Origin: Liolophura sinensis
Taxonomy: Eukaryota > Mollusca > Polyplacophora > Chitonida > Chitonidae
Direction of reading: 5' to 3'
DNA: 64,000 bases
Assembly: GCF_032854445.1 (NCBI RefSeq)
Contig: NC_088302.1
Span: forward strand, 32,953,979-33,017,978
The notes under the pieces were generated by a model. It had not been told where the DNA came from. It did not search any database and saw nothing but the letters and a program-made list of their open reading frames with translations. Numbering within the stretch: position 1 is the first letter of the stretch; each line of letters opens with the position of its first letter. Below are positions 1 to 64,000 of the stretch, in pieces. Made by a program: the position numbers and the translations under genes.

Positions 1-480
1 AGCTAAGACCAATTCTGACACGGTTGCATTGAGTCGTTCAGGGTGTCGATATTGGGAACGGCGTGCCACAAGAAGACACAGTGGTGATATGACGAACAAA
101 ATGATAAAATAAATCAATAAATATGTACTAAGTCTCTTGTGAACAGTTAGAATTAAACAAAATGTGAAGTGACCATATCAATATGGGGTTACGTATGGCG
201 GATTGTGACATTCGTTGTTCTGGTGTCAGTCATTTTGTGTTAGACGTCAGACGTTTTGTTACCTATAGTGTGAGACATCATCGCTATACGACTTGTAAAC
301 AACAAGTGACCTCTGTATTCCTTCGAAATGAATGTATTTTATCCCTACTTTATTCCACAAAGACAGAACAATCATCTCCCTGGATTCATTGTATGTCGAT
401 GCTGTACATTTGATTCGCTGCTTGGATTAATGCTGCATTATGGACCTAATAATGGCTAAACATATATCGGATTATTCGTA

Positions 481-572
481 TGGGTAACCTGCCACCATAA
501 TGATGGTGGTCTCGCCGTATAAGTGAATATTCTTGACTACGACATAACACTTCAATCATATAAATAAATAGA
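481..572 (+). mobile_element. SINE family A, 3' fragment
   Basis: CCACCATAATGATGG, then CGTATAAGTGAATATTCTTG and ATATAAATAAATAG form the 3' third of family A. Confidence 0.6.
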
Positions 573-1611
573 TAGTTCGTTTACAGGGCATGATTATATT
601 ATTTCAAGTAAAATGTTCGCGAAAAAAGAATACACCTGAAGTATGGAAACTAACTTTCACTTCTACAACTGTTGGGACAAGCACATCTCTGCAGTGTTCT
701 TTACTTCTGCTTTGATTCAATTCTATCTAAAATGCTATAAGGGACAAGACTAGCGACGGGAAACGGGATTTGGTACCAGATTTTCGGGTACACATTCGTT
801 GTAAGCATAACATCGTCTCCTTAAGATTGTTCAATGACCAATCGCAAGTTTTGTGCGCCGTCCTTTGCTCTCACAACAAAAAACAAAGATATAAGCCGAC
901 AACTAATGAATCAAGCAATCAAAAAATATTTTGATCATTTCTTCGTTATTAGACGATTAGTTCGTCAATTTTGGGCGGAGAAGTGTCAGTTAAAGCCGAT
1001 TGGTTAAGGGAAAAAGTGTGCCACAGTGATCAGTTAGTGGTATCGCCTGCAAAACACAAGCTCAAATGCTAAATTGAAATAGGAAGATGTTCATTGTTTT
1101 TGTAGGCAAAATCAATAGACAAAAGGACCACACGATGTAAGCAGCTTGGTCTTGTGTTGATTGTTGTTGTGATAGAAAGTGTTTTTGGCAATCAAGCCTC
1201 AATATCTGGACGAGTTTTGTTCGACGCTATTAAACATGTATGCGTCTTGCTTTATTATCACGAGTTACATTAATCATGTGATATACCCACAGCCTAAAAG
1301 CGAAAGTACGTCCTCTACGTAAACAATTTTAGACGTCGTTGTAACGGAATTATCGTCGCCTCCTGATCACGTGATTTAATCGCTGATAACCTAATGGTTA
1401 TTACCGTAAGAAGGTTTTTCATACGAAGCAATCTTAGTGATCTCCGATGGAATAGATTGACTGTTTGTCTCCGATTATTTTATCATTAAATCACTTATCT
1501 CCGTTTTTTTCTCTCTCAAAACTCTCCCTGATATGTTGGCCCCCATCTATATCAGAAAGAACCTTGTGTTACGTATGAATCATTAACATTTAGGCCTATA
1601 GTAGGCCTATA
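573..1611. other. No gene seen
   Basis: AT-rich sequence with stops in all frames. No splice-consistent exon or repeat was recognised. Confidence 0.5.
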
Positions 1612-1622
1612 TCTAACAAGTG

Positions 1623-1979
1623 GACCGGCCCGGTTGGTAGAGCGTCCGCTTCGGGACCGGTAGATCCAGGATCAATCCTTGGTCGAGTCACACCTAAGAC
1701 TTTAAAAGAGGAAGTTGTAACTTCCTCGCTTGGCGTTCAGCATGAAGGGGATAGTGCAACGACTGGTTGACCCGTATCAGTATAATGGCTCGGGCGGGGC
1801 GGCTTACTTGCCTTCGGTAAGTCGTCTCAGTGATACAGCACTAAATAAAAGAGCGGTGGAAATCCGTCCTGCAACAAGGAGGCACATTACACGTGCATGC
1901 ACCCTAATGATTCCTTCGTCGTCATATGACTGAAAAATTGTTGAGTACGACGTTAAACCCCAAGTACTCTCTCACTCAC
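1623..1979 (+). mobile_element. SINE family B, near full length, with target-site duplication
   Basis: tRNA-like head with A-box-like GGTTGGTAGAGCGTCC and B-box-like TTGGTCGAGTCAC. The body includes GGCGTTCAGCATGAAGGGG, followed by the 3' module (CTGAAAAATTGTTGAGTACG..) and a (CACT)n tail. The 11-bp direct repeat TCTAACAAGTG flanks it at 1612-1622 and 1980-1990, so the limits are well set. ORFs inside it are not genes. Confidence 0.85.
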
Positions 1980-2079
1980 TCTAACAAGTGAGCGCCTCGA
2001 CTGGTGTATGCTATACGGTATGAGGACCGACTGAATTCATGGCCATTGTCTTCAGCTACAAGTCACAGACTTAACGTAC

Positions 2080-2485
2080 ACCAGAAACCAATGATTCACG
2101 TATTCAAAAGCAACAGACTTCACGTGTAAGATGTAGTAAAGTATCTGTGAACCACCGGCTGCACTTGTCAGAAACCATTGAATTCACGTGCTGGAAACAA
2201 CTGAATTCCTATATCAGAAAACACTGATTGCTCGTTTCATAAACCACTGAATTCGCGTATTTGAAACCGCTGACTTCATATATCAAAAGACACTGATTGC
2301 ACGTTTCAGAAACCACTGAAATGGCGTGTCAAAAACCACTGATTGCCCGAATCAGAGGCCACTGACTGCACGTGTCAGAAACCATGTACTGATTGCACGT
2401 GTCAGAAACCACCGACTCCACATGTAAGAAACTACTGACTGCACGTGTCACAAACCACCGACTTCACGTATCAGAAACGAAAAGT
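2080..2485. repeat. Minisatellite, 23-bp unit
   Basis: Unit of the type ACTGATTGCACGTGTCAGAAACC, repeated roughly 16 times with variation and some irregular spacing. Confidence 0.8.
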
Positions 2486-2489
2486 ACAA

Positions 2490-4254
2490 AGAGTACCCAC
2501 GCAACCACACCCAGAACTACACTAGACAGACGCTGACTGGCCTGTCTTTGTGGAAGAACTGACGGAACATTGGTGGTTCGACCCATCCGTATTTTGAGTA
2601 TTTTAAATCTGAGCATAAAACTGGGTCCTTGAATATCGGGTTATAAGTCATTGTTTTTCAACACATTTTGAGCATTTTGGTGCAAAACTGTACTTTTTGA
2701 AAACTAGCATATGATGGGGGTGTATGATCAAAGATGTTTTATGAGACTATTTTACCAATTTAAGGCTGATAGAATAAAGACTATTAGGTCAGATTTCTGT
2801 CATTTTCTGCTACTACTGTTTATCTGTTGTAATAGAGATCATTGTCTACCTAAAGTAGGACTTTGGGTCCAAGCTGTGTTGTGTATTTTTTTGTTCTTTC
2901 CTGTCTTTGCGATGACGATCACATAATGCAAATTCGAATGTACAAACTAAGATCAGTATCGCAACTACATCTGCGTCGTGTGTTCACGTAGAATGCATCA
3001 CACCGGCGAACCCTTGCTACCGCGTTTGTCGCATCCATGTTGTGCATGACACTTTATGTGACTTAAATCATACGGTGTACATATGTGCTTCAAGTGGTCT
3101 AGTATTTACATTAAATTAGAGTAAAAAAGGTTTTGTTTCAAAGTGTTACATTAAGGCATAAAAATGCTTATTACCATAAGCGATTAGTGTGGATAAACGC
3201 CCAGTTTTCTTGACCCTCTTCGTCTCCTTTACCTTGTGCCAGGGGGATGTGACCCTCATAGCGTATGGTATCTGCTTTTCATGGAAGTCGTTTTGATCGT
3301 GTCAGTGGGTGATTTGTTTCAACTTTCGTTTGCATGTTTCTCTTGTGATTCAATTAGTCTGAGGCCAACCCGGTAGACGACCTTGCTCTCTATCAAGCCA
3401 TATAAATTATTGATACGCCGTCACAGATTTTATCCAGCCTTCTATACGAAGCGGGTAGGAAATCGTTTTCTCTGTGGACCAACAAAATAAATCTATACTC
3501 GCATAATCTAGACAATACATCACTGGCTTTTTGGGACTCACGGTGGTCTAGGATTCCCGACTTTTTATCAAATCAATTTTCGAACGGGTGGAACTCGGCC
3601 ATTTCTGCTTGAGAGTTCAAGTCATTAGCTTCCCCTTGGCCAGTCGATATGCTGTAATCATCGTTTCATCTTGGAAAAGAAAAGAGTCGATTTCATAAAA
3701 TTGGCTAATCACTTGAGCAAATTCGAAATAGCTTTATTACATGATATTTTTAATATAATATTTTAATATTTATCTGCAATTTCTAACCGCAAACTGGTAT
3801 CAATTTAAGTGTTCCTCTTAGGTAATCAGATACTTTAATGATTAGGTCGTTTTTATTCGGTGAAGAAAAACATGTCTAAGTCAAGATTATGCAGCATTTT
3901 AATTTGGAGAATGTGATTGGTTAATTCTGGGAGCGTTGTTACATGTGTTCTTTCGTCCCATAGAGTGCTTATGAAAATGCTTTTATGACCATTATGAAGA
4001 ATGTGACATCATATGAAGTATTTCAAGAACAGAAATATCTACTGGCCTCTGGCAGTTTGCTTTATAACATACTGACCATGTATGTTGCAAAGGTAGATGG
4101 AAAATAGTCCTGCGTGATTGGTGAAATACGGGAAATACTTCGGAAATACTGATTTGCTGATATGTTGTAAACCATCAGAAAACTAATCCATCTTTGTTAT
4201 TTCCTGCGCACGTATTTACTAATTCTGAATATCTATGAAATCTTTTATTTGGGT
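2490..4254. other. No gene seen
   Basis: Only short ORFs (71 codons at most). The region near 3.2-3.6 kb is slightly more GC-rich but has no convincing exon. Confidence 0.45.
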
Positions 4255-4520
4255 GGGGCCTCCGTGGCTCAGTTGGTTAGCGCGCTAGCGCAGCATAATG
4301 ACCCAGGAGCCTCTCACCAATGCGGTCACTGTGAGTTCAAGTCCAGCCCATGAGGGCTTCCTCTCCGGCCGTACGTGGGAAGGTTTGCCCGCAACCTGCG
4401 GATGGCCGTGGGCCTCCCCCGGGCGCTGCACGCTTTCCACCCACCATAATGCTGTTCGCCGTCGTATAAGTGAAATATTCTTGAGTACGGCGTAAAACAC
4501 CAATCATATAAATAAACAAA
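4255..4520 (+). mobile_element. SINE family A, full length
   Basis: tRNA-like head: GGCCTCCGTGGCTCAGTTGG (A-box TGGCTCAGTTGG) and GTGAGTTCAAGTCC (B-box). The GC-rich middle has CCGGCCGTACGTGGGAAGG. The 3' module is TTCTTGAGTACGGCGTAAAA and the tail is AAAT-rich. ORFs on both strands here are artefacts of this repeat. Confidence 0.85.
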
Positions 4521-5309
4521 ATTTTCTTTAGGTCGTAAATATATTATCTTCATATTTTAACATTGGAAAGAAAAAGTTAAGCGACACTATAACAATCGTT
4601 TGTGTTCAAAGCTGGAAGAGTATCAAAGATGACATTAGCTCTCTAAGCAGGTACAATACTGAAGTACCAGTTACAGTACCAACATATTCAACATGATATA
4701 ATATTTCAACATGGCATGTGTAGAAGAAAGAAGACTAAAAAATTAAACGTAAAAAAATAATCTTGTCCTGCCTCAAGAATGTAATCATCAGAGCTCACTA
4801 TCCACTGAATCAATAACACGCTTATTTCTACTCAAGTTTAATTCCATGAATGAGATAAAAGATGCTGCCTCCACATTACCTATTGAAACCGATAGCCAAG
4901 AGAGAACTTAAACACATTTGAACGGATTTATCTTACACACAACAGACGGAAGTAAGAGGTTTGAAAAACATTTCTGTGGTTAATTAAACCAGCTTTCCTT
5001 GAAAACTTGATTGGCTTTAGATTGGAAAAAATATATTTTTTTCTTCTTACAGGTGCCCTATCTGTTTAACAGGCAAGGAATATTTTGATTTAAAAGAAAC
5101 ACGGAATTGAGCAAATCATCTTTTTTCTCCAATAATAGGTTCGTGTGATAAGATTCTTTGTCAGTTTTCGGGAATTGTTCCTAAGAAATCCTTTTCGTCC
5201 AATGCCAAACGTTTTTCCTTGAAAGTGAAATTATCTACATACTTGTTGACGTCAATCTAGGCTTGAGATATTCAAGCCCTAAGAGAAGATAGGGAATTCT
5301 TTACTCGAC
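4521..5309. other. No gene seen
   Basis: AT-rich, T-run-rich spacer between a SINE and the 34-bp minisatellite. Confidence 0.45.
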
Positions 5310-5995
5310 AGTTGTAAGAAACAATGGAGTAAGCCTCTAGGGCAGTGTAAACAAAACCAATGAAGTTGGCCTCCAAGACAGTGTAAGAAACCAACGGGGT
5401 TAGCCTCCAGGACAGTCTAAAAATCCAATGGGGTTATCCTCCAGGACAGCCTTAGAAACCAATGGGTTAGCGTCCAGGACAGTGTAAGAAACCAATGCGG
5501 TTATCCTCCAGGACAGTCTAAGAAAACAATGGGTTAGCGTCGAGGACAGTGTAAGAAACCAATTGGGTTATCCTCCAGGACAGTCTAAAAAACCAATGAG
5601 GTTAGCCTCCAGGACAGTGCAAGAAACCAGTGGGGTTATCCTCCAGGACAGTGTAAGAAACCAATGGGGCTAGCCTCCAGGATAGTGTAAGAAACCACTG
5701 GGGTTAGCCTCCAAGACAATGTAAGAAACCAATGAGGTTATCCTCCAGGACAGTGTAAGAAACCACTGGGGTTAGCCTCCAGGACAGTGTAAGAAACCAC
5801 TGAGGTTAGCTGGGGATACCTTAAGAACCCAATGGGGTTAACCTCCAGGACAGTCTAAGAAACCATTGAGGATCGACTTCAATACAATCATAGAAACCAA
5901 AAAGGGCTGCGTTCTTCGACATTAAGAAATCATCGGGAATCGACTTCAAGATAGTCTAAGAAACCAATGAAAATCCTTTCCGAGAGTGTAAGAAA
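5310..5995. repeat. Minisatellite, about 34-bp unit
   Basis: A unit of AAGAAACCAATGGGGTTAGC plus CTCCAGGACAGTGT is repeated about 18-20 times. The last copies decay toward 6 kb. Adjacent copies differ mainly in TTAGC versus TTATC. Confidence 0.85.
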
Positions 5996-7147
5996 CCATA
6001 GGGAATCGCCTCCAATCCAGCCTATAGGAAATAGGATCGCTTCCCAAGCAAGATTCAACGACCAAAAAAAGCATGGTAAAGGGCGTCGAAGTGCTTTTTG
6101 TGCTTTCAAAAAAAACCAGTGGGAACCTGGGAAAAGCATCTGGGATCTTTCACTAGTTTCCTAACTAGCAGTGAAGAAAACACCCAAAATCGCATCCTGA
6201 GAAAACATTAAGGATTTCTTCCTATACGGACTTACCAGGTCCTAGCAAAACATCGTAATAGTTCTCAAAACACTCCTTGGCAGATTTTTCAATCAACCAG
6301 CCAAATAACCAATTAATGTCCATTTGGGAAAGATTTCTTTTTCAAGAAAGCTCTCCTGTAGGGCGGACGTAACTGTTACGTGTTGAAGATTCTGTGCGTG
6401 TGTTTTCAGGAAATGTTTAATCAAAAGTGGAGTAGAGGTAGTCGTTTTACAGACGGATGTTTCGAAGGGACGGATAGGTAATAAACTGAATCGGTCCAGG
6501 GCTACTCCGGACCTTTCTTTCCCTGACAGTTCTATGACAATTCCAATAATTGATTTTAATACCTCTTGATGATATTGTCGGTTACAGCTCTCTGGTTTAG
6601 ACCTCCCCTTGACCACGTAACGAGTGGGCTTTATTTAGCGAGTGATCATTGGCGAGAGTTACTGGCGTTTTCCTGGGGATTTAAGCCGGTATTCGTGCCC
6701 AAGCCTGCATTTTCAGATCTTCCGTGTGGGTTTTAAAAAAATCCATTAGATATAAGAAAGTGGCTAGCTAAAATTCAGTAAATTAGCAGCCTGATCGCCA
6801 TCACCTGCCCGTCTTCTCAACGGCGTAAGGGGCTTAGTTAATTTCTTAATGACTGTAATTGTGTTTCTGTGTAAGAGGACCGTTGAGTCGGTCGCTGATG
6901 GCGGTAAAGCCGTGTGGTTAGAGAAGCTTTGTGGACGAGGTTGACCGCGCTGTGCGTGCCGCTAACCCCAGAGAGCACTAAGCTACCACGATGTATCACG
7001 ATAGACGGCCACCTCATACGCTTGCTTTTCCCACGTTATCCCTAAAAGCAACAATAATCCGATTTCAGAAGCTAACCGTTTGACCCCTTTCTTGGCAGCA
7101 CCGTGTTTTTCTTTCCACAATGTTTTGGCTCTGGCCTAAGGTGATTG
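5996..7147. other. No gene assigned
   Basis: The 107-codon minus-strand ORF at 6293-6616 has no recognisable domain and no supporting splice or poly(A) signals. Confidence 0.4.
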
Positions 7148-7345
7148 AATAAACAAATTTATTCATTTATTTATTTATTTAATTGGTGTTTTACGCCAAT
7201 CTCAAGAATATTTCACTTCTGTGACGTTGGCCAGCATTATGGTGGGTGGAAACAGGGCTCGGGTAACCCACGACTATCCGCATGTTGCTGCCAGACCATT
7301 CCATATAAGACCAGAGAGGAAGCCATCTTGAGCTGGACTTGAACT
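7148..7345 (-). mobile_element. SINE family A copy, head missing
   Basis: (ATTT)n, then GGTGTTTTACGCCAATCTCA and CCAGCATTATGGTGGGTGGA, then the GC-rich middle, up to the AGCTGGACTTGAACTC B-box region. The 65-codon ORF here belongs to the SINE. Confidence 0.7.
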
Positions 7346-7925
7346 CTCAGCGGACAACAAATTTAAAGACTTGGATGCAAATATGAATATACATTTACTT
7401 ACTGCGTACGAGTTATTTTATGAAATTTATACGAGAACCAATCGTCATATTATTCTAGTTTCCATGACATTAATCACGTGATCTGGAACAAGCGTCAAAA
7501 GTTGTGCATCCGCGAATTTCGACACGAGAATCTCCGGGAGTCGGGGATTCTATTGTAGTATGCTTTGAATGTCATTAACTAGAACTTTCATAATCGCGAT
7601 AAATTATTAGTAGCGATACAAATAGTAGGTTGAAACCCTTAATACGAATGTAAGTTTATGTACATAAACATTTTTAATTGTTGTACTTACGCCAAACATT
7701 ACGCTTTGTTTCCCAAAGTTGCTAAAATCTAGATTTTGAAACGGATACTCGAGTACTAGTGGTCAACCGTAAAGGACGCCCGGGGTCAATAATTGTCTGA
7801 AGACCAATTTCCAAAACAATGTTCCACACAAACAAACAAAAACACCAAAAAGAGAGAGAAAATATGTAAAGTAAGAAACACGCAAGGTGTAGGGTAAGTC
7901 ACAGACTCGGGATAGGAATCCTTAA

Positions 7926-7956
7926 TCACCCACCCTCACCCTCACCCTCACCCTAA
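7926..7956. repeat. Short CCCTCA microsatellite
   Basis: About five tandem CCCTCA-like units. It is not the animal telomere repeat. Confidence 0.6.
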
Positions 7957-8044
7957 CTCGGATGCAAAGTTCTCGGTGCGACTGAGCTCGTTGAGCCGTT
8001 CAGGTCCTCTTACATGAAGTTCTCTGGAGCCGGGTTTCTTTGCC

Positions 8045-8430
8045 TTCCACCAGTATGACATTAACTTTGAACTCGCACTGCAAGTCAAACTGATACACAT
8101 GGAAGGGTGATTTATTCAGCGCACTCAGGTTTCCTGGTTATCCACCAGGGTGACATTAACTTTGAGCTCGCGCTGCGGGTCAAACAGCTACACATGGGAG
8201 GGTGATTTATTCAGCGCACTCAGGTTTCCTGGTCGTCCACCAGGGTGACATTAACTTTGAGTTCGCGCTGCGGGTCAAGCAGCTACACATGGGAGGGTGA
8301 TTTACTCAGCGCACTCAGGTTTCCTGGTCGTCCACCAGGGTGACATTAACTTTGAGTTCGTGCTGCGGGTCAAACAGCTACACATGGGAGGGTGATTTAC
8401 TCATCGCACTCAGGTTTCCTGGTCTTCCAA
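8045..8430. repeat. 95-bp tandem repeat, about four copies
   Basis: CACATGGGAGGGTGATTTA recurs at about 8096, 8191, 8286 and 8381, an exact 95-bp spacing. The unit also contains CACTCAGGTTTCCTGG and CACCAGGGTGACATTAAC. High identity suggests recent expansion. Confidence 0.85.
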
Positions 8431-11400
8431 AATAAAATAATTAAATAAATGGTAAAATAAATAATTACACTGTTTTCAATTATAAAACAATTCTGAATCT
8501 AGTTGTAGGTGTTCGCATACCAGAAAGATGTGCGTGATGTAATATATGCAAATACAAAAATAAACTTTGAAAGTTTTTTTTATAACTTATAATCGTAATG
8601 GACTATTTTACGGCCCATGTTTAATTATTTAACTCATGCGTTGGATATTGGACGTTCGTTTTTTATCAAAGTCAGATAAATATTTAAGTGCTTTGTTAAA
8701 TAAATTTTTTTAATTTCACATTTAATGAAGAAAAACGACGCTTGTGTAAACGTACATCGCTAGTGTGTTATTTTTATGATCACATTTCTTCACAATTTAA
8801 AAATATATCGACCTGGGCATGCCCTTGATCGTTTCACCTTCGGCGTTTAAATGGATGACATTTACGGATCTTGCCTGAGGTAGGTGACAGAGGTCGGCAG
8901 ATGTTGTCAATCTAAAGTGGTTTTGTATACATTTACATTAATGAAGTCTTCCAAGGGGTGATTGTTAGATGGAACTGGGAGTAATATGAATTTTACATAT
9001 AATTTCTGGTCACAAAGGCGAATAGTGCAAAGCGAAGCTTGACAAAAGGCTGAAGGAGGCTGTCCCCAATCGAGGTCACGATTTGGAGCACCCGATTTCC
9101 ATCCCAGTCCTCCATTATCGACCCACTGTCTCTCAACAGTCGAACTACTAAATGAAATTTTCTTTGATCGACTTCCAGCCATTCACCGGCGTCATGTTCT
9201 GGACCCTGTCTATCGACCAGCGGACTAATCCAACCGTTTGAGAATTTGGGACACAAAAAAAAAACCGACTGGCGGAATCCGAGAATATATACAGAAGGAA
9301 CTTTCGGTATTCCAATAGTGTCCTATCTAATACGCCCGTTTTTAATCACCAAAAGAAATCCCTCCGCGCCCAACACGTCCTTGGAGCCCTTTAATCTGGG
9401 AAGGAAGGTAATGGTAAAGCCGCGTTCTGGAGTAAACTGATGTTCAGGCGTGCTTCGGTTGAAATGAAGCAACGATGCAACCGTAAATTCTGCTGCGATT
9501 TTGAATGTTGCGCCTAAGCGTTTCGTGGTAGATGTCGAAGCATGCCAGCCACTTGTCTGGGAAGGATTATGGTAGCGTTAACTTTTAATTGCTTGCCATT
9601 GCGCCGGATACAAAGACCACTTAGTATGAGCATCACTCAGTCTAAATAATTCGGACCCCTTGTCCCACATAGGTTAAGCGGATGGTCTTAAGGAACGCAA
9701 GAGAACGGCGAACAAGTGCTCTTGATAAGAGTGATGCAAATGCCACCACTTATCCCCTATCACATATGCATGCACGTAACCACGAAGACGCTGGCACAAG
9801 ACGTTCTCAATAGCTTCTCACACAAAACGTATTGGCCAATGTATAACTTCGTCGTGACTGCTACGAGTGAAGATAAGATTTTGATGTAATGTAAACAGGA
9901 AACGAAGAGGCTTGTTTCACCGGTTTTTACCCTAGTTAATCTGATGAGATATTTCCAGGTTTGGTGTGAAAAGACAATCATGACGTCTTGAGTCTCAAAT
10001 TCAGGCAGGGAAGCATTAGGTCAACTCAGATCTTATTCTTCATTGTCAATAATCCTTATATATGGAGAGCTTCTGTCTGTCAGTTTATATGTATCTGGCC
10101 AATTCAGCGGCCAGTTCCGCCCATCAAAGTCGCCATTCGTGTCTGTAACTTTCATATGAATCGTATGCTCGTTAGAACCAAGGGACTGTTGGTAAAGGCC
10201 CGGCCCAAAAAATCATATGTACCCACAGCGAAACTATGTGCGGTGCCCGTGTATCTTCACAGTTCGTTACAGTTCACTATTATAGAAGCATAACAAACTG
10301 TGAACCTTTGATATCGCGTGATTCTTAATTTTATAAAACCCGAAAAAAAGCACAAAAATCCATCCATGCCCAAATGTTAGTCATCTTAGGACTGATATTA
10401 TCATGGGATACACAGAGCGAGGCTTTGGTTCATTACCCAGTCGAGTAATAGTTCACAGAGTATATTGTGATTGTATGCATAGTGTCGAATCTGGTGTCTT
10501 CGGCATAACGTTTCCATGTGGATGCAGCAATACAAAACAAAGTCGTTAAGAGTTGCCCGCTACAAAGATGCAATACCCTCATACTGCTGAAGCCATTTGG
10601 AAAGTGACGTAAACAACGGTAAGAAACAGTCAAAATCTTCGAGGAAAGTTGTTTATGAAAGGGATTTTTTAGAAATGAAAACATCAATGAGTGTAACGTC
10701 TTATGTGTGATTCAATCAATCCACACATACAAATTTTGCTCGATCTATCGACGTGGAACTCAAATCACCCAATTAGGGCACATTTCACCCACACGAAGTA
10801 AAATTTAGACAAGGAGCATCCAAGCTGCGGACGCTAATTCAAAGCGGTCTGAGTAAAATCAGTCCAGACAAGGGTGTATTCATACGCCGTGATTTAATTT
10901 GAACGCAGTAACACGTACTTGACTCACGAGTTCGTCCGAAGAAGAAATCTGAGTAGTCTGACGAAGTTGCGACGATTATAGCGTGGATATTGACAAAGTG
11001 TAATAAAAGTGAACAATAAATGATGGATTTGGGTCTAAATCCGACTCGACGGCTGGAAAGGAAACCGAATAAGCAGAGCTACACCACTGAAGTGATTTCG
11101 GTGCACAGTGGTGAATTCTAAAACCTTCCGCAGTGGACGATTTATCGTTCAGCTATACATTGGCGTGTGCAGTTCTTATCTAACATATCTTCGATATTAG
11201 ACAATAAAAGACACTGACAGCTCTTTCTGCTCCGGCTTTAGTATTGACATTTGGCCGTGTCGATGTCTTCTTCCGCAAAAGTCTCACAGATATCGAGTTA
11301 AAAAGCCTACACCCAAATCAACGATTGAGACAGACTCAGGTGCACGATCCGATGGGCAAGCGTAGTGGAGGACGAATATCCAGTGTCTGTTATCGATATG

Positions 11401-12111
11401 CACTTGTTCGAGTGAAGCGGGATTTCATCCGAACGTTTGGTGTGACCTGTCTGTGGTAAAATACAATATTAGATTGATTTATTGATTGATTGATTAATTA
11501 CTTCTTACCCAGTGGAGGCATCCGCGTTTCGCCTTCATCACGGCTGCCTGGTTTTGTTCTCAGGGTCAGTCAATGGTCTAAGAAAGCTGGCTGGTCGGCT
11601 TTAATAGTACAAGTACAACCCGGCAATAGAAGGGCCATTCAGACGCCAACTGTCCATCGACAAAGCTGATTCCTTTAACAAAGTGTATTTATGTATCCAT
11701 GGTTTTACATGCCCCATAAGTGCAGCTCATCATCATTTAAAAATCTTGAAATTTTTCTATGAAATTTCCCGTCTGTTTTCAATGCTCTGACATTCATCAA
11801 CCTCACCTTTTCATTTTAGGATAACCATGCTAAATGGGACAGAACAACAGTGGTATTGAGGTGTGCAAATTCTTAGTTATATCCACTGTATTTGCATAGG
11901 GACTAACAGAATTCACCAACGCCATGCATCAGCCGCTGGTGGTTGATTGCTGACAGTATTAATGGTCAACTAGACCAATTTATACATTTATACATAAAAT
12001 AAAATATACTTAACGGTTCAGAACTGAACGTTGCGCATGGAAACAAAATAGTCAAATACCGTTATCCTAATGTATTCGACGGTGGACAGTTTTATCATTG
12101 GAGCAGACAGA
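8431..12111. other. Long stretch without an assigned gene
   Basis: Between 8.9 and 9.26 kb two overlapping minus-strand ORFs (87 and 91 codons) are locally GC-richer, but no acceptor or domain supports either. The ORFs at 9988-10293 and 11244-11459 (+) are likewise unsupported. Confidence 0.4.
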
Positions 12112-12117
12112 TTTATT
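12112..12117 (-). terminator. Poly(A) signal AATAAA
   Basis: A canonical hexamer on the minus strand sits just past the TAA of the candidate terminal exon at 12136-12339. The spacing suits cleavage 10-30 nt further on. Confidence 0.45.
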
Positions 12118-12135
12118 ACTCTTTTGGCGCCATTC

Positions 12136-12339
12136 TTAAATGCTTCCTGTTTTGGTCCTATACGCTAAGACATCAGCCGTGACATATACACGAGATACAT
12201 TGTTCTCACGATCTGCACCTTCTTCAGACAAAATTTTCTCATACGTTATGTCTTCAAAGGTGACCTTATCATCCGATACCGTAATCAGAGATATAGGCAG
12301 CTTGACGTTGTTTAGAACTTGGGATTCCTTCAACACGGC
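12136..12339 (-). CDS. Candidate terminal exon of an unidentified protein gene (67 residues plus stop)
   Basis: On the minus strand a pyrimidine-rich acceptor (TTTTTGTTAACAG) precedes an open frame that begins AVLKESQVLNNVKLPIS and ends VTADVLAYRTKTGSI before TAA. The composition is protein-like, rich in Val, Glu, Asp and Thr, with beta-strand-like alternation. An AATAAA hexamer lies about 20 nt past the stop, which would make a very short 3'UTR. I do not recognise the domain. An in-frame upstream piece exists at 12386-12478 (contains CFVDEDCFDDMPPSY, phase 0 on both sides), but it would leave an intron of only 46 nt, so I do not join it. Earlier exons were not found. It could be a live gene's 3' exon or a decayed copy. 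Confidence 0.45.
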   Translation of the reverse strand, partial: AVLKESQVLNNVKLPISLITVSDDKVTFEDITYEKILSEEGADRENNVSRVYVTADVLAYRTKTGSI

Positions 12340-13130
12340 CTGTTAACAAAAACCATGAGACTAACATGAAATTTATTGAAGATACCGGTATACGGAAAAT
12401 GTTGAATAAAATGTTTCTATAACTTGGAGGCATATCATCAAAACAGTCTTCATCAACAAAGCATGTAAGCGCCCTTGGCTATAGATTATAGCGACCAGCG
12501 TCTGCCATGGTAATATCCTGGTGGGCGCCAACATCTTTGAACTATTTCGAGAAAATCGCATGCTGTTTCCTCGGCTTGTTACCGTTCAGGTATATAGTAT
12601 GCCACATGTGATTTTCAGCACACTTTAAAGTATTTTTGAAGTACTAATGAAAAAAGTTACCTGTCTTCGCAATCGCAACATTCGACTGACGTAACACCTT
12701 ACTGTTTCTACTTAATTTCCTAGTGTCGGGTTGCGGATTGTAACGGATCAGTCACAGAAAAAGATTCACATGCAACAACAACAACATACATTTTATGTTA
12801 CTGGATTCTGATTGGCTCTTCGCGGTCGCTCAGGAGTTTTTTTTTTTGCTCTCTAGTATATACAGGCTCATGTGTGAACCCCCTCTCCCCTAAAAAAAGA
12901 AAAGAAAAGAAAATTACTCACTATAGCCCTCGTTTTGAGCTGCTAACCGAGTAATTTCGTCGGTGTATATTTTTAAAATACTTAACCCGTCACCTAGACA
13001 AATTGTACCTAATTACAGTGCAGTGGGCGCTGTGTATCGTGAGACAGACGAGGTCCTTCGAGACAATGTATACTACATCGAATCATAATCATATTCTAGT
13101 GTGGGCTACAATGCTTCATAAGCCGGAATA

Positions 13131-13372
13131 CTATTTATTTATTTATTTGATTAGTGTTTTACTCCATACTCAAGAATATTTCACTTATATGACGGCAGTC
13201 AGCATTATGATGAGAGAAAGCCAAGCAGACCCCGGGGAAAACTCACGGTCATCCGCCGGTTACTGACAGACCTTCCTACGTACGGTCGAAGGGGAAGCCA
13301 GTTGATTAGAGGTTTCTGAGTCAGTGCGCCGCGCTGGCACGCTAACCACCTCGGCCACGTAGCCAGCGTAAT
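13131..13372 (-). mobile_element. SINE family A copy with diverged head
   Basis: The (ATTT)n tail, 3' module and middle are diverged; the reverse head CGCGCTGGCACGCTAACCAC is still readable. Confidence 0.7.
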
Positions 13373-15957
13373 AAGTTTGATAGCTGTTTTCAACGTTTCT
13401 GTGTTAAGAACAAACAAATCCACTTGACTCTGTTAAAGCAATGTATAAACCACTTGCTGCCACACACAATTCAATCAGTTTTATACCTGTCTTTCTGACA
13501 TCTGAGACTTTACATGGGTTCAAAGATAGTTCTAGTCGAAAATTTGGAAAAATATACTTTAAAAGATTTGAATGGAGGTGAAGACTTGGTTGTTATCGAA
13601 GTTTGTTATGTTGTTATACATAATCATAAATCACTGGCTTTCATTTGTCCAACGTATGACTCGTTCTGCTCTTGCGCACTGATTCACCCCTCGTTTGAAC
13701 GGTATATTCTTCAAATTCTGCAGAAGTTCTGTATATTTTGAAAGGTTCCATCCTAGTTCATTGATTTCTGATTGAATCCAGTTATGGAATTAGGCAACAG
13801 AAAGGGAATCAGAGAAAAATGCGCTTTGCCTTGTCACTGAATACATCACTGTTAAACGTAAGCCTAAATTCTTCAAGTTCAAATGTTCAGGACATTAGAA
13901 AGATATGGTGCATGTTCCTACCGTTGAAACATGACTTTGTTTAGCGTCAAGAGGAGCTCAATACTTCGCGTACTACAACTCTACTCGCAAATGTTTTGAC
14001 AACTGTCTTCTTTATGACTGACAGTTAGATGAAATTTATAACCGTTATGAAATGGAAATCTGCTTTACACGTCAAAGAATGAGACGCGTTCTGCGCGGTG
14101 GTTTTGTCAGATGAAGCGACAATATAAGGATGACTTGTAACCCGGTGACTCCGTAGCTCGGCGGTGAAGCAATCCGGACAGCCTCCACACGTAAGTCAGC
14201 CCTACGTCTTTCATTCCGAGGGGACTTAATGTCAGTGTATACGGTACAAGAATTTCTGCTAGTAAATGAAAGACTACGACGTCGCGGTCCGCTTCCTGTC
14301 AGGCGTTGTTGCCATGAAATGTGGCATCGAGGTCAGAGGTGACGCGGTTCCCAGAGGCGCGAGACTATATCTTCCTGGAGCTAATTGTAACCGACTGACT
14401 ATTTGGTGACGAGGATATACTACTCGTCCTGACGATTCCCCAGTTCCTCGCGAGAGTTCATTCGAGGACACAACATATAACTGACTTTCCTAATTTATAT
14501 TACGTCACATTTCGACAGGATATGTAATTTAAATGTCAGCATTTCGATAAATAACCCATTAACTCATATATTCGTTAATTTCTGTTTCGTTTGATAAGTT
14601 GGAATATTTCGGCAGGTTGACGGGCAATAAACTGCTCAAATCCTTATTTTTCAAAAGAATTCAGGTAATTGTTTCAGCGCGGATTAACGCATTCATCAAT
14701 TTTGATAATCGGATAAAGTGACTGGCTTAAATCACATTCACAACTCCCCCCCCTCTCCCCACCCCAACATTTTGGTTTAACGAGACCACATAGCGCAAGG
14801 AATACGGATGCTTCCGTTTTCGGAGTATACATATGTGTGTATGTAAATTAATACTGCCGGCGTTGTCCGTTGTGTGGTAGGCGTGACATAACTTAACATA
14901 AGGAGTGGAACACGGAGTTTCTTTATGGATATATGTCAGTAGGCGGCCTAACTCCCAGCTGTCGAGACAGTCACGCCGCCCAGTCGTGAAGATACCAGGT
15001 GCCCGTGTACTTGAGCTGTCACCTGTCAACAGGTCGAGGCGTCTTCAGGGATGTCCATTTCTTTTCTGCTTCCATTCCCTGCAGACGACAGACGACAAGC
15101 TTCTGCGATGATAGGCCATTTCTGTCTACACTGAGCTGACACATGATCCGTTTCCAGAGGTAGATCTACGTCGTGTCTTATTCATTCATATTCAGAAGAC
15201 TTTGGCAGCAGACGATGCCTTGTTTACATCAGCAGACTGTGTTTGGCTATACCCTAACAGTAACCGATGCTGACGGTAGCAGGACTATCTGACCTTGACA
15301 AAGGCAGGCTATGGACAAGGCGAACAGAGATACTATCTAACATCTGTTCTTAATAAGTTGTTGAACAGACATCACTCCCAAGAGCAAAGAATGCGGAATG
15401 AAGTTTTCCAGCTGGGGACACTTAAGGAAAATAAGATGAAGGCTTCCACTTCTAAGGCCTAGTAGACTTCATGATCGCATACACAACTGCCCGAGACCCC
15501 AGGATCTTCCACTCTACATGTTTTTGTTAAACTGTCATCAACTTTCAAGCAAAAAAGTCTCAACTGTTCAACTGTGCATGTTTTTAACTTCTTTCCTCCT
15601 TTTTTGAGCAGATGTGTACTGCTACATGGATGAGTTTCGAAAAAAATGAGACCCAGGAGAGAACTGCAAAACGAAATAATGCAAACGACTTCTTCTTTCA
15701 TTGAACACAAACTGGAGATATTCCCTCGGCATCAATATTTTCTATAGTATCTCTAATGTCATGAACAAAAACATTTCCACATATTTTATGACAAGATCTT
15801 CATAACAGCGGATGAGAGAGTGTGTTTTCCAAGTTTTACAATTCTGTTTTTTCTATATCTTATTTCATGTTCCAATTTTTATATCACAACAATATGAAGT
15901 GTTTTTCCCAAGAATTAAATTTTTGATTTCTTTCATTTCTTTTACATTTTCCTGCAG
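13373..15957. other. No gene assigned
   Basis: Short unsupported ORFs only. A GC-richer patch lies at 14.1-14.45 kb, with a degenerate tRNA-like CTCCGTAGCTCGGCGGTGAA at about 14148. Confidence 0.4.
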
Positions 15958-16103
15958 GTGTCAAATTTGTCCGAGGATTAAAGTCTTTTTATTTGAAGAC
16001 GACACCAGAGTCGTCCTATCTTACCACAATACTGGCTTTATACGCTCGTAACGAGGCACCAATCGGGGATTTTACAAAGACAAGATGGCGGCATCTTCAT
16101 TAA
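15958..16103 (+). other. Candidate terminal exon, about 48 codons
   Basis: A long pyrimidine tract ending in TTTTCCTGCAG precedes a frame open for 47 codons (phase 1; begins VKFVRGLKSFYLKTTPESS) and closed by TAA. No upstream partner exon and no clear poly(A) signal were found, and the protein is unrecognised. Confidence 0.2.
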
Positions 16104-17666
16104 GCTGGATTCCAATTTTCTATCAACAGTGGCCAGGAATATTAATTCGCAGACAATTCCCTGACTAATCAGACTGGAGCGAGTGAATCTAGAATTAAGG
16201 CTGGTCTCATGGGGGAAGGTGGAAACCGAATAACTAGAAGGAAGAAGTGAGGTATTATCAATTAACATTAGCCAGGCTAATGGCTTTCTCACGCATACTA
16301 ATCTCGTGTTATCTGTATTTTACGCTGAAACAAACACATTTCAAGTCACACCAGCGCCATGCAAAACTTTTCAGGAAAGATGAAAACAGTTTTGTTTAGT
16401 CTTTTAAGCAATGTTTAGCAGTCTAGCTATAGGCTATGAAAGTTTGCATCGAATTTGATATCAACTTTGTAATCATTGACATGTTGCCTGCTTATCTGCT
16501 TAAAATTGTAATGTCCGATAAGGGATGTACTGATTGTTATTCATATATTAGTTATGTATTTGACTGCTTGTGGTTAAGGTGAACGCTTATGAGTAGGTAT
16601 ATAGACGGGCTAAGGCGTGTTTATGAAAGATGCATGCATTTCAATAATGATCCCATCCCAGGCACTCACAGTGCTGTGGTAACAGTGATGTGTTTCGAAG
16701 CTGTTATTTTTTTTTATTCCTTAGGCCGTTAGTTGACAGATATAATTGTTAGAGGTATTCGAATATGGAATGCGGATTCCAGACCACCAAAATCTTGTGG
16801 GTGGAACTAAAGCTATGGTGCATCAATTCATCAATTCCATATCCCTCCCAATGCGAATTTAGTGCCGTACATCTGTTAAAATATTTAAGATTCTGACAAA
16901 AATACCATTGAATATCCTTTAAACGTTTGGATAATGATGTTGTTGATGACGTAGTCTGGAATTTTGGGGGAAAAATATTCACAGCATCTAAACATGCAAG
17001 CCCTGTACCCAGGAACTGTTTGTGCATCACATCCGTAACCTTGAGGCATGATATAGGAAGCGATTGGTGACTATGTTTGAAGTCCGAAGCTACCGTGGGA
17101 GGAAACCTCTGCAAATACCGATAAGGAAATGGTAATCAATGTAACAGGACATTTACCTAATTAGTGCATAATGGACAGTTCGTATTATTTAAGTACGTCT
17201 GCAACCACGCCGTATTGTCATGTGTTCAACCACTAAACAATTGGACTACGGTGGTTACGTAGGTGGGTATATCTATAAGAATGGTAGTTCCTCTCTTGTG
17301 ACTCATGATGTGAGGAATGCTAAAACACTGCTCGGCCCAACGCCTTGTGTCTTCCACAAGAACTGTCCCTAATGTGTCTACGTATTGGGGGCCATAATTC
17401 TGGAAGGAGGCACAGCTCTGAGGAGAATTAAATGATCCATACAGCGATGACAAATCCCAAGAATTCGACCTTGCAATAAGTACAAAGACTTATTATAATA
17501 TCTGTCGGTTGATACTCTGAACCCCACTTTGTTTGAAATTTGAATGAGAGTGATTGCGGTTGCCATATCAACTGCTGTGTGCATGTACATGTTGTCGAGT
17601 ATTCTTACGCAAGATGTTTTTGCCCGAAAATTCCATTACATCGGCCAAAATATATATCGTGTGCGT
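16104..17666. other. No gene assigned
   Basis: The longest ORF (16749-17114, minus, 121 codons) shows no domain I recognise and lacks splice context. It may be a decayed coding fragment. Confidence 0.35.
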
Positions 17667-17832
17667 GGTTTTATTTATTTATTTATTTATTGACTGCTGA
17701 AAGAATATTTCACATATACCACGGTTGCCAACATTGTGGGTTGAAGAATGCCGACCACAGCTCTGGGGGAAAACTCATGGCCATTCGCAGGTTGCTGACA
17801 GGTCTTCCCACGCACAATCACATACATGGACT
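17667..17832 (-). mobile_element. SINE family A fragment
   Basis: (ATTT)n, AAGAATATTTCACATATACC and the GGTTGCTGACAGGTCTTCCC middle. It accounts for part of the 143-codon ORF across it. Confidence 0.6.
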
Positions 17833-18588
17833 GACTAAGTATATATCGTCTGTATATCCCGCTTGTAGCACGGTGATCCAAATCTGTGTACTGGTGACAA
17901 TTTTTGGCTATAATATACGTCATACTTGTGTGTACAAATCTGCGACAGACAAAACACATAAGAACATGTAGTACACATGGGCTGCAGCGTCACAGCAGAA
18001 AACGATAGATTCTTACTTTTGAATATAAAAAGAGAAAGGCAACGGGCTTGAATGTGGGACATATATCCATCACGCGACTATTGTGTGACCTAGTCTTATA
18101 TACACCTAGAATGCAACGTCTGATCCAACAAAAAAAAGCAGTTATATGTTCCGTCAAAGCTAAAGACAACAAGTAATATAATCTTAGTTATTTAGAAAGA
18201 GAAATGGAAATATTTTATTCATTGGTAACTCAATAAATAAATTGTCATTCTGGAATGCGCATGAGACCATAGAATTCGTCATATTAAAACAACCGGAAAA
18301 ATTACACGTCACTCGTACTCCACGCACACATGGTTAAATGGTTTGGGTAACGAAAGCGAAATACCTGCGTTGTCGGGTTAAATAGATAACTCGTGTCTGA
18401 TTGATCAAAACTGATAACATGGCGGCGCTTTCGATTGCCTCATTGTGTGCAATTTGCTTCTCTTGAACTGTGGTAGCCTATCTCGATTATGCAACCTCAT
18501 AAGGACAAAAAGTTATTCTTTTAAGACTCCTTGTCGGATACTTTATCGATCCATATATACATTTGGTATGTTATGGTCTTTTCTTCTA

Positions 18589-18934
18589 GTCCGCTTCGGG
18601 TGCAGTTGACCCAGGGTCAATCCTGTGTCGAGTCACACCTAAGACCTTAAAAGCGGAAGTTGTAACTTCCTCGCTTGGCGTTCGGCATGAAGGGGATAGT
18701 GCAACGACTGGTTCACCCGTATCAGTATAATGGCTGGGGCGGAACGGCTTACTTGCCTTCGGTAAGGCGTTTCAGTGAAGCAGCACTAGATAAAAGAGCG
18801 GTGGAAATCAGCCCTGCAATAAGGAGGCACATTACATGCATTTTAAGGATTCCTTCGTCGTCATATGACTGAAAAATTGTTAAGTACGACGTTAAACCTC
18901 AAGCACTCACTCACTCACTCACTCACTCATTCTA
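18589..18934 (+). mobile_element. SINE family B copy, 5'-truncated
   Basis: Same body, 3' module and (CACT)n tail as the copy at 1.6 kb. The head starts after the A-box at GTCCGCTTCGGG. The short repeat TTCTTCTA flanks it at 18581-18588 and 18935-18942. Confidence 0.8.
18900..18932. repeat. (CACT)n microsatellite tail of a family B SINE
   Basis: About seven CACT units at the 3' end of the SINE at 18589-18934. Confidence 0.75.
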
Positions 18935-19519
18935 TTCTTCTAACTGCCCTCATCATTGGGCATATGCTATATATACGGTTGTCCTTTAGTGCATGAGAAT
19001 GTCTTTGTACTACACAAAATGATACCAAATGAAAACATTTATTGTTTTGGGGGTACATCGTCCGCACAAATATTGTGATGTTCGCAGGAAACTGAGAGAA
19101 AAAACATAAGCCATCTAGCACATATTCTGGAATATCCTTGGTAAATGTGGCCACACGCCTAGCTTTTCCATAGCGTCGCCATCTGTAATGAATAATAATG
19201 CATGCTTGATCGGTCTCGGGCTCACTTATAGGCCATTTTAATTTATCAAACGACAAAATCTTATGAAACCAGTGTAATTTACTATAAAAATGTCCTGACC
19301 GCTGCTGACAAAAGATCTCTGGTGACTCTTAACAGCATATCTTCAATTGCTTTCCTTATGTTTTCCACAGGCAATGAAAAATGAATTATTAATGGCCTGG
19401 GCTTTAGCTACCAGTGTAGTACCATCACACGACCAGTGTTACAGGCAGACTGGTGAGGCCTAAAAGTACATTTCTCGCTATCACTGCAACGACAGCTTTC
19501 AATTCAATTCGATTTCCAC

Positions 19520-19632
19520 TTTATCCACCCATGCACAGGCTCTCGATTTCAACTGCATCCACCCACAGGCCCTCGATTTCAACTTTATCCTCCCACAGGC
19601 GCTCGATTTCAACTTTTTCCACCCAAAGGCAT
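19520..19632. repeat. 30-bp tandem repeat, about 3.5 copies
   Basis: AGGCYCTCGATTTCAACT plus a variable TATCC/CCCAC half. It creates short ORFs on both strands, which I discount. Looser repeats containing GGAATTCTCT and CCGCATTTAG follow to about 20040. Confidence 0.7.
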
Positions 19633-20454
19633 TTGGTGGCATAAGAGGTATATCATGATATGTGCTGCGAATATTCTGGCGATAAAGCGGCTGGGAAATG
19701 ATGTGTTCCACATTCAGTTCTTCATTTAACAAAGTGTGGCTGTCAAAATAATACACATCAAATGTCACGGGAATTCTCTTTGTGTTCCGCATTTAGTTTC
19801 ATTATTTAACCAACTGTGGCCATCAACACAAAATTACATGCATGGAATTCTCTCTCGTTGCTGATTTGGTTCCTCCTTACAGTGCGTCACATCCAGTTTG
19901 TCATTTAACAGGATGTGCATATAAACATATCTCAGATCAGAACGATGCCTTCGTTCCACATTTAGTCAGTTTCACGTGTCACGTTCAACATATACACCTC
20001 AAACTCAATGGAATTCTACTTCGTTCCGCATTTAGTTACTTAAAAGCAATATGCGGACGAGCAATTACTAGATTCTAACTGTAAAATTTGAGACACCTTT
20101 TAACTTCTAAGAACATATCGATCGACATGGACACAGCTTCAACCATATAAAATACTGTATTTCTTGACCCTACATAATCTTTCTACAGTGCGATACTATT
20201 CACTTTCCCTTTCAGTAAGTGCCAACTGCCACTTCTCAGGGTGTAGGATCGAACCGCTGCCAAATTCTGGAGTAACGATCAAATTTGCTTGACAATGTTT
20301 TCTTGTATACGGCGCAGTTTTTTGCTTCTGAAATATTCATTTTATACCCCTGCTGCCATGTTTATTAAATGTGGCGACAACACAGCATTTTGAGCTATTC
20401 TAGACCAGTGACCTGTGACAAATTGCATCTAATTTTGTTATAGAGAGCATATGA

Positions 20455-20570
20455 ATTGTTACGTTTTTAAGCAGTTACATGAACAGTTAGAAAAAAACCC
20501 TAACTGAGGTAAATTTACAATAGACCAGATTTCGTTTGACCGTTTGCCAACTATCACACTGTCGGTGATG
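20455..20570 (+). repeat. Dispersed repeat, also at 34425-34545
   Basis: TAAGCAGTTACATGAACAGT, then TAACTGAGGTAAATTTACAA pairs with TAAGCATTTACATAAACAGT, then TAACTGAAGTAAAGTTACAA near 34438. CAGTTA..TAACTG forms a small inverted repeat in both. Confidence 0.55.
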
Positions 20571-20734
20571 CTCTTGTTTCACTCTCCATGCTGTAGTCTT
20601 TGATTTTATTCCAAAATGTGCCTTGCATTCGCCACCATGTTAGACACGTAATGAAAAATGGCATGGTCCCTACCGGAGTAAGTCGTCCATTATACAGCAT
20701 ATATACACTGTACCATGGAAGTCTTCAGACACTG

Positions 20735-20985
20735 AATTCGCTATCAGATGAGAACCATCGTTCTCCATTGCTGGATTCACTTTCATATAGGAACCTTCGG
20801 TCCCCACCAACTGCCGGATTCGCTGTCAGATAAGAATGTTCTTTCTCTATCGCTGGATTCACTTTCATATAGGAACCGTCGCACTCCACCGACTGCTGGT
20901 TTCGCTTTCGGATAAGAACGTTCGTTCTCCACCAATTGGTGGATTCATTGTCAGATAGGAACGTTCGTTTACCATTGCTCATTCT
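20735..20985. repeat. Tandem repeat of about 41 bp with an 82-bp higher-order unit
   Basis: CTGGATTCACTTTCATATAG recurs at 20771 and 20853, alternating with a TCGCTNTCAGATAAGAA variant. Confidence 0.65.
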
Positions 20986-22993
20986 AGACAGAAATAGTCA
21001 CCCATAGTCTAAAGCCTTCTGGTATTTTCACCTATCTACGTCTTCTTTCATACACCTAATACAACCAAAAACGTCTAAAATGACGAAAACTATCTGCAGG
21101 AATTCTGGCAGTGATCGTCCCTGACAAACATATATAAACGAAAAATTAGTCAACCCCATGTGTAACATTTCAGGTGAGGCACTGACGGGAGAATTCTCCA
21201 ATATGTTAACATGCCGAACTGAATACAGTCAACTGCTTCTATGTGAAAGGACAAGAATTTCAAGGATCCTGACAATTCATTCAAGGAATAAGACCCCCAG
21301 CTCCTCCCCCAGAAAACTTATTTAAAAGATTTCCGTTGGTAGGTTATTTCAAATTTCAACCAAAAAAGTTTCGTTAGTAAGAAGTAGAGATTACAAGCTC
21401 CAGTTCTGAATTATCCATAGGGAATTATAAATTTGCAATGCAGGGGGGTTAACTCTCATGAACTGGTTAAAATGTCTGCGTGATCTCCCTTGGGCTGTCC
21501 GTATGTGTTTGGTGGTCATTGACGTGGCTTAGCGTTCCTTAGTATTCTTTTGGAAAGTTGTTGCTCTGCGGTTAAGTTTGAAAGGTAACAAATGGACGAT
21601 GCATGGTAGTTTGTCAACTAGCTAGAATAAACTACGACATAATTTGACTAGTGTTAGCTGGGCTTTCCGAACTCATCGTCATTATTAAGTAACCGGAGAT
21701 ACGATTATAGTCAGTTATGTACTACGCATCTTATTTTCCTTATTTGTTACTTAAGAAGTCATTTATAATAGGTGAAAAGGAGTGAGTGCTTGGGGTTAAA
21801 CGTCGTAGAGGTGAAAAAGATGTGACTGCTGTCTTATAAAGCACTAAAATATTCCACTTATACGGCGACGGTGTAATTGAAAAGAGGACCATACAGTTTG
21901 AACGGTGGCTTTTTGACGACTTATAATAACAGTAATAATATACTATAATATTAATTTCAACCCGTACAGAAATTACTTTTAACCGTAGAGAATTTTTTTA
22001 ACCCGTACAGAAATTGATTTTAACACGCCTATCCTGCGCAACCTGAGCGCGCTTTACGCGGTCGACAATCACTAGACCATGATTTTAGAGAACTTGTTAC
22101 TGTCTTGTCTCGTTGTCAGGGCAAATTGGTTTGAGAAATTACAACTTTAGTTTATTTCCATGTAATTTCTGGTTTCTGGCAATTAACTAGAAATGGAAAT
22201 ATCGGATGAACAGAACAGAAGTCGTATTGGTTCATACTGTGGTGATATAGGTATATACCTATTTAAACTACAAGGGTCTGTTCAGATAAAGTTCCGGGTT
22301 TCCATAGAAATTGACAAGAAATTACAAGTTTGAATGATGTGAACACAACAAAAGAATAGATCACGTTCCGGATTTCCATGGCAACAGACTTAAGAACACT
22401 TAGTTTGACTGACATAAGCATAAAACTAATCCGCTCAAAAAATAAAGTTGTTAACTTTAGCAGATATTCTGTTGTCTGAGTGATGCGATTGTGTATTGTG
22501 ATATTACAGAAGATTGTTCTGTTAAATACAACACATCGGAAATCATCAGAAATGACATCAATAGTGAACTTACGTGCGGCAGTTTTGCCGGGCCAGCCTA
22601 TCATGTATCATTTGACTGGCTCAGCTGAAACTGCCCCACCCCATTCCTAGTGACTATCACTAGCGGACTAGTCGATGTCTGGGTGAGCATAATTCGTGGG
22701 TTAATATGAAACGCAAACACAAGGTTTCCATTTTCCCCAAGGGTATAAATAAACATTATATATTCATCTTTCAGATAAGTCAAATAGGCATTTCAAGAAC
22801 GCAGCGAGTTTCCGTAGCGTATACGTACCGTGATTTTACGGTATAGTCAGTAAAGGCGCCACTTAATGAACTGACGACAGATCCGGCTACCGATTAACGT
22901 TTTGTTTGCGAGAAGTTCTGGACTTAATTGCCCAGAAATGATGTCGGTCTTGTTTCCTGACGTTAGATGTATAATAAGTGTAGCAACCCATCA
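20986..22993. other. No gene assigned
   Basis: Holds a family B SINE scrap and a 113-codon minus ORF (22263-22604) that overlaps an imperfect internal duplication (GTTCCGGGTTTCCATAG and GTTCCGGATTTCCATGG). Nothing recognisable. Confidence 0.4.
21778..21812 (-). mobile_element. SINE family B, 3'-end fragment
   Basis: Only the terminal GAGTGAGTGCTTGGGGTTAA and part of the 3' module remain. A family A-like scrap (ATTCCACTTATACGGCGACG) follows near 21848. Confidence 0.5.
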
Positions 22994-23415
22994 TACACTA
23001 CAAAATGTGAGTGTTGTTTAATACGTGTTTTTACACGTTGAAGTGTCCTCTTTTTAATACGAAGTTTTTTTTTACACGTTTATGTGTGAATAAAGTGTAA
23101 TGCGGACTTTAACATGTTATTGTGTTTTATTTTTAAGGCATTAACATGTAAAAAATGTGTTAAAAGGTCAACGTACAAGCAAAATAATGAACACATTAAC
23201 ATGTTTAAGACGTAATACCGGTGTTAAAATATCAACATGTACTATGTTGAAATATTAACACCTGTGTTAATGTTAGTGTTTTAATGAGTGTTAATGAGTT
23301 AATGTGGTAGTTTCCATAATAATGCTTCAGGTTAATGGAAAACACTTTGACAAAAGTGTAGGTGGATAAGTGTTAATAATAGTGTTAATTCATTAACTTC
23401 TGTATTTACAGTGTA
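22994..23415. mobile_element. Possible MITE with imperfect TACACT termini and GTTAA-rich core
   Basis: The left end TACACTACAAAATGTGAGTG and the reverse complement of the right end TACACTGTAAATACAGAAGT are similar. The interior is saturated with variants of AACACTTAA/GTTAATG. There is no coding potential. Low complexity could produce part of the similarity. Confidence 0.4.
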
Positions 23416-23444
23416 CTCCTTACAGCGCATGTGTCGTTCTCCGC

Positions 23445-23468
23445 CTTTCGCTTTACATAAAGCGAAAG
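23445..23468. repeat. Perfect hairpin, 11-bp arms
   Basis: CTTTCGCTTTA and TAAAGCGAAAG are separated by two bases, and direct GCGCATGTG motifs flank the pair. A related sequence (AAAGCGAATGTAGAGAGTG) occurs near 46935, so this is probably part of a dispersed repeat. Confidence 0.6.
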
Positions 23469-24375
23469 TAGAGAGCGGCGCATGTGCTTGTGAGGATTAT
23501 GGTAAGACCACACCGTAAAACTGGGTCTTTTAGCCGCGTTAACTCCGGTCTTTGCACACTGCTTTCAAAGTTTTGAAGTGTGATTGTGAACCTGAAGTCC
23601 AACCAATCTAAAAGCTATGTTCGGCTGACCATGTCCTGCCAGTAAAACACCATGTCACCATGTTATATCGACACCCAGTGCAAATGGATGTACGTTATAT
23701 ATTAGAAGGCTCCCCGAGATCGCTAACCTGCGCTACAACAGAATACATGTATACAAATCCCTCACTACAAACAAAGGCACATTACTCTGCATTTGTAAAG
23801 AATTGTTTAAAAAATCCCTCGTACCGAATCTCCTCCAAAATTGAATACATCGATTCTTGGTCCAATGCCAAGTTGTGTAGGTCTACAACATTTCAACCAA
23901 ATCCTTGGATAATTTTTTCCGTAAATAGGCCTAGCTGGAGACAGAGAAAAGGACATCTGACAGTGAAGAATGGTTTTAAAAGTCATGGATCTGTCTCTAT
24001 ATATCCGGCGGCATCCTCGATCAAATTTAACGGGTTAATGCATGGCCCACGTAAGATTAAATTGTACGCAAATTTCATGCAAATCTGTTATTGTCTTCGT
24101 GAAGTTTGAGACAGACAGCCAGACAGGCGGACAAACAAACAAAACATGACCTCTTTTAGGCAATAACTAAAAAATAGTTGAAGTTTGGTTGCTATTCAGA
24201 CCTCATAATACGCATGTCTGGCTCCTGTCCATATAGTGGTATTGCTATTGAAAGCTCCCCGCTTTGCTCTAGTGGTACATTAGGTCCTGACCCGTGCCTC
24301 GGGTCAATGGCCTCAAGGTAGACAAACAATCAGTAACGAATAGTAACTGCAATTTTCATATTTTTAACTGGCAGG

Positions 24376-24592
24376 TGGGGGGGGGGCAGTGGGGGGGGCG
24401 GTTGAGTGAGTGCTGCTCTATGTGTGCACCTTGTTGTTATGGGACCGGAGGGGGGGGGCGGCCTTGTTGTTGTTGTTGTGCGTGTCTAGGTGGGGGGGCG
24501 GGGGGCGGTTGAGTGAGTGCTGCTCCATGTGTGCACCTTGTTGTTGTGGGACCGGAGTGGGGGGACGGCCTTGTTGTTGTTGTGCGTGTCTA
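24376..24592. repeat. G-rich 107-bp duplication with G-run clusters
   Basis: GTTGAGTGAGTGCTGCTC occurs at 24401 and 24508. Runs of 7-10 G separated by short spacers and TTG repeats could form G-quadruplexes on the plus strand. ORFs here are compositional. Confidence 0.7.
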
Positions 24593-24846
24593 GATTTCAT
24601 GAACTTACATGTTAACCGTGAGGTGGTGTGTTTTCGATGTTGTTTTCTGGCGGTACTGTGGGCACTATGCTTAAGCTCAGGTGGGTAGGCCCATGCTGAA
24701 ATGAAATATACGTGAATACTAAAGTTGTGATGACAATCTAACGCAGATCTTTCTTAAATGAACTCACCCAGGCGTAGGTGTGTAGATATACAAAGGTTGC
24801 CTTCTGTACATAGAGTGTAGTCTAAGCTCTCTCTCTCTCTCTTTAG

Positions 24847-24923
24847 AGCACGATTAGAAAGGACTTACAGTGTAGGAATTTTAACCTAGAGGACGAAGGA
24901 CTGTGTTTCCGGATAAATCACAG
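24847..24923 (+). other. Candidate internal exon, 77 nt
   Basis: A (CT)n tract ending in TTTAG forms a strong acceptor and CACAG|GTAAGTCG a strong donor. Only one frame is open across the segment (QCRNFNLEDEGLCFRINH, Cys-containing). It ends in phase 2, which does not fit the candidate exon at 25719, so no gene model could be built. The splice sites could be fortuitous. Confidence 0.2.
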
Positions 24924-25194
24924 GTAAGTCGATCTCAGTGAATGTATAGTTATTTGGTACTTTTGATAAGCATGTACACTGCCCTGTACATTCTGGGGAC
25001 AGCAGTGGATGCCCTTAATATGTAGACCCTAGGCCTTCAATTAAGAAAGTGCTGAGTGTGTAGGCCTAATTGTGACCGTCACGGTTGGTCACAAGCAGGT
25101 GAATACTTTTTTTCTGTTTGTATATAGTAGCCGTAGGTATTTCCCTTGTTAGTTAGAACATTGATATGGCTATTTGGATGTTTATTAGATGTTT

Positions 25195-25345
25195 AGAGTG
25201 GTTTTTAGCATTATTTCGGTCATTTCACGACGGTGTCCCAATGCAGCAGACGGATTTCCACGCGGCGGCATTTGCAGTGCTCCTACATTGGCACACTGCT
25301 CCTTCATTAGGCCGTCATGCCGAAAACACTGTAGGACGAAAACTT
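25195..25345 (-). mobile_element. Diverged family B-related SINE fragment
   Basis: Traces of the reverse 3' module (TTTCGGTCATTTCACGACG), then CAGACGGATTTCCACGCGG and GCCGTCATGCCGAAAACACT, match the order of family B. The overlapping ORFs of 66-104 codons are explained by this repeat. Confidence 0.45.
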
Positions 25346-25718
25346 TGTCCTACCATGGAGGTATATACAAAGACATGTTACATATCTAGGACCAGACAGC
25401 ATGGACAGCCGATAGTGAACACCTGTGACCAACAACTGATAACTTTGAGAAATTCTGAATATAATGTGGGAAATCAATAGATCATATGTTGAATGCATGG
25501 ATGTAATATACCTTGTAAGCATTACCTGGATATCGTTAGGGGCATTGCTTGACCAGGTGTTTTTATAGGATGAGTGGACGAAATGCCAGTTGCCCTCCCC
25601 TTTTCCTGTCAAACCCCCATCTACACCATTCTTTATCCGTTCACCAAGCACCTACCCGCACAAGCCCCACCCTCACTTCACCTGACCCTATAGTGGATTA
25701 ATAATAATTGTTTCACAG

Positions 25719-25964
25719 GAAGTTTAGAAGCCATACAGTGGCTGACACCTGACGTCCCGGTCCACTGTTTTAATGTGTACACAGATGGCCATCACTATAA
25801 ATCTGTGTCAAGTGGGGGTATGTCGAAATCTTATTAGCTGTAAGTGATTACACTCGGCACCTAACGTAAATGCACTTCTTTTAGCTGCGGTAGTTTGCCA
25901 GAGGTTCCGCCTCTCGCGTGAACTCGCGAATTTACAGCCGATTCATGTATCGCTCCAGATATAA
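25719..25964 (+). pseudogene. Candidate two-exon open segment with an RNase H-like motif, possibly a retroelement fossil
   Basis: Acceptor TTGTTTCACAG precedes 99 nt open in one frame (phase 1 at both ends; contains PVHCFNVYTDGHHYKSVSSG). A GTATGT donor follows at 25818, then a 67-nt intron-like gap, acceptor CACTTCTTTTAG, and 25885-25964 open in the compatible frame (AAVVCQRFRLSRELANL) to TAA. Joined, the junction reads YTDGHHYKSVSSGAAVV, which resembles the first strand pair of RNase H domains in LINE elements (TDGS..GAA). The remaining catalytic blocks are not visible. It may be chance, a LINE fragment, or part of an unrecognised gene. The AT-rich unspliced flanks carry stops in this frame. 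Confidence 0.22.
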
Positions 25965-27535
25965 AAAGTCATAACAACCTTACGTCTGACATTCGTGAAT
26001 ATTTGAATATATATACATATCTGTGAGCGTATATATTGATAACCATTCCGGCTGGAGCATCCCATGTATGAGCGACAGCGTGTGTGCGGGACGCAGGGGG
26101 TTCAAAGCCGATTCGGTTCATATCTCTGCGTCTTTAAACGCACATGGATTGTATAAACTATAAGAAGCCACGTAAATGTACATGTGTATTTACGTGAATA
26201 CTGGAGCACCGGCTTATTAACAATGTTCTCTACCTTTATTCTATACCTGCATATGGAAGCCGATACAGAACACTTGCCTACCTCCACCTTTGTCATACAA
26301 GGGGAGACATCGAGGTAACGAGGGGCTGCTGGGACAGGATTTTTGTTGGGATATATATAGTGATTGCCTTTCCTTCCAGCATTGTCCGTCCCATTCATTT
26401 TGTCTACGCCATTTTTCAGCATTGGTTCGTGGTAGGAATCTGAAATTTGATTACTCTTTATTTGAGTAAAGGACCTGGTATGGTAAGGCGGTTAATCTGC
26501 CCCAGTGCAAGAAACTGTGCACTTCAAGAAGCGAAACTGACTATTCTTAAGGCCACTTCTTTTTTCGGTTCTGTTTTACTCCTCTGTTCCCGTTATTTGA
26601 CAAACATAGGGCTTATAAAGCTCCAAACATGCATTGAAGAGATGTAGTTGTCATAAAATGGAAAACTGGTAGCTAACTCCAGTCACACTGAAATTTTTTT
26701 TTTTTAAATTTGACACTGTGGATTAGGGGAAATCACCCTACCACAAATGTAACTTTCTGAAAAATTCTTGAGCACGCAGTTATGCACCAATCAGCTAAAT
26801 AAATATATAACAAATGTAACTTTCAGCCGTATAATTCTCCTACGCATAACGGGTTAATGTTAATGGTAGATAGACGACCACTTGTTTTGTCAACCAGGAT
26901 TCATGTATGATTTCTGTTTAGTTGCCACACGTTAGGTGGCAATCTTAACAATTATTCATTCTAGTTCATAATAACACACGTTTAATGCAAGATCTTTATT
27001 CACACAAAAGTACGTTTCCAAACAAAAAGATCAACACAGATTCGAACTCTTCCTTGAGGTGCAACCTGTTCTCCACACCGGCTTCATTAGTTCACTCTAC
27101 TATCAAGTATGCGTGATGGAAGTTGTCAGAAATACGGATTTTAAACTTGCCAAGATATAGCAAAATGGATCACGTTATAAATTTTATGTCTTATATATGA
27201 AGACAAACGTTAACTAAAACGAAACTTCGACAGCACGTAGAAATACACAGATGAAGGTCTCAGTAAAGATATGTTTCTGGTTAACGTTGATCTTCATACT
27301 GTAAATTAAAAACAGTGCCTCGTTTGAACGAAAAATTGGCGTTTTTGATCGGAAGAGCAATTTAATTATTACTAAGCAACCAGCCTTTAATGGTTGTATA
27401 ACTTGTATGGGTGCTTCGTCCAAGTTGTATATTTCAAATTTGGAAATTTACACAATTGTGTTTCGATTTTGAAATTCGCAATTCCTTATCGTATCTCTCT
27501 GGGGCCGATTCTCCGCGTTACCGTACCAGGTCCTT
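25965..27535. other. No gene assigned
   Basis: AT-rich. A SINE family A-like scrap (AAATTCTTGAGCACGC, then CAGCTAAATAAATATA) lies at about 26760-26810. Confidence 0.4.
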
Positions 27536-27760
27536 TTTTATTTATTTATTTATTTACTCAATTGTTGCTTTAGGCAGTACTCAAGAATATTCTACTTATA
27601 CGACTGTAACCATTATTATGGTGGAAGGAAACTAGACAGAGCACGCGGAAAACCTACGTTGCTGACAGACCGAAGTGGAAGCCGGTCAGAGCTGGAGATA
27701 GGCTCTTGGGTCAGTATACCGCACTAGCATGCTAAGATCCTCGACTGCTGACATATCGAG
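27536..27760 (-). mobile_element. SINE family A copy, diverged
   Basis: A (TTTA)n run, GCAGTACTCAAGAATATTCT, the middle part, and a degraded head (TGGGTCAGTATACCGCACTA). Confidence 0.6.
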
Positions 27761-28255
27761 TCGAGTCGAGTGATACAACACTCGATAGGGCACTGGTGTG
27801 CAGAGCACACCCCGAAAACCTAACCTACTTACGGTGCATGCATCAGCCTTTAAATACTAAAGTGATTATAATAACCGCTCCGCACATCATTACGCCACGC
27901 TGCCTTGTTACATCTCTGGGGCGTTACCTCGTATTGTATCCTCTCTCGGCCTCCTTACCTGCATGCATTAAGTTTGTATATGCCCAGCTTGACCTGCAGT
28001 TGGTTCTCACGCTATGTCTCCCCTTGTTACGGTTTTTTTTTTACACTGATATACCTTCATTCCTATATACTTATAGTGTCTTTTTTCTTTCTTTTCTCTT
28101 CCTTGAAACCTTTTCTAAGCCTTTATGTTATGTTTTATTTACCCCTGCAGTAAAACTGGTTTTTACAGTTTAGGCCCATTTTCCACGCCCGAACTAGCGC
28201 GACGTTTCGTTTACTGTACATGTTAATAAAGTTTAATGTAAACATTTTGCTATGA

Positions 28256-28593
28256 GTGAGTGAGTGAGTGCTTGGGGTTTAACGTCGTACTCAACAATTT
28301 CTCAGTCATATGACGACGAAGGAGTCCTTAGGGTGCATGTACGTGTAATGTGCCTCCTTGCTGCAGGACGGATTTCCACCGCTCTTTTATTTAGTGCTGC
28401 TTCCCAAAAAAGGACTTACCGAAGGCACGTAAGCCGACCCGCCCGAGCCATTATACTGATACGGGTCAACCAGTCGTTGCACTATCCCCTTCATGCTGAA
28501 CGCCAAGCGAGGAAGTTACAACTTTCTCTTTTAAAGTCTTAGGTGTGACTCGATCAAGGATTGATCCTGGATCTACCGGTCTCGAAGCGGACG
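28256..28593 (-). mobile_element. SINE family B copy, reverse, with 13-bp target-site duplication
   Basis: A reverse-oriented family B element truncated within the head. The perfect direct repeat CATTTTGCTATGA lies at 28243-28255 and 28594-28606. A local ORF (28264-28542) is internal to the element. Confidence 0.85.
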
Positions 28594-29224
28594 CCATTTT
28601 GCTATGAAGCCTGTAGTGTAAAAGTGTGAAGCCTTAGGTTAGTATCTCTGCCGAACTTGCCCTCTGACGTTAGCGACTTAGCGGATGGGTGTAATGTTAG
28701 AAAACTTCAAGCGGCCTCTCTACAGAATAGATTTAATTTTACACCCATAACGGCCGCCAGCTTTATGGGGGATGAAACCGGCCCGAGCTGAGCCTGAACC
28801 TGAACTCACTGCACAGAATCGACCAGAAGGTTCAAACCCAATTGTTGTAAGCCAATTTGGTTGTAATTGTGGAGAAAATCAGCCTTTTTTTAGCTTTCTT
28901 TGATAACAGCTGGCTTTTAAAATGTCTGCAGATTTCAAGGCATATATATATATAGTTTAATGTTATTCTGCAGGCTCCACTTGGACTTTCACGGCAAAGA
29001 TTAAACTTACCGTTTAAAATCAAGTCAGAGTTCACGGATAATATCACAAGTGATTACCGCTTCGTGATACTAAGGCGTGATTATGCTGAGAAGTTAAGAT
29101 CATTTTCTATTGCTTATATATTCATAAACTTTTTTAGTTGTCTTGGCACAAGTCAATCATCCCTCCTTTATGAAACAGTCTGAGTTTATGAAGCAGAGGG
29201 GCTGACAAACCTCCTGACTTAAAG

Positions 29225-29335
29225 CCGTATCAGAAACAGGGAGAGCTCTAGATTCGAACACGCGACCTTATGGGTCAAAATCTTGCAGTAAAGAAACGCT
29301 TTTATCATCTGAGCCAACGAGGCACCATCGGACAC
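29225..29335 (-). mobile_element. SINE family C: third tRNA-derived head
   Basis: On the minus strand, GTGCCTCGTTGGCTCAGATG (A-box) and GTCGCGTGTTCGAATCTAG (B-box) are spaced as in a tRNA. The body continues left (GCTTTAAGTCAGGAGGTTTG). No acceptor-stem pairing is evident, so I read it as a SINE head rather than a functional tRNA. Confidence 0.55.
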
Positions 29336-29648
29336 TGCACTGCTTACCATAAATACTGAAATCTTCACCTCACACGGATCAACCCCAAGCCCAAAGTATA
29401 ACATCACGTCGTTTTAGGACATCACGATGGGTGGAGTTTTCTATACTTTACCCACATACACTTGGTTTTTTTTATGTCTATTTCAGGGAAACCGTGATCT
29501 GTCCTATACAGATATAATGCTGTACTCATTCCACTTTCTAACAGGCAGTTGTTTTCTGCCAATGTTAATCAGGTTTTGTTCCGTTTTAAACAAGGCTTTG
29601 TAGATCATGATAGATGTATTAAAGTAAAAGAAAGCTAAGATATGAAGT

Positions 29649-29912
29649 GTTTATTTATTTGATTGCTGTTTTACGCCGTACTCAAGAATATTTCACTTAT
29701 ACGACGGCGGCCAGCATTATGGTGGGTGGAAACCGGACAGAGCCCGAGGGAAACCCACGACATTCCGCAGGTTGCTACCAGACCTTCCCATGTACGGCCG
29801 GAGAGGAAGCCAGCATGAGCTGGACTTGAACTCACGCCGACCACATTCGTGAGAGGCTTCTGGGTCATTACGCTGCACTAGAGCGCTAAACGACTGAGCC
29901 ACGGAGGCCCCA
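29649..29912 (-). mobile_element. SINE family A, near full length
   Basis: A complete reverse copy ending in GACTGAGCCACGGAGGCCCC. The near-perfect direct repeat AAGATATGAAGT / AAGATATGTAGT flanks it (29637-29648 and 29913-29924). Confidence 0.8.
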
Positions 29913-30479
29913 AAGATATGTAGTAAGGTACTACATACAGACAGCTGAAAAGAAAGACGGTATCTAGGAGCTCTGACATCACATCACTTTCTTCCTGACG
30001 TTCACCAGAAGGAAGGAATTTTGGGGGAAATGGATAAAGTAATCTTTTACTCGTAGGAGTTATTCCAGCATTCATTGTCGTGATTAGAGTGGGATAAACT
30101 TTCTGTGACGTCAGCCCTATCAGTTCCTAACCTCTGATAGTATGCTCCATAAAGTCCATCTTAGAATTCAAATGTTTGAACGCCTTTAACTCTTTTCACA
30201 AAAATCTAAAATAAAAAGAATGAAAATGAAAGTATATTGGTGCATAGTTTTAAGTGATCTATTTAGTGATGCCTACTTTGATTATTAGAGGTCTTCTCCT
30301 TTGAAAACTTATATAATATTCTTTTAACGATATATGTAATTGTACATTTTGACTGACGTTTTAGACTATGTTGTTTGTGATCTCTTAGTGCATATTTATA
30401 TATGCCACATTTGTTTTTTTACTATACAGCCCCTGTATGTACCACTTTTGGACCTTTCGTTTTTGCTAAGTAAGCAGAC

Positions 30480-33400
30480 ATGTCGACGGAAAGTGGCAAG
30501 AGCAGAAAAGCTGAAGACATTGAAGATGGTCTGTCAGTTGTTAGGATATTTTACATTGGTAAGCTAATTATGTATGCAGCTGAAAGCACGGGAAACGTCT
30601 TCCATTGTATCGTCATCACATACATGTCGGAATCTCGGCGATTATTGGTATTAAGGTGTTGATTTTCTCGACTCCCTACACAGTGGTTTATACGGGAGCA
30701 CAGACTGGTACAAGTTATATTTTCAGATTCATAAGGCAGAATATTTGCCTATATGATATCCACAAGTGACGTCAGTCATCTTAGAATTCTAGAACGCCCG
30801 TTGGTAGTCGTAAGTTTATGAGATACCGGTAGAGCGTGACTGATTCTGATGTACTTATAGGTACCATAGAGTGAGCACAGAAAATTTGTCCAGTTCCTCC
30901 AAGCTTTGCCGTATTTCTGTTACAGGCCTACAACAAGCCTATTTTGAGCTTTATTTTACAATATAATTAAAATTATCTTAGATACATGCTGCCTGAAAAC
31001 AGTGCATAAATAACACTATGTTGCCAGATGCTGTTATGATATTTACCCTATGCGCTTAACCGGTTTTTGGAAAACTTCACGACTAGGACTTGGTGAAGTT
31101 AGTTAGTCATGTGCTGTTTATTGTTCAGTGTTCGAATCATGAAATATATTGCAGTCTTAAAGTTTTACAACCGTACATCTTGTGTGGGAACACATCGTAT
31201 CTTAACATTTTTGCACGTCCTAGCCTAATCCAAGGCTATCATAACAAAGAAAGTATAATATGTATTGTTACGACCCAAACTGTCTGTATTATAAAGAGAT
31301 GGCTTGTTCGAAATACACGACAGTTTAGCCGCACAAAAAAGTAACCAAAACCAGCAGATTTTATTTTACAACAGTTTATTAGGTTTAACAAGAACAGATA
31401 ACAAGACTTTTACAAATACTAAAGTACTTCAGTTTAACAAGAAAGGATAGCAGTATCTATACAAATACTGAAGTACTTACATGTACAACGGTGTCAAGTC
31501 CAAACGGACGCATATACTCCACAATGCTTAAAAATTGCACAGAGGCAATATTCACAAGAGAGAAAATCCACAGTATAACTGAGTGTATGACGAAATATAC
31601 ACAAATAAGCACTGTGTACACAAGAGCACAAATTAAATATACAAGTTCAGACTGAACAAGTGCTCGGTGGAGATAGGATATAAGACACCAAAATTCAGCA
31701 CAAAAGGCCTACTAAAGTAACACACAGCGAAAGCATCCAAAATTCTCAATGATTCTCCTTTCCCCCTTTGACCTGCTTTCATAGGTCTTATATAGACTGG
31801 CGGAGTTTTCTAGAATAAGAAAATTCTTGAACACTTGTTGTAAACAAACAGGCCCCGAACTGAGCGTATTCTGGAACATTCTAAGGCAGAGGCAGACAGC
31901 AGGCCCTGAACTCAGCATATGTAAACATTGGCAAGCTAAATTTAGAAGCTGACGGCAGTTAACAATTGCACATAACAATATTCATTATATGTTACTTATG
32001 GCGTTATTCACACAATTCTTATTGTTCTTAAAATTTAACGATATCAATATCATTGTGCGATTGGTTTGAGTTAAGCTGTTTCATTCATTTTTCTTTTCAG
32101 TATTTGGAATCACCGTGGTCTTGGATTTCCCGGCCGCTGTTACCTTTGTTGTTGTTGGTAAACCGTCTTCTGCTCTTGCTCAAAATACAACTTACAATCG
32201 AAGTCTTTTTCTGCATTTAATTTATAACAAAAAGGACATTTTCACATATCGTTTTTAATAGTCTTTCTACTGATGCTTGATTTATACTTAATTTTTCTGT
32301 TTCCTTTCCCTTCAAATGAACACATTTAATTTACTACACACATTCGTATAGCAATCGTAAACCAGTAAGGACGTTCCAGGTGAGTAATAGCAAAGGCCAT
32401 TTCCCAAAAACGACGTATAATACAAACTACCAGAGAACTAAGAAAGTATATGAAGTACGAAAATAGGACGGAATCATGTAAAGAGAAGAAGTCAACAGTT
32501 TTTCAATGATGGAAAGACTTTCCTTCCCACCATAATGCTGACCGACGTCTCGAGTACGGCGTAAAACACCAATCACATAAATAAATATATAAAGACGTTC
32601 CTAAGGTGTGACTATGTCTTTCAGGAGAAATAAGCCGAAGAACGTGTGAGGTTTTAGCGCCTGTGTGTCTCCTGGCAGGAGGCTGTGTAGCCCTTACGGT
32701 GTATGCCCTGCTTCTGCTAGATCGTCTTCTACACAGGATGAAACAGAAAAGTGGATACGCCGCAATGTGTGCAAACATTCTGCAGATGATCCGAATAGGG
32801 TGTTACCTGGGAGGTAAGCTGGAATACACTGTTTTCACATGATGCATTGGGCGCATTCACTTTTTCTTACGAAGTTACATCAAGCGTGTGTTTGGACTTG
32901 TTCGTGAAACAGATCCATATCTCTGCCGTGACCAATCAGGTTGGCGGGATCGAAACCATCGCGTGTTTTCTCGGATAAGTTGTTGCCAGTCAGCACTGCT
33001 CGGTTTCCCATTTCCGTGGCACGGGTACGAATGCCTTTTGTTTGTGTGACATATTCTTTAGAAAGTCATAAAAAACGCTGCGGGTATAAATACTTCAAGT
33101 CTGAACTCAATGTATTCAGGTCAGCAGCCCGTAATTTATCTAAACCTTACTCACACTTATTTCTGGCACGTTTGCGTATGGTGTGTTTGATTTATATTCG
33201 ATATAAAAAATATATTAGGTATCTATAGATGTTATCATGTTCAAAAGTGTGGAACACGTTAGAAATTCGATTTTTTCGTCGCATAAATGATTAGGAAAAG
33301 CTTGTCTTTTTATTTAATTCTGACGTTATCACTGCTAGTTGTTGGACCAATGTAGAATCCATCTATCGTTTGTTTCACAAAAAAGTGCACCTTACATGAC

Positions 33401-33671
33401 CAAACGTGTCGACTGTGCATGGCTTTTTACGGCAGAGGTTTGGTGGTACACGATTTTGTACCCAGTTTCCTTCCTCTGTACAATCAAATAAATAAATAGA
33501 TAAGTCGTAGTGCTACATGAATTTTTTATCATTGTTTTCGTTTCAGCGGCTTTTACTATGTGGTTATACTGGAACATGTGTTCCCGTGAGCTGTTTTACT
33601 GTGCGGCGATCGTCGCTCCCATCTGCTGCTGTGTGATACTTTTCCAAGTCTATCTCATTTCCAAACTCTGA
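30480..33671 (+). CDS. Small four-transmembrane protein, family not recognised, four exons
   Basis: Exons 30480-30558, 32101-32157, 32625-32813 and 33547-33671 join with GT-AG introns, all phase 1, into 149 codons plus TGA. Seen: a short polar N-terminus (MSTESGKSRKAEDIEDG), then four hydrophobic segments at about residues 20-45 (FGITVVLDFPAAVTFVVV), 55-77 (VLAPVCLLAGGCVALTVYAL), 95-118 (ILQMIRIGCYLGAAFTMWLY) and 124-146 (CAAIVAPICCCVILFQVYL). A basic loop (RLLHRMKQKSG) lies between segments 2 and 3. The N- and C-termini are probably both cytosolic. There is no signal peptide and no tetraspanin CCG or claudin W-GLW-C-C motif. A pyrimidine-rich acceptor ends at 30477, two bases before the ATG, so a 5'UTR exon probably lies upstream. 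The uniform phase, clean splice sites and a stop right after the fourth segment argue for a real gene. The function is unknown; a tetraspan membrane protein of a rapidly evolving or lineage-restricted family is the best description. No long ORF marks this gene because the exons are short. Confidence 0.8.
32520..32592 (+). mobile_element. SINE family A, 3' fragment in intron 2 of the four-TM gene
   Basis: CCACCATAATGCTGACCGAC, then CTCGAGTACGGCGTAAAACA and the ATAAATAAATA tail, about 30 nt upstream of exon 3. Confidence 0.6.
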
Positions 33672-34217
33672 GCTCTACTAATCCACGGAAATGATCAGTG
33701 ATCGGGATTGAACTTCACATGCGGGGGCTTCACCTTTGAGGAATTCAGATATGACATCCCACTCTCCCCAGCCGCCCCGTATCACCCCCACCCCTCCAAG
33801 ACCTCTGAATGCCGCCTGTTATCAAAGAAATTGCACTTGTTCCGACAGGATTTTATCACACTAGCAGGTCACGTATGTGGTCTGAATATAAGACGACACC
33901 AAGGGGTCCGCCATCTAACATGTATAGAGCAATCACGAACCCATCGGGTCATCGACGTAATCATCGTAAGCTGAACTTCTTCATTACGATATCCTTTACA
34001 TACATGTACATATAATCACGATATCCGTTATATCGTTATATATATGCTCAGTCGTATACTCTCCATGAAGCATTTGTATTTTGTTACTACTCAAAGAAAA
34101 GGATTTCGCGCGCAAAATGTGCAATATTTTTCTCATTCCTGTAGTGTTTATTTTTTGCCATGTTGTATTATGTAAAGGTAAGGCTTGGAGTAAAAGTGAA
34201 ATATCGATAATTTGTAA

Positions 34218-34368
34218 TTAATTATTATTTGTTTGTTTATTTATTTATGCCGTACTAAAAAATCTTTAATGCGACCAGCATTATGGTGGGAGGAAACCGG
34301 TCAGAGCCCGGGGAAACTCACGACCATCCGCAGTTTGCTGGAAGACCTTCTCACGTACGGCCGGACAG
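34218..34368 (-). mobile_element. SINE family A fragment
   Basis: (TTTA)n, a damaged 3' module (GCCGTACTAAAAAATC), then CCAGCATTATGGTGGGAGGA and the GC-rich middle up to GTACGGCCGGA. Confidence 0.6.
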
Positions 34369-34424
34369 GACGTTTAATTTTGGTACAGTTTACTTGCCTA
34401 AGCCATGGTGCTAGGGGGCGTGTT

Positions 34425-34545
34425 ATTTGTTACTATTTAAGCATTTACATAAACAGTTAGAACAAAACCGTAACTGAAGTAAAGTTACAAGAGGCTGTAT
34501 TTGACTGGTGACAGGTGTGACCAATTGCAGGTCATCACACTGTAC
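34425..34545 (+). repeat. Dispersed repeat, second copy (first at 20455-20570)
   Basis: Same order of motifs as at 20.5 kb, ending in a shared ATCACACTGT-like stretch. It lies directly left of the 314-bp inverted-repeat element. Confidence 0.5.
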
Positions 34546-34571
34546 TAACTGTTCTGGGTTTAAGCTCCGTT

Positions 34572-34885
34572 CAGACTATCCAACATCACTCAACTTTTGT
34601 TGACTCAACTTGAAAATATTTATGCCTCTACAACACTCTGCCTGAAGATTACAAAGACAGGGACAAAAGAAAGTCATTGTGTCTCATTCATTGGAGAGAA
34701 AGATGGAAATTTTCCATCTTGTTTGTTTGTTTAAAAAAAAACACAGTTCAACAAACGACAATAGTGTTGGACAATGTTGACCTGTCTGATTTGTAGGTCG
34801 GGATTTGGACGGGACACTCAACTTACCCCAACAACATTCAACTTGCTGTTGAGTCAGTAAAAGTTGAACGATGTTGGAGAGTCTG
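34572..34885. mobile_element. 314-bp nonautonomous inverted-repeat element (MITE-like)
   Basis: 38-bp terminal inverted repeats at 34572-34609 and 34848-34885 match at 33 of 38 positions by eye (CAGACTATCCAACATCACTC versus CAGACTCTCCAACATCGTTC, and so on). No transposase is encoded. I cannot see a convincing target-site duplication, so the superfamily is open. The ORF at 34684-35121 (-) overlaps its right half and is not a gene. Confidence 0.7.
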
Positions 34886-36788
34886 GACTCTATACTCTCT
34901 GTATGCTGCAAGTCTTCAATTACACTGTACAAATGAGATGATCGAGTCCTTGATGGGTTATTCACATAGAGCATTTCTTTCTTGAATCCTGCAGTCGGGA
35001 GATATGTTTGGTGCTTTAATCTTCCACCCATAAACCTGACGGCCGTCGTATTTGTAAATGTAGGACTAAGTACTAGCTCTTGAGCTGCAGAGAATGTGTT
35101 ACTTTTGACCCCAGCATTCACTCAATATGTAGTGTCAAACTGAGTGTCTGTATATGCTATAATAGTCTCTCTCTAAACCAGACCGTCCTAACCTACCGGT
35201 TTTCGGTCTGTCGAAGTACCTATCACATTCGTATACAAGTGAACGGCGATGTAATCAGTGTTACCCAAGGAACGCTCCTTGCGAGAAAAAAGCCTTCGCG
35301 GATGACTACAAATTTTTATTGGATGAAGTTGGGGAGGGGGGTGTGTACAGGTGCATGTTTGGTATCATAATAATGGAAATTGTCTAAGCTTTAAGCAGGT
35401 ATGAGTTTTAATGATGAAAGTTTGAAATTCTGGGCGAGAGAGAGGACACAAGGAGACAGGAGGTGATGAGGCTGTGAGTGACGTCCCCTTGGCGTTGCTA
35501 GGCACTTTTCCCATCTGCCGGCATGGAAAGATCCAGATTTTGACGGTCAGCCTATGTCAAGATTTTTATGGCTTCTTTCTCACAGGCTGGGCCAGGTATG
35601 CACCTAAGCTTATGGGTCACGGGATGTTTGGGACTGAGCTACAGCGCTAAACGTTAACATTGTCGCTTATAGAAAACTAATGGGGGCCTGTGGCCTTTTA
35701 CGGCTACGGTCCTCTGCATAAGGAGAGTAATGCTACAAGAGCCTTAATTCATTTCCGGTGTAAATGGATGTTTTTTTGAAACCCTATATATGAATACACG
35801 GGTTGTTATGACGCAGACATATAGTTTTGAAAACACAGGCTTCTGAATGCTTCTGATATTAACGTTATATATACTTCCATGGAGTTTATTCTAAGGAGCA
35901 AATTGAGCTGTTTGTATCACATGTCAACTTTTTCTCAGACGTAACTGCAGACTTTCTGCACATTAAAATGTGAATCTTTTTCCAAAAAACATATATTTTT
36001 TAAAAAATGTTTGAACACGCAAACATATTTATACATATGCCAGAGGTACCATGACTGGTTGGAAATGTATACTTCAAAATGCATTTGTTTTTGTTAAAAC
36101 TGTTACATTAAATTTATTTTACGCAAGAAAGATTCATTTGTTTATTATTTTTTGTCAACATTATGATACAAATGTTTCCAGGATACGATATAAGCCAATC
36201 CCTTTGGTCACTCTCCAACGAACAGTGGACGATAAATTCTTTAACCATGTATTCAACAATCAATCAGTCAGTCAATCATTCAAGAGTTTTACACGAAAAG
36301 AATGTATTCTTTCGTAAAACTGCCGTATGCTTCATGCTTATAGTTGCGCAACACGCGCCATACCAATATCGATCAGTGTAGATTGAGTCTTTCACGAAAC
36401 CGTAGATCTTTTTTCTCGTACATGCATCATTTCATACAGTACCGGTGCAAATGATTACTGATGAAATTTCATTAAGCTTTGTGACTAGAAAAAATTTCAA
36501 ATCTAAACGTTCGTTAAAAAACTTAGATAAACATACTGCTGTAAAAACAAGCGCAAATTCGACAAGAGTACCACACACCGACCATGTTGACCCATGTGCG
36601 TGAAAACGTGATATAGAAAATGTCCGTCGTTTCTCTCTTTGTTTTTCGAACGTAACAACGCCATATTGATTGTGTCCTTTACCACTAAATGACGTCACAA
36701 CGTTCAGAAATCAAAAAGGGTTGGAAAATTATACAGAACGTCAAGGTTTTTGCGTTTTACTTCAGTCCAAACACAAATGTACACGATC
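34886..36788. other. No gene seen
   Basis: Several ORFs under 100 codons, none with domain or splice support. This is intergenic sequence between the inverted-repeat element and the 21-bp array. Confidence 0.45.
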
Positions 36789-36966
36789 ATAGAACAACGT
36801 AAGATACAACGTAAGATGATCATAGAACAATGTAAGATGATCATGGAACAACGTAAGATGATCATGGAACAACGTAAGATGATCATAGAACAACGTAACA
36901 CGACCACACAGCAACCTAACACGATCACACAACAACGTAATACGATCATACAACAACGTAACACGA
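36789..36966. repeat. 21-bp tandem repeat, about eight copies
   Basis: Unit AACAACGTAAGATGATCATAG. Because 21 is a multiple of three, the array stays open in several frames on both strands and creates spurious 64-192 codon ORFs. It lies about 540 nt upstream of the probable FASTK-family leader donor. Confidence 0.85.
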
Positions 36967-37404
36967 TAATTACCCTGTATTTACTCTGATAACTTAGTTT
37001 CAAGTCAAAAACCTTTGCAACTTTAAAAAATTTGATCGACTGACAGGGAGAGCATTGAGAGTTTCGTGGGTAAATGCGTTTAATCCTAACAACAAACACG
37101 TTTCGATACCTAGCCAGATTATATAGAATATTCCACATACACCTTGCATGATCACAATAATTGTATATATTGGGGCCAATATACCGTCTTGTTTTTGAAG
37201 TAAAATACGGGCGCGCACATAACCTGTTGAGGACTCGGCGCACGAATCGCTGAGGTCTGTTTACTAGAATTTCTGATGTCAACGTTTACCGCCAGTTGCT
37301 GTCTCCAGCAGAAGACACTTTGTGGCTGAGGGGAGATAATTACTGTGGAATTATCGCCCTTGATCTAACATGCTTGCACCGAGTGATGTCCGTAGTGTTT
37401 GCAA

Positions 37405-38098
37405 AGTTTGTACGTAAATGTAGTTAAGAGACAGTGTGACAAATTTGCCAAGATACACGAGGCGATCACCAGGAGGTTGACGTAGTATACATATCATCTG
37501 AGAGGTAAGAAAAAAGAAAGAATGGAGAGTAAGACAGCTTGTTGAAATTCATTTTCCTGCAGAGTATATTATACAGTGATCATATTTCGCTAGGCGTGTA
37601 TGAAAATGCCTGTCACGCCTATTCAGTTGAAAGAATTGTGATTTTCAGAGTGTGTGTTGGTTGCACTTATTCTACTAGTCACAAATAATAGTCATACTGG
37701 AAAATCAAATGTCATCAATTAAAAAGTTTCATACGGTACTGTCTATCTTGAACTTCATGACCTAAAGCAATAGTGGTGTACATAATTCAGTCGGAAATTG
37801 CCCTGAAGTTTGTTGTTGTGGAGGGAGGTAAAAGTTGTCACAGTTATGGAGAGAAGCAGCCCAAATGTGTCAGATTTACGTTAAGGAAAACTGGCTGCTT
37901 TAGCTAATATTTTTTTATTGCGCAGTAATTGGCAGGTACCAACAACAAAGTGAAGTGGTTTTCTCCAGGTGCTCTGATTTCTTCCACCCATAAACCTGCC
38001 TGACAAATGAAAATTTTTTTCAGTACAGTTTTAAACACAAATGAAACAAATGAATGAAATATGTTTCATTTTACAGAGCACATACTGACTGATGACAG
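37405..38098 (+). promoter_or_regulatory. Probable promoter-proximal region and 5'UTR intron of the FASTK-family gene
   Basis: A strong donor (CTGAGAG|GTAAGA) at 37504/37505 and an acceptor (TTTCATTTTACAG) ending at 38076 would remove a 572-nt intron and place the leader 22 nt before the ATG at 38099. The transcription start and any TATA element cannot be assigned by eye. Confidence 0.35.
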
Positions 38099-41000
38099 AT
38101 GACCCTGTTGATGAAGTCATGCGGTTTGAAGTGCAGAGCTTCATCTGTGTGCAGAAGTTTTATAAGATTCACCCAGCCTAGCACACAAAAACCATGGTGC
38201 AGGGGAATTCATGAGTTGAGAACGAAAGAGAAAATGTGCATGAATACTTGGAGGGATCAATTAAGTCTTACGAGAGCCTTTGCCACTAGGCCTGCCAACG
38301 AGGAAAACATTTTGAGGGATGAAAGAAAGGCTGTGTGGAGAGATACCTCCATTAGGCGCCCTCATTCTGACCTCTACTTCCCAGAGGAAGAAAATGAACA
38401 TTTCCATTTGGTCCTGGAAAGAATGCCAGAATACAAAGACAAACTGATGTACGTTACAGCTTCAGCAGAGATTCCAGATGTTGGAGGAACAGAGGAGAGT
38501 TGTGGCAGTTTGCTTGCCATGAATGACCTGCCTACAGATATAGAGACTGAAATGTCCTTCCTAGAAAGACTTTCAAATTTGCCCCCAAGCGCGAAACATG
38601 GTCTGCTGCAGGATTCATGCTTTAAGTCTCTGTGCCTCTCAGCCTTGTCAAAAGTAGAAAATTTGTCTGATCAACAGTTCTTTAAAATGTTGCAAGTCCT
38701 GTCAAGGTTTGGATTTCGCAAAGCAATTCATGGTGAAGCCAGAACATTTCGTTTTTCTGTTCACAGCACGGTTATCAAAGAATGTGACAGGAGATATGAC
38801 AGGAACAACTGGAACCTTCAACAACTGTTCTTGGCAGCCGATTTCCACTTTGCCACAAGATGCAGTGCATTTCTCCGCTCCGGCAGTGTTGCTCATTTAC
38901 ACGACAGGATACAAACACAGTTGAAACATCTTTCAAAGACAGAATTAGTCTTATTTATGTATCATTGTGGTGTTTCAAGGCAAATAACTAAAAGTGCAGT
39001 TCCTCAGATCTTGGAGAAGGTCTTGGACCAGTTTGAAATGTTAAACTTTGAAGAATTAGCAATTATATGTATAGGATTGTTTAAGACCAACAATATTATT
39101 TACATGCCTCAATTCCTCACCAAACTGTCACAAAGAGTTCACCGGGACATGGCCACAGCAAGCCACTTGGCTTTGTCTGCTGTCTTCAAAACCCTGTGCA
39201 AATCTGCCAACAAAAATACTTCCAGGTATAATTCTGACTTTCAGGAGGTTTTGGTGTCTTTGCTGGACAAGTCCACAACAGTGTTACCAGATCTTCCATT
39301 TTCTACCTTTATTCACATTTTCCGCTTCTTCTTGGGTGTTCACTGGATGAGTGAAGCTTTTCTGGCAACTCTTGTTGAGACAGTTTTAAAGGATGAAGTC
39401 TCTAAGTGGAGAGTTAAAGAAATTTCGCGTTTCCTCTTCCATCTCTGCAATTTCACTTGTTTCTCCGGAGACCCTAAGTTTCAGAGGGTTATAGAAGTAC
39501 TCCTTGGAGAGTTTCGAGATCAACGTCGACGAAAGGAATTTCAGATGTTCCCAGAAAGCCTTTTGCAAGGCTTGGTTGGCCTTTCCTTTGTTGATGTTTA
39601 CGATGAAGAATTGACAGACTTTCTTTTTGGGAATGATTTTCAAGATCGTCTGTCAGCTCAGAGGAAAAGTAAATTATACATTTGTATAGAATAAGATACA
39701 AGTTAATATGAACATAATAAGTAAATTGATTGTCAAGTGAGCGCCGGGGACTGACTGAAAACCAACGTTTAAGCACTAATCCACAAAATACAGTTTTTGT
39801 TTCAGTTTTTTTCATGTATTTAAGGGCTTAAGATGTAAATTTGTAGTAACCTATATCACCGTTTTATTTTGTGTTTAGTTTCAGCGTCTTTTATTAAATA
39901 GACGTGTTGTCATTTCAGGTTTGCAAAAAGTCGACTTTATTCGAGACTTATTTCAGTTAGACAGAAGCCTGAAGATTGATCGCCCTGATTACCATGGCAA
40001 CCATCTCGCAACAACAGTCAAAAACATGTCTGATATTCCAATGGTAAGCGAAAATCAAATATGCATATGCAAGTCAAAAACTCCATTTCAGTTTTTCATT
40101 TTTTGTTAATATATGTTCTCCAGCAATTTCAAGGAATATTCAGCTGAAATTTAATGTGAAGATTATTTGATTTGTTAAGCTTATTTATAGGCTCATTTTA
40201 ATACAACATGATGCATTATGAAATTTGACTGTGTGATAAATTAAGTAAATTTGAGGGCTTAACTTAAAACAAACTCCTTGAATGTCCTTAAACAAAATCT
40301 AGGAAGAGCCTAGTCTTGCATTTGATTTAAAACATGTTAGGAAATGACCAAATTAAAGGTGTACATGTACATATATAAATGCATGAATAAGATTGTAGAT
40401 AAAATATGGAAGTCAATACGCAAGTAACAACTAGTATGAAAAACTAGTATGAAACGCCAACAACTGTGATATTACCCTTGGCCAGAATGGAATATAAGGT
40501 TGTATGTTGTAAGCTGCTTCATCTATTATATATTGTAGAACCCAACCAGGCAAGTTTCAAGGGTTAATAGTATCCGTGATGTCATTCTGAAGGAAGTGAT
40601 GTGTGAACTGGTCAGCCTACTGGGTGGTCAGGACTACCTCCGTGTTGGTCATTTACTTCCTCACTATCACACCACTGGTAAGTGTGTCAAAACTTGACCA
40701 TCTAACTGGTCACTGACTTGTCAGAACTATCTACGTGCACCTGTGGGTCATCTACTTCATCACTACCACACCACAGGTATGTGTATTAACACCAGACCAC
40801 CACACTGGTCAGTGGTCAGAACTACCTCTGTGCTGGTCATTTACTTCCTCACTACCACACCACTGGTAAGTGTGTCAAAACTTGACCATCTAACTGGTCA
40901 CTGACTTGTCAGAACTATCTACGTGCACCTGTGGGTCATCTACTCCATCACTACCACACCACAGGTATGTGTATTAACACCAGACCACCACACTGGTCAG

Positions 41001-44000
41001 TGGTCAGAACTACCTCCGTGCTGGTCATTTACTTCTTCACTATCACACCACTGGTAAGTGTGTCAAAACTTGACCGTCTAACTGGTCACTCGCTTGTTAG
41101 AACTATTTACATGCACCTGTACTCCCTCACTATCACACCACTGGTAAGTGTGTCAAAACTTGACCATCTAACTGGTCACTCGCTTGTTAGAACTATTTAC
41201 ATGCACCTGTGGGTCATCTACTCCATCACTACCACACCACACCAATATGTGTATTAACACCAGACCACCACACTGGTCAGTGGTCAGAACTACCTCCGTG
41301 CTGGTCATTTACTTCCTCACTACCACACCACAGGACTATTTCCCTGTTGATCTTTATCGACCCACAGATGGATTAAAATTTGACAAAGCTTATAGTACAA
41401 TACAGCAGTTGTTGCTCAAGGCTCTGTGAGTGAAGGATCAGAACAAGTTATTTGTATGACATCTACATATACACAAAGGGGTATACTCCTTGGTATCAGC
41501 GTAAGTTTAGCCAGGGGTGCATGCATGTGCTCTTGGTTTCCTATGTCCTACTTAGCAATTTTTCAGTCATGTGACAATGATGACGAGTCAATAGATGTGT
41601 GTCCATATACTGTTTCTTCATAGAGGGCGAGTCCATGGCATGCTGTCACTTAAATATCATGCTGGAGACACCAGACATGACACCCTCCCAGTCACATTTT
41701 ACTGACACCGACCAACCAAGCAACAAGTGAGGCAGTAACATGTAACTTTTTGAAACTCTTTGGTATGACCTGACCTGACTTTGAGGTGGACGAACTAACC
41801 ATTATGCCTCCTGAAACTCGGTGCATAAGTTTTGCAGATATAATAAATTCCACGATTCTCGTTAGTTGTTGGTTCTGTGCCATAACTGCTCCATGTATTG
41901 TCTCATTTAGATAAAATTTAATGTGCAGGTTCATTTTGTTGAACCACAGATCGAGTTTGAAAACCAGCTTGCACCTTTGGCATTATATAGAAACTCTCTG
42001 AATTTGCTAGCCCTTTTAAAAATGTATCGAATTTAGCACTGAGATATTGACTTCTCATTATAAAATGCCAAAATTGCAAAATTGACATGAATTGTAACCT
42101 CTGCCTTTGTATTCTTTTGTAGATATAGAAGTGAGGTTAGGTGAAGATGGGAAACCCATCCCTGTGCGAGAATGGACAACTTCAAGCACAACTGCACAAA
42201 CTTCACAACAACAACAACCTGGAAACCTTCATAAATTGTTAGTAGATCTCTCAGTTCTACAGAAACAGCAAAGGTGGGTAAATAAATCAAGCTTATTTTC
42301 AAATCTTAATAGAACATGTTTAACATGTTGTTGGATGTACAGATATTATAATTACTTGAATTTGTGTCACCTTAAATTGGTTTTACTTTCAGACCATCAG
42401 TGGTGATATTTTGCTGATCTCAAACTACTTGATCTATTACAAATCATTTCATTTCACTTTAAGTCCAGTGGTTTGCGAAGTTTGGCTGATCATGAGTGTG
42501 TGACTGTAGCAGCGTGGAGTTGCCCATGACGTTATACATTGACTTTGGAGAACGGCATTGGCTGCCGAGTTTGGCTAAAAATTTAAATATGAACATGGCT
42601 TAATACCAGGATGAGCTAATAGACTCGAACAACTGGGCCCAGAACTGGCAATCATGCTTATTTTTTTTTTTTTTTTTTTTTTGATTGTTATTTTGTGCCA
42701 TACTCCAAAATTTTCACTCATATGATAAGTACCTGGTTGGGATGGCTTCACTGTCACTAATGGGATGTTTGCCTGACCATGTGTATTTGTATGTATGCTG
42801 TTTGTATTTTAGGTCACGCTTAACAATTTTTCAGTTGTATAACGAAGAGTCTGTGGGTGTGTGTACATATACTGTGTCTTCTTGTGGCAGAGCCAGTCCG
42901 TTGAAGTGTCATGCTGAAAATGCCAGACATGACATCCCATTGTTGTCAGTCACATCACACCGACAGTGTTGACGTTTGGTTATCTCTCAATATCTGCCCT
43001 GCTTTCGCCTTCAAACTGAGTGTTCTGATGTTTAGCTGAACATCTAATTTTATTGTGCTGATTTCTCTTTCAGGCTGACAGTGTTGACGTTTGCTTATCT
43101 CCCAATATCTGCCCTGCTTTTGCTGTCAAACTGAGAGTTCTGATTTTTAGCTGGACGTCTAATTTTATTGCACTGTTTTCACTTACAGACTGGCATTGGT
43201 GATGTTTGGGCCCAACTGTTACCATGTGTACAGAGATAAGGGAGGTCACTCTTCCAAGCAACTCCTTGGTCTTCATCAGATGAAGCTTAGGCATCTGGCA
43301 TGCTCTGGTTTTACTAACATACAGGTCAGGCCATCTTCTGTGCACACTGATTGGTCATTTTGGTTGATAAAATATATTTTCTATTTGTGGTGTTTTTTTA
43401 CACTATTTTATATAGAACAGAAAACAAAGGGTAGCAGTTTGTTTAACAGCCAATTAAATATTCATGTTAAAGTCTGATGAATGTATTGCCTTGTGTGCAT
43501 TGAATATTGCTACAGATGTATCGTCACATTCAGGCCTCACCAATTCAAGTAGTTGTTATACAAGCAGAGTACTGTAAATCTTCAACCTTTGTCAACCACC
43601 AAAGCACTTTAAGTGAAATTTATGCATACAATTGTTATGAAAATAACAAGAAAAACTAAAAGTGAAAGCTTCATAAAACTGTGCAGATTATAGTTCTCTC
43701 AGAATGTTTCTAAATATTGGTCACTGAGGTGGTTGAAACGGTTGAAGAATTAGGGTACCAATGACGGAGGGTATAAGAGTAAAACTTTACCAGCAATATT
43801 TTCCTATTGAATACCTATTTACATGATGGGAAAACCTTAAAAAACAGGGAAATCATAAAAATATCAAGATCGGCAAAAACAAAAAGATGGATTTTTAGTT
43901 TTATTTTGATTTCATTTTAGGACTTTTCTGTGCCGGCTCACCTCTAAAACACAAAGAAAATTAGTGTTGCCTTATTAATCACAGTAATTTCTGACCCGCC

Positions 44001-44295
44001 CAACTCAATAATGTACTAGTATTTAGTTCTAGCAGAATGTTGTTGACATGAATCACTTCAATTTTTTTTTTTTGGTGAGTTTGTTGATACCACAGTAGTA
44101 CTTCAGTATTGCTGAAGTGGCGTTAAGCTTTAATCATTCTTTATGGCATAGTGCTTAATGTCCAAAACAATGGTATTGTGTGAATTGAGAATTTTTTCTC
44201 TTTTTGTTTTACAGATTCCTTATTTTGAATTTAATCAGGCCTCTGATCGTAGTAGCTACTTGAAACATAAACTCTTCGGGCAAGACTCCAGGTAG
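38099..44295 (+). CDS. FASTK-family mitochondrial RNA-processing protein (FASTKD-like), six exons, complete
   Basis: Exons 38099-39668, 39919-40043, 40539-40677, 42123-42273, 43189-43324 and 44215-44295 join with GT-AG introns and consistent phase into 733 codons plus a stop. Seen: the first ~38 residues are rich in Arg/Lys/Ser and lack acidic residues, as in a mitochondrial presequence. A long Leu-rich helical region follows. Exon 2 carries a FAST_2-like stretch (LQKVDFIRDLFQLDRSLKI). Exons 3-4 join as HLLPHYHTTDIEVRLGEDG. Exons 5-6 form a C-terminal RAP domain (about residues 662-725; VMFGPNCYHVYRDK, then HLACSGFTNIQ-IPYFEF). Known: FASTKD proteins bind and process mitochondrial transcripts, and RAP is a nuclease-like RNA-binding fold. 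The length is within the FASTKD1-5 range. The large first exon and the order of domains fit FASTKD5 or a sister, but I cannot fix the paralogue. Start: this ATG is the first in its frame, shortly after a probable 5'UTR splice acceptor at 38076. Introns 3 and 4 are distorted by tandem duplications. The gene converges on GON4L. Confidence 0.93.
40625..41335 (+). repeat. 188-bp higher-order tandem array derived from exon 3 and its 5' splice site
   Basis: The exon-3 end plus donor (CACACCACTG|GTAAGTG) recurs with GGTAAG at 40677, 40865, 41053 and 41143: spacings 188, 188 and 90. Each 188-bp unit holds two related halves of about 94 bp that resemble the last ~55 nt of exon 3. Donor-like GTAAGT or GTATGT is retained in most halves. 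Confidence 0.85.
41540..41720 (-). mobile_element. Family B-related SINE variant in intron 3 of the FASTK-family gene
   Basis: Contains GCAATTTTTCAGTCATGTGA, then TCATGCTGGAGACACCAGAC and CCAGTCACATTTTACTGACA. The order matches family B on the reverse strand but the body differs. A second copy lies in intron 4. Confidence 0.55.
42660..42725 (-). mobile_element. Poly-T tract and family A 3' fragment in intron 4
   Basis: About 22 consecutive T precede GATTGTTATTTTGTGCCATA, a match to the family A 3' end. Confidence 0.4.
42810..42970 (-). mobile_element. Family B-related SINE variant in intron 4 of the FASTK-family gene
   Basis: The same variant as at 41.54 kb: ACAATTTTTCAGTTGTATAA, then GTGTCATGCTGAAAATGCCA and a final part-match to GACATCCCATTG..CACATCACACC. 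It ends next to a tandemly duplicated splice-acceptor region. Confidence 0.55.
42960..43205 (+). repeat. 115-bp tandem duplication covering the acceptor of the RAP exon
   Basis: GACAGTGTTGACGTTTG occurs at about 42962 and 43077. The corresponding third position is the true start of exon 5 (TGGCATTGGTGATGTTTG at 43191). Each copy has a TGCTGATTTCTCTTTCAG- or CTGTTTTCACTTACAG-like acceptor, so there is a decoy acceptor ending at 43074. Confidence 0.8.
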
Positions 44296-44662
44296 TAAAG
44301 CAGAGAGGAGCGTATGTACTTGGTGGGTAATCATGTGTACAGTAACAAGGAACCTCTTAAAATTTTAGCATGTTTTATAGCACACATTTTACTTGAATAT
44401 AAAAGGCTCTGATGGTCCAATTATCACATTTGGTTTGTTTGTTTTTTTTATTCCATTTGTGCACAATGCTATACTCAGGACTTCACGGTATAGAAGACGG
44501 TGTATTTAACAGGCGGTACATATAACTGGGAATCTTTTCCACACGTGCCAAAGATTGTTACCATAAGTCAAATTAAGATCAAGGTTTCTCCAGTGATCTT
44601 TATTACAGACTGCCTTGCTGTTGACCACTGTTCAGCAAGAGTTGATATGTCAGTTACCAATA

Positions 44663-44930
44663 TTTTATTTATTTATTTGATTGGTATTTTGCGCCATACT
44701 CAAGAATATTTCACTTATATGACGGCGACCAGCATTATGGTGGGAGGAAACCGGGCAGAGCCTGGGGGAAACCCACGACCATCCGCAGGTTGCTGACAGA
44801 CCTTCCCACGTACGACCGGAGAGGAAGCCAGCATGAGCTGCTCTTGAACTCATAGCGACCGCATTGGTGAAAGGCTTCTGGGTTACTACGCCGCGCTAGC
44901 GCGCTAACCGACTGAGCCACAGAGGCCCCA
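44663..44930 (-). mobile_element. SINE family A, full length, with perfect 13-bp target-site duplication
   Basis: The complete reverse element runs from its (ATTT)n tail through the middle to CGACTGAGCCACAGAGGCCC. The direct repeat TCAGTTACCAATA flanks it at 44650-44662 and 44931-44943, giving an exact 268-bp insertion. It lies about 370 nt past the FASTK-family stop, probably in or near its 3'UTR. Confidence 0.9.
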
Positions 44931-45191
44931 TCAGTTACCAATAATTAAACTATTTATTTGAAGTCCAATTTTCACTTAGCTGTCAGCGTCATGGATGGAG
45001 GTAAGCGGAGTATGATGGAGGAAGAATCAGGTTGCCAGCTGGAATCCAGCTCTTGCTACCTTAGCTGCCTGACAGGAGCCTTGTCAGGCACTTGACAAAG
45101 GAAGTGGTTTTTCACTCGTGTTGCACAGTGAGTCAGGAGCCTCTCCCTAATGCAGTCAATGTAAGTTAATGTCCAGTTCTCAGAGTCACTG

Positions 45192-45513
45192 GCCACTATA
45201 GCACAGATGGTAGAGTGTCCACGGCAGGAGTGGTAGACCCAGAGTCAATCCTGGGTCGAGTCACACCTATGACTTTAAAAAAGAGGAAGTTGTAACTCCT
45301 GCGCTTGGCGTTCAGCATTAAGGGAATAGTGCAACCACTGGTTGACGGGTATCAGTATAATGGCTCGTGCGGGACGGCTTACTAGCCTTCGGTAAGTCGT
45401 CTTGGTGAAAATCCGTCCTGCAACAACGTGGCACATCACATACACTCTAAGGACTCCTCCGTTGTCATATGACTGAAAAATTGTTAAGTACGACATTAAA
45501 CCCCAAGCACTCA
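45192..45513 (+). mobile_element. SINE family B copy with head
   Basis: The head GCACAGATGGTAGAGTGTCC and B-box-like TGGGTCGAGTCAC are present, with the body and 3' module diverged. It lies in the spacer between the convergent FASTK-family and GON4L genes. Confidence 0.75.
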
Positions 45514-45544
45514 CCTCTCGGGGTCTCCGGTCTTATGTGGGACA

Positions 45545-45652
45545 GTGAGCCAGCCCCCCTATGGATGACTTTCCTTCCACCATTATGCTGGCCCCTATCA
45601 TATAAGTGAAATATTTGAACATGGTGTAAAAGTCCAATCAAATAAATAAATT
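45545..45652 (+). mobile_element. SINE family A, 3' fragment
   Basis: CCACCATTATGCTGGCCCCT, then ATCATATAAGTGAAATATTT and CAATCAAATAAATAAA, between the convergent genes. Confidence 0.55.
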
Positions 45653-45773
45653 TCCTCCATTCTTACAACCAAAATATGTCTTAAACTCCTCAGAACCTTG
45701 GCAAAACATTCTTTGCTCATTACACATTTAGACAAATTGGAACGAAATCTCCAGAATGTTTGACAAAGTCATG

Positions 45774-45779
45774 TTTATT
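45774..45779 (-). terminator. Possible GON4L poly(A) signal AATAAA
   Basis: This is an AATAAA on the minus strand about 410 nt past the GON4L stop. It lies in an AT palindrome that also reads AATAAA on the plus strand, so it could also serve the convergent FASTK-family transcript. Confidence 0.3.
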
Positions 45780-46184
45780 TAAATAAAACTACTGAGTAGC
45801 AATCGGCTTTAACAGCAGAAATGGTGGATGAGTATGGATTATGTACAAGTGTGAATGTGGAGGTGAGATGTACCAGTACTTGGACTAGAGGAACAAACCG
45901 TTGATCAGTTCAGACAGTTCTCAGCCTTGATGATAAGACCGGTGCAAGATGAAGACTTCTGATCAAACTGTTGATCAGTTCAGGCAGTTTTCAGCCTTGA
46001 TGATAAGACCAGTGCAAGATGATTACTTTTATCAAAATGTAAATATGTACACATTATACTGTAAGCAGTTAAGATTATTTTAATATAATGAAAAGCATGC
46101 GAGTATGCACGAGTTCAGCCGAGAATTTCATTCAAATCCAGACTTTGTCTTAAAAGATCAAGTAAAGTCTTATGTTGTGCTGGG

Positions 46185-49100
46185 TCAGGACCCAGCCTCC
46201 CCTGTACGTGCCCCACCCTGCTGCTGGCTCTTCATCAACAGGCTCATCAGCTCTCCAAACCTCTCCCGTACCTGGCAAGGGAAGTACATTGAGAAAGTCA
46301 ATATTTTCCACCCAAAAGAAAGATCATCAAATAAATGCAGTAGACAAAGAAAACAATAACAATTACAATAACCATTACACTTCCAATGACTTTTATGAAG
46401 AAATTATGTTTAAATTTACCTGTATTTGCAAAGCTGACTTCATACTCTTCATATATCATTTCCACAACAATATGAAGAGCAGTAAGCTACCCATTGACCA
46501 GCTACCTTTATCAACATATTACCTATTACAGTTTCGTGTATCTCTGAACGCTATTTCATATATTTCCTAAATTCTTGCTTATCTCATTTGCACAACAATA
46601 GGAAGAGCAGGACCATGCACTCAGTTGTTGACACAATCCATCATATAGATTCATGCATGTACACACAATCCTTACAGTGCGTATACCGCTCTCTGTGCTT
46701 TCTTTACATCACTGCCACCTCTAGAGAAGCTTGACCTTTGCATGTAGGCTAGCCTAGGCTTTGCCTCACCACTGGTGTCCTCAATTTAATCACCATTCAT
46801 ATATCAGTGTTTCAGGCCTTGGTTGGATTTATGATGTGTATACTTTAGATGACAGCAATGTGTATAAAATATCAGAAGCCTCAGCCTTGACCAAGATTTC
46901 TATACAAAATCTGCTCGTGGTAGGAATGAAGTAAAGCGAATGTAGAGAGTGACGCACACACTGTCAGGAGTATGGTATGTAAATTAAATGATGAAATAAA
47001 TACTATTATCTTATATGTTTTACTACAAGTCCAAAGTGGAAACTTGTCTGTAGCAGACACTTGAATACAAAACATCCCCACATGTTACTGTCCATTAAAC
47101 AACTACAATGAGTCACGAATTTTGTAATTTATGGTAATTAATATGAACACAGTACACATACATTAACGATGGAACATACCTCTCATGTTATCATAATCTA
47201 CACGTTTATAAAACCTGAGTTCAATACATGCAATACTTCTTAAGATACCACCCATAACATTTACTTTAATATTACCTTCCCTGTTATTACACACCATCAA
47301 AACTTGGAGAATGACATATGCTACAGGTGGGCTAACAAGCAGAATCTCCATTTGTAAACTGAACTTTGTTTATACAGACTAATACTTTAATAAGAGACAC
47401 ACCTGACCATTATAGACATGGGCAAAAACCACAGTTTAGCGGAAATATGTTACCTGTGTTTCTGTCCTGTCTGTTAACTGTTTAGCAATGCCCTGGAAGG
47501 TTGCATCGGAGGGACCTGTGCATTTACACATCTCCAGGATCAGGCGATCAGCAGCCCTGAAAAATACACACCACTTTCATTTTATACTTATTAACTTGAT
47601 TGATGTTTAAAGCTGTGATCAATAGTCCTTTCACTTATTAAAAGATGGGCACCCACCAGAAGATGTGCATATGGGAAAACCAGACTGCCCGGAGTATCCA
47701 TTAGGTCTGTGACTAACCTTCTGACTTACAGCCACAGTTGTATATGAGGAGAAAACCAGACTGCCCAGAGTATCCATCAGGTCTGCGAACAACCTTCTGA
47801 CTTACAGCCACAGTTGTATATGAGGAGAAAACCAGACTGCCCGGAAAATCCATTAGGTCTGTGACCAACCTTCTGACTTAAAGCCACAGTCATATATGAG
47901 GAGAAAACCAGACTGCCCGGAAAATCCATTAGGTCTGTGACCAACCTTCTGACTTAAAGCCACAGTCATGTATGAGGAGAAAACCAGACTGCCCAGAGTA
48001 TCCATCAGATCTGAGACCAACCTTCTGACTTACAGCCACAGTTGTATATGAGGAGAAAACCAGACTGCCCGGAAAATCCATTAGGTCTGTGACCAACCTT
48101 CTGACTTAAAGCCACAGTCATATATGAGGAGAAAACCAGACTGCCCGGAGTATCCATCAGGTCTGTGACCAACCCTCTTGACTTGCAGCCACAGTGGTAG
48201 GAGAAAACCAGAGTGCCCAGAGTAAGGTCCCTGAAGACATTCTGACATAAAGCCATGCTTGATTTTACTCTGCACCTTTACTGGCCAGGGGCTGATCATT
48301 CGGGCTTCAGCGGAATGAACCAGTGACAACCAAAGGTGACACTTACTGCAAGGCACAACACCTGGTAGTGTGCCTTTTTTCCAGTTACATCATTACCACA
48401 ATGGAGCCACACGTTAGTGCAAAATCATGCGGCCTATCTACAGCATGGCAGAGCTACCTATCAACCTTTTTTTACATGGCAGTATTTGTGTGTAAATAAA
48501 ACCGCCATAATACCACAATTTTTGCACAATTACATTTTGACCTAAAAATTCACCCTTGAATATAATCTAAAAGATTACTCTAATCTTGTTTACTTCTATA
48601 TTCTACAGGCTTTGTCGTGTTAAAATGAGAAGGTTGACCCTACTGTGCTGTAAGGCAAGGCTATGTGGCGAAGCAACAATATATCACACAATTTGCATAT
48701 TAATACTACTTCCCTGTGACAATGTACCAGCTAATCTGATCTAGGCTGAATGAAGAACATCAAACTACAAGAAAACACATTGGTTTGTTTGTGCTGTCAC
48801 ACTCCAATGCTTCTGTGCAACCGAAGTGTTCTAGGAGCACACATGCACCAAGTAGTGTGATGTATTGCAGGAAAGTACAATACAGTGCACAGATTTGGAC
48901 CACTTTGTTAAAGGCAAGGAGTTTTATGAGTTACATCTACATATGATAATTTATTATCATTACCACAATCCGATGAAACTTAATTTCTACAGTACTCACT
49001 TCGTCCATGTCGGTTCTTGTGTCCCTTGACTTGAATCTGGAATAGGATATGATGACAAGCCAGTCCTGGAAATGCTCTCGGCAGTTATCTCCCCTGGTTC

Positions 49101-52100
49101 ACAAGCCCCTGTTGTGGATGGTTTACCTTGCAGCTTGGCCATCAGTGACTGATCCGAGGAAAGTTCTGTATCACTGTTAGTCACATGAGCAACCTTCATG
49201 GCCTTAGCCAGTATATCACTGCTGCTGTTGCTGTCTTTAGAAGGACTGGGAAAGAAGGCTGAAGTGCTGAACGACACTCCAGAGTTAGAAGAGAGACAAT
49301 CACTAACTGTACCACTCACAGGTGTGGATAGCACAACCTCACATGGTGCTGACACAACCTCACTTGGTGGTTGTATAACCTCAGCTACTAGTGGTGGTAT
49401 CACCCGAACATCAGCAGTCTTAACATCAGTTCTACCCACCACAGTGCCTGTCTTCACACTGGGTTCTCTTACTGAACCCTCAGTCCTAGGGGTATCACTT
49501 TTACCAGGTAACCTGCCAGCGCCATCCTGTAAACTTTTGGCACCTGTTTCTCCTATTGTAACAGTCTTCGTCCTAGTCTCTGGGGTTTTCCCACCAGAGT
49601 CTGACTGGATCACAGGAATCCAGGATACAGAGGAACTGTCCTGTGTTTCACCAAGGTCATCTAAGGCTATAAACCCGCCTCCTTGTGGGACAGCTCGCAA
49701 CTGATAAGAAAACAAATGGAGAATGAATTCACTGCATGGGAACACTCATTCTAATAGCACAGATCTTGTTATCTTCATGATTTGCTTACTATGTGTACCA
49801 AGTAACTAGGGCAATGCTCAGAAACACATACATTTACAGTCAGATACATAACGAAAACAAAATGAAAACAAATCAAAAACAGATGAAGACTGTCGTATAA
49901 TTGAACTGTGAACTTTACCAAAGAGATCTATGTCAAGAGTGATACAGTGAGTGAGTGAGTGAGTGGGTGAGTCAGTGCTTGGGGTTTAACGTTGTACTTT
50001 ACACTTTTTCAAGTCATATGACGATGAAGGAATCATTAGAGTGCATGTGATTTGCTTCCAACGCTCTTTTATCTAGTACTGCTTCACTGAGACGCCTTAC
50101 CAAAGGCAAGTAAGGCGCTCCACCTGAGCCATTATACTGATATGGGTCAACAAGCCATTGCACTATCCCCTTCGTGCTGAACGCCAAGTCAAATGTTTTA
50201 GGTGTGACTCGAACCAGGGTTGACCCCGGATCTACTGCTCCCGAAGCCGACGCTCTAACAACTGTGCTATTGGGGCCGGTCAGCTATGTCCCGAGTTTTA
50301 CAATGTACGATATGATATGTACCCATACCATGTCACCTATTTGAGAATATCCCCAAAAATTCACATATTTGACTTGTTCTCTCTATATTAAACCAATCCA
50401 TAAGCCCAATAGCACTCAATAATGTCAAGAGCAGGTGTTCTGGGACAGATGTGTTTTATGTGGGTCAAGATCAAAGTTTCTGGGAATATGGGCTAACATC
50501 CTTATCACAATACCCACCGTGATTGGTTTGATGCGTTTGCGCACAGGTGGTCGCTCGGGTTGCAGTTTGTGAGGCAGTTTATTCAGGAGACCGTTCTCCT
50601 CTGCGATGTTCTCCACAGACATCAGTGCTGAGCTGCTGTCCTTGTTGTACAGGGTACAGCTGTTCACCTCTGCCGACTGTCTCTGCTCATCCATCCAGAA
50701 GGATTTGTGATACACGACCACTGCAGGCACCAGATTCTTACCCGTCGTCCGGAAGTACAGCTTCCCTCCGATTATCTGATACAGCATCAAGCAGAATTAT
50801 TATGCATCAGATTTCAGTGTGAATGGGTTTTTTTAAAGAGTAGAATGAGGAAAGTATTGAAATGTGCTAAATGTAGTGTATCATAAAAATGAACTAAGAA
50901 ATGGTAGCAAGGCTACCAAAAAGCTCGCCTGTAGGAGGCACATGAATGCAAAACTTCAGCTCAATACATAAAATACTGAAATCGTGAATTTGGTAATTTA
51001 CAGTAATTGATATGCACACAGAGCATCTGCGATAGAACAATCTCCTTGTCATTGTGCTTTGTAAGCATGTCTTTGTGCTTTATATGCATGTATATGTAAA
51101 TTTCAGGTCAACACATGCTAGGTAAATGTGTTTCCCCTAACATTTTGTTTGACTTTCATTCTAATACACAATACACTAAGTCAGGAATTCAGTCATTTAT
51201 GGTATTTATGTTATCGTGTTATTGTGCTCTACATGTGTGCAAACCCTGGTCCTTTTAAGTGATGCATACTTCGATTTTCGAAGTCTTTTCCTTCAATATG
51301 ACTTTCCGTTATTGGTCGCCAACTCCGACGCTCACGGTGCGACATAAGATACGCCTGTACTTTGTACAGGTAAGGTACAAGGGCCACTTACACAAAACTT
51401 CATAAATCAGTTTTTAACTTTTCTCGTAAATGACAACTTATGACACTATAACCTTGACAACGCCTTTTATAAAAAAAGTTACAAGAAATGTGGCTTATGA
51501 AGTTTTGTGAAAGTGGTCCCAGGTGCAGTTTATGCCTTCACATAGACTATGTAATTATAGGTATTTACATCACTATAGGACAAAAGTCAGGATTATTGGC
51601 AGAAGAAACTACAACCCTTTGCCAATTATCCGACTGACTGTAAAGACAGTTGCCCAACCAGCGGGATTCGAGCCTTTGATATCACTGGTCATCTTAAAGA
51701 TACCACGCGTATGTACCTTCAAGCCACAGGAATTGCAATGTTTCTTTCTCTTGAAGAACTTGGCGTCTGTCTTAGTGTCGTGACATTTACACTCGCAGCG
51801 TTTGGTGCCGTGGTGGTCAGCCTCATCTGAGAGTTCCACCTCCTCAAAGCCGTCGAGGTAGCGGTCTTCATCCTGGTCACTGTCACAAAGGTCAATTTCC
51901 TCATAGTCCGTCATGTGACTGAAACAATGCACATCAGGTATAGGTTAGTCCAAGGGACTGTAAATTTCTTATCTACATGACAAGAATGATGACTGAAGAA
52001 GTAGAGTATCCGTCCGTCTTCTGGGTGAAAGACCCTTGTTTTGACTTTCATCAAAATTTTTTTTTTGATCATCTGGGTTACAATTGGACTCACATAATAA

Positions 52101-55100
52101 ATTTCATAACAAAAGGCACATCTTTCATAATCTGAACTTCATATGCTGTATTGTGTACTGTATTAGATTTTAACATGTTAATACCGAAAAGGTTAATAAA
52201 AGTAAAAAATCACATGGTGTTTATTCATTGTCAAATTGATACAAACTTCTAATTTTAAAGCTGCTAACATGGTTGGCATAAATAAGTTAAATAGTGGTTG
52301 TTGAGGTATCTTGGTGTGCTCTGCAAGGCATTTTAGTCATGCAGCACCAAATAGAATATGTTCCATGGGGACCAGGTCAGCACAATTAGACACAACCAAG
52401 ACATTACCAACATAATGTCCTGTAATGAATCTGTAAACACCAAGCCACACAAACACATAGGTATATTTTCACTCTAAGTCTTTACTTTGAAGGCCTCAGT
52501 AGATTTTATTAAGGCTTTGGGGCAGACTGTTTCAAAGTGTATTTACTTCATTTAGGCTTTGGCCTGTTCTTCAAAAGTTTATAGGCTTTAAATAATTTAA
52601 TTTGGAATTTGGGGCCTGTGTTTTAGACAATGTATTGACTTCATTTTTTGGCCTTTAGGATTTGTTCCAAACTGTATTGATTTTATATAGGCTTTGGAGC
52701 CTGTTATTTCCAAGTGTTTTTCGAGTTCAATAAGCTCTGTATTTCATTTCTATACACTAAGAGCAAGCCTTCAGCCAAAGCTGATGAAGTGATAAAAATC
52801 TGATATCTCTTAATCTTTTCTGAAAGCCCACATTCTCAATGAACGGCATTGCTGTCATTATGATACTGAGCAGACAAGCATTATAAACCCAATCCAATAT
52901 GGAATTTCTGCTCCGTTAAGAATGGTACATATAAATGCAAAGGAATTAAATCTTATCACATCAATGCCTTAGGTTGCTCCTATTACAATACCATCCATAC
53001 CAGTCATCTGGTCACCGCACACTGATACCAGGTCAATCAGTGCTGGATCAAAACGTGTGTCATAAGTGTGTCAGCTCTGGAGAACTAATAACACACCTGG
53101 GGGAGGGTCACTGAGATTGGCCATGTACTCACCTCTCAGGGGGTCTCTCGTTCTCAAAGAACAGGGAAAATTCCTCCAGGAGATGCTGTTGACCTTTCAG
53201 CAAGGGCAGGAGAAGCGTCTGGATCTCGCTCGAACTTTGACCCGATTTCCACTGGCAGAACGTCTTGATGATTTTCTGGAAGTGACTGGGATGCTTTTCG
53301 AAATGTATCTGTAATGGGAAAGAATTAAAGGAAATTTATATTTAAAGCAATATTGTGATATTGGAATTTGGCCAACTTGAAGAATCTTAAAAGAGTAGTA
53401 AGCACATGGGTGAAGTTTAATTTCCATGAGAGGTTATTGCTTAATAAAGATTGTAAACTATAAAAAACATTTCATCTCACGTCCATTTTATAATACGCAC
53501 ATTTTTAACAAGTTGTTAAAAGTCAGAGGCCAAATGGGTGTGAGTACTGCCCCCAAGAAGAAACTCAATCCTTCATTTTATGTCGGCCATTCCTGACCTC
53601 ATCATTGTAGATTCAATTCTATAATCAACATGTATACATTTGTGTACTTACAACTCTGACAGGGAATATGTCAAGTGCTAATTGTTCAGATAGTTAGACA
53701 GCATCTGTTTTGTGCAGCTAAATGAGTGTCTCCTAAGTACATGCTTTCACACAGGATAAAGAGAGAGGGCGTGTTTTGTTTACAATGAAAAGCGTTGACA
53801 ATAATGTATATATGTAGTGATATATATAAAATCCAAGTATTACCATCCATGCTAGAAATGTCCTAATTTATTTATTTATTTGATTGGTGTTTCACGCCAT
53901 ACTCAAGAACATTTCAATTATATGACGGCGGCCAGCATTATGGTGGGAGAAATGTACTGTTTACCTCCTAAATCTGTCAAATACTGGTTTAATTAATAGT
54001 TTAAAGAGAAACATAAGCTTTCCTTTAATAAGAAACATACGTATCCGCATTTATTCAACATGTACACATACACATATTTCAGCAATTTACATGTACATAC
54101 ATGTAACTGGCCACCCCTGCAAGAAGTCATTTGGTTGTTGGGTCTAGAAAAGCTAGGTCTATGACATGATGAAGAAATGCTTTTTAAAGTCCACATTCTT
54201 CTACCATATGCAAGGTCACATAATTTTAGTAATATAATGTATGTCCTTTAAATTGCCCTCTGTGGCTAGTTTTACATCTGTAGCTAGTTTTACATCACAA
54301 TGTATGGCGGAGAACTGAAGTCCAGACCTAAATACATGTATATAATCTGTAAATACACCTGGTGTGGAACTACATGCGGGCAAAGATGGCAGTTTCCTGG
54401 ACATTATTTTTTTTTTAAAACTTTTAATTTGGGGCTTGTAGCATCTTATAAGACAGCCAAGGCACTTCCAAACACTGATTACGTTTAAGACAGAGATAAA
54501 TTGAGATTAAACAGCCTTGCACCCTTTTAAAAAATAATCCATAATAAAAAGTAGTTTAACTGAGGTTATATTAAGCTGTTTCTCTTTTATATGACAACAA
54601 ATAACAGGTTCTTCAGAGCATAACTTAATATAAATATTAGAATGTTCATATCATAACGATGTAATCAGACATGTTACATGTACATGAGAATAGACTGTCA
54701 GTTTAAAACTGAAAAAAGACATTATATGGGATACTGAAATTGAATTTTAGAGTTCCGACACCTGTTTTAATGACATTACTTTTCTGCTGACCAAAGCAGC
54801 TGGCAAATTTATTTCCTTTTGAGCTCAGGCTCTAGGCAATCAGGAAATTGAACTGTCTTGCCAGGCATTTTCCTGAACAGAGCAAGGCCTGGCAACTTCA
54901 GCTGTCAGTATGCACAGCACACTCCCGCTCTCATCATACTAATAGTATTTTTTCAGTCAGTTCATCCACGCCAAAGTGATCAGTGTGTTTAATCAAAGCA
55001 TGGGTTGGGGCTCAGTCCAGTGAAAGGCAATACTGTGCGTAAGCGATTCCGCTTCTGTTCTTCAAATGATAAGAAATATTACCATAGTCCTGTATTCATG

Positions 55101-58100
55101 GAAAAGCCATGGATGAATGGGTTCATGGTATAGTTGTTAGATATGGGCAAAATGATCAATCTAATCAGGGACTTTGGTGATACAGTCTCTGTAGATTCTC
55201 TCTGTATTCCTGGTAGATAAATCGGAATAGTATTACTCAAATCTGCATTTATCCACCTTTATGTCTGGTCTGGAATTGTACTGTCTCTTGCAGGCTTCCC
55301 TGGAAACACTGTGTCAGCGCTGTTCAAAGTCAGAACAACACAAACAAAGACACACTTCTTCACCGAAGTCAATTTGTGGGCGAACCAAAAAACAAATCCA
55401 TGAAATGGGCAATCAATGGCTATCAGATGTCAAACTCAATTTAAATGCAATTTACCTGAATGAATAGCAGGCACTTAAAGCGCACTCTGGCAATTTACAT
55501 GCAGCACAGAGGGACTCTAAATGTGATCAGTTTTATAAAACATTCAAACTTCAATCCGCTAGTGAAACTGGTTAATATGTTTTCTGACAACTTAACTGGT
55601 ACACATATTGGCTCATCAGAAAACTCAAACAATGGCCACAACATGGTTTGCATGAATCACAAATTTCATAAAATAGTCCTACCACCTTTTCTATTTTTTA
55701 AATCACTGTACTAAAGGCTGCAATTGTAAGGTAGCCATACTGGTACTACATATACAATTTTCATCAAGATATCAGTCAGACTTTTCCTATTCATGGCACA
55801 ATTTGTTCTATAAAAAGTTCGCAAGAGAAAATCTTGGGAAATGCCATGGACACCAATTTGTGGTTTTCATATTTTGTGTTGTGATATTTTTAGGAGCAAA
55901 TAAAGACCATGTCATCTGAAAGTCACTGTTAACTAGCACTGACTCTTTTGAAAATTGCAAACAGTTATGATGTAGCTGATGCATGTTTTTGTGATCAAAA
56001 GAAATTGTTGCAAAAAATCAAATGGTTTGGATTTGACAAGATTTTATTGTTTACAGTAACAGTCATGACCACCCACCTTTGCCTCACCTGTACCACACTA
56101 CATGTATACTGACACTCAGCCAAACAATTCATTCATATTCACCTACATATAAACACACGGGACCAAGTTACATAACCCAACGGGCATTTTTTTCAATCTT
56201 GCAATGGCAATCCATCTCTATACGGCAGCCATAATATCAGGCAACATGTCGGTGTAAATGCTTCGGGAAATCATAGACAGGGCAGTAAAACCAAACAGTT
56301 ACAAGAACACGTGTTGGTCCAGTTACCTCCTGTACAGTCAACAAATCCATAGATTTAAATTTCTATTTGCCAAATAGGGTGTTGTCCTTCAAACACTTAT
56401 TGCAGGAAAACTATTGATCACTGCTCTGATTCTGTTGGCAAGGCTGTGAAACGGCATGGTTCAGGATATAATTTGGAGGTTGAAAAGCTTCAAAGTTCTA
56501 GCTCTCCACAGGCCTAATCTCAAAATGTTACAAACGTGTATACAAAAAATGAAAGTTTTAAAATCAGTTGTTCAAATCACAAAATTACAAATTCAAACCT
56601 TTTTAGGACAGTGTTATTATTATTCACCGGTGAGCTTCCAAAATATTTCTATATATTGTGGATATTTGCATATCAAATTTGAGAAAAATCACATTATTAG
56701 TTCAGAACTGATTTCACAAATCTCCATAGGTTCAGTAAATTGCTTGAGCATGAATTTTTTTTCCAAAGTGGAAAATGGACTTTCTCAGAAAAAAACCCCC
56801 AAGTGAACCATTAGATAACACGAGTTATTCAGCTAAGTAAAAACACTTTGGAAGTTTCTTGAAACTGGGTCTTGGAGAACAAGACATTCAAAAAATATTC
56901 TCCACTAAAAGCAATATTTGTGCCAAATCTGTTGACCTACAAAATACAAAACTGTTTTCAGGCACAAGTTCATTATAACTGCAATATTTAAAGTCTGTCT
57001 GTTGAATGGATTGTGCTGTAGGCTACTCACAAAAATCCATGGAATGAAAATAATACTACTATTCTGCATGATTTCAATATATGTCGGCCCTGTAAACCAA
57101 ACCAGACCATGAGGCTTGCACCAACCATATGCATATACCTGCACTGCCAGATGTATGTTAAGACTGGAGATCTTAGCTGCAATGTAGACCAGTGAAAAAA
57201 AGCTCATGTCAAATAGACTGATGTAGAGAAATCACTATTCTTGAGTTCATGATGGGATTTTTCTCATGCATACCCTGGTCACAATGTAACAACGAAGTGT
57301 TATTTTTGTACAGGAAATGGAAGAGCGACAAGAAATACTGCTAATGCTTTATGGCTGAAATATCACAACTTTTGGGGGGATTTTGATTTCTTGTTTGCTA
57401 CCTTTTTGTTAGAGAGCGGCAGTGTACACTCAATATTATTCAGGAGACTTCTGTAATTGCTGATGATTCACAAGGCCACAACAATTTAAATTTTTTAAAC
57501 TTTTCTTCAATGTTGTGTGAGGGGATAAAAATAAGAATAAAAAAAAAAACTTAAAAATCATCTGAGTTGTAGGAAATGTGGACTGTTAAAGACACATTTA
57601 TGTGATCGGAAAGCCTTGAAAAACAGGAAAATCCTAAAAAATATTACTTGGATATTCAATTTTATTTTCCATCCATTTTGTGTTTAGTGTCAGCTCGCCC
57701 ATAAAACACAAAATAAAATAGATGTCGCCTAGGAGAAGACTCAAGCCAATGACAGTAATCTGACCATCAGAGAAAATGTCTTCAGCATCCATTCAAGAGG
57801 TTAACAAGGGTACATGCCATTGCTGTTGCTATGGATAAAGCTTTCAAGTCTAAGGACACTTAACTCAAGTTATAATAGCACTGCCATGCCTGTTTTCTCT
57901 GCATTGTCCTGATCTTTAAATCACTACCGATACCTGCAAGACTTGTGCCATTTGAATGATGCATCATTCAGTTTTATCTCACAACTGTTTTCATGGACAT
58001 GGCGTCATGTTTGCAATTATTGGTCCAAAAGGTAATAATTCAGGGAAGAGAAATCATATTAGTACACTACACAAGGCTGTTTCTTGGAAGTGATTAAACA

Positions 58101-58797
58101 CAAGATTTTTCATCGCAAGCACAGATGAATGAAGTATGTCGCACTTTTTGATATGTCAGACATGGAAAGGCCAGGGGAACATCTGAATGGATTTTCAACT
58201 TTTCATTAATCTAATGAAAATGTAATCTAATTACATTAATTAACGTAGGAAATAAAACCATTAAAATGACAGTGAAGGGCTTATTTTTTATGACTAGCAT
58301 AACTATACTCCTGATCCAAAAAGGTTGCATTCATTAAAACAGATGTCAAAAATTTAGCAAATACACCAATTGCAAAACGCATTCAAACCTTAGTCGCATG
58401 TTTATGAAAATTCAGCCATACAATTCTATAAAGACAATAGTAATGTATTGAGTTTTTAAAAAATTCTGAAAGGCCTCAACCTAAAAATGTGGTTAAATGA
58501 TACATGAAACGCTACCATAAAGCAAAGTTTAGGGTTTTAAGGAAAATTATTGCCCCTTAAATGAGAAAATATATATTCAAGTTTGGGGCATCTTAATTAT
58601 GCATATTTTCCATCAGTGGTCAGAATTATTTGGAAATGTTTTACCTCTAGTTTCCTGAGGAAGGAGCGGACCTTGTGGTACTGCTGGTTAGCCATGTAAC
58701 AGCCACACTTGACAGCCTGCTCTGGAAGAAGGAAGCCGGAGAAATCCTCCACCAGATCTGGGTGATCCTTCAGTAAGGTCTTCATCTGCTCATACAA
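46185..58797 (-). CDS. GON4L: GON4L (GON-4-like) transcriptional regulator, C-terminal part, seven exons to the stop; 5' end outside the window
   Basis: Exons in transcript order: 58797-58645, 53308-53133, 51918-51717, 50775-50518, 49700-49000, 47556-47454 and 46271-46185. All junctions are GT-AG and phase-consistent, giving 559 residues and TGA. Seen: exons 1-2 encode paired amphipathic helix (PAH) repeats (HPDLVEDFSGFLLPEQA, then HPSHFQKIIKTF and LLKGQQHLLEEFSLFF). Exon 3 is acidic, then DGFEEVELSDEADHH and a Cys/His cluster (CECKCH..HCNSCG). Exon 4 has a KLYFRTTGKNLVPAVVVYHK segment. Exon 5 is a 233-codon low-complexity Ser/Thr/Val linker. Exons 5-7 build a SANT/Myb domain (PTWTKAADRLILEMCK, TETQVRERFGELMSLL), and the protein ends about 16 residues after it. 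Known: vertebrate GON4L has PAH repeats and a C-terminal Myb-like domain and acts in nuclear transcriptional control with YY1 and SIN3/HDAC. Introns carry SINEs and a 76-bp satellite. No upstream exon was found between 58.8 and 64 kb. Confidence 0.93.
47035..47210. repeat. Dispersed repeat, related to 50930-51075 and 51110-51240
   Basis: CACGAATTTTGTAATTTATG, then GTAATTAATATGAACACAG matches GTGAATTTGGTAATTTACAG, then TAATTGATATGCACACAGAG near 50980. All lie in GON4L introns and may be old duplications or a degraded element. Confidence 0.45.
47640..48260. repeat. 76-bp satellite, about seven copies, in a GON4L intron
   Basis: CTTCTGACTTAAAGCCACAG recurs every 76 bp (for example at about 47797 and 47873). 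The unit also has GAGGAGAAAACCAGACTGCC. It accounts for the 83-91 codon minus-strand ORFs. It partly resembles the SINE family C body near 29210. Confidence 0.85.
49948..50282 (-). mobile_element. SINE family B copy in a GON4L intron
   Basis: Reading on the minus strand, the head has TAGCACAGTTGTTAGAGCG (A-box-like) and CTGGTTCGAGTC (B-box). The tail is (CACT)n. It lies between the GON4L exons at 50518-50775 and 49000-49700, in the same orientation as the gene. Confidence 0.8.
51600..51700 (-). mobile_element. tRNA-like SINE remnant just inside a GON4L intron
   Basis: On the minus strand, GGTATCTTTAAGATGACC and the B-box-like GGCTCGAATCCCGCTGG lie immediately after the donor of the exon at 51717-51918. 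It explains why that ORF runs past the exon end. Confidence 0.35.
53866..53950 (-). mobile_element. SINE family A, 3' fragment in a GON4L intron
   Basis: (ATTT)n, GGTGTTTCACGCCATACTCA and GGCGGCCAGCATTATGGTGG; the rest is missing. Confidence 0.6.
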
Positions 58798-59194
58798 CTG
58801 TTGAAACAAGAACATAATACATGGTACAGCCGATCACACAAACACAATACACAGAACACCTGTCAACACACAATACATAGTTCAGCTGATAACAAAAACA
58901 CCATAGATGGTAAAGTCTAAACTGTCAACACACAAACAGAATAAATAGTACAACTGTGAACACAGCTTTTTATCTTGATGTCATCAGAATGTGTTGGCTT
59001 TTGAAGAAGCATCTTAACAATTCATGGTATCTGTAAGATGTCAGTTTTATCTGCAAGCTATCTGTCTTGGTACCTGGGGATAAGTTTGTAGATAGATTGG
59101 ATATCATGACAAGTACGCTCTGCGTGTAGTCAGTTAACAATATCCCCAACGGTTATTTGTTTCTATTCAGTGTAATAAAACATGCCAGACTGTT

Positions 59195-59985
59195 ATATTA
59201 GGTGTGTAAGTAGTCAGTATAACAAGACATGCTGGTGTCTGTAGTCAGTGTCACATGACATACCCAACTGTTACATCCGGCATGTCTGTACTCTAGTCAA
59301 TGTAGTTAGTGTAACGACTGACGTCTGACAGACTATGACATGAGATTTCTCTCCATACAATAACTGAGGTCACACTGTAATACATCAGATTTCTCTGAAG
59401 TCATTGTAGTCCATACAACAACTGAGATCAGCCTGCTATGCTACAGATTTTCTGAGGTCATTGTAGTCAGTATAACATAGACCAGACTGTTACATCAGAT
59501 TTCTCTGAGATCACTGTGGTCTGCATGACAACCGAGGGCAGATTGTTACATCAGATTTCTCTGAGATCACTGTGGTCTGTATAACAACTGAGGTTCTACT
59601 CTTACATCAGGTTTCTCTGAAGTCAGCGTAGTCTCTATAACAACTGAGGTTCGACTATTACATCAGATTTCTCTGAAGTCAGGGTAGTCTGTACAACAAA
59701 TGAGGCTCAACTGTTAAATCAGGTTTCTCTAAAGTCAGTGCACCCTGTATAACAAATGACATCAGACTGTTATATCAGTTTTCTTTGAAGTCATTGTAGT
59801 CTGTACAACAGAGGCCAGACTGTTACATCAGATGTCTCTGAGATCACTATAGTTTGTGTGACAACCAAGGGCTGATTGTTACATTAGGTTTCTCTGAGGT
59901 CATTGCAGTCTGTGTAACAACTGAGGTCAGCCTGTTACATCAGGTTTCTCTGAAGTCAGTGTAATCAATACAACAACAAAAGTCA
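59195..59985. repeat. Degenerate 56-bp tandem repeat
   Basis: TTACATCAGATTTCTCTGAG plus a GTCTGTATAACAACTGAGG half recurs at about 56-60 bp. Copies are older and more diverged than the arrays to the left. Confidence 0.75.
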
Positions 59986-61601
59986 GACTACCTGTCTCCT
60001 GTCCCAGATTTACATGTCAGAGGCCTGACACTCATTTACAATGAAGGCTACTTAAGTCCTAAATGGCTGGCTGACTTGTGATGTGAAAGCCCTTGACATT
60101 CACATGTATACAAGGTCACCAGATTCACCTGCTGTTTTCACATGCAAAATACAAGAATAAACCCACATCTACCACGTAATATAGCTGAGAATTACCCACA
60201 TCCTCATACACACAACAGTAGATTTCAGACTACCTACAATTTTCCTGAGCGAATTATTCCACTTTTGGCTATATGTATACAGTATATCAAAACAAACTGA
60301 AAAATATAGCTAAAAAATATTATAAATCATAGCGCAGCTTTTGCAAGACTTCAAAAACAAAATCAGAGATATTACCTATGAATTTTCATAAGCAATACAA
60401 TGGGATGAAATAATTATACCAGTGTTAAATACTGCATTTTAAGGTTTTGGTGACTCTAGTATTTATACACACATATGTAAAAATACTGTGCATGACTATG
60501 CAGATTAAACAGTCTTCTGTCAAAACACAAAATATATGTACAAACTGCAAGAAGACTGAAAAAATGGACACACTTTGCTGCAATCCCCACCAAAATCAGA
60601 ATTAAAGTGCTCTAAGCAACTGTAATGACAAAATAATAAAACCTTTTCTAACACCTATAGTATATAGAGTAGAATGTCAAGTCTTCTCAATTATCTGAAT
60701 GGATGTTTTAAAACTTGAGGAAATTGTCTGATCAAAATGTAGACAGACTATAAATCCTTGCTTTAGGTTAAGTATTTAACATTGTCTACCTGGCATGTGA
60801 GACTTACATGTGAGTCTAGTGCCCAAAACCATTTATAATAATGTGATTGTAAGGTATTTGCTCTTTAACCATGTACATGTATCAAGTCTGTATTTAAGCA
60901 GTTCTCTCATGCAATGATAATGATAATGTGTTTAAAATAATTAATAATAGGGAAAAAAAAAAACCTACATACAACCAGGCTGGGATAGGTTTATTCTCAT
61001 ACTGTGTAATGATAGATTTCATCTGAAGCATATTAAGCTGGGGTTAAGAAAAATGTGAAAAAAAAACAGAAAAAAAAAAGATCAAGTAGCACACAAATGA
61101 TATGACACTTGGAGTGTATCTTTTTCTGCAGTATTTGTGGACACGTAACCACAGGTCTACTTCCTGATCAATAACTGTCAATTTCCTTTTAACAACTCAT
61201 TTTTAAATCGTCACTAAGTTGAGGCAGATTCAAAGATCACCGCGGGCCAACCATGATCATTAATCATTTTCTCACATTTGTCATACAAATGCTGCAAAAC
61301 TAAAAAATGCAGCAAATCCTGGACACATTAATAGAATCAAAATCTATCTTCGGCATTCTGCATCTACCTTCCAAGAAAACAAAACCCTACATATATCATC
61401 TCGATTCTGGAAATGACTCAGTATTTGCAATATTTAGCAATGTTCAAATATTAGAGAGAAAAAAAAATGATTTTGAGTCGTGCAAAGTTAAAGCTGTACC
61501 AAAGACAGAGGCCAAAAATTATAAAAAAATATAATGAGTAATCAGTTTTGACCTGAATGAAAACTATGTTTGTTTATATCTGACTGGCGCTCAATGCCAT
61601 G

Positions 61602-61715
61602 CTTTATTTATTTATTTCTTTGGTGTTTTACACCCTACTTAAGAATATTTCCCTTGTACGACAGCAACCAGCATTATGGAGGGAGGAAATCAGGCAGAGC
61701 CACGCCATGCTCAAG
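61602..61715 (-). mobile_element. SINE family A, diverged 3' fragment
   Basis: (ATTT)n, GGTGTTTTACACCCTACTTA and CAACCAGCATTATGGAGGGA. Confidence 0.55.
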
Positions 61716-62504
61716 AATCATTCGCTTATTCAATGAAAGCTGAGAAGTTTGTGAACGGAGGAAACTAGAGAGGCCAGAGTAAATCTCCAAGGAGAATGAA
61801 AAGTGTCAAATTAAGCTTATATCTATGTACGGAACAGGAACATAATTCTCTTACCACATGTACTGTACATTACATTTGCAAGTTACAACAACTTGAGAGC
61901 AAAAAAACCCATCACATGTACCAAGGGAGCCGTTATAAGAACAGGAAATCTGTGAAGTAGATTTAAATGCCCCTATAAACACAGCATGTTGAGAATGTGA
62001 AGCACATGACAGATGATCGAGTGTGAAACTTACGTCATGCAGCACAGCCCACTGTTATTACATGGTCTGTAAAAACGGGCAAACAGCCGCCAGTTCACTT
62101 GCTCAGAGTTGGTCTATTTCTGTACCAGAAACATCACACCTCAGACAATCTGACATAGAGGGATAACTTTATGTTCTCCCCAGAGCATACAGCGAGGAAC
62201 CTACTCACCTCTGACCAATTCCCACTATGGTTTTGTTAAGATAAACAGTCCACTTAATTCCTCAAAATAGCATTGACAAGAGAAAGTGCCCTGTGTCGGA
62301 AAATTCTTTGCTCAAATTTACAAATGTTAATGTAAATACACAGGGTTTTTCAGGCTCTTTTTATAATCATAAAAGATCATTCGAATATAATTTATAACAA
62401 TAATATTACAATGTATATGTGTACAAATCAATAACATCATCTGTTTACACTTCATGGTTTATGTAAATCCCTGCAAATTATCTACATAAGGAGAACACAC
62501 TACT

Positions 62505-62598
62505 CCATGTACATTGAACGGTTTCCTCCTGCCAAAATTCTGGCCCCCAGCAAATAAGTGAAATATTCCTGAGTACTCATAAAATACTAATCATCATT
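62505..62598 (+). mobile_element. SINE family A, old 3' fragment
   Basis: GCAAATAAGTGAAATATTCC, then TGAGTACTCATAAAATACTA is a decayed 3' module. Confidence 0.4.
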
Positions 62599-62729
62599 TA
62601 TGCAGTATATTTGTTTAAATGGATTCTCAAGCATATCCAGTTACATGACATAAGTGTGCACAAAAATGTTCAAACTGTTAGCATTTGTGGGGATAAAGTG
62701 GTGGAAGCTTCCTTGTAAATAGTTTCTAA

Positions 62730-63003
62730 GATGAGATGTAAAGCCACAATCATTCATTCAGTCTTAAATGAGATGTAAAGCCACAATCATTCATTCAGTC
62801 TAAAATGAGATGTACAGCGACAATCATTCATTCAAACTGAGATATAAAGTCACAGTCATTCATTCAGTCTAAAATGAGATGTAAAGTCACAATCATTCAT
62901 TCAGTCTAAAATGAGATGTAAAGCCACAATCATTCAATCAGTCTAAAATTTTCATTCAGTCTAATGAGATGTAAAGCCACAATCATTCATTCAGTCTAAA
63001 ATG
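62730..63003. repeat. 37-bp tandem repeat, about seven copies
   Basis: GAGATGTAAAGCCACAATCA plus TTCATTCAGTCTAAAAT, with one shortened copy. Confidence 0.8.
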
Positions 63004-64000
63004 ATAGATCTAAGCAATCTTCCATATTAGTGTTAAATAATTCAAAATGGTAAAAAGTTTAAATACTCTAATTCCTTGACCCTTTCACATTGTTGCAAAG
63101 TGTTTATTCACACATTTTCTCAAATCAATATTCTGTGTAGACAGATAAAATTATACTGAAATTGGTCAATACAGCCTATGCGCATTAAATGCACTGCAAA
63201 GTTGTTCTTTCACATGCGAAACAGATGAGGAATTAGGGTAGCTTGAATTTAAAGCATATCTTTGCATATCTGTTTACAATAACATCACCGATATTTCCAG
63301 CATTGCTACGGCAAGATGAAACCATTTTAAGTATCTAGCTGGATCTCACCACAATCGGCTTACTGTAATTATGCGTTATAAAACAATCCAGGATCTCAGC
63401 TGACTTCCTCGTCAGGAAGGAGTATAAAAACATCAACAAGCAGTCGTGAGAAATAATTCAAATTAAATGTGGTTATGACTGTCAGCTTCTCCTTCTCATA
63501 ATAAGTTTATGCACCAAATAAAACAGGAGGTGAAAGAAGTTTTAAAAACGCAGTAAGTCTGATTTATAACCCAGATGTACAAAAATTGGGAAAGGATTTT
63601 CTGATGATTTCACTGGGGATTTTGTTGAGAAAATTAAACAAACACTATGCTGGAGTTCTGACAGTTTTTTTAAAGTATGCAGTGGAGCTGAGTGCCCCTT
63701 GAGAGGTTAGCTCTTCCACTTATCGGCATCTCCTGTGGCCAGTAATATCGCATAAATCTACCGCGCAGCTTCGGTTATAGGATCATAAAGAGCAGGTGCC
63801 TTGCTCTCAGGTCCCACGAGGGGGTAGGGTGGCAGAGCTGAAGCCTGTGAAAACCTGCCAGTGCAACCAGTGTCACACTACTTGCCAGGCAGGGTAGAGT
63901 GAGCTATGCAAACGCTTCAGCCACTAGCTGATAACCCTGCACCGCTTCTTCTTATCGCAGAACTGTGCTGGAACTGCATTCACAAATCAACTCTTCGTCT
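63004..64000. other. Unassigned right edge, with an unusually GC-rich last 330 bp
   Basis: From about 63670 the sequence is GC-richer than its surroundings and lacks an open frame longer than about 25 codons. On the plus strand CTTCTTCTTATCGCAG ends at 63960 and could be a splice acceptor, with an open frame to the edge. No RNA family or protein was recognised. Confidence 0.3.

Follow-up and report, generated by a model that had tools for sequence, protein, structure and literature searches.

Why should one intron of a conserved gene carry several nearly identical 5' splice sites, where did they come from, and which of them would be used? These questions are raised by a FASTK-family gene in the chiton Liolophura sinensis (genome published as L. 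japonica), which lies on the plus strand (38099..44295) of a 64-kb window, i.e. the whole stretch of DNA analysed here, which is part of scaffold_4.

The FASTK-family gene and the array in its third intron

The gene was modelled with six coding exons (38099-39668, 39919-40043, 40539-40677, 42123-42273, 43189-43324 and 44215-44295, all on the plus strand), which together encode 733 amino acids without internal stops from a putative start codon. The acceptor of exon 3 at 40539 is predicted, being the in-frame choice among candidates. The protein contains the FAST_2 (3.2e-14) and RAP (4.2e-8) domains, both above the Pfam cut-offs, and a FAST_1 match (19.4 bits, E 0.00097) that stays under its cut-off of 27.4 bits. 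The protein also aligns weakly with FASTKD4 (9gek_A; sequence E 0.0076, stretch E 0.21), and this alignment crosses the joins of exons 3/4 and 4/5. Neither structured RNAs (Rfam at gathering scores) nor tRNAs (ARAGORN) were found in the 64-kb window.

Our analysis confirmed that a tandem array with a repeat of about 188 bp is present in intron 3, as the original prediction had stated: TRF reports a period of 188 with 2.6 copies, 95% matches and a score of 910 at 40624-41120, and in addition an overlapping 90-bp phase at 41030-41210. The intron had been described as filled by this array; the array is there, but it accounts for only 45% of the intron (656 of 1,445 nt). According to TRF, monomer alignment and BLAST, the array (40624..41333, plus strand) is built from a dimer of about 188 bp which consists of an A and a B monomer. 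The repeated unit comprises the 3'-terminal 54-71 nt of exon 3 (40539..40677, plus strand, 139 nt from acceptor to donor) together with its 5' splice site, in register, and the copies have the intronic flank in common. When exon 3 and its 60-nt flanks were compared with the window by BLAST, the exon end was matched at seven other places (E 2e-50 to 3e-10), so that both BLAST and the monomer alignment bear out the claimed origin of the array from the 3' end of exon 3 and its donor. When the array DNA was compared with the 609-Mb genome, the array itself was the one match (repeat counts of this kind are lower bounds), which leaves an origin from a transposon or a dispersed satellite unsupported. 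Exact-pattern searches for relatives gave no match in viral_contigs and 44 pattern matches in genome_contigs, none of which was confirmed.

Repeats are places where assemblies fail, and a false expansion of the array would therefore be a conceivable artefact. However, the genome report (PMC11068029) describes a HiFi assembly with a mean read of 8.3 kb at 14x, so that a read is about ten times as long as the array (0.7 kb), and the copies carry private differences in the monomer alignment, so that we regard an artefact as extremely improbable.

The array is very probably a minisatellite of the type termed 'mirage', that is, a tandem duplication across the boundary of exon 3 and intron 3 which has grown within the intron and whose decoy splice sites are normally ignored. 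As a candidate founding microhomology, the 8-mer ACTGGTCA is located in exon 3 (40607..40614, plus strand) and is found again at 40705, 40804, 40893, 40992, 41081, 41171 and 41272, with the first two copies 98 bp apart. A founding duplication of about 98 bp may have taken place between the exonic copy at 40607 and the intronic one at 40705, and the resulting A+B dimer of about 188 bp would then have been amplified by unequal exchange. Units 1 and 2 differ at 4 of 54 exonic sites and at 1 of 134 elsewhere (Fisher p 0.025, a single comparison).

The last copy of the array breaks off precisely where the exon end would be (41333) and carries no donor. This exact end would also fit a quite different history, in which the array made the intron, the last copy CACCACAG/GAC at 41333 served as acceptor and 41334-41425 is the old exon, all the more as the latter is an open frame with GTGAGT at its end. 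The frame of this stretch does not match exons 3 and 4, however, no modelled mRNA that contains it keeps the C-terminus, and 789 nt more of intron follow up to the acceptor at 42123; in addition, the array may simply adjoin a decayed copy at 41333. We therefore consider this kind of intron gain highly implausible. A hidden in-frame exon at 41334-41425 was rejected as well, since it has no match in Pfam or PDB and its phases fit neither neighbour.

The candidate decayed older copy lies at the 3' edge of the array (41334..41358, plus strand) and matches exon 3 at 18 of 25 positions, versus 15 of 25 for copy A2. In this post hoc comparison, at least 18 of 25 matches occur at 6 of 63975 window positions, four of which are the exon and array copies, and the alignment to the adjacent 104 nt is equalled by 13-30 of 2000 shuffles. 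Against a decayed copy speaks the rest of the intron, where, with the overlapping CAG excluded, the score is equalled by 47 of 300 shuffles.

Donor sites of the array and their predicted use

All six donors named in the original prediction are present, four with GTAAGTG and two with GTATGTG. In detail, the authentic site GTAAGTG is found at 40678..40684, and the decoys are GTATGTG at 40777..40783 (B1), GTAAGTG at 40866..40872 (A2), GTATGTG at 40965..40971 (B2), GTAAGTG at 41054..41060 (A3) and GTAAGTG at 41144..41150 (C, where the monomer is a B/A hybrid), all on the plus strand. Copy B3 carries a dead donor (41243..41249, plus strand) with 4 of 9 consensus matches. Intact donors are thus found in 6 of 8 array units when the exon copy is counted, each following a near-copy of the exon end, whereas two of the seven intronic copies are without one. 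The six sites are indeed strong and near-identical, with at least 8 of 9 matches to CAGGTAAGT, a level reached by 11 plus-strand sites in the 64 kb, these six included. The A2, A3 and C decoys share both the 9-mer and the U1 pairing energy (-11.0) with the authentic donor.

In a splicing model, 59 paths gave 42 distinct mRNAs, of which one encodes the 733 amino acids and 41 are truncated, 21 of the latter with a stop at 617 amino acids. The protein is kept only when exon 3 is joined from 40678 to 42123, in agreement with the prediction that the first donor alone gives the true join of exons 3 and 4; on the grounds of protein homology we infer that this donor is the one in use. The spliceosome would take the first donor because this site completes exon 3 as defined from the acceptor 139 nt upstream. 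For the same reason the decoys would normally be ignored and removed along with the intron, and their occasional use would lead to a premature stop and probably to degradation of the transcript.

The normal mRNA is obtained from 4 of the 59 paths, and three of these pass through B1 and/or B2. The CAG in front of the B1 donor makes it a candidate AG/GT acceptor too, and B2 likewise is AG/GT, so that the B copies (CAG/GTATGTG) might act first as acceptor and then as donor in recursive splicing with zero-length exons, leaving the mRNA unchanged. In support of such a route, dual-specific AGGT sites are known, and human tandem-repeat genes are reported to show an 8.4-fold enrichment of introns that use them (PMC10809524). 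The tandem dual-specific splice sites of UBC and VCX3A described in the same report resemble the B copies in that the splice motif repeats with the tandem unit, but there coding units are spliced in variable number, whereas in the chiton the copies lie within the intron and do not keep the frame. B1 and B2 have a weak upstream tract, with no pyrimidine run longer than 4, the intron removed in the first step would measure just 99 nt, and in 4 of 6 intact donors (the A type) CTG and not AG precedes the GT. Recursive splicing thus appears very unlikely.

Boundary arrays in intron 4 and in other chiton genes

A second mirage is found on the acceptor side of the same gene. It consists of a 115-bp unit in 2.1 copies (42962..43208, plus strand; TRF) and spans the acceptor of intron 4 and reaches some 20 nt into exon 5. 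The exon 5 region matches 43014-43093 over 80 nt at 82.5% (BLAST, E 2e-18). For the exonic part alone, 6 of 2000 shuffles do as well as one copy and 10 of 2000 as well as the other. Both the decoy acceptor TTTCTCTTTCAG/G (43062..43073, plus strand) and the authentic acceptor TTTCACTTACAG/A of exon 5 (43177..43188, plus strand) are intact, with a longer pyrimidine run in the decoy (9 vs 5); use of the decoy would give a stop after residue 681 rather than 733. As the decoy acceptor has the longer run and A2, A3 and C match the authentic donor, some mis-splicing would not be surprising. Two of the ten splice sites of the gene lie in arrays, which is expected by chance 17-25% of the time and is not unusual, because tandem arrays cover 7.4% of the window and 9.7% of a 284-kb survey (the window, two adjoining stretches and, spaced over the first 14 Mb of contig C8, 20 others, a non-random sample).

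The same structure is present in other genes of this genome, namely SERINC and Raptor. For the SERINC exon, 30 intronic copies were found, giving 31 in-register units when the exon end is included and 29 strong donors including the authentic one. In the Raptor gene, exon end and donor recur twice, once as a close copy and once as a looser one. These arrays and the duplication in intron 4 would have been made by the same process as the array in intron 3.

In the survey, 4 of 62 arrays with a period of at least 30 have a unit with a strong donor, versus a mean of 0.75 and a maximum of 4 in 200 mononucleotide shuffles. The four are FASTK, which was the starting case, SERINC, one array at which no exon was seen (L011) and one that is cut by the end of its stretch (L013), a peptide of which gave no Pfam family. 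Among the matches listed from the start of contig C1, eight donor-array flanks included one tested conserved exon, that of Raptor; an exon was identified in none of six others, and one flank is presumably Fringe-like, though its peptide had no match in PDB. A TRF scan of the haemocyanin gene (14.4 kb) showed no such boundary array; the one array that it reported precedes the long frames. A 76-bp array at 47675-48224 with minus-strand GTAAGT was not counted, as inspection of the sequence showed no exon where it begins, and no Pfam family scored above cut-off in the minus-strand frames on its flanks.

Spaced triples of the donor core were 2.1-2.9 times commoner than those of three motifs of the same composition (3160 vs 1512, 1189 and 1081, counted as overlapping matches and not as distinct arrays), while the single motifs outside arrays are similarly frequent (31 vs 38, 17 and 31 in the 284 kb). 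Most of the listed triple places come from one array near C1:1.375-1.382 Mb.

Known boundary minisatellites and a possible role of the decoys

Mirages were described in amphioxus as minisatellites across exon-intron boundaries of both types, in the genes Adh3, BflGb6 and BflGb9 (both globins), PGBD5 and TnC, with splicing reported as apparently normal (PMC3087553, PMC3902484). In the chiton gene, the repeat units likewise straddle a splice boundary, with exonic as well as intronic sequence in them, on both the donor and the acceptor side, and many units carry splice signals. The FASTK array is therefore a mirage of the known kind, newly found in a mollusc instead of a chordate, although it differs from those of amphioxus in being a dimer of about 188 bp made of two diverged monomers and in sharing its gene with a second array. 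Among the top-ranked results from the open-access literature, no report of mirages outside the cephalochordates was found; close relatives there are human IFI6 and a potato case.

The repeat unit of the IFI6 minisatellite is short, about 12 nt. As in the chiton, the units of IFI6 (G1P3, 6-16) add donors after an exon, but there the downstream repeat donors are reported to be in use, giving three mRNA species (PMC4526556). By analogy, the chiton array might be a functional rheostat, in which the extra donors compete, part of the pre-mRNA is turned into premature-stop transcripts and the copy number tunes FASTK output. Such a role would fit the six donors with 8/9 consensus matches and similar U1 energies, the truncation of all 41 modelled decoy mRNAs and a C. 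elegans paper which ties intronic minisatellites to multiple splicing decisions (PMC4039745). No sign of selection on the decoys was seen, however, given the two donor-less intronic copies. Across 28 of the 31 SERINC units (the exon copy and two indel units being left out), the donor core AGGTAAG shows 1 change versus 9.2 expected, which is not significant (0.07 with random column sets; a count as low is also seen in 6 of 45 circular windows), and the differences between the FASTK copies are too few for such a comparison. Together with the undisturbed splicing reported for the amphioxus arrays, this makes a rheostat unlikely. Equally doubtful is the broader suggestion that boundary-spanning minisatellites occur genome-wide in chitons and that the FASTK and SERINC arrays are copy-number-variable dials, with the number of decoy donors setting the share of premature stops.

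Mirages are thus not peculiar to amphioxus, as a single molluscan genome has them in at least three genes. Each array offers many copies of one donor with near-identical flanks on both sides in a conserved gene, and since splice-site strength hardly discriminates between the copies, these loci are natural experiments on the choice of site, for which distance to the upstream acceptor, transcription order and exon definition are candidate determinants. If array length varies between individuals, the arrays would also provide a route for intron growth and for new splice sites. A duplication across an intron-exon boundary has been described to take the splice signals along (PMC4974935); in the system reported there a new intron arose, whereas in the chiton a pre-existing intron seems only to have been lengthened.

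The tandem array in intron 3 of the FASTK-family gene

The six joined exons of the FASTK-family gene (38099..44295, plus strand) encode 733 amino acids with no internal stops in the exon model, and the product matches FAST_2 (3.2e-14) and RAP (4.2e-8) above the Pfam cut-offs and FAST_1 below the cut-off. A weak FASTKD4 alignment (9gek_A; sequence E 0.0076, stretch E 0.21) spans both the 3/4 and the 4/5 exon joins and supports the exon 3/4 join HYHTT-D-IEVRL given in the original prediction.

Exon 3 (40539-40677) has its donor at 40678, and in the array at 40624..41333 the end of this exon has been duplicated together with that donor. TRF finds a 188-bp period (2.6 copies) over 40624-41120, together with a 90-bp phase over 41030-41210; all six donors listed in the original prediction are present. 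Alignment separates the monomers into type A, which is exon-3-like, type B, which is distinguished by an additional insert and has CAG|GTATGTG as its donor, and one B/A hybrid. There are eight copies of the word ACTGGTCA; the first lies in exon 3 (40607), the second 98 bp downstream in intron 3, and the first duplication probably arose between these two. Of 188 sites compared between units 1 and 2, five differ, and four of these fall within the 54 nucleotides that belong to exon 3 itself; this single comparison (Fisher p 0.025) hints that exon 3 was held while the intronic copies were homogenised.

The final copy breaks off at 41333, precisely where the exonic part of the unit ends. The stretch just beyond it, possibly an older, decayed copy, agrees with exon 3 itself at 18 of 25 positions, better than copy A2 with 15 of 25. 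The comparison is post hoc: the score was reached by 13-30 of 2000 shuffles when the adjacent 104 nt were aligned, but by 47 of 300 when the whole rest of the intron was. Directly after the array (41334-41425) lies an open frame of 31 codons (DYFPVDLYRP...) which ends at GTGAGT. As an exon of the FASTK-family gene it was rejected, being in the wrong phase for splicing in and having no matches in Pfam or PDB.

Predicted splicing and relation to known mirages

Each of the six intact array donors agrees with the consensus at 8 of 9 positions and has a U1 pairing energy of -11.0 or -10.2. When seven donors and four acceptors were allowed in an enumeration of splice paths through the gene, 59 paths yielded 42 distinct mRNAs. 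The protein was kept in only one of them, which is reached by four paths, three of these being recursive via the B copies. The remaining 41 stop early, suggesting that use of the decoys would be harmful or wasted. The array is best explained by tandem duplication, which the sequence shows, combined with unequal exchange, and the spliceosome probably selects the first donor because it closes exon 3. That the array has a function of its own seems unlikely.

A second boundary of the gene is affected likewise. TRF finds a tandem duplication of 115 bp x 2.1 at 42962-43208, the unit of which takes in the acceptor of intron 4 and some 20 nt of exon 5. The decoy acceptor upstream of the authentic one has the longer pyrimidine run, and its use is predicted to give a stop after residue 681.

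According to the amphioxus reports, minisatellite-like tandem duplications of exon-intron boundaries, termed mirages, occur on the 5' and 3' sides in Adh3 and globins, vary in length and, as the Adh3 and RT-PCR data suggest, leave splicing undisturbed (PMC3087553); they are also described in PGBD5 and TnC (PMC3902484). Human IFI6, however, is a counter-example, in which repeat donors are reported to be used in splicing (PMC4526556). In view of these records, the chiton array is of the mirage type, an already described kind in a new phylum.

Boundary-spanning arrays elsewhere in the genome

The species of the assembly was published as Liolophura japonica, a name since corrected to L. sinensis (PMC12441733); the assembly report gives 632 scaffolds and 609.5 Mb (PMC11068029).

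The most extreme case in this analysis is a SERINC gene in one of the sampled stretches of contig C8, which also carries the window (L031:2909-4398, ~13.803-13.804 Mb of C8), where exon end and donor lie in a 45-bp array and Pfam Serinc matches across the join (2.4e-31). There are 31 in-register 45-bp units including the exon's own end, each with 30 exonic and 15 intronic nucleotides, and 29 strong donors including the authentic one; for each of the 29 downstream GTAAG donors tested, a stop would follow immediately behind the exon.

A Raptor exon on contig C1 matches PDB 5h64 (5e-11) and the next two exons do so at 2.7e-31, directly adjoining in the chain. The intron with arrays (L038:531-751 and L041, ~2.111-2.112 Mb) starts with one looser and one close extra copy of exon end and donor, the close one agreeing at 26 of 27 aligned bases. 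In the same intron a 62-bp array extends into the next acceptor; its seven in-register acceptor words comprise two CAG, namely the authentic acceptor and a single decoy, and five CAA, so five of the six copies upstream of the authentic acceptor have CAA instead of CAG. In the L041 part of the gene, Raptor introns consist mostly of tandem arrays, and one of 30 bp x 35.6 lies just past a further Raptor exon (L041, joined Raptor coordinates 1573-2636).

A further C1 exon (L037/L040, ~1.842-1.843 Mb) ends ...INTNCSGQHN and is presumably Fringe-like. Behind it comes an array of 45 bp x 15.6, with ACACAACAG|GTAAGC or its decayed forms at the end of the units; a PDB search with the peptide gave no match.

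Arrays with a period of at least 30 make up 9.7% of the surveyed 284 kb (the window, two adjoining stretches and 20 spaced stretches from the first 14 Mb of C8). At this density, two of ten FASTK splice sites would lie inside arrays 17-25% of the time, which gives no ground for regarding the gene as special. Genome-wide, triples of spaced AGGTAAG words number 3160, versus 1512, 1189 and 1081 for same-composition motifs; outside arrays in the 284 kb, AGGTAAG and such control words are about equally frequent. These triple counts are overlapping matches weighted to large arrays, so what is claimed is an excess of donor-bearing repeats rather than a count of arrays. The haemocyanin domain model, typical of molluscs, gave eight clustered matches on C8 in a search of the chiton's own genome, and the haemocyanin gene examined showed no boundary-spanning array of this kind.

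The element at 44660-44935, in which ARAGORN found no tRNA, looks to us like a tRNA-derived SINE, presumably of a sort common in molluscs. A 6-kb array on C1 (1375382-1381670; unit ~54 bp), with no exon identified at its start, has AGGTAAGG in many units. Within what looks like an intron of a minus-strand gene, and with no exon seen at its start, a 76-bp x 7.3 array (47675-48224, minus strand) carries GTAAGT in several units.
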